Assembly (NCBI GenBank): GCA_024278345.1
Contig: JAJRTK010000416.1
Span: forward strand, 1 to 29,103
DNA length: 29,103 bases
From: a bacterium
GTDB lineage: Bacteria; CSSED10-310; JAJRTK01
Reading direction: 5' to 3'
Position numbers and translations under genes: made by a program. This document shows, piece by piece, positions 1-29,103 of this stretch (positions are counted from its first letter, which is position 1; every line of letters starts with the position of its first letter). Below the pieces are notes generated by a model. It saw only the letters and a list, made by a program, of their open reading frames with translations, did not search any database and was not told the origin of the DNA.

Positions 1-238
1 GAAGTCCTGCCAGGGGACGGGGGACAGCGTCCCCGGACGACCTTCGGGTAACGCACGGCGTGACCCTTCGGGTAACGCACGGCGTGACCCTTCGGGTAAC
101 GCACGGCGTGACCCTTCGGGTAACGCACGGCGTGACCCTTCGAGTCACGCAAACGTGACCCGCCGAGCGGAGCGCGGCGCTGCCCGATGCCAAGTTTTTT
201 TTCCGCGACCCATTGTCCCGCTTTGCGTGGATACCCGG
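1..238 (-). repeat. GC-rich dispersed repeat, copy 1
   Basis: Read on the minus strand this stretch matches 24860-25080 in the same order of blocks: a shared block containing ATCCACGCAAAGCGGGACA (213-231 here), then a CGGGCAxCGCC block, then a CTCGGCGGGTCACG hairpin region, then a GTCGTCCGGGG block and a CCCCTGGCAGG block. The match is degenerate and spaced differently, partly because a 24-bp tandem array has expanded here. It carries no recognisable gene; the open frames across it are repeat-driven. The two copies lie in inverted orientation near opposite ends of the window. Mechanism of spread is unknown. Confidence 0.65.
39..158. repeat. 24-bp tandem repeat array
   Basis: The unit ACCCTTCGGGTAACGCACGGCGTG occurs three times without change at 63-86, 87-110 and 111-134. 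It is preceded by a near-identical unit at 39-62 and followed by a diverged partial unit at 135-158 that reads into a hairpin (stem GTCACG/CGTGAC). There are no unique spacers, so this is not CRISPR. The period is a multiple of three, but no credible protein uses it. It appears to be a local expansion inside the larger dispersed repeat. Confidence 0.9.
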
Positions 239-240
239 GA

Positions 241-396
241 TACGTGTGCAAGGTCCAGCTTCGACCGGTCACGGATTCCGGAGGCACCTTCGTGGAGTGG
301 ACCTCGCGGTGGGATGAAAGCGACGGCGGCGTGGCCGAGTTCTGCAATCCCATCTACCAAGCGGCGCTCCAAGCCCTGAAGAAGCACTTTTCTTAG
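241..396 (+). pseudogene. C-terminal remnant of an SRPBCC-family protein
   Basis: The frame ending at the TAG at 394-396 encodes about 50 residues reading VQLRPVTDSGGTFVEWTSRW and continuing to a terminal helix IYQAALQALKKHF. This resembles the last two beta strands and the C-terminal helix of MxaD/polyketide-cyclase-type SRPBCC proteins, which are usually about 150 residues. The N-terminal two thirds are missing: immediately upstream is the dispersed repeat, whose edge falls near position 235. I see no ribosome binding site or proper start. The likely history is a gene cut by repeat insertion or rearrangement. The family call rests on pattern memory only. Confidence 0.55.
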
Positions 397-405
397 CCGA
401 TCCCC

Positions 406-527
406 GGTTTTCGGTGAACAGGCTGCGAAAGCCACTGGCTTCCCGTCGGGAAGAGAGGGCCTCCTCGGTTTTCGGTAAACAGGCCCCGGAGACACTGGTT
501 TCCGTTCGAGAAATGGGCCTTGGTCAT
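406..527. repeat. Two degenerate 61-bp direct repeats
   Basis: GGTTTTCGGTGAACAGG at 406-422 recurs as GGTTTTCGGTAAACAGG at 467-483, and the following bases also align (CACTGGCTTCC with CACTGGTTTCC, GGGCCT with GGGCCT). The period is 61 bp. The repeats lie just downstream of the SRPBCC remnant. No coding or regulatory role is evident. Confidence 0.6.
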
Positions 528-599
528 CGGTGGTCGGCGAAGCCGACTCTCCGTTATGGCCCGCGGCCATTGTCTCCGCTACGCTCCGGCTCGGTCGGC

Positions 600-745
600 A
601 CCGGCACCCTGCGGAATCTCAGGTGCCGCCCCAGGGCCTCCGGCCCTGGAACCCGGCGGAGGCGGCCTCCGGACCTCCGCCGGGAGCGCTGCTCCTGGGG
701 AACCCGTTGCAACTCGCGGGCAACGAGTTCCCCACCCATTTTTTG
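600..745. repeat. GC-rich dispersed repeat block sharing a hairpin with 24968-25080
   Basis: The segment GGCCTCCGGCCC followed by CCCGTTGCAAC and GGGCAACG, ending in a CCCACCCATT-like block, matches the distal half of the repeat at 24968-25080 in the same orientation. Both contain a CGTTGC/GCAACG inverted repeat around a short loop; in the second copy the stem extends to 8 bp. The remaining bases from 528 to 823 hold no gene I can support. A GTCGGC-GAA-GCCGAC hairpin near 532 is a further small palindrome. Confidence 0.5.
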
Positions 746-823
746 CGCTGCGCGCGTTTATCGGGTGGCCGGGTCCGAGCGACAGCGAGAGCTGCCGAAG
801 GCACCACCGATGACCACGCCCGC

Positions 824-977
824 GAGACCTATCAGATTCGGTTGACAACTTCACCGCTGGGGCGGGCCTCCTTCCCGGCTCCGTGCAGCCCGGAGGGTGC
901 TACACCGGCAAGATGCCGGTGCCACCGTTTCGGCGAAGAAAATTGTAAAGCAAAAACACGACAATTTGATAGGTCCC
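824..977 (+). mobile_element. 154-bp MITE, copy A
   Basis: Non-autonomous element of 154 bp. Left end GAGACCTATCAGAT (824-837); the right end, read inverted, is GGGACCTATCAAAT (964-977). Flanking 8-bp duplications are ACGCCCGC (816-823) and ACGCCCGA (978-985), a 7/8 match. A perfect hairpin with 8-bp stem CACCGGCA/TGCCGGTG and loop AGA begins 79 bases from the left end (903-921), the same offset as in copies B and C. The central 50 bases differ strongly from B and C although total length is unchanged. It carries no transposase, so it would be mobilised in trans by an enzyme not in this window. Confidence 0.88.
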
Positions 978-985
978 ACGCCCGA

Positions 986-1316
986 GAAATGGATATGGCT
1001 CACTCGCCTCGCCGGTCTGGCCCAGTTGTGTGCCATTCTTGCCGGCAATTCAAGACCAGAGGGGGCGGGAAAGTGGGTCATCGTGGCGTGGCCCCGCAGT
1101 TCAACCGCGAACCACCAGGTGTTTGGCCAGCTTCCTCGTTTCCCTGGCATGCTCCTTGCCATCCTGCTGGGTATTCTCCGTGGAAGGGGGCGGTTCCATC
1201 GCCTTCCGCTCCGGCTTTTTTTTCGCGGGCCGCGCAACCGCGTTCCGCAACATGCCGGCCTCAACGAGCCCCTCCTCCCACGGGAAGACTCACCACGAAT
1301 TCAGGAGATTCAAACG
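986..1316. other. Gene-free stretch upstream of the Cys-rich protein
   Basis: Long frames cross this stretch, but their products are rich in Arg, Pro and Ser and have no family resemblance. I find no convincing start or conserved motif. The promoter of the gene starting at 1317 presumably lies here, but no clear -35/-10 pair stands out. Confidence 0.4.
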
Positions 1317-1799
1317 ATGTGGAACCCAAGGAAACCGGTGGCAGTGGCTGGATTTTTCCTGGTCCTGTTCTTTTTCGGCGCGATGCCGGCAACATTCGGG
1401 GCCTCGTCCGATGCGCCGAAGCCGGAGGAGGATTCCGCGGAGATCATCCGCGCCCAGGCAGTGGAGTACATCGCCCTCAACCGTTCGTTGACGCTCACGG
1501 CGAAACAGGAAGCCGTCAAGAAGGCGGCCCTCTCTTCGTTTCCGGCTCCCTGTTGCAAGAACTTCTCCATGGCCACCTGTTGCTGTCCCTGCAACCTGGC
1601 CAAGGCCGTCTGGGGGCTTTCCAAGAAACTCGTCGTTCATGAAGGATACGATGCGACCCAGGTGAAGGAGGCGGTCCAAAAATGGCTTCGGGCAGCCAAT
1701 CCCGACGGATTCAACGGCAACGCCTGCAACGAGCCCTGGGGCTGCGTCAAGCCGTTTGAATCCAACGGTTGCGGTGGCATGCGGGAAAACGCGCTGTAG
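1317..1799 (+). CDS. Secreted cysteine-rich protein of unknown function
   Basis: A 160-residue protein. AGGAG at 1303-1307 lies 9 bases before the ATG and decides the start over upstream in-frame codons inside MITE copy A. Residues 1-29 form a signal peptide (basic MWNPRK, hydrophobic core VAGFFLVLFFF, likely cleavage near ATFGA). The mature part has nine Cys: a pair at 79-80, a cluster CCCPC at 88-92, then C137, C143 and C152 in a tail with WGCVKPF and NGCGGM. The density and spacing suggest metal binding or several disulfides, though neither is shown. I recall similar uncharacterised exported proteins with a CCPCNL-like core but cannot name a family. No operon partner on its strand. Confidence 0.8.
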   Translation: MWNPRKPVAVAGFFLVLFFFGAMPATFGASSDAPKPEEDSAEIIRAQAVEYIALNRSLTLTAKQEAVKKAALSSFPAPCCKNFSMATCCCPCNLAKAVWGLSKKLVVHEGYDATQVKEAVQKWLRAANPDGFNGNACNEPWGCVKPFESNGCGGMRENAL

Positions 1800-1809
1800 C
1801 CCATGGGTC

Positions 1810-2036
1810 TCATCTCATCGAAACCCGTCGAATGACGTCGCGAATGGGAGCGGTTGCCCGAACATTGAAAACCGCCTCCAGTAGGGAATAGAAACAAACT
1901 CCTTGTTCGGCGAGTTCCTGGACCGAATCGACGTGACTGACGTCATCTTTCTCTTCCACGATGACGCGGTGATCGGGAACAGGCAACGAGAGCCCTTGGA
2001 GGATGTTTTTGAAAAACGCGGGAGTTCATCGTTCAT
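1810..2036 (-). CDS. Small uncharacterised protein coupled to gamma-carbonic anhydrase; probable frameshift
   Basis: An ATG at 2036 overlaps the carbonic anhydrase stop as ATGA, suggesting translational coupling. That frame soon becomes Ser/Arg-rich and unlike coding sequence. Shifting by one base at the run of five A/T at 2012-2016 gives MNDELPRFFKNILQGLS continuing as an acidic, Val-rich frame with mostly G or C at third positions, ending RRVSMR at the TGA at 1810-1812 (about 75 residues). A six-base homopolymer would restore this frame, so I infer a sequencing error, a mutation, or slippage. Without any shift, a TTG at 1986 preceded by AAGGG could start a 58-residue product in the same good frame. 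No family recognised. Confidence 0.55.
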
Positions 2037-2569
2037 TCGTGAGCGGGGGCTCCCGGGGTCCCCAGTTGAAGATAGATCTGCCTGAGTTCGTCGTAACCCG
2101 TGGCTCCGTCGTCGATCATGGTGAGTTCCACCGGTCCCAGGTCGCGCTTGACCCGGGCGGGCGAGCCCATGACCAGGGTTCCCGGGGGCACCATCATTCC
2201 CGGTGGCACGAGGCTCCCCGCAGCCACCATGGAATACTCGCCCACGGTGGCGCCGTCAAGAATGATGGCTCCCATGCCCACCAGGACATGGTCAGCTACG
2301 GTGCAGCCGTGGAGGATCACGCGGTGACCCACGGTCACGTTGGAACCGATGATGAGAGGATAGTTTCCCTCGGTGACGTGGCAAACGGAGCCATCCTGGA
2401 TATTGGTGCGCTCGCCGATGCGGATAAAATGGACATCGCCTCGGGCCACGACATTGCACCAGAGGCTGGAGCGGTCGCCGAGGGTGACGTTTCCTATAAC
2501 CTGGGCTGACGAATCGACGTAGACGTCCTGGCCCAATGTGGGAGTCTTTCCCTTGAAGGAGCGAATCAT
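2033..2569 (-). CDS. Gamma-class carbonic anhydrase family protein (left-handed beta-helix)
   Basis: A 178-residue cytoplasmic hexapeptide-repeat protein. The start is the ATG at 2569, with AGGAG 11 bases upstream; extending further would read into MITE copy B. Hexapeptide turns run from about residue 12 to 135 (VYVDSSAQVIGNVTLG onward), followed by a C-terminal helix. The three His ligands expected for zinc are present: H64 in VCHVTEG, and H82 and H87 in VGHRVILHG; the Arg-Gly-Asp and Asn-Ile-Gln-Asp-Gly signatures are also intact. This fits the CamH/YrdA branch, which lacks the acidic loop of archaeal Cam. Carbonic anhydrase activity is uncertain because many homologues are inactive or uncharacterised. 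Confidence 0.93.
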   Translation of the reverse strand: MIRSFKGKTPTLGQDVYVDSSAQVIGNVTLGDRSSLWCNVVARGDVHFIRIGERTNIQDGSVCHVTEGNYPLIIGSNVTVGHRVILHGCTVADHVLVGMGAIILDGATVGEYSMVAAGSLVPPGMMVPPGTLVMGSPARVKRDLGPVELTMIDDGATGYDELRQIYLQLGTPGAPAHE

Positions 2570-2575
2570 CTTCGT

Positions 2576-2653
2576 GGGCTCTCCTGGTATGCGTTGATCT
2601 GTGGGATGCCCCAAACTCCGTAAAGAGCTCGCTTTGGGGCTCTCCTGGTATGC
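2576..2653. repeat. 17-bp direct repeat carrying the carbonic anhydrase ribosome binding site
   Basis: GGGCTCTCCTGGTATGC occurs at 2576-2592 and again at 2637-2653, 61 bases apart. Read on the minus strand each copy contains AGGAG; the gene-proximal copy is the ribosome binding site of the carbonic anhydrase gene. The distal copy is not followed by a start codon at a useful distance. Confidence 0.7.
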
Positions 2654-2745
2654 CACGGGATTGTAGCTCGGATGGAAAACCAAGTTGCGAGAGACGATCT
2701 CGTATCGCGCTGGAAGAGGCGGCCCACGACAAGAGCCATCCGGGC

Positions 2746-2899
2746 GGGACCTATCAGATCCGGTTGACAAGTCCACGCACGAAAGGAACCCACCGTTCGA
2801 TTTCGTGAATCCCATCCAGCCCGCCACCGGCAAGATGCCGGTGCCACCGTTTCGGCGAAGAAAATTGTAAAGCAAAAACACGACAATTTGATAGGTCCC
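2746..2899 (+). mobile_element. 154-bp MITE, copy B, with perfect target duplication
   Basis: The best-preserved copy. The ends are GGGACCTATCAGAT (2746-2759) and, inverted, GGGACCTATCAAAT (2886-2899), 13 of 14 identical. It is flanked by perfect 8-bp direct repeats ATCCGGGC (2738-2745 and 2900-2907). The internal hairpin CACCGGCA-AGA-TGCCGGTG lies at 2825-2843. It shares its last 80 bases almost exactly with copy A and its centre with copy C. It contains no open reading frame resembling a transposase. Confidence 0.95.
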
Positions 2900-2976
2900 A
2901 TCCGGGCCTCCTTCTGGCTGTTCAGAACCTGACGGCGTGCCCGCCGGTGATAGAGGATCTGCGCCGGTTTTTTCAT

Positions 2977-3344
2977 CTCTAGAAGATAGAAAAGGCCCGT
3001 TGAACCTTGGCGGAAGACCTCGCTAGTCTATTCAGATTTGCCTCCAAATGTCATCCGGGAGGCCGCCTCCACCGTTCGTGGTGAGAGGGGTTGATCATCG
3101 GTGGTGTCACCGTCTTGCGTACGGCGAGCGAAACCTTCTCCCGCGGCAGTTCAGCCTTCGCGGCCAGAGGCCGCCGGGAAGGTCTGTGGCCGGTCATTTG
3201 ACGCTGGAAATGGAGCGCTCTATCGTACTTGGAGAATGGTGAAGGCTAGAGGAGCGAAGCCATGGGGATGGCTTGGACTGATGGCGCGTTGGTTGAGGGT
3301 GAACAAAAACAGGTTCCTATTGGCTGGAGAAGGTAGCGCGAACC
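2977..3344. other. Intergenic stretch before the DUF2157 gene
   Basis: About 370 bases with no coding frame I can support; the short frames here lack starts with ribosome binding sites and resemble no family. It lies between a minus-strand unit and a plus-strand gene pair, so divergent promoters are expected, but none is clear by eye. Confidence 0.4.
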
Positions 3345-4715
3345 ATGGGTGATCTTCCTGACAACTCGGTGAAAGCCCAATTTCCACTCGATCCTCGGAG
3401 CATTGCGTGGCTTTCGCGTGAGGTAGAGGTCTGGCGGGCGGAAGGGCTCATCACGGCGGAGCAGGCGAGGCAATTGGCCGCCCGCTACCGTCCGGAAAAA
3501 CCCGGGCGCCGGCGGTTCGTGGCCGCTATCGCGATCTTTGGCGCGATTCTCGTGGGATGTGGAGTTTTGCTCTTCATCGCGTCGAACTGGCAATCCATGC
3601 CCCGCGTCGTGAAGCTCATCTTCATCGCGGCGTCCATCATTTTGAGCTACGGCGCCGGGTACGGCTTGCGGTACGAGAAACGCTCGCAACCGACCGTGGG
3701 GGAAGCGCTCCTTTTCCTTGGCGCTATCTTCTTCGGCGCGGGAATCTGGCTCGTCGCCCAAATTTTCAACCTCCAGGCCCACTACCCCGACGGGATCCTC
3801 TACTGGCTCGCGGGAATCCTTCCTGTGGCCGCCATCTTGCCGTCAGTCTCCATGGCCGTGCTCGCTGCGGTGTTGGGCTGCGTTTGGACGGTCTCTCAGG
3901 TGATGGAGGTGGATGCCGTTCACTTTGGCTACCTCGTCGTTTGCTTCGGGCTGCTGGTTCCGCTCTCATTTCATGTTCGTTCTCGGGCGGCCCTGTTTCT
4001 TAACGCGGCAGGGTTTTTCATCTGGTTGGGAATGACGGGATTGGTCATTTCCAATTCCGTGGCCTTCGTCTTTACGGCGCTACTCCTTGGAGGCTTGACG
4101 GCGGTTTCCATCGATCTTTGGCTGAAGACGACGGATCGTGCCCAGATGTCAGGACCCGTGGCAGCGGCGGGGGCGTTGCTCGCCGCGGGAGTTCTTTTCA
4201 CCCTGAGCTTCGGGGATGTGATCGAGGATGTGATGACTGATTCCGCCAAGGGGTCGGCCGTCTCTTGCTTGCTCCTTATCCTGAGCTGTCTTCTGCCGGG
4301 CCTGTTGGCCCTTTTTCAGGCCCGGAGGTCTTCTGTTTTCTCCATGCGGCGCGTGGTGGAGGGAGTGGGGATTCTTCTTTTCCTTGCGGCGCTCTGGGTC
4401 TTTTTCCTGCCGGGGATTTGGGGCGATTCTGACGGGTTCCAGGCGCTCCTAGCGAACCTGATGCTCGTGGGGGGAAGCCTGCTGATGCTCTATTCCGGGC
4501 TCATCCAGGAGAGCCGTTTCTTCCATGGCTTGGGCACATTGAGCTTTGGGGCCCTGATCATGGCCCGGTATTTCGATGCTTTCTGGGAATTGATGCCCCG
4601 CTCCATCTTCTTTGTGCTGGGCGGCATCCTGCTTCTGGGTGGCGGTTACTGGCTGGAGAACAGGCGGAAGCATCTTGAAAGCTCGATCCTTGCCGCGGAC
4701 GGAGGCACCGGGTGA
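3345..4715 (+). CDS. DUF2157-type polytopic membrane protein
   Basis: A 456-residue inner-membrane protein. ATG at 3345 follows GGAGAAGG with 11 bases between. The N-terminal 50 residues are soluble and helical (IAWLSREVEVWRAEGLITAE, a typical DUF2157 lead-in). The DUF2157 region follows at about residues 60-170, with paired hydrophobic helices around FIASNWQSMPRVVKL. Further hydrophobic segments continue to about residue 445, roughly a dozen helices in all. The last base of its TGA is the first base of the next gene's ATG, and pairing of DUF2157 with GDYXXLXY genes is a known arrangement. Molecular function is unknown for the family. The segment near FIASNWQ resembles the first membrane part of the giant protein starting at 7780, suggesting shared ancestry. 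Confidence 0.9.
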   Translation: MGDLPDNSVKAQFPLDPRSIAWLSREVEVWRAEGLITAEQARQLAARYRPEKPGRRRFVAAIAIFGAILVGCGVLLFIASNWQSMPRVVKLIFIAASIILSYGAGYGLRYEKRSQPTVGEALLFLGAIFFGAGIWLVAQIFNLQAHYPDGILYWLAGILPVAAILPSVSMAVLAAVLGCVWTVSQVMEVDAVHFGYLVVCFGLLVPLSFHVRSRAALFLNAAGFFIWLGMTGLVISNSVAFVFTALLLGGLTAVSIDLWLKTTDRAQMSGPVAAAGALLAAGVLFTLSFGDVIEDVMTDSAKGSAVSCLLLILSCLLPGLLALFQARRSSVFSMRRVVEGVGILLFLAALWVFFLPGIWGDSDGFQALLANLMLVGGSLLMLYSGLIQESRFFHGLGTLSFGALIMARYFDAFWELMPRSIFFVLGGILLLGGGYWLENRRKHLESSILAADGGTG

Positions 4716-5245
4716 TGAAGAGCCACCGCAACCGATTCTACGCGGCAGCCCTTTTGCAGCTTCTGCTGCTGGCCGCCATGATCGCATACCATTACGAGCC
4801 CCTGCTCTTCGGCACCCAGGTGCGCCTGCTGAGCAAACCGGTAGATCCACGGAGTCTCTTCCGAGGTGATTACGTGCGGCTTGGCTACGAGATCTCCGTT
4901 CTTGAGTCGTCCAAGCTTCGCCTCCCGGGATCGCTTTCAGAACGGCGGGGCTCGACTCTCTACGTTGGGCTCGATGTCACGGGTCCCTTCGCCAAGGCGG
5001 TGAGCGTCGGAGAGGAGCCGCCAGCGGGACTCTATATCCGGGGCAAGCTCCAGCGTTCTTGGGATGGCCGACTCTTCATCCAATACGGGATCGAGACCTA
5101 CTTTGTTCCCGAGGGAGAAGGGCTGGAGCTTGAGCATTCCATGGCGGAACAGCGGCTGGTGGTCGTGATTGCCGTCGATTCCTGGGGTCGCGCCGTCATC
5201 GATCACCTGGAAAAAGTTCCTCCATCGCTTGAAGCTGCGCCTTGA
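4715..5245 (+). CDS. GDYXXLXY domain protein
   Basis: A 176-residue protein with one N-terminal membrane helix (about residues 7-25, FYAAALLQLLLLAAMIAY) and an extracytoplasmic beta-rich domain. The family signature is visible as RSLFRGDYVRLGYEIS, with Gly-Asp-Tyr then Leu and Tyr at the expected spacing. The start is the ATG at 4715, overlapping the previous TGA by one base; a GTG at 4712 would add one Met. It is the usual partner of DUF2157 membrane proteins, and the overlap predicts coupled translation. Its last 50 bases overlap the 3' end of the convergent kinase gene. Function unknown; an envelope-associated accessory role is an inference. Confidence 0.9.
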   Translation: MKSHRNRFYAAALLQLLLLAAMIAYHYEPLLFGTQVRLLSKPVDPRSLFRGDYVRLGYEISVLESSKLRLPGSLSERRGSTLYVGLDVTGPFAKAVSVGEEPPAGLYIRGKLQRSWDGRLFIQYGIETYFVPEGEGLELEHSMAEQRLVVVIAVDSWGRAVIDHLEKVPPSLEAAP

Positions 5246-7355
5246 GGCTGGCTAGGATCATAGATGGCTGACCGGAATTGGCCGGTTGCGTCAGGGATAG
5301 CCGGTACATCGCCGCCAGCAGATCTTCGGCCTCGGTGGCGGTTAGGCTCAGGCGCGTGAGCATCTGCTCCAGTTGCCGGTCAAGATCGAGCCTCTTGAGG
5401 AGGAGGTCTTCCTTTTTGCCCTTGAGGCGCATCAAATCCCCGGAAGAATCTATGTCGGCTTTGTCCAGCCGATGCCCGATTCGCTGGATCTCCGTTTCCA
5501 AATCTTCTTGTCTTTCGCGGCCCAGATACTCTTCCAGCCCAGCGGCTTTGTTGCCGAAGAGCAGCGCGAGATCCACGAGCTCGCAGACCGCCCCGCTGAC
5601 GTCGCCCACCACGGCGCCGATGGTGTCGGGGGCCTCGTTCACCAGGTGGAGTGTCTGGGCCAGGGCACTGAGAAGGCGGGCCATGGGTTCGATGATCCGG
5701 CGGGACCGCCTATCGACCAGTTTTCGGATCTTTTCCAGCCGTTGGGCGCCCAGTACTCCTCCCGGCTCCGACAGCGCCTCTTCCAGGCATTCAGAAGGGT
5801 CAGGGCCTCCTCTTTTCCACTCCTCCACATAAATGCCGGTGGCAAGAAAACCTGTTCCCGTGAGCAAAAAACCGAGAGACATTCCGAAATCGACGAAAAA
5901 AAGTACGCTGGCGCCGATTGCGCCTCCGGCGGTGCCGATTCGGCTCCAGTTGGGCAATCGCGACATGGCCGCCACGAATCCGATAACGGTCGCTTTCCGG
6001 CGCCAGCGTTTCAACGGTTGGAGCTTCACGCCGATCTTTTTCTTGTTCTGCCGCCATCGAAGCCCCGCGCGGCGCCCCCGAAGTAGGATGACCGCCTGAT
6101 CGACCATCGTCAGGTCGGCCATGGGGAGTTCCAGCTCTTTTCGGCGCTTTTCCACTTCACGGGCGTGATGGTCGATTTCTTCAAGCTCGGTCGATTGGTG
6201 TTTTTCAACGTAATCTTCCAGTGACTGGCTCAAGAAGCTAGGCAATTTTTGGGTGAGAGATTCGAGGATCTCCTGGTTTTCCCGTTCCCACCTCTGGCGA
6301 TCCCGGACGACGATTTCATCCACGCGGTTTGGCTCGGCATCGCCAGACGTGCCGCAGTGGAGGCAGAAGCCCACCAGATCCGGAGCGGGTCCACCGCACC
6401 GGGGACAGACCTCTTTCTGGTGGGCCACCGGTGCGTAGATGCCCGTCATTGTCGCCATGTTGTCGTGATGATCCGTCCTGGCCAAAGCTTCCACGACTCC
6501 AGCCGCCGAGCGGTAGCGATCCTCCTTCCTTCTTCGAAAGCAGGTCTCCACAATGTTGCAGAGCCAGGCTGGAAGATCGGGGCGCAACTCCGTCAGGGGC
6601 GTCGCAAAACCGTTCAGGTGGTCCTGAAAAACCCGGAACGGGTCCGAACCCGAAAAAGGTGGCCGGCCCGACAAACACTCATAAAGCAGGATACCCAGGG
6701 AGTAAATGTCGGCACGAGGATCCACGGGACGGGCCTGGATCTGCTCAGGCGCCATGTACTCCGGAGTCCCCATGGTCGTCCGAGTTGCTGTCAAGCCGCC
6801 AATATTGGTGAGCCGCGCCAGGCCAAAATCGACCACTTTGATCTGGTCCTCGCTGGCCAAAAGCACATTTTGGGGCTTGATGTCCCGGTGGATCACTCCC
6901 TGGCGATGAGCCGCGTCCAACGCCGAAGCGATCTGCGAGCCGAGCTTCACCGTCTGGGCCACGCCAAGAGGACCGTCCAGGAGGATCTTCTGTTTGAGGT
7001 CCGGTCCTTCCACAAGCTCCATCACCAGGAAGGCCAGGTGATCTTCCACAACGAAGTTCAAAAGCTTCACGATGTTGGGGTGTGCCAACTTCGAGTAGGC
7101 CATCGCTTCGCGCCGGAGACGTTCCACGGCCAGATGCCCCTGGTCAAGGCTCGGAATAAGGATCTTCACGGCCACCGATTCACGGAGCTCTTCGTCAAAC
7201 GCCCGGTAGACGATGGCCATGCCGCCGCGACCGATCTCTTTTTCGATTCGATAACGGTTCGACAGGGTGGTTCCAGGCTCCATGGGATTTGCTGCAAACA
7301 CTGCTGTTTCCTCGGATTGCAGACAAAACCTATCAGAACTCCCAACTGTTTTCAT
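5196..7355 (-). CDS. Transmembrane Ser/Thr protein kinase with zinc ribbon
   Basis: Hanks-type kinase of up to 719 residues. With the ATG at 7355 the motifs are: glycine loop GRGGMAIVY at 42-50, Lys64 in VAVKIL, catalytic HRDIKPQN at 156-163, DFG at 176-178 and APE at 202-204, all intact, so an active kinase is expected. A zinc ribbon follows (C317, C320, C331, C334), then a charged coiled-coil region at about 345-420, two adjacent membrane helices at about 475-510, and a C-terminal coiled-coil domain. An alternative start is the ATG at 7283 (NPMEPGTT), closer to the usual distance before the kinase fold; neither has a strong ribosome binding site. The 3' end overlaps the convergent GDYXXLXY gene. 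Substrates unknown; the adjacent membrane proteins are plausible partners only by position. Confidence 0.95.
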   Translation of the reverse strand: MKTVGSSDRFCLQSEETAVFAANPMEPGTTLSNRYRIEKEIGRGGMAIVYRAFDEELRESVAVKILIPSLDQGHLAVERLRREAMAYSKLAHPNIVKLLNFVVEDHLAFLVMELVEGPDLKQKILLDGPLGVAQTVKLGSQIASALDAAHRQGVIHRDIKPQNVLLASEDQIKVVDFGLARLTNIGGLTATRTTMGTPEYMAPEQIQARPVDPRADIYSLGILLYECLSGRPPFSGSDPFRVFQDHLNGFATPLTELRPDLPAWLCNIVETCFRRRKEDRYRSAAGVVEALARTDHHDNMATMTGIYAPVAHQKEVCPRCGGPAPDLVGFCLHCGTSGDAEPNRVDEIVVRDRQRWERENQEILESLTQKLPSFLSQSLEDYVEKHQSTELEEIDHHAREVEKRRKELELPMADLTMVDQAVILLRGRRAGLRWRQNKKKIGVKLQPLKRWRRKATVIGFVAAMSRLPNWSRIGTAGGAIGASVLFFVDFGMSLGFLLTGTGFLATGIYVEEWKRGGPDPSECLEEALSEPGGVLGAQRLEKIRKLVDRRSRRIIEPMARLLSALAQTLHLVNEAPDTIGAVVGDVSGAVCELVDLALLFGNKAAGLEEYLGRERQEDLETEIQRIGHRLDKADIDSSGDLMRLKGKKEDLLLKRLDLDRQLEQMLTRLSLTATEAEDLLAAMYRLSLTQPANSGQPSMILASLKAQLQAMEELFPGDR

Positions 7356-7419
7356 TTCGGGGTGACCTGTGCCACCATTGCGCCGGTGGAAAATTCTGTT
7401 TGTTTTCCCGGCGGCGCGG

Positions 7420-7582
7420 GTTTCCGCGGGAACAGGTTTTTCTTCTTTCCGCGAACGTCACCGCAAACAGATCTTTCTCCTTCATTTTTACCGAAAAAGT
7501 CACCGCAAACAGATCTTTGTCTTTTACCTTTACCGAAAAAGTCATCGCAACCAGATCTTTATCCTTGATCTCTTGAGATGCT
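7420..7582. repeat. 42-bp tandem repeats between divergent genes
   Basis: Units begin at 7457 (GTCACCGCAAACAGATCTTT), 7499 (identical start) and 7541 (GTCATCGCAACCAGATCTTT), an exact 42-bp period, with a more diverged unit from 7420. Each unit has an A/T-rich tail around TTTACCGAAAAA. The array sits between the kinase start on one strand and the giant membrane protein on the other, in a 424-base gap that otherwise holds no gene. It could be a set of protein-binding sites. Both strands are open across it, but the products are short and basic or Phe/Thr-rich and I do not accept them as genes. Confidence 0.85.
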
Positions 7583-7779
7583 GGTTACCGCTTGCATGAG
7601 CGTTGGGTTGGCTTCCGCTCCCATCGGCATGACCCGCGCCTTCCGCGCGAGTTCCCCTCCGTCCGCCGCTGCTCGCCTTTTCATCGCCCCGGGGTCCATG
7701 TTTTATGCCCTCAAGACGTGCCACGAAGCGAAAACCAGGACCGGCAGCATCGTCACTAAGGGGCAATGGGGAATCAGTC

Positions 7780-10700
7780 ATGAGGTGGATGGGATTCTGG
7801 ATCGCGACCTTCATTGGTGTGGTGAGCGGCGCTTTCTTAGGAGGAATGATTCACGCCGACATCGCTTTCCTTGGCGGTTTCGCGGGTTTCTTTTTCGGGT
7901 CCTACGTGGGGCTTTGGATTACCGTAATTGATGGGACGGTTCGCTGGCGCCGGTTGCAGCGGGAAATGGCGCGTCATCCCGGTGGACCCGCTCTCCGCTC
8001 CTTTGCGGCGAAAGAGGCGAAACTCCCAACATCCATGGAGGGGAAATCGGGTTACCGGACTTCCGCTAAAGAAACGGAGAGAGCGGAGAAAGATGCGAGC
8101 AGCGGCGGACGGATTGCCGCCGATGGGAGCGGACCTCAACAAGAAGAAGAAGAGGTCACGGGAACGATCAATCTCCATTTGGAGGAAGAGCTTGTCGCGG
8201 TTTCGGACCTTCAGGCGGAGGAAGAGAGCGAGGAAACCGTCGATCTCCAGGTAGAGGAAGAGCTTGTCGCGGTTCCGGACCTTCAGGCGGAGGAAGAGAG
8301 CGAGGAAACCGTCGATCTCCAGGTAGAGGAAGAGATTGGCGACGTTCCGGCTCTTCAGGCGGAGGAAGAGAGCGAGGAAACCGTCGATCTCCAGGTAGAG
8401 GAAGAGATTGTCGAGGTTCCGGCTCTTCAGGCGGAGGAAGAGAGCGAGGAAACCGTCGCTCTTCAGGTAGAGGAAGAGTTTTGCGAGGTTCCGGCTCTTG
8501 GGGTGAGGGAAGAGCGGCCCCTTCGGGATGAGGTTCGGCCGAAGGAGGAGATTGTCCTGGAGCACCATTCGCGGTGGCATCGCATTTTGCGGCCGTTGCT
8601 CTACGAGAACTTCCTGATCTTCATCGGGGCGTTCTTGACCATTGCCGGTTCAGTTTTTGGTGTGGTCAGCAACTGGGATCGCGTTGGGAGTGAGTGGCGG
8701 CCGGTGCTGGTTCTTGGGAGCATGGCGCTTTACACGCACCTTTTTTTCTTGAGCGGTTACCTTCTTGCTCGGAAAGAGCGGCTTCATCGCTTGGCACTGT
8801 CGATCCTTACGGTGCCCGTGCTCTTGTTGCCCTTTCTTTACATGGGGATCGGTAGCGTATTGATTTCCCATTGGGTGGTGGGGCTGGCTTTTTTCGCGGT
8901 TCTTTTGGCTTTGGACCTGCCTTGCCTTTTTGTGGTGGGCGGGCTGCACCATCGCTCTACGGGGCGTTTGTTTGGCATCGCATTCTGGATTCTGTGTGGG
9001 TTTCAAGTTTTGGTGGCTTGGGCTGGAGAGTCGGGTGGGCCGCCTTCGATCCTGGTGGCATTGGCGGGGTTCGCACTGCTTTATGGGTGGGTGCTTCGGC
9101 CTTTCGTGACGCGGGAGTTGGGGGAGATCCTCATCGGTTCAGCCCGTGGGGCCTGGTTCTTCGTGGGTTCGCTTCTCTTCGCCTTTAGCAGTCTCTTGGG
9201 CCAGCTTTATTTTCAGCAGCTCAGAAGCGGCGTGGCGCCTGATATTACAGCAATCGGCCTCTTTTCGGTTCTCTTTTGTTGGGTGGCACTGGACGTACAT
9301 CTGGTGCTCGCGGGCCACCCGGAGCGGAGCCGGCATGGTGAGCTATGGCGTTACCTGGCTCTGGGCGGTGCGCTGAGTGCAATTGCGGTCGCCGGTGGTG
9401 GGCGGCTGGCGGGGGACCTGGAGCCCTGGGTTCTGGCGGCAACCGCTTTGATCGGGGCGGCGCTCTGGATTCGGGCTCAGATGGCACAGCCCAACCGGCT
9501 CCACTTGTGGGGAGCCCTGGTGTTGAGTCTGGTGGCGTATGATCTGAGTCCGGGGCTTGTTTCTGAGCTTGCCAGAGCGATTGTCCGTGGAGTGGCTTCG
9601 ACGGCGGGGTACGAGGGGAGGCCCCTTCCTTTGGCCTACTATGCGTTGACGTTTGTTCCCTATCTGGTGGGTTTGGGTTGGATTTCGCTGGTGCATCGGC
9701 GTCGCAAGAAAACCGCCTGGCTTCCGATCCTGACCTGGGTGGTTGCGGTGGCGGCGGTGGGTCTTTTCTTGTCCTTTTCTCATCCCCTGGACCGCCGGCC
9801 TGCTCTGGGAGCGTCGGTGGCCTACGGCCTTCTGGCTCTTCTTGCCCATGGCTATTTTCGGTGGCGAGGGTTCTTGACGGCGTGGGCATTTTTGGCGCCG
9901 GTGGCTTCCGATCTGGCGCTGGTGGTCGGCGGTGCGGGGTGGAGCTGGCGTGCCGGTAGTCTGGCCTTGTTTGCCGCGGGGTATGGCGGTTTCGCGCTCC
10001 GGTTCGGGCGGCGTCCGGTGGACGCGGGCAGGCGGGGGGCAACCGCTGAAAGAGGAGACCGTGAGTCGGCTTTGGCCCGGGGCGATGAACAGAGCCAGGG
10101 GAACTGGAGTTGGATCTTCGGGGATTTGCCGCGGCTGGCGGCGGTGGTGGGAGAAGTGGGAATCTTGCTGAGCCTTGTTTGCCTGATCCTGGGCCTTGAG
10201 TCGTGGCCGGTTTGGGTTGGCTGCCTTTTCCTTTTGGGGGCGGCTTCAGGTTTATGGGGAACAGCCCGTTTGTACCGTTCGCGTTGGCTGGCGTTTGGGG
10301 CGGTGGCTGCCATTTTTCTGTTGTTGGGGCAAGTGGCTGAGCTGCTGGTGGTGAAGCTCGCTTGGGCCGGCGCTTGTTGGGGCGGGGTAGGGCTTCTTTT
10401 CTTGGCGGCCTGGTACGGGATGGATCGATGGGGGAATCGGCGGAGGGTACCTGAAGGCCCGGCGATTCTTGGACGATGGCCACGGTGGATGGTGGCTCGC
10501 GACGAACGGACTCTTTGGAATAGTTCATTGGCGTTGGCCGCCGGTGGAGGGCTTTTCATGGCTCTTTGGCTCACGTGGATGGGGCAGCCGGCTGGAATCG
10601 CTGGCGTGGCGGCCTGGGGCTCGGTAGCGGTTCTGGGGCTGGGACTGCTTTGGCCGTGGCCGGGGCTTTCCCCAGGATGGATCTCGGTGCTGGCCCAGTT

Positions 10701-13700
10701 TACCTTCCTCCGTCTTGTGGGGAAAGGGTTGAACTGGCCCATGGAGTGGTTTTTTCCGGCCTTGGCCCTGCTGTGCCTGACCTGGTGGGTTGCGGGCCGG
10801 TTTTGTCTCGTGGGTGGAGGCAGGGGCGCCGTCCGTGAGGGATCGGGGCGGGAGCGCGCCGGTTGGCTCTTGGTCCGGGCAGCGGGGCTGCTGGGGTTGC
10901 TTCTGGTTTTCCATGACGTGGCGGGTCGATTGGATGGGTCGTGGCCGGTCTCTGCTTGGAATGGTGGAGCCCCTTGGGCTGGTGGCCTGGAAATCCTTTG
11001 GCTGGGCCTTCTTGCGGTGGTCTTGGGAAGGAGCGCCGGGGGCCAGCCTTCTCGGATTCTTGGCCTGGCTTCGGCCTATTCGTTGGGAATGCTTCTGGTT
11101 CGAGGTCTGGAGCTGGTGGCTGGCCCTATCCTGGGTCGCCTTGGAGCCGCCGGCTGGATCCAGGAAAGCTTGGTGTCGGGCCGCTGGGGCCAGAGCGGCC
11201 TTGGCTTGGCTCTGGGCGCGGCCGCGCTCCTGGTCTTCAGTTGGGTGACAAGGAAGGGAGGCGCTGCTGGCTGGAAGAGGTTGCGATTTTGGCCGGGAAG
11301 CCAAGTTTTTGGCGTCGATCTTCTCCGGGGGTGGAGATGGCCGTTTCAGGTGGTGGGAGAGTCGGCTCTTTGGGTGAGCTTGGCTTTCTGCATGATGGCC
11401 GGTTCTTCCGCGGTGGGCGGGTCTTGGGAGCTTCCCACTGGTTTGGGGTGCGTTTCCATGGTGTTGACGGGCCTGGTGTTGCTTTTTTGGACGCTCTCAT
11501 CTCCCTGGCCGCACTCGGGTTTTCTGGGGTGGTTTTTTCTGGGCGTGAGCGGTTACAGCATCGTCTTCGGGGGCGCGAAAATGGCGGACCCGGGCTGGCC
11601 ATTGGCTTTGACGGCGGCGGCCTTGACTCTTCTGGCTCTCCTCTTCGCATCGGGTTTGCTTCCCCGTTTGACGGGCGCCCGCTGGAGGAACTCGGTTCTT
11701 GCCGTGCCTGCCAGGATTTTGGGGTTGCTGGCATTGGCTTTGGCAGTGGCAGGGATCGACCCTGTCAAGGCCTGGGCCATGGTGCTCCAAAGCCGGGACT
11801 CGGGATTGTGGGAGCTTTGGCTCGATGCGGCTGTTCCGGTGGCTCTCTTGGGCAGCGGACTTCTCTTCTTGCAGCTCAGGTTTTCGTCGGTGTCGGGTTT
11901 TTGGCCTGTGGGCGGGTGGCTTCTTGCCGCGTGGGGGACAATTTTCGCCCTGCAAGGTTTGGTGCTCATGGCTGTAGAAATGCCCGCTCCGCGGGTCTTG
12001 GGGTTTGGCCTCTCCTTCGTGGCTGGTTTGGCGCTTCTTCTGGTTGCCAGCTTCTTCCCGGTGGCTCGGAGCAGTTTTGTGGGCTGGCTGGCGGGTGGAT
12101 CGGAGGTGCGGCGGGCATGCCGTTCTTCCGGTGCTCTTCTTTTGCCGGTTGCCCTGGCCGGCGCCGGCTTGCTTGGCTGGGCTGCGGTCTCCGTGGGCGG
12201 AAAACTCTTGATGGAAATGGCTCCAGAAGTTATGGCGGCGCGGCGGAGCCTTCTTTGGTTCGGCTGGATCGGGGTGGGCCTGGCTTTGGCCGGCTGTTTG
12301 GTCGTCGCCGAACGCCGGGTCCGGTGGGGAATCGGACTGGCGGGGTTCTCCGTCTCGGTGGCCGTAGCCGCGGGAGCGCTGGGGATGCTCTTGGGCCTGC
12401 CGGCTCCTTGGATCGGGTTGGGAATCGCCGCCATCACGATTTTGGCCTGGGATCTCACCAGTGCCAAGAGCTGGCTGGGCCGGAAGAATTGGGATTTATG
12501 GCTCGTTCCGGATCGTCCAAAGGTCTCCGGAGCCGCCGAGGCCGGCGTGATCTGGGCGCTGCTTTGGGGATTGTCCTTGGCCACGCTCAGCGTGCGGAGC
12601 CTGGCCATGCCCCTGGCATGGGCCGTTCTGGCCTTCGCAACCCTTGCCGCGGCCGGGCGTTACAAGAAGCCGGCCCTGGTTTTGGGAGTCGCCTTTTGTG
12701 GCACCCTTGCCCTCGATCTCGCTCTGGTCTGGTTTGGCCTGAACTATCCCTCCGGCCGCCCCGAAGCAGCGATCTTGCCCTTCTTCGCCCTCGTTTCCCT
12801 GGGAATCGCCGAGAGCCTTGCGCCAGTAACGGGACGGGCAACCCGGTTGGTGGCCAGTTGGGACCAAGAAAGGGAACCTGACGCCAAATCCCCGCGGTGG
12901 CGGCGCTTGATTCGTTTGCTGGCGGCTTCCCGAAAGCCTCTCGCCCTGTCCGTTGGGCTCTCCAAGATTCTGGTCCTCCTGGAAATCGCCCTGGCCGCGG
13001 TCCTCTTGCAGTCCCGGGCTACCTGGCTGGAATCGAGCCTGCTGGCCGCGGTCATGGCGGGGCTTGCCGCCGGTTGGCTTGTGCGAGGAGTGCGGCGTTG
13101 CCGCATCAGGCTACTCCACCAGGGGTTTGCCGGAGTGATGGCCGCGCTCCTTCTTTTGCGCTGGTGCGGCCCCTTGACGGGGTTCTCACTGCTCCAGGAT
13201 TCCTTGTTCTGGACAGGTGCCGGCTTCCTTCTCCTGGGATGTTGGCGGATGCGAATCGGCGGCGAAACCCTCCAACGGCCATTGCTCTACTGGTTGATTG
13301 CAGCTCCGGCCGGCGTGCTCTTGCCCTGGGGAATAGAGACTCCGGGAATCGAACTGGGAGCCCCGATTGTCTTGGCTGGCGCGCTCTATCTGGCGGCTGC
13401 CTACGAGACGGGGCAGCGGAGATACCACTACCTCTCCGCCCTTTTCCTCAATGGCGGGCTCATCCTGCTCTTCGCCCAATCGGGTTTTGGGCACCCAAGT
13501 TTTTACTTCCTGCCGCTGGGGCTCACCCTCTTGCTCCTTGTGGAGCTGGAAGAGCAGCGCTTGGATCGAGGAACGAAATTCCGGCTACAAAATCTTGGAA
13601 TCGCTATCGTTTGCTCATCGGCGGCCTACGAGGCGGTAGCCGTCGGCGGTCTTTGGCCCTTCTTGTGGGCACTTCTTCTTTGCCTGGCCGGGATTTTCTT

Positions 13701-13932
13701 GGGGCTCGTCTTGCGGGTGAGAGCCTTCTTGCTCTGTTCCACGGCCATGCTAGTTGCTTTGGTTCTGGGGCAGCTTGGGCGGGCCACGCTTCAAATGGCC
13801 TTGCCGTTATGGTTCCTCTTGACCTCCGTTGGCGTCGTCATTCTAGCCCTCACGGTGGCCGCTTCGTCGAGGCGGGAAGAGATCCTGGCTTGGTACCGCC
13901 TGATGTCGGAGGATTTCGAGAGCTGGGAATAA
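7780..13932 (+). CDS. Giant polytopic membrane protein with acidic repeat region
   Basis: About 2050 residues from the ATG at 7780 (GGGGA 7-8 bases upstream); an in-frame ATG at 7705 would add 25 basic residues. Order: two N-terminal membrane helices (MRWMGFWIATFIGVVSGAFL onward); a charged cytoplasmic or exposed region of about 200 residues holding four and a half 24-residue Glu-rich repeats; then, from about WHRILRPLLYENFLIFIGAF, a continuous array of several dozen hydrophobic helices to the end. The first of these resembles the DUF2157 membrane region of the 3345 gene. There is no nucleotide-binding or peptidase motif and no enzyme signature I recognise. The C-terminal quarter has a more C-rich coding strand than the G-rich middle. 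Function unknown; transport, scaffolding or sensing are all possible. Confidence 0.85.
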   Translation: MRWMGFWIATFIGVVSGAFLGGMIHADIAFLGGFAGFFFGSYVGLWITVIDGTVRWRRLQREMARHPGGPALRSFAAKEAKLPTSMEGKSGYRTSAKETERAEKDASSGGRIAADGSGPQQEEEEVTGTINLHLEEELVAVSDLQAEEESEETVDLQVEEELVAVPDLQAEEESEETVDLQVEEEIGDVPALQAEEESEETVDLQVEEEIVEVPALQAEEESEETVALQVEEEFCEVPALGVREERPLRDEVRPKEEIVLEHHSRWHRILRPLLYENFLIFIGAFLTIAGSVFGVVSNWDRVGSEWRPVLVLGSMALYTHLFFLSGYLLARKERLHRLALSILTVPVLLLPFLYMGIGSVLISHWVVGLAFFAVLLALDLPCLFVVGGLHHRSTGRLFGIAFWILCGFQVLVAWAGESGGPPSILVALAGFALLYGWVLRPFVTRELGEILIGSARGAWFFVGSLLFAFSSLLGQLYFQQLRSGVAPDITAIGLFSVLFCWVALDVHLVLAGHPERSRHGELWRYLALGGALSAIAVAGGGRLAGDLEPWVLAATALIGAALWIRAQMAQPNRLHLWGALVLSLVAYDLSPGLVSELARAIVRGVASTAGYEGRPLPLAYYALTFVPYLVGLGWISLVHRRRKKTAWLPILTWVVAVAAVGLFLSFSHPLDRRPALGASVAYGLLALLAHGYFRWRGFLTAWAFLAPVASDLALVVGGAGWSWRAGSLALFAAGYGGFALRFGRRPVDAGRRGATAERGDRESALARGDEQSQGNWSWIFGDLPRLAAVVGEVGILLSLVCLILGLESWPVWVGCLFLLGAASGLWGTARLYRSRWLAFGAVAAIFLLLGQVAELLVVKLAWAGACWGGVGLLFLAAWYGMDRWGNRRRVPEGPAILGRWPRWMVARDERTLWNSSLALAAGGGLFMALWLTWMGQPAGIAGVAAWGSVAVLGLGLLWPWPGLSPGWISVLAQFTFLRLVGKGLNWPMEWFFPALALLCLTWWVAGRFCLVGGGRGAVREGSGRERAGWLLVRAAGLLGLLLVFHDVAGRLDGSWPVSAWNGGAPWAGGLEILWLGLLAVVLGRSAGGQPSRILGLASAYSLGMLLVRGLELVAGPILGRLGAAGWIQESLVSGRWGQSGLGLALGAAALLVFSWVTRKGGAAGWKRLRFWPGSQVFGVDLLRGWRWPFQVVGESALWVSLAFCMMAGSSAVGGSWELPTGLGCVSMVLTGLVLLFWTLSSPWPHSGFLGWFFLGVSGYSIVFGGAKMADPGWPLALTAAALTLLALLFASGLLPRLTGARWRNSVLAVPARILGLLALALAVAGIDPVKAWAMVLQSRDSGLWELWLDAAVPVALLGSGLLFLQLRFSSVSGFWPVGGWLLAAWGTIFALQGLVLMAVEMPAPRVLGFGLSFVAGLALLLVASFFPVARSSFVGWLAGGSEVRRACRSSGALLLPVALAGAGLLGWAAVSVGGKLLMEMAPEVMAARRSLLWFGWIGVGLALAGCLVVAERRVRWGIGLAGFSVSVAVAAGALGMLLGLPAPWIGLGIAAITILAWDLTSAKSWLGRKNWDLWLVPDRPKVSGAAEAGVIWALLWGLSLATLSVRSLAMPLAWAVLAFATLAAAGRYKKPALVLGVAFCGTLALDLALVWFGLNYPSGRPEAAILPFFALVSLGIAESLAPVTGRATRLVASWDQEREPDAKSPRWRRLIRLLAASRKPLALSVGLSKILVLLEIALAAVLLQSRATWLESSLLAAVMAGLAAGWLVRGVRRCRIRLLHQGFAGVMAALLLLRWCGPLTGFSLLQDSLFWTGAGFLLLGCWRMRIGGETLQRPLLYWLIAAPAGVLLPWGIETPGIELGAPIVLAGALYLAAAYETGQRRYHYLSALFLNGGLILLFAQSGFGHPSFYFLPLGLTLLLLVELEEQRLDRGTKFRLQNLGIAIVCSSAAYEAVAVGGLWPFLWALLLCLAGIFLGLVLRVRAFLLCSTAMLVALVLGQLGRATLQMALPLWFLLTSVGVVILALTVAASSRREEILAWYRLMSEDFESWE
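8182..8510 (+). repeat. 72-bp in-frame tandem repeats (24-residue Glu-rich unit)
   Basis: Units start at 8182, 8254, 8326 and 8398, with a partial unit from 8470. Each encodes EEELVAVPDLQAEEESEETV followed by DLQV, with substitutions mostly in the VAVPDL part. Near-identity at DNA level points to recent expansion or homogenisation. The region lies inside the giant membrane protein gene, between its first two helices and the long helical array. Confidence 0.95.
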
Positions 13933-14074
13933 TCGGGTCCCTGCATGAAACGATCATATGGCGCATCTAGAACCCGTATGGTACTGCAGGACCCATGGAA
14001 AGGCGAGCGACGGGGGGAAACTCGCGCCGAAGGCGCGGGTCCGGTCGTGAGCGGACTCAACCCATTGCCGAGAG
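13933..14074. other. Short convergent intergenic region
   Basis: These 142 bases separate two convergent genes. A perfect CGCGCC-GAA-GGCGCG hairpin sits at 14023-14037 but lacks a T-run on either side, so it is at best a weak terminator candidate. Confidence 0.35.
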
Positions 14075-16210
14075 CTACTGAGGAGGATTGGGCGGGTAAC
14101 CGTCCCGGCTACCCGACACCCAACCTGGCCCTGGGTATTGAGGCGCGGGATTCGGCGGCGGTGTTTCCAGCTTGGGAGGCGGTATCACTGCGTCGAGCAA
14201 GTTATTGATAGAACCCGCCAACGCATCATCGGAGACCTCTGGCAGATCATCGACATCCAAATCATCGAGCTCACTTCGCGGGGGCTCGCTGGGGGAATCT
14301 GGAGGCAATTCCTCGGAGCTACTGGGAAAGAGGTGCTCCAACAGCTCTTCGTCCTGAGCCGACTCGGTGAAGCGGGTGTTATTGCCGAGCCCACTTTGAT
14401 CGCATGGGCGCTCTTCTTGCGCTTCGCCACCCGTGCCAGCGGTGATTGTCTCTCCCGCCGCTTCGTCATCCTCTTCCAGCTCTTCAAGGCCTCCGTCAAA
14501 GACGTGCTCCACCAAAGCCAGCGCTTCCAGCTCGAAGGAGGAAATATCGTCCCCCGGTGGCGGCTCATCTTGTGGCGGTGCGGAGAAGGGCATGCTGGCA
14601 CCGTTCGGTTCTTCCGGCGACGGTTCACCTTGTGGCGGTGCGGAGAAGGGCATGCTGGCACCGTTCGGTTCTTCCGGCGACGGTTCATCTTGTGGCGCGG
14701 AGTCTAAGGCGCTGGGCTCCGTTTCCGCGGGCGCTTCTTGGAGCGGTGTTGGGTCAGTGGAAGCGGTTTCTTGGTCGGCTCCGGGGCTCGCCAGGGAAGT
14801 GTCCCCGGGCGAGGTTTCGGAGGCTGGAGCGGCGAAGAGGGGGATTGAGAAGGTACCCGATTCCTCGTCGAAGGTGGCTTCGATGGCCCGGAAAGTTTCG
14901 GTGGTTCCGGAAGAAACCGGCGCCACGTCAGCGCCCTTGGGGCCGTGTTGGTAGGAGAAGACAAGATCGAGGATTTCTTTCCGGCCAAAGATCTTCTCGT
15001 CGCCAAACTCCGTGAAACGCCTGGTCTGTATGGTGTAAAGAGCGCGATCAAGGAGATATCGGAAGTTGTCGAGGGCGTTGGCTTGAGCCTGTTGGCCATA
15101 GAGGCGCTTGAGGGTATCGAGCTGGTTCATCAGGTGGACTTCGGGGTCGGGAGTTCCCAGAAATGGGTGTCGGACGAACTTCGGTTTGGGCTTGCGCCGT
15201 TTCTTGGTAACGATTTCCCGGGCGAGCTTTTCGAGGCTGGCCAGTGCCTTATCTTGGCGCTTGGGTCTTTTGGAGACGATGTTTTGTAGGATCAGGGGCA
15301 CGCCACTGGCGTTGGATTGGTCGATGAGCGGGTCGCGGATGATCCAGCCAAGATTGCTGATCTGAATCCGGGCGCTGATGTTCTCCACGATGTTGCTGAC
15401 AAAGGGTTCAATGGCCCGGCGGTAGGAGGTTTCAGGCTCGTTAAACATGTTCAGCACGAAGTGAACCTGAAAGTGCTTGACCGTTGATTCCACCCGCTGA
15501 ATGATGGGGTGGTTTCCCAGGGCTTCCCGAAGGTCCTCGATGAAGTGATCCAGATTGGCGATGGAGGGATCGTAAGGATCTTCCACGCGGAGGATCAGAT
15601 CATTGATGAGGTCGCACCAGCTCGAGCTTTGCCGCATGCCTTCGTAGAAGGGCGAGTCCGGCGAAAAAAGAATGCGCAACTTTCGGAACAGAATCGCCTT
15701 CACCATGTCCGAAGCTGCGTGGGTCGCCGAGGCCAGGTGCGGAGTCAGAACTAGGATTCCGCTGTTGGAGAAGGGCAAAAAATCAACGACGTTCGAGTCG
15801 AGGCCCGCTTTGAGATCCAGAACCACGAAACGCGCTTTGAGCTGGTTGATCGCTTCGATGAGCTTTCGCTTATTCGGCGGCGAGAAGTTCGTGATGTCTT
15901 CGATGAAATGGTGCGGTGCCGCAATAAATCCGAAACGGGAATGACGCCCGTCGGGGTGTAGCCGGTTGGGAAGACGGGTGACGCACTGCTCCAGCGGCAC
16001 CCCTTTCCGAAAAAAATGATAGAGATCCCGCTTGACGGGAACATTGATACAGCGCCGCACCGACGACGTTCCCGGATCGAGATCGATGAGGATCGTCTCG
16101 CCGTAACGAGAGAGGCCGAGGGCGAAGTTTACGGATATGGTCGTTTTTCCGACTCCGCCTTTGCCGGAAGAAATGGGGATGATCCTGCGCTTTGACGAGG
16201 GATGGGGCAC
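14075..16210 (-). CDS. ParA/MinD-superfamily ATPase with repetitive acidic tail
   Basis: A 711-residue protein starting at a GTG (16210). The deviant Walker A motif SSGKGGVGKTT lies at residues 14-24, followed by ILIDLDPGTSSV (switch I region) and FVVLDLKAGLDSNVVDF (Walker B region), placing it with SIMIBI-class ATPases such as MinD and FlhG. The ATPase domain runs to about residue 300, then a helical region to about 430, then some 280 residues of Pro/Glu/Ser-rich low-complexity sequence including a 20-residue direct repeat. No parB, minC or flagellar gene is nearby, so the cargo is unknown. The secreted acidic protein gene lies 170 bases upstream on the same strand. The tail may mediate partner binding; that is inference. 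Confidence 0.88.
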   Translation of the reverse strand: MPHPSSKRRIIPISSGKGGVGKTTISVNFALGLSRYGETILIDLDPGTSSVRRCINVPVKRDLYHFFRKGVPLEQCVTRLPNRLHPDGRHSRFGFIAAPHHFIEDITNFSPPNKRKLIEAINQLKARFVVLDLKAGLDSNVVDFLPFSNSGILVLTPHLASATHAASDMVKAILFRKLRILFSPDSPFYEGMRQSSSWCDLINDLILRVEDPYDPSIANLDHFIEDLREALGNHPIIQRVESTVKHFQVHFVLNMFNEPETSYRRAIEPFVSNIVENISARIQISNLGWIIRDPLIDQSNASGVPLILQNIVSKRPKRQDKALASLEKLAREIVTKKRRKPKPKFVRHPFLGTPDPEVHLMNQLDTLKRLYGQQAQANALDNFRYLLDRALYTIQTRRFTEFGDEKIFGRKEILDLVFSYQHGPKGADVAPVSSGTTETFRAIEATFDEESGTFSIPLFAAPASETSPGDTSLASPGADQETASTDPTPLQEAPAETEPSALDSAPQDEPSPEEPNGASMPFSAPPQGEPSPEEPNGASMPFSAPPQDEPPPGDDISSFELEALALVEHVFDGGLEELEEDDEAAGETITAGTGGEAQEERPCDQSGLGNNTRFTESAQDEELLEHLFPSSSEELPPDSPSEPPRSELDDLDVDDLPEVSDDALAGSINNLLDAVIPPPKLETPPPNPAPQYPGPGWVSGSRDGYPPNPPQ
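14571..14690 (-). repeat. 60-bp direct repeat in the ATPase tail
   Basis: Two copies (14571-14630 and 14631-14690) differ at one base in 60. Read on the coding (minus) strand they encode EPSPEEPNGASMPFSAPPQ plus one variable residue. The variation indicates a very recent duplication within the low-complexity tail of the ParA-like ATPase gene. Confidence 0.95.
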
Positions 16211-16380
16211 GGTTGGAGACGCCTACTGGAAAAGACGAGCTTGGAAGGGCCGTGGGCTCACCTGAACCCTCGTGGGCGACCAGGAGTCGCTGGAGCCACC
16301 AGGCTTCGGTATGATGGGGAAAGGAATCCGAGGGGGTAGTGGCTTCGATCCGGTGGGTGCCCCGGCGGTGGGCTCAGATC

Positions 16381-16920
16381 TTATTTCTTCGAGTCGTCCT
16401 CTCCTTCTCCCTCTTCCTGGCCGCCCGCGGCCTTTGGCTCTTTTTCTTCATAGGTGACAATCGGCTTGTACTGATCTCCTTCCGGGCACTCGAATTCGAG
16501 GTAGCCGTCTTCGTCCGGTTCCAAATCGATCACCATCGCCTCGTCGCACTTGGGCGTCTTCGAATTCACCTCAACCACCACTTCGGCGGTCTTCTTACAT
16601 TCGCTGAAGATGTGGTATTTAAGGATATCTTGAGGGTTATCGACGGCAGCGTAGGAGATACAGCCCTTGGCAATCTTCTCTCCATCAGTCCCTTCGTCGA
16701 TCTCGGTTTCTTCCTCGCCATTGGCTCCAATCTGGTCGCCGCCGACGATTTCATAATCATCCTCGGTAATGGGCGCGGCGGTGCTGTCCACCGGTGCGGT
16801 GTCCATCTCGGCGGCAATATCCGCAAGAGACCCCTGAGCCCGGAGACCAGGTGGCGATTGAGTCAGGAAGAAAACAAGAAGGAATGCCAAGATTGGCGAT
16901 TTCAACGGAGAAAAACGCAT
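16381..16920 (-). CDS. Secreted acidic protein of unknown function
   Basis: A 179-residue protein with a strong ribosome binding site (AAGGAGG, 5 bases before the ATG at 16920). Residues 1-29 are a signal peptide ending GLRAQG. The mature protein is very acidic (ITEDDYEIVGGDQIGANGEE and a Glu/Asp-rich C-terminus) and has four Cys in a central module (KGCISY, SECKK, PKCDEA, FECPEG), compatible with two disulfides. The pattern looks like a small periplasmic or extracellular beta domain between disordered acidic ends. No family recognised. The ParA-like gene follows on the same strand. Confidence 0.8.
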   Translation of the reverse strand: MRFSPLKSPILAFLLVFFLTQSPPGLRAQGSLADIAAEMDTAPVDSTAAPITEDDYEIVGGDQIGANGEEETEIDEGTDGEKIAKGCISYAAVDNPQDILKYHIFSECKKTAEVVVEVNSKTPKCDEAMVIDLEPDEDGYLEFECPEGDQYKPIVTYEEKEPKAAGGQEEGEGEDDSKK

Positions 16921-17110
16921 AGAAACCTCCTTGCCTACAAGTTCTGACTATGGACTCTAGTATTCCTGGCTGGAGCTGTCAAAGGATCGCGTAAAAAAAC
17001 CGCTTCACCCATGGCCTCTGCCAGCCGGTACCGTGGCACTTGAAAGCCCGATCACAAACTTCCTGGAATCGCATCCGCGGTGCCGTCGCCGGCGCAAAAG
17101 GAGAAACCCC

Positions 17111-17713
17111 ATGAGCTGGATTCCCATCATTCCCCCTGACGACGCCGATGACAAGCTCGCCAGCCTCTACAAAAAACTGTCACCCAAAGGAGCGCCTCTG
17201 GCCAATATCCTGGGCATTTCCAGCGTCAATCCCGATCTCCTGGAGGGCCACCTGGCCCTTTACCGACCGCTCATGTTCGGACGCTCCACCTTGAAACGCC
17301 AGGAACGGGAGTTTTTGGCCGTTATCGTTTCTCGCGCCAACGATTGCTTCTACTGACTGGTCCATCACGGGGAGTCTCTCCGTCGGTACAAGGTTTCCGA
17401 AGATTGGCTGACATCAGTGGTTCGAGACCCGCTCACCGCCGACTTGGACCAGCGGCAGCAGGCATTGGCCCGCTACGCCCTCAAGTTGACCCTAAAACCT
17501 CACGCCATGACCCAAAACGATGTCGAAAAGCTCCGAAAAGCCGGCCTCGACAACCGAGCGATCCACGATGCCGCCCAAGTCATCGCCTATTTCAACTATG
17601 TCAACCGGATTGCCGATGGACTCGGAGTAGATCTCGAACAAGAGGCCCCGATTTATCGCCGTGCGCTGGAGGGGCTCGAACCAGGCCCACCTCCGACTTT
17701 GCCCCGGGACTAG
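17111..17713 (+). CDS. AhpD-like peroxidase-related protein, probable selenoprotein (in-frame UGA)
   Basis: Read through the TGA at 17354-17356, this is a 200-residue protein. AAAGGAG at 17097-17103 precedes the ATG by 7 bases. Residues 1-81 end RANDCFY, then U82, then LVHHGESLRRY, which continues in the same frame without another stop to 17713. In the carboxymuconolactone decarboxylase/AhpD superfamily this is the redox CxxC-xxx-H site, so UGA sits exactly at the second Cys, giving Cys79-x-x-Sec82. The C-terminal half (ALARYALKLTLKPHAMTQND, AAQVIAYFNYVNRIADGLGV) matches the peroxidase-related branch, so the gene is intact apart from the UGA. A hairpin fitting a bacterial SECIS starts 10 bases after UGA. 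Expected role: thiol/selenol peroxide or disulfide reduction. A simple nonsense mutation is the alternative. Confidence 0.85.
17367..17383 (+). promoter_or_regulatory. Bacterial SECIS-like hairpin
   Basis: ACGGGG-AGUCU-CUCCGU folds as a six-pair stem (one G-U pair) with a five-base loop containing GU. It begins 10 bases after the UGA, and the loop G at 17374 is 18 bases downstream of the UGA's last base. This is within the range known for SelB-binding bacterial SECIS elements; the loop resembles the AGGUCU loop of E. coli fdhF. It lies within the coding sequence, as bacterial SECIS do. Confidence 0.7.
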
Positions 17714-17759
17714 CGCCGGATCGAATCTGCTTGGCGGCGGAAAGCTTGGTAGTGGAACG

Positions 17760-17800
17760 TTTTCAGGGCATGATTCCTGAAAATTGTTTTCTTTTCTTTT
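17760..17800 (+). terminator. Rho-independent terminator after the AhpD-like gene
   Basis: TTTTCAGG (17760-17767), loop GCATGATT, CCTGAAAA (17776-17783): a perfect 8-bp stem followed by a T-rich run at 17784-17800. It starts 47 bases after the stop of the selenoprotein gene and separates it from the TonB receptor gene. The remaining 150 bases to the next start show a GC-rich CGGCGG/CCGCCG hairpin at 17820-17839 but no riboswitch motif I recognise. Confidence 0.75.
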
Positions 17801-17953
17801 GGTTGGGTTCCGGTCGGGTCGGCGGCAGTCCGTCCGCCGCCCCTCCCCTCTCGGCGCCCTCCAACCGGGCTCACTGCCCTCAAGGTTTCTTGCGACCGAA
17901 AGCTGCCGGGCACGGGCAAGCGATGGGGTGATCCATGATGAAGAGGGTGAGAA

Positions 17954-20104
17954 ATGTCGCGGGCGCTCCTCGGTTTTCTGATTTTCTTGGGACTTGGCTT
18001 CTCCTTGCCACTCGCCGCAGCCGGGCAGGCACATGCGACTGGTGCGCGGGCCGATATGGCGGCGGCCAGTTTCCAGGTTCCCACGGAAGAAAGAGAGCCA
18101 ACTGACGGTGGTGAGCCTTCCCGGGAAAAACCTGGCGTGGTCCCTGCCGTGCGGGAAGAGATCCTCGTGGAAGACGATCTTCCCGCCGCGAATGAGCGGG
18201 CCCTGGAAACCTCGTCCTCCGTGACGATCCTGGAGATCGACCCCCAAGTGGGGCCTCTGGAGACCTTAGAAGAGACCCTCGGCCGCGCCGCGGGCCTTCA
18301 TGTCGTGAGATACGGGGGGCTTGGATCGTTCTCGACCCTATCGATCCGGGGCTCCTCGGCTGCACAGGTGACATTTTATCTCGACGGGGTTCCTCTCACC
18401 GGAGCCGGTTCCAGCACGGTGAATCTCAGTGAAATGCTCGTGGGCGGTCTGGAGCGGATCGAGATCTATCGAGGCAGTGCTCCCGGCCGTTTTTCGGCGG
18501 CTGGAATCGGCGGAGTCGTCAACCTCGTGACCCGGCGCGGCAAGGATCTGGGCTGGCTTCTGGCCGGTAGCTATGGCGATTTCGGGACGGTGGGAGCCAG
18601 GCTGAGCCGCGGCTTCCGATGGGGTCCTCTTGGCGGTTATCTTGGATTGAACGGCCTTCGGAGCGATGGGGATTTCTCCTTCCCCGACGACAATGGAACG
18701 CCGTTCAATCCCGGGGACGACCGAACGGTTCGCCGGGTTAACAACCAGTTTAGCGAGATGGGAGGAAATCTAAGATTGGCTTGGAAGGATGCTTCCAAGG
18801 TGTCATGGGATCTGACGGCAACCCTCTCCGGAAATGGCAAGGGCGTTCCGGGGATCGGTGCGGATCAGTCGGAAGAAACCCGTTTCTCCCAGCGCCGCGC
18901 CCTACTGGATATCGGTGTGGGAGTCAGGGATTTTCTGACGCCCGGAGGAAGGATTCGAGGCGAGATCTTCGGGGGATGGAAGCTCTGGCACTACCGGGAT
19001 CTCTTGGGCGAGGTCGGCGTGGGCCGGCAGGATCAAAAGGACCGGTTTTTGGATCTGGGGGCGAGGATCCATACCGAGATCGTGCTGGGCAATGGGTGCC
19101 ACCGTCTTTCCGCTTTGCTGGAGGCCCGCCGGGAAGGCTATCGCCTGAGCGATCTGCTCCAGGAGATGAAAGAAACGACCGAGCCTTCCAGCCAACGTTG
19201 GAGTGGGAGCCTGGTACTGGAGGATCCCATCCTCTTGGGTCTCGGAAGGTGGGAGGTCACCCCAAGGCTCCGTCTCCAGTTCTTCCGAAATGTTTTTCGG
19301 AGCCCAGGGGAAGCGGCCGAGCCGCCGATGGAAGGGAATGATCGTGATTTTCTCTCCCTGGAGCCGGGCCTCGGCTTGCGCTACAGGCCCGTGGGAAACT
19401 CGTTCGTGCTTCGCCTCAACGCCGGCCGCGCCGCAAGAGTCCCCGGTTTTGACGAGCTGTTTGGGGAGCGCGGGAACACCGCGGGGAATCCCGAGCTTCG
19501 CCCCGAAAGAGGCTGGAACTTCGACCTGGGCTTGGTGGTGCGCCGCCCCTGGTTGCCAAGAGCCTTCCGGAGAGCAGAAGTCACGTTGTTTGCTTCCTTT
19601 GTGGACGACCTCATCATCTACATCCAGAATTCTCAGGAGACCTTCCTTCCCTTCAACGTGGGCTCAGCCAGGGTCCTGGGAATCGAGGCGTCGCTGGCGG
19701 GCCGGCTTGGACCGGCTGCCCTCGAGGCAGCCTACACCTTTCAGGACGCCAGAGATACCAGCGGCGTGCCATTCTTGAGAGGCAACGAGCTCCCCGGCCG
19801 GCCTCGGCACCAACTGGACGCCAAGATCGCCCTGCCCCTGGGGCCGGTTGGCTTCGAGAGCAGCTTGGAGCTCTTGTCCGGAAATTACCTGGATCGGGCC
19901 AACCTTCGGCCTGTAAGACTTCGGCTCTTCCAGAGCTTAGGGGTTTACGCCGGTGGACGGAAGGGATGGCCAAAGCTCACGGTGGAAGTGAAGAACCTAT
20001 GGAACCAACAGAGATCGGATCTCGGTGGATTTCCCCTCCCGGGTCGCTCGCTTTTCGCGGGGCTGCGCTTACAACTTTCGCCGGTTTCTGGTATGGAACC
20101 CTGA
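17954..20104 (+). CDS. TonB-dependent outer-membrane receptor, BtuB-like
   Basis: A 716-residue outer-membrane beta-barrel. Signal peptide at residues 1-23 (LLGFLIFLGLGFSLPLAAAG), a Pro/Glu-rich linker, a TonB-box-like stretch EEILVEDD at about 69-76, then the plug domain (LETLEETLGRAAGLHVVRYG, STLSIRGSSAAQVTFYLDGV, GLERIEIYRGSAPGRFSAAG and IGGVVNLVTRRG), followed by a barrel of amphipathic strands. It ends RSLFAGLRLQLSPVSGMEP; a terminal Phe is absent, so the last strand is probably GLRLQLS. The plug resembles the BtuB/siderophore receptor group, but the ligand cannot be read from sequence. The BMC shell gene begins 78 bases downstream on the same strand. No exbB, exbD or tonB gene is in the window. 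Confidence 0.93.
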   Translation: MSRALLGFLIFLGLGFSLPLAAAGQAHATGARADMAAASFQVPTEEREPTDGGEPSREKPGVVPAVREEILVEDDLPAANERALETSSSVTILEIDPQVGPLETLEETLGRAAGLHVVRYGGLGSFSTLSIRGSSAAQVTFYLDGVPLTGAGSSTVNLSEMLVGGLERIEIYRGSAPGRFSAAGIGGVVNLVTRRGKDLGWLLAGSYGDFGTVGARLSRGFRWGPLGGYLGLNGLRSDGDFSFPDDNGTPFNPGDDRTVRRVNNQFSEMGGNLRLAWKDASKVSWDLTATLSGNGKGVPGIGADQSEETRFSQRRALLDIGVGVRDFLTPGGRIRGEIFGGWKLWHYRDLLGEVGVGRQDQKDRFLDLGARIHTEIVLGNGCHRLSALLEARREGYRLSDLLQEMKETTEPSSQRWSGSLVLEDPILLGLGRWEVTPRLRLQFFRNVFRSPGEAAEPPMEGNDRDFLSLEPGLGLRYRPVGNSFVLRLNAGRAARVPGFDELFGERGNTAGNPELRPERGWNFDLGLVVRRPWLPRAFRRAEVTLFASFVDDLIIYIQNSQETFLPFNVGSARVLGIEASLAGRLGPAALEAAYTFQDARDTSGVPFLRGNELPGRPRHQLDAKIALPLGPVGFESSLELLSGNYLDRANLRPVRLRLFQSLGVYAGGRKGWPKLTVEVKNLWNQQRSDLGGFPLPGRSLFAGLRLQLSPVSGMEP

Positions 20105-20182
20105 GCGGAATCGGCGCGAGCTGGCCGTCTGTAGGAACGTATGTGTGAGGGCTCGGCAGAGTCCGTCAGGAGGTTAGAGGAT

Positions 20183-20467
20183 ATGGAAGCTTTGGGTATG
20201 ATCGAAACCAAAGGCCTGGTTGCTCTGGTGGAAGCGTCGGATGCCATGGTCAAGGCGGCAAAGGTGACTCTGGCCGGGATGCAGCAAATCGGGGCCGGCT
20301 ACGTGACGGCGTTTGTCCGGGGAGACGTCGCCGCCTGTAAAGCCGCGACGGATGCTGGTGCCGCTGCGGCCGCTCGCGTGGGCGAAGTTGTTTCCGTTCA
20401 CGTGATTCCACGGCCTCACGAAAATCTCGAAGAAGTCTTCCCCATCCAACTCAAGGAAGACCAGTAG
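20183..20467 (+). CDS. Bacterial microcompartment shell protein, BMC-H (EutM/PduA type)
   Basis: A 94-residue single BMC domain protein that forms hexamers tiling a microcompartment facet. AGGAGG (20168-20173) lies 9 bases before the ATG. The sequence is canonical: [20 protein letters not shown], then [39 protein letters not shown] and [18 protein letters not shown]. The pore loop is IGAG where EutM has IGGG and PduA IGSG, so the pore is slightly different. It is very close to EutM in pattern. Followed 118 bases later by deoC. No pentamer (EutN/CcmL type), trimer or aldehyde dehydrogenase gene is present, so this is a partial or satellite BMC locus and other shell parts must be elsewhere. Confidence 0.97.
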
Positions 20468-20585
20468 CCGAAAGCGGGAAGATTAGCCGGGCAACGGGGT
20501 CAACGGACGTTTTTTTCGCCCCGGCGACCTCTCTTTCCAGGTTGGCCGGAGGCCGGGATTGCGCCTTGGGACTGGGGTAGAAGCG

Positions 20586-21578
20586 ATGGTCGATGGAGAA
20601 CGCATTGTCGATCTGGTGACCCGGATCACTCTCCAGGTCTTGCAGGATCTGAATGCTCAAGCAGCACCCGACGCTGGGGCGCTGGCTCAAGTTTTGCCCC
20701 AAGGACCGGGGGTCTGTACCACCGAACAAGGGAGTGATTGCAATGGGTGTGGCCTCTGCCCGACCCTCCTGCCCCGGCAGGTGGAGGAGGTCGTGGACGC
20801 CGGAGCCGCAAGGATCGGTGGTGCGTTGGGCGTGGGGCATGGCCTGAAGGACAGCCTGGCCGGCCTCATCGATCACACGCTCCTCAAGCCTGAAGCGACG
20901 CGAGAAGACCTGCTCCATCTCTGCGCGGAGGCCCGGCGCCATCACTTCGCTTCCGTCTGCGTCAATCCCTCCAATGTGGGGTTCTGCGCCCGCGAGCTCG
21001 CGGGAACAGGCGTGCCCATCGCCGCCGTCGTCGGTTTTCCCCTTGGCGCCACGACTCCGGAGATCAAGGGCCTCGAAACCCGCCAGGCCATCGACAACGG
21101 CGCCAGTGAGATCGACATGGTCCTCAACGTCGGCGCCCTCAAGGATGGCAATTACCAGCTCGTCCTGGAAGAAATTGCCTGCGTTGTCCGTGCGGCTCGG
21201 GGTCAGATGGTCAAGGTCATCCTGGAAACGGCTCTCCTGGACGACGCCGAAAAGATCGCAGCCTGCGCCTTGGCCAAAGCGGCCGGGGCCCATTATGTCA
21301 AGACTTCCACGGGATTCGGCCCAGGCGGCGCAACGGCCGAGGATATCCGCCTGATGCGGAGAGTCGTCGGGAAAACCCTCGGCGTCAAAGCTTCGGGGGG
21401 GATCCGCGAGCAGAAATCGGCCCTGGAGATGCTCCAGGCTGGCGCCACCAGGATCGGCGCCAGCGCCTCCGTCGCCATCGTCGAAGGCAAAAAAGGCAAG
21501 TCGAGCTATTATAACGGAACCTATCAGATCCGGTTTACAAGTTCACGCCCTACAGGAACCCACCGTTCAAGTGCGTGA
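20586..21578 (+). CDS. deoC: Deoxyribose-phosphate aldolase, BMC-associated, with MITE-derived C-terminus
   Basis: A 330-residue class I aldolase that cleaves 2-deoxyribose 5-phosphate to glyceraldehyde 3-phosphate and acetaldehyde. From the ATG at 20586: an amphipathic helix VDGERIVDLVTRITLQVLQD (residues 2-21) like BMC encapsulation peptides, a flexible linker, four Cys (C44, C52, C55, C58), a helix with AGAARIG, then the catalytic barrel from LIDHTLLKPEATRED (about 94). Schiff-base Lys239 lies in YVKTSTGF; Asp178 and Lys268 (VKASGG) match the other active-site residues. The ancestral end is KGKSSY (Tyr308), like E. coli DeoC, whose C-terminal Tyr is functional. MITE copy C and loss of the stop add 22 residues. 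Activity could be affected. Acetaldehyde release explains the shell context. Confidence 0.93.
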   Translation: MVDGERIVDLVTRITLQVLQDLNAQAAPDAGALAQVLPQGPGVCTTEQGSDCNGCGLCPTLLPRQVEEVVDAGAARIGGALGVGHGLKDSLAGLIDHTLLKPEATREDLLHLCAEARRHHFASVCVNPSNVGFCARELAGTGVPIAAVVGFPLGATTPEIKGLETRQAIDNGASEIDMVLNVGALKDGNYQLVLEEIACVVRAARGQMVKVILETALLDDAEKIAACALAKAAGAHYVKTSTGFGPGGATAEDIRLMRRVVGKTLGVKASGGIREQKSALEMLQAGATRIGASASVAIVEGKKGKSSYYNGTYQIRFTSSRPTGTHRSSA

Positions 21579-21669
21579 ATCCCGTCCGGCACGCCACCGG
21601 CAAGATGCCGGTGCCACCAGGGCGGCGAAGATGATTGTAAAGCAAAAACACGGCATTTTGATAGGTGCC
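21516..21669 (+). mobile_element. 154-bp MITE, copy C, inserted on the deoC stop codon
   Basis: Ends GGAACCTATCAGAT (21516-21529) and, inverted, GGCACCTATCAAAA (21656-21669). Flanking duplications are ATTATAAC (21508-21515) and ATTAGAAC (21670-21677), a 7/8 match. The hairpin CACCGGCA-AGA-TGCCGGTG starts at 21595, the same 79-base offset as in copies A and B. The centre matches copy B closely. The differing base in the duplication is the third base of the original deoC stop (TAG in the right copy, TAT in the left). Confidence 0.92.
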
Positions 21670-21726
21670 ATTAGAACGCCCTTGCCAGAGACCTGCTTGA
21701 GAATCCCAAGTTCCTCACCGGCGGAG

Positions 21727-23124
21727 ATGGCGTTGATTGGCAAAAAGATTTGGGCGTGGATTTTCTTGGCTGCCGGTGGCGGCTTCTTTCTTCTTTCTGC
21801 CACTCTGACCTCCGGGCAGGCCGGGCCAGTCGGGCGCAAGGGCGAGCTTCCCCGGGTCGTCGCCGGCCCCATGGTCGGCCACGTCTGGGAGTCCGGGGCC
21901 AAGATATGGGTCCAGTTCGACAGGGGGACTCGCTTTTCCGTGGAAACCCGCAAAAAGGGTGAAACCCAATGGCATCTCACAGTTCGGCCCAACGGTCGCG
22001 CCAAGTTTTCCTGGATATGGCCGGATGTCCGGTTCACGGGGAAGCTCACCATTGACGGGCTCCGGCCGCGAACTCTCTACGAATACCGTATTCGCACCAC
22101 GGAGGGCCTCTTGCCTCCGCGGGGGGAGCAGACCTTCAGGACAGCCGCGCCGCCGGGGGAGGCGGAAGATTTCACTCTGGGCTTTGGCTCCTGTGCCAGC
22201 AGATGGGGTCCGCGCCCCGACCAGCCTATTTTCGATGCCATGGCCAAGAAACGGCTCGACCTCTTTCTCTTTCTGGGTGACAATGTTTACTACGAAAGGG
22301 AGACTCAGGAGTGGGCGCATCCGAAAATGATGTGGGCTCGGTATAGTGGGGACCGCCAGGAACCCAAGCTCCAGCCGATCTTGCGGCGCACTGCTTGCTA
22401 CGCCATCTGGGACGATCACGACTACGGTTCTGATAATAGCGACAAGCTCTATCCCTACAAGGATTTGTCACTCCACATCTTCCGCTCTTTTTGGGCCAAT
22501 CCCAGCTTTGGCAGCGATGGTGTTCCTGGAATCTGGACCCGTTTTTCCCGGGGAAAAGTCGATTTTTTTCTCCTGGATGATCGGTACTATCGGGACTCCA
22601 ACGATGCTCCGGACGATGAGCACAAAACCCAGTGGGGCCGCGTCCAAAGGGAATGGCTTGCCGATGCCCTTCGTTCCAGCACCGCCACCTTCAAGGTGAT
22701 CGCCACCGGGGGGCAGTTTTTGGCCCGCTACCATGATGCCGAGTCCCACCACCAGTATCGCCATGAGCGGCAGTGGCTTTTGCGCACCATCGCCAAAAAC
22801 GGGATCACCGGGGTCTTGTTTCTCACAGGCGACCGTCATTTGGGCGAAATCCTCCGCTGGCTTCCCCCGGAAACGCCCTATCCTCTCTACGAAATGACCA
22901 GCTCCCCGCTGGCGGCGGGCCTTGCACATCAGCCTCCACCAGACGATCAGGTTCCAGAAAGAGTCCCGGGATCTCTGATCATGGCGGAGAATTTCGGAGT
23001 GCTCGATTTCTCTTTCTCCGACTCTGGCAAGGCTAGCATTCGCGTCCGCTATTTCGACGTCGAGGGCCGGCCAGTGGGAGAAAGCCTCACGCTTCGGGCC
23101 GCCGATCTCCGGGCCAATCCATGA
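21727..23124 (+). CDS. PhoD-family alkaline phosphatase/phosphodiesterase
   Basis: A 465-residue exported metallophosphatase. The chosen ATG at 21727 starts MALIGKKIWAWIFLAAGGGF, a signal peptide or anchor; upstream in-frame codons lie in MITE copy C and are discounted, though the ribosome binding site here is poor. An N-terminal fibronectin-like PhoD_N region (about 45-150, VVAGPMVGHVWESGAKIWVQ) is followed by the metal-binding fold with GFGSCAS, FLGDNVYYE, WDDHDYGSDN, LLDDRYYRDS, the GGQ segment and TGDRHLGE. These are the calcium/iron-type PhoD motifs, so phosphate release from phosphoesters outside the cytoplasm is expected. Its TGA overlaps the ATG of the next gene (ATGA), so the two are co-translated. 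Confidence 0.92.
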   Translation: MALIGKKIWAWIFLAAGGGFFLLSATLTSGQAGPVGRKGELPRVVAGPMVGHVWESGAKIWVQFDRGTRFSVETRKKGETQWHLTVRPNGRAKFSWIWPDVRFTGKLTIDGLRPRTLYEYRIRTTEGLLPPRGEQTFRTAAPPGEAEDFTLGFGSCASRWGPRPDQPIFDAMAKKRLDLFLFLGDNVYYERETQEWAHPKMMWARYSGDRQEPKLQPILRRTACYAIWDDHDYGSDNSDKLYPYKDLSLHIFRSFWANPSFGSDGVPGIWTRFSRGKVDFFLLDDRYYRDSNDAPDDEHKTQWGRVQREWLADALRSSTATFKVIATGGQFLARYHDAESHHQYRHERQWLLRTIAKNGITGVLFLTGDRHLGEILRWLPPETPYPLYEMTSSPLAAGLAHQPPPDDQVPERVPGSLIMAENFGVLDFSFSDSGKASIRVRYFDVEGRPVGESLTLRAADLRANP

Positions 23125-24827
23125 AGCGGTCTTTTCTTCTCTGTTTCCTGCTTCTTCTTGGCGGACTCGGCTATCAATGGGTTTATCGGGCGAAAGGACC
23201 CGCTGCGCCAGCCCCGAATGTGGCTCCGGACAGAGCCCCCCTTCTCTTTCGATTCTCCGGCCTTCCCGTCCATGGCAACTTGGATCCCGCCACTGCTACG
23301 AGCCTTGGGCAGTTGGCGGTTCTCTACCGGATCGCCGAGGGATTGGTCTCTCTCGATCCGGCAACCCTCGAGCTTCGACCCGCCTTGGCCGAAAGATACG
23401 AAATCGACCAGGATGCGCGTACCTTTACTTTCCATCTTCGCCAAGGAGTCTTATTCCACGACGGCTCCCTCTTCACCGCCGGGGACGTGGCCCAAGCCTT
23501 CGAGCACCTACTCCGGCCCCAGTCCCGCACCCGCAATTCCTGGATTCTGGACGAGGTGGAAGGCGCCGAAGCCTACGCCAGAGGCCAGACAGAAAAGATT
23601 TCAGGCCTGGAGGCACCCGATCCCCATACTCTTCGGATTCGTCTCCGGAGACCCAGCGCCCTCTTTCTGATGAAGCTCACGACGGCTGGTGCGCTCATCC
23701 TCTCCAGCCACTCCCGGGAGAGCCTTCGGAATGGCGGCGGCCAGCGGCCGGCGGGCACGGGGCCCTTCCGGTTTTCCGCACGCCTTGGCCAAGACGTGCT
23801 CCTGGAGCGAAACCCCACCTACCGCGGCCCGCCGGCGGCCATCGACCGGCTCATCATCATGGAGAGCCCGGCGCCAGAGAAAACCATCGAGATGTTCGCC
23901 TCCGGCGAAGTCGATCTGGTGGTGGAGCCTCCGGGAGATCCGGAAGATCTCCGGAAACGGTTCGGCCAAAGCTATGTCGTCTGGCCGGTCGTGGGCTTGA
24001 GCTTGTTGTGCGTCAACCACCGGAATGGCCCTTTGGCCGGGGATATCGGTCTCCGCCGCGCCGTAGCCGCGGCCATCGACCGGACCGCTTTGGCCGGGAT
24101 CACCGGAGGCCGTGGATCGCCTGCCAGTCAGATCGTTCCTTCCGTTCTGAAGGAAAGCCAGCCGTCCGCTGAAAAAAACGGCCCGGCCGGAGCGCCAGAG
24201 ATTCTGGGTACAGCTAGCGCTCAGCGCGGCGAGAACCCTCTAAGACAGCCACTGAGGACCAAGGCCCCTCCCCTCCTCCAGACCGCCCACAAAACTTTTC
24301 AGCGCCCAGGCTCCACCACTGAGCGAAAACTCCCGGTTTTGCGGTTGGGCAACCTTTCCCTGTCCCCCGGGGTCATGGCGAGAATTGCCGGCGACCTGGA
24401 AAAATCCGGCTTCGACGTAAAGATTGTGGAGGTGGAAGACCCGTTCGACCCGGGGTGGGACCTCCTTGGCTACACCTGGTGGGCCGATTATCCGGAGCCC
24501 AGTAGCTTTCTCTATTCCTTGCTTTCCTCCACCCGGGCCAACGTCTATGGAAACTGGGGCCGGTACCGGAACGAGGTGTACGACGGAGTCCTAGGGAAAG
24601 CGATGGAGACACCGTCCCCGGGGGAGCGGATGGACCTCTACCGCCAGGCCGAAGAGTTGGCCTTGACCGACGTGGCCTTGGTCCCGCTGCTTTTCGAGAT
24701 GGAATCGATCCTGGTCCAGCCGAAATGGGCCGGTTCACTGACGCTTTCGCCCTTGGGCCGGTTTTATCTTCCTCTGGAGCGGCTTGTGCCTCGTGGCGTG
24801 GCGGGTGTCCGGGGGGAAGCCGATTGA
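23121..24827 (+). CDS. Peptide/nickel-type ABC solute-binding protein (SBP family 5)
   Basis: A 568-residue exported binding protein whose ATG overlaps the PhoD stop. Residues 1-20 are hydrophobic (FLLCFLLLLGGLGYQWVYR), a signal or anchor without a clean lipobox. Family 5 landmarks: GLVSLDPATLELRPALAERY, then FTFHLRQGVLFHDGSLFTAG and DVAQAFEHLL, and near the end LGYTWWADYPEPSSFLYSLL. An unusual Pro/Ser/Lys-rich stretch (about residues 335-410, from QIVPSVLKESQPSAEK) interrupts the domain and looks like an inserted disordered loop. No permease or ATPase genes are adjacent, so it is an orphan component here. Ligand unknown; oligopeptides are the family default. Confidence 0.9.
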   Translation: MKRSFLLCFLLLLGGLGYQWVYRAKGPAAPAPNVAPDRAPLLFRFSGLPVHGNLDPATATSLGQLAVLYRIAEGLVSLDPATLELRPALAERYEIDQDARTFTFHLRQGVLFHDGSLFTAGDVAQAFEHLLRPQSRTRNSWILDEVEGAEAYARGQTEKISGLEAPDPHTLRIRLRRPSALFLMKLTTAGALILSSHSRESLRNGGGQRPAGTGPFRFSARLGQDVLLERNPTYRGPPAAIDRLIIMESPAPEKTIEMFASGEVDLVVEPPGDPEDLRKRFGQSYVVWPVVGLSLLCVNHRNGPLAGDIGLRRAVAAAIDRTALAGITGGRGSPASQIVPSVLKESQPSAEKNGPAGAPEILGTASAQRGENPLRQPLRTKAPPLLQTAHKTFQRPGSTTERKLPVLRLGNLSLSPGVMARIAGDLEKSGFDVKIVEVEDPFDPGWDLLGYTWWADYPEPSSFLYSLLSSTRANVYGNWGRYRNEVYDGVLGKAMETPSPGERMDLYRQAEELALTDVALVPLLFEMESILVQPKWAGSLTLSPLGRFYLPLERLVPRGVAGVRGEAD

Positions 24828-24859
24828 ACGTCGCTTGGGAAGAATCACGGGCGGTGTCC

Positions 24860-25080
24860 AGATCGGGGGTATCCACGCAAAGCGGGACACTTCGAGGATT
24901 GTGAAGTGGCAAGGGTTCGGGCAACGCCTCGCTACTGCTCGGCGGGTCACGTTGGCGTGACCCGGCGGTCGTCCGGGGCCTCCGGCCCACGGCCCCTGGC
25001 AGGGCTTTACCCTGCACCCACCAGGGAGCGCGCTCACTTCCCGTTGCAACTTTCGGGCAACGGGATCCCTACCCACATTC
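24860..25080 (+). repeat. GC-rich dispersed repeat, copy 2
   Basis: Shares the block order of 1-238 in inverted orientation, and its distal half matches 600-745. It holds two perfect hairpins: CGGGTCACG-TTGG-CGTGACCCG at 24943-24964 and CCCGTTGC/GCAACGGG at 25040-25064. It fills nearly all of the gap between the convergent binding-protein and GT-C-like genes, so its hairpins could also act as transcript ends, though no T-run follows. No gene is supported in 24828-25116. Confidence 0.7.
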
Positions 25081-25116
25081 ATGTACGAGGCGTTGCGTCT
25101 TTTTTGGGGGCATTAG

Positions 25117-27105
25117 TTATCGAGAGGGCTTTGGCGAAGGCGGCGCGCCGGGGATCCCTCCGGGACGACCTGGAGGGGCGGGCGGCTTTTGGGGTTTTCT
25201 TCGTTGTTTGGCGGCGCGCAGCGAATCCATATACTTGGTAAAATTTTTGATTTGACTTTTATTGGGGTAGATTTTTTGGCAGCGGTCGATGGTTTTCCAG
25301 GCTTCCTCTTCCTTGTCCGAGGCTCCCTGGATCCTGGCCAGCATTTCGCAGGCGACCCGGAGATAGGGTTTCATTTCCAACGCCTTTTCCAGATGCTGGA
25401 TCGCGGTGGCGACTCTGCGCTGTTTGTAGGCCACGATTCCCTGGGAAAGCTGCTTGTAAGCTGAATCCGGCGTCCTCTTCAGGCTCCTTGGCAACTCGGT
25501 ATCCCTCCGCACTAGAAGGACCGATGCGTGGTCCTGATAAAGGGTCTTCCAGCGCTTGGTCCGCAGGAGGGTCGGCACGTATTTCGGGGCGGTCTGGCTG
25601 GGCCAGAGGAAATAGTCCGAGCCCCTGGATTCGACGATGTCAAGCCATCCCGGGCGACTTCCGTAGACCTGGAGGTATTCCTTGTAGATGGAGTCGGGGT
25701 AGACCGTGCCGGCGCGGCCGTCGATGAAAACCTTCATCTTCCCCTTGGTCCGCAGATGGATGTAGCCGCCCCAGTTGTAGTAGGCGAAGAGCTTTCCCGA
25801 CAGCCCGTTGAGTTCGATGAAGTTCATGGTCTCCACGGGGAAGGAATCTTCAGCCGTCATGTAGTGGAAAGCGTAGTCATCGATGGGATAGGGCCGGAGA
25901 AGGAAGAGGCCGGCGATGAGCGCCAAGATCGGCAAGATCAAGGGGTGGATCCGGCGCGTGAGCCAGCGGAATAGGTAGCTCAGGACCGGGCCCGCCAGGA
26001 GCGCCAGGGAGAGAGCGAAGAGCGGGATGAACCGCCGGCTCTTGAGGGACATGGCCAAGGTCAGGCTCGCCATGGCGAGGCCCGTCCAAGAGAAGAAGGG
26101 CATGGAGCGACGAAACCTCCACGATCCCCCCGTCACCAACAGTGAGAAGGCAAAGAGGCCGATCCCGTAGGGAAAGAGCCACGAACGGATTCCACCTGGC
26201 CGGAAAGGCGGCAGCCATTCCCCCAGCGTCCGATAGGGGGAGCTGCTGTCGAAAGCGTACCGGAGGGGCCGCGTAAAGACCGCGATATGGTTGGGATTGA
26301 GAAGGCAAACAAGGAAGCAAGCGACGAGGAGCTGGACCGTTCGGCGTCGTTCCTTCGGTCCTCCTGAGAACCAGTAGGGGAATAGGGCCACGGGCAGGGC
26401 AATGAGGCCGATGAGCACGCCTGCGTGGACATTCACCCAGAAAAGAAAGACGGCAGGGATCCACCACGAGGGACGCTTTCTTCCCAGGCTCAAATCCAAC
26501 AGGAGTACATAGCAGAAAAAGGTGTAGAGCTGGGGCCGGACATCGAGGAAGGGAGCCGCGATGGCCGTTGCCGCCAAGGCGGCCAGGAATGGGCCGAGGT
26601 AGTCTCCCTTGCAAAGCCGGTGGAGCAGGCGCATCATGAGCAGGTGGGCCCCCACGATGAGTCCCCACTTCCACCAGGCAAGGGCGTAGGTGCCGAACCA
26701 GCTCGACCAGAGCCAGACCGTCAGATCCGACAGCCAGGCATCGTTAAGCCAGGGCATGCCGAACGCCGTATAGGAATAGGGATCGGTGAGCGGAATCGCG
26801 GCTTGTTCCGCGATCCAGCGGCCACCGGCAAGGTGCCACCACAGATCCGAGCCTCGCATCAGCGTGTAGCCAAAGGACCAGAACGCCAAAATTCCCGCTA
26901 AATACCAAAGTCCCGTTGCCGGTAGTTTGAAAGAGGTCTGGTGGGTTTCGGGGGGCGGGCTCCATTGGCGTGGGGCCGCAGTCTGCTTGACGGTTGCCCG
27001 AGCCCGTGCCTTCCGGTGCTGGTTTGTGGCCTGCCTGGAGGAGGGCGCAGCCGCTTTGCTCCTTCTTTTGGCCTTGGAAGGCTTGCGCCGCCTTTTCTTC
27101 GCCAT
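25117..27105 (-). CDS. Polytopic GT-C-like membrane protein with C-terminal TPRs
   Basis: A 662-residue inner-membrane protein. The ATG at 27105 begins a basic head (MAKKRRRKPSKAKRRSK); upstream in-frame sequence overlaps the divergent gene and is rejected. Around 65-440 are about ten to twelve membrane helices with the loop RGSDLWWHLAGGRWIAEQ followed by IPLTDPYSYT and WLNDAWLSDL, a pattern common in uncharacterised GT-C-type or dolichol-phosphate-mannosyltransferase-like proteins. An external domain follows with AYYNWGGYIHLR and KVFIDGRAGTVYPD. The last 130 residues hold TPR-like helices (AIQHLEKALEMKPYLRVACE) and a Lys/Pro-rich tail. Glycosyl transfer is an inference; no catalytic residue is proven. 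Confidence 0.8.
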   Translation of the reverse strand: MAKKRRRKPSKAKRRSKAAAPSSRQATNQHRKARARATVKQTAAPRQWSPPPETHQTSFKLPATGLWYLAGILAFWSFGYTLMRGSDLWWHLAGGRWIAEQAAIPLTDPYSYTAFGMPWLNDAWLSDLTVWLWSSWFGTYALAWWKWGLIVGAHLLMMRLLHRLCKGDYLGPFLAALAATAIAAPFLDVRPQLYTFFCYVLLLDLSLGRKRPSWWIPAVFLFWVNVHAGVLIGLIALPVALFPYWFSGGPKERRRTVQLLVACFLVCLLNPNHIAVFTRPLRYAFDSSSPYRTLGEWLPPFRPGGIRSWLFPYGIGLFAFSLLVTGGSWRFRRSMPFFSWTGLAMASLTLAMSLKSRRFIPLFALSLALLAGPVLSYLFRWLTRRIHPLILPILALIAGLFLLRPYPIDDYAFHYMTAEDSFPVETMNFIELNGLSGKLFAYYNWGGYIHLRTKGKMKVFIDGRAGTVYPDSIYKEYLQVYGSRPGWLDIVESRGSDYFLWPSQTAPKYVPTLLRTKRWKTLYQDHASVLLVRRDTELPRSLKRTPDSAYKQLSQGIVAYKQRRVATAIQHLEKALEMKPYLRVACEMLARIQGASDKEEEAWKTIDRCQKIYPNKSQIKNFTKYMDSLRAAKQRRKPQKPPAPPGRPGGIPGAPPSPKPSR

Positions 27106-27346
27106 GATTTTCCACTTGTCTGGAGCCGGACCCCCCGGTTCCGACCGAGTGTTTGAAATGACCAGAGGCGTCCACCCATGGACAGGGCGAAAAAGAACAC
27201 AGGAGAGAACCATAGAGCAACTCCTGCCCCACGCGCCAATGCCCCGGCCCGTGTTGACAGGAGATGACCACTCCTGAAACTCTCGTGATCGGCCTGGTCC
27301 ATCGACTTGAGAACGCCGTTTTTCGTCGCCGCCCGGGAGGATCGTC

Positions 27347-27994
27347 ATGGAGCCTACGTTTATTGGGCCGATACTTCTTTTCGTGGGCCTTCTTTGCATG
27401 CTGGCGGAGGTGAAGATTCCCGGGTTTTTCATTGCGATTCCAGGTTCGGTCCTCACCTTGCTCGGGCTTTTAGGGGTTTTCTGGCCAGCACTCTTGTTTT
27501 CGGCTCTCAGCCCCCTGGTCGCCCTGGCAGGAATCGCGGCGGCCACGACGATGTCGATCCACTTTTACAGAAGATTGGCCCCGCCAGATCGCCCCCCCAT
27601 CACCAGTCATCCCCAAGGCCTCGTCGGGGAACATGGCATTTTGGCAAAATGTACGAGCCCCACTGGCCTGGGTCGCGTCAGGCTCCGGGGACAACTTTGG
27701 AGTTGCCGATCCTCCGAACCGTTGGCTGAAGGCAGCTCCGTTCTTGTCATCGATTCCTGTGGCGGACACCTTGTCGTGGTCGATCAAGCCGAGGTTTTGT
27801 CGCCTCGGAAAGAGCGAGCCTCCTTGGACGGCAAGGCCCGAGAAGCACTGCCAGGCTTGAATCCAACGCGCTTTGGGGGCGTAGCGGCGTCCCGGGTCGG
27901 GCAATCGATGGAGGGTGAGGAAAAGGCGACTGGCGTGCGGCGGCGGCCGCACGACGGGAGCGGAAGACAACCCGAAGAAGAAAAAGGGGTCTGA
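27347..27994 (+). CDS. NfeD-like membrane protein
   Basis: A 215-residue protein; GGGAGGA lies a few bases before the ATG at 27347. Residues 1-75 hold three or four membrane helices (FIGPILLFVGLLCMLAEVKI with the typical PGFFIAIPGSVL turn), then an OB-fold domain at about 85-150 (GLVGEHGILAKCTSPTGLGR onward, ending HLVVVDQAEV). It lacks the N-terminal ClpP-like protease of long NfeD proteins. A 60-residue charged tail after the OB fold is longer than usual. The SPFH gene begins 26 bases downstream, the standard NfeD/flotillin-type pairing, so the two probably act together in membrane microdomain organisation. Confidence 0.9.
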   Translation: MEPTFIGPILLFVGLLCMLAEVKIPGFFIAIPGSVLTLLGLLGVFWPALLFSALSPLVALAGIAAATTMSIHFYRRLAPPDRPPITSHPQGLVGEHGILAKCTSPTGLGRVRLRGQLWSCRSSEPLAEGSSVLVIDSCGGHLVVVDQAEVLSPRKERASLDGKAREALPGLNPTRFGGVAASRVGQSMEGEEKATGVRRRPHDGSGRQPEEEKGV

Positions 27995-28020
27995 CGAAAT
28001 TCAGCCAGAAGAGAGGAACC

Positions 28021-29103
28021 ATGCTCGGCATCAGTATCACCCTCGCCATCATGGCCATGATCGTCCTTGCCACGGGAGTCAAAATCATCCAGCCCTGGGA
28101 ACAGGGGCTCTGGATTGTCCTCGGGGACTACAAGCGAAAGCTCAACCCCGGCTTGAACGTCGTCTATCCCTTGATCTCCAACGTCGTCCCCATCGACCTC
28201 AGAACAGAGGTCCTCGACGTCCCCCGCCAGGAGGTCATCACCAAGGACAACTCCCCCACCAATGTCGATGCGGTCATCTACATCAAGGTCATCGACCCCG
28301 AAAAGTGTTTCTTCGAGGTTTCCGATTACCACCGGGCGACCATCGCCCTGGCGCAGACCACGCTCCGCTCGGTTATCGGTGATATGGAGCTCGACGAGGT
28401 CCTCTATAACCGGGATGATATCAACCGGAAGCTCCGGGACACCTTGGACGAAGCCACCGATGCCTGGGGTGTCAGGGTCGAAGCCGTGGAAATTCGGGAA
28501 GTCGATCCCGTGGGCCGCGTCAAAGCCGCCATGGAAGAGCAGACCAGCGCCGAGCGCCAACGCCGGGCACAAATCCTGTTGGCCGATGGCAAACGCCAGT
28601 CGGCGATCCTCGAAGCTGAAGGCAGCAAACAAGCCCGTATCCTCGAAGCCGAAGGTTATCGTCAGGCCGCCATCCTCGAAGCAGAGGGGCAAAGACAGCG
28701 CTTCATCCTGGAGGCGCAGGGCGAAGCACAACACCTCAGACTCCTTGCCATCGGTGCCGCGGCCTTGGATCAAAAAGCACTCACCGTCCTCTCGGTGGAT
28801 GCCCTCAAGAAACTCGGAGAAGGCGCGGCCACCAAGTTCATCGTTCCCTTTGAAATCACCAACATCATGAAGGGGATCTCAAACTCCGTCACCGCCATTC
28901 AGAACGTCCCCGACAGAAAACCCGAAGACGCCGTGCTCTTGGAAGCGTGCCTCCGCGAGGATGACAGCATCCTGGGACCCTTACCCGATTCCCGGTCCAT
29001 CCAGGAACAGCTCCAGGCGATCCAACAGTCGATAGAAGAAAGCGAGAAAGCCGCAACCTTGGCCGTCGCCGACCAGCCACTGGCCATCCGGCCTTCACCT
29101 CCC
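28021..29103 (+). CDS. SPFH/band-7 family protein (stomatin-like), 3' end outside window
   Basis: At least 361 residues, open at the window edge. GAGAGG precedes the ATG at 28021. An N-terminal membrane anchor (LGISITLAIMAMIVLATGVK) is followed by the band-7 domain with IIQPWEQGLWIVLGDYKRKL, NPGLNVVYPL, VDAVIYIKVIDPEKC and LAQTTLRSVIGDMELDE, about residues 20-180. Then comes a coiled-coil with three to four 11-residue repeats of the form ILEAEGxxQAR. This is the paraslipin/stomatin pattern, a membrane scaffold that oligomerises and usually works with an NfeD partner, here immediately upstream. The tail after about residue 285 is less conserved and probably disordered. Confidence 0.93.
   Translation, partial: MLGISITLAIMAMIVLATGVKIIQPWEQGLWIVLGDYKRKLNPGLNVVYPLISNVVPIDLRTEVLDVPRQEVITKDNSPTNVDAVIYIKVIDPEKCFFEVSDYHRATIALAQTTLRSVIGDMELDEVLYNRDDINRKLRDTLDEATDAWGVRVEAVEIREVDPVGRVKAAMEEQTSAERQRRAQILLADGKRQSAILEAEGSKQARILEAEGYRQAAILEAEGQRQRFILEAQGEAQHLRLLAIGAAALDQKALTVLSVDALKKLGEGAATKFIVPFEITNIMKGISNSVTAIQNVPDRKPEDAVLLEACLREDDSILGPLPDSRSIQEQLQAIQQSIEESEKAATLAVADQPLAIRPSPP

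Follow-up and report, generated by a model that had tools for sequence, protein, structure and literature searches.

A probable AhpD-like selenoprotein with a CxxU motif in a thinly sampled bacterial phylum

The question raised by this locus is whether a TGA inside an AhpD-like gene ends a broken reading frame or encodes selenocysteine (Sec). We addressed it with the sequence of the window, that is, the whole stretch of 29,103 nucleotides analysed here, together with the host assembly and relatives of the gene in other genomes.

Gene structure and family assignment

An ORF caller reported two pieces at this locus, 17033-17356 and 17417-17713, as a first-pass annotation of the DNA had anticipated. 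When the TGA was taken as a residue in translation, these became a single gene with a TAG stop (Table 1), in which U is residue 82 of the product and lies in the sequence NDCFYULVHHG. The 200-residue product matched TIGR01926, "peroxidase-related enzyme", in a profile search at 145.4 bits against a curated cut-off of 81.8. The match was unbroken across the TGA, covering residues 2-174 of 200 and profile positions 1-174 of 178; both halves belong to this one stretch, which bears out the earlier description of a complete and conserved gene interrupted by an in-frame TGA. The joined product also matched Pfam CMD and, in sequence comparison, solved AhpD-like structures were matched across the TGA as well, the best being that of 6k40 AhpD (E 4e-26, residues 3-174). 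The E-X11-C-X2-C-X3-H active site is complete, with E67, C79, U82 in the Cys position and H86. These results correct the annotation to one redox enzyme where the gene caller reports two fragments.

Of the flanking signals proposed earlier, the ribosome binding site was found upstream of the ATG as described. A stem-loop does exist downstream on the + strand, but as a terminator it is weak, since 3 such sites against 1.5 expected (sd 1.2) is not above chance.

Table 1 Features of the AhpD-like gene in the window.
Feature	Position	Strand	Basis and remarks
Shine-Dalgarno-like AAGGAG	17098..17103	+	7 nt 5' of ATG; sequence reading
AhpD-like (TIGR01926) gene, probable selenoprotein, 200 codons plus TAG, Sec codon 82	17111..17713	+	Translation, family matches, alignment
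Codon E67, Glu of EX11CXXCX3H	17309..17311	+	Translation; AhpD motif residues per PMC3141380
Codon C79, first Cys of CxxU, presumed resolving	17345..17347	+	Translation, alignment
TGA, probable Sec codon 82, replacing second Cys of CxxC	17354..17356	+	Translation, alignment, relatives' codons
Codon H86, His of CXXCX3H	17366..17368	+	Translation, alignment
SECIS-type hairpin, 7-bp stem ACGGGGA/UCUCCGU, loop GUC	17367..17383	+	Folding, comparison of relatives
Weak terminator-like stem-loop with T-rich tail, tentative	17759..17784	+	Not above chance expectation

A true stop, whether from a nonsense mutation, pseudogene decay or a sequencing error in a former Cys gene, would be a simple explanation for the TGA. 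The assembly that contains the window is fragmented (550 contigs), and one base change turns TGC or TGT into TGA. Against this, the TGA at codon 82 is the only lesion in 200 codons.

Codon 82 and the downstream hairpin in relatives

A single-protein scan of the named genomes for relatives gave no match. A search of the same genomes with a three-sequence alignment returned 462 relatives, from which 80 loci with 37-50% identity were kept. Two Cys-containing relatives from related genomes were 39-41% identical to the window protein and have Cys at position 82 in the alignment. U82 thus aligns with an invariant Cys in these two forms, in agreement with the earlier placement of the TGA at the second redox Cys of the family. 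The named-genome loci, loci of other genomes and the window together gave 85 distinct aligned sequences readable at codon 82, of which 61 have TGY (TGC or TGT) and 24, including the window, have TGA; this ratio is biased because one of the two search patterns required Cys at codon 82. Loci found by the pattern [VI][SA]YFN[FY]VN could show any codon at this position. TAA, TAG or a sense codon other than Cys was found at position 82 in none of the 85 sequences. The window protein is divergent, with no more than 50% identity to any relative found, and the comparison set includes no relative of the same genus that confirms the window TGA, a point against reading it as Sec.

An in-frame TGA alone cannot separate Sec from a reassigned UGA (e.g. 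to Trp, Gly or Cys) or from readthrough without selenium. Elsewhere in the window, TGA is the ordinary stop of 6 of 10 genes, and internal stops are absent from all 10, so the host code is standard. This normal use of TGA, and the restriction of the relatives to Cys or TGA at codon 82, led us to reject code reassignment. With a tRNA-Sec of anticodon UCA and SelB also present in the host (see below), reassignment or selenium-free readthrough is scarcely credible.

The first-pass annotation had pointed out a SECIS-like hairpin starting 10 bases past the TGA with a GU-containing loop, and folding returned precisely such a structure (Table 1), with 17 nt between the TGA and the loop G. Its folding energy is by itself unremarkable relative to shuffled sequences (z +0.26 for 47 nt and z -1.33 for 38 nt), and random synonymous recoding that preserved the amino acids produced a comparably placed stem of at least 7 pairs in 1.5% of cases. 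The significance of the hairpin therefore comes from comparison with relatives. When defined as a stem of at least 6 pairs with the loop 16-20 nt past the codon and a G within the first two loop bases, a SECIS-type hairpin was present in 23 of the 24 TGA genes versus 3 of the 61 Cys genes (p 1.7e-16). A three-base loop that starts after exactly 17 nt can be drawn in 18 of these 23 hairpins, that of the window included. In a gap-free alignment of 20 TGA genes, two stem pairs showed compensatory changes (CG/UA at one, CG/AU/GC at the other), and neither the observed pairing percentage nor the covariation score was reached by any of 500 shuffles. Because related rows inflate such scores, we take the covariation as support and not as proof. 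No Rfam model matched the window hairpin.

The hairpin also leaves a mark on the protein. Gly 87, which follows the HH pair and whose codon lies within the stem, is present in 22 of the 24 Sec forms versus 12 of the 61 Cys forms, a contrast which indicates that the SECIS is strongly tied to the protein sequence. In two Sec forms, L096 and L114, the SECIS loop has moved to 20 and 19 nt past the UGA, respectively, instead of 17, and L096 has Trp in place of the nearly constant Gly 87. It had been suggested at the outset that close relatives encoding an amino acid other than Cys here, with no conservation of the hairpin, would argue against Sec. Every relative has either Cys or TGA, and conservation of the hairpin is seen among the TGA forms and not among the Cys forms.

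A tree built from the 85 proteins places every Sec form on the same side of a single branch (support 68/98, 65% of bootstrap trees), and shuffled Sec/Cys labels on the same tree need about 21 changes. This arrangement is compatible with one Sec/Cys change that may explain all Sec forms of the subfamily. The window protein is placed among the Sec forms, not the Cys forms, on a long branch (1.09). Besides the phylum of the window, the named Sec forms come from seven phyla: Bacillota, Gemmatimonadota, Acidobacteriota, Chloroflexota, Cloacimonadota, Zixiibacteriota and Myxococcota.

Sec machinery of the host and its phylum

The host assembly (6.06 Mb in 550 contigs, 87.9% complete) was searched for selA, selB, selD and tRNA-Sec, the check that the first-pass annotation had named. 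Three of the four were found: a tRNA-Sec with anticodon UCA (74.6 bits), a SelA (478 bits) and a SelB with both SelB-specific, SECIS-binding winged-helix domains, SelB-wing_2 and wing_3. A genome devoid of Sec machinery, which would have spoken against the earlier proposal, is therefore not what was observed. The fourth, selD, was found in this 87.9%-complete assembly neither by the family model nor by the protein of another genome of the phylum. The two best selD matches of the host were below the cut-off and are ThiL- and HypE-like genes by their sequences and neighbors, the HypE-like gene adjoining genes that read as HypD- and HypB-like.

Seven further genomes of the phylum were examined; selD is present in every one of them, and tRNA-Sec was found in six. 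The Sec trait thus looks general in this thinly sampled phylum, with tRNA-Sec in 7 of 8 genomes counting the host and selD in 7 of 8, and the window gene adds a selenoprotein there. We consider it far likelier that the host selD falls within the eighth of the genome that the assembly lacks. A route to Sec that bypasses a canonical SelD, in a host with SelA, SelB and tRNA-Sec as well as a selenoprotein gene yet with no recognizable selD, seems very unlikely; if true, another source of selenophosphate would be needed. In six of the seven other genomes, the selD gene has an in-frame TGA of its own, as in L116 (G002:C15:8110-9045), where it falls at match residue 11 in ...CAAGUAAK..., and from these sequences SelD of the six is probably itself a selenoprotein.

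The presence of SelB also follows the codon among the relatives. Of 23 genomes with TGA forms, 21 had a SelB above the cut-off, versus 2 of 24 genomes with Cys forms (Fisher p 5e-9); no SelB was detected in the remaining two TGA-form genomes. Formate dehydrogenase alpha was considered as a second selenoprotein of the host; its homologues there were below the cut-off and had no in-frame stop.

These results bear on the possibility of a true stop. The failure to find selD in the host assembly is in its favor. On the other side, the host has kept tRNA-Sec, SelA and SelB, the TGA sits exactly where 23 relatives have their Sec codon, with the family hairpin downstream of it at the family spacing, and the protein groups with the Sec forms on the tree. 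Together with the freedom from other lesions, these led us to reject a nonsense mutation, and we regard a true stop of any origin as very improbable. Gene integrity, Sec/Cys exchange, a conserved SECIS-type hairpin and Sec machinery are all observed, and they support the earlier proposal of a genuine CxxU enzyme. We infer from them that Sec is actually inserted, and conclude with high confidence that the window gene encodes a CxxU selenoprotein with TGA 82 read as Sec.

Known relatives, possible function and other features of the window

AhpD-like selenoproteins with CxxU are known from the Sargasso Sea (PMC1088965), and the GOS survey described AhpD-like 1 (COG2128, CxxU, 299 sequences) and AhpD-like 2 (PMC2398784). 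An AhpD-like 1 selenoprotein is listed also for Alkaliphilus metalliredigenes (PMC1794560), and a 2026 review lists a TIGR01926-type CxxU selenoprotein with MCB9421940.1 as its example (PMC13188914). The window protein belongs to the same NCBIfam family and has the same CxxU motif as this last form, from which it differs only by host and by divergence, at no more than 50% identity to the relatives found. The window gene is therefore not new in kind, as reports of AhpD-like CxxU selenoproteins go back to 2005-2008; what is new is a further member of a described selenoprotein family in a thinly sampled phylum. The CxxU motif is common to the window protein and AhpD-like 1 of the GOS survey, and the two presumably belong to the same COG (COG2128). 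One of the relatives in our set, L040, comes from Alkaliphilus and has TGA.

Two other families were considered. The window protein shares a related domain and the CFYU motif with NF041238, the AhpD-related (seleno)protein with a CFYUT motif (Sargasso Sea hypothetical protein 1); it is not a member, scoring 64.4 bits against a cut-off of 175 with a product about half the model length. The match to AhpD proper (TIGR00777, the AhpC partner) was weak, at 20.8 bits against a cut-off of 191.95, and membership was rejected. Three distant CMD-domain relatives, L020 and L024 (both from G055) and L021 (from G035), also have CxxU and TGA; L024 lies within a long open frame, in which the first AhpD-like domain seems to be followed by another.

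In AhpD, Cys133 is the attacking residue, and Sec speeds such redox steps. We propose that SelB with Sec-tRNA(UCA) would bind the hairpin and decode UGA 82 as Sec. The resulting AhpD/CMD-family protein would be 200 residues long, and its active site would read E67-X11-C79-F-Y-U82-X3-H86. Judging from Mycobacterium tuberculosis AhpD, Sec82 most likely replaces the reactive Cys133. It may attack a peroxide or disulfide substrate, after which C79 would resolve Sec82 as a selenenylsulfide that is then reduced by a cellular thiol reductant. Judged by its family, the window protein probably has a peroxidase or thiol-redox function, with the peroxidase type somewhat favored.

Sec could also be inserted into a protein that is not a peroxidase and instead serves as another thiol/selenol redox protein or as a CMD-fold adaptor. 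The relay of M. tuberculosis AhpD consists of Glu118, Cys130, His132, Cys133 and His137 (PMC3141380). The window protein has the same EX11CXXCX3H pattern and spacing, with Sec for Cys133 and Tyr81 for His132. The Tyr at the His132 position is shared with PA0269, whose authors thought that this change might weaken peroxidase activity (PMC3141380). Tyr81 thus speaks for a non-peroxidase role, as do the naming of TIGR01926 members merely as "peroxidase-related" and the solved structures of the subfamily, which are mostly of uncharacterized proteins. No Prx or AhpC gene was found among the scanned neighbors of the window gene, which points the same way. However, the remaining four relay residues (E67, C79, U82 and H86) are all kept, and the chemistry best documented for such an active site is the reduction of peroxides. 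A non-peroxidase role is accordingly a possible but less probable alternative to the peroxidase-type function.

The window holds other features of interest. One is a dispersed repeat, about 155 nt long, whose ends are complementary (GGGACCTATCA ... TGATAGGTCCC); it occurs at 823-979, 2745-2901 and 21515-21671, and at least about 40 copies with 86-100% identity are present in the host genome, one of them directly downstream of selA (C270:10722). In appearance it resembles a miniature inverted-repeat element, and it gives rise to spurious ORFs (RQDAGAT...). A 2075-codon gene at 7705-13932 encodes a very hydrophobic product, probably a many-pass membrane protein, and contains four tandem repeats spaced 72 nt (8135-8514) that encode an acidic EEESEETVDLQVEEE stretch. 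At the start of the contig, positions 17-160 consist of a tandem array of 24-nt units (CCTTCGGGTAACGCACGGCGTGAC).
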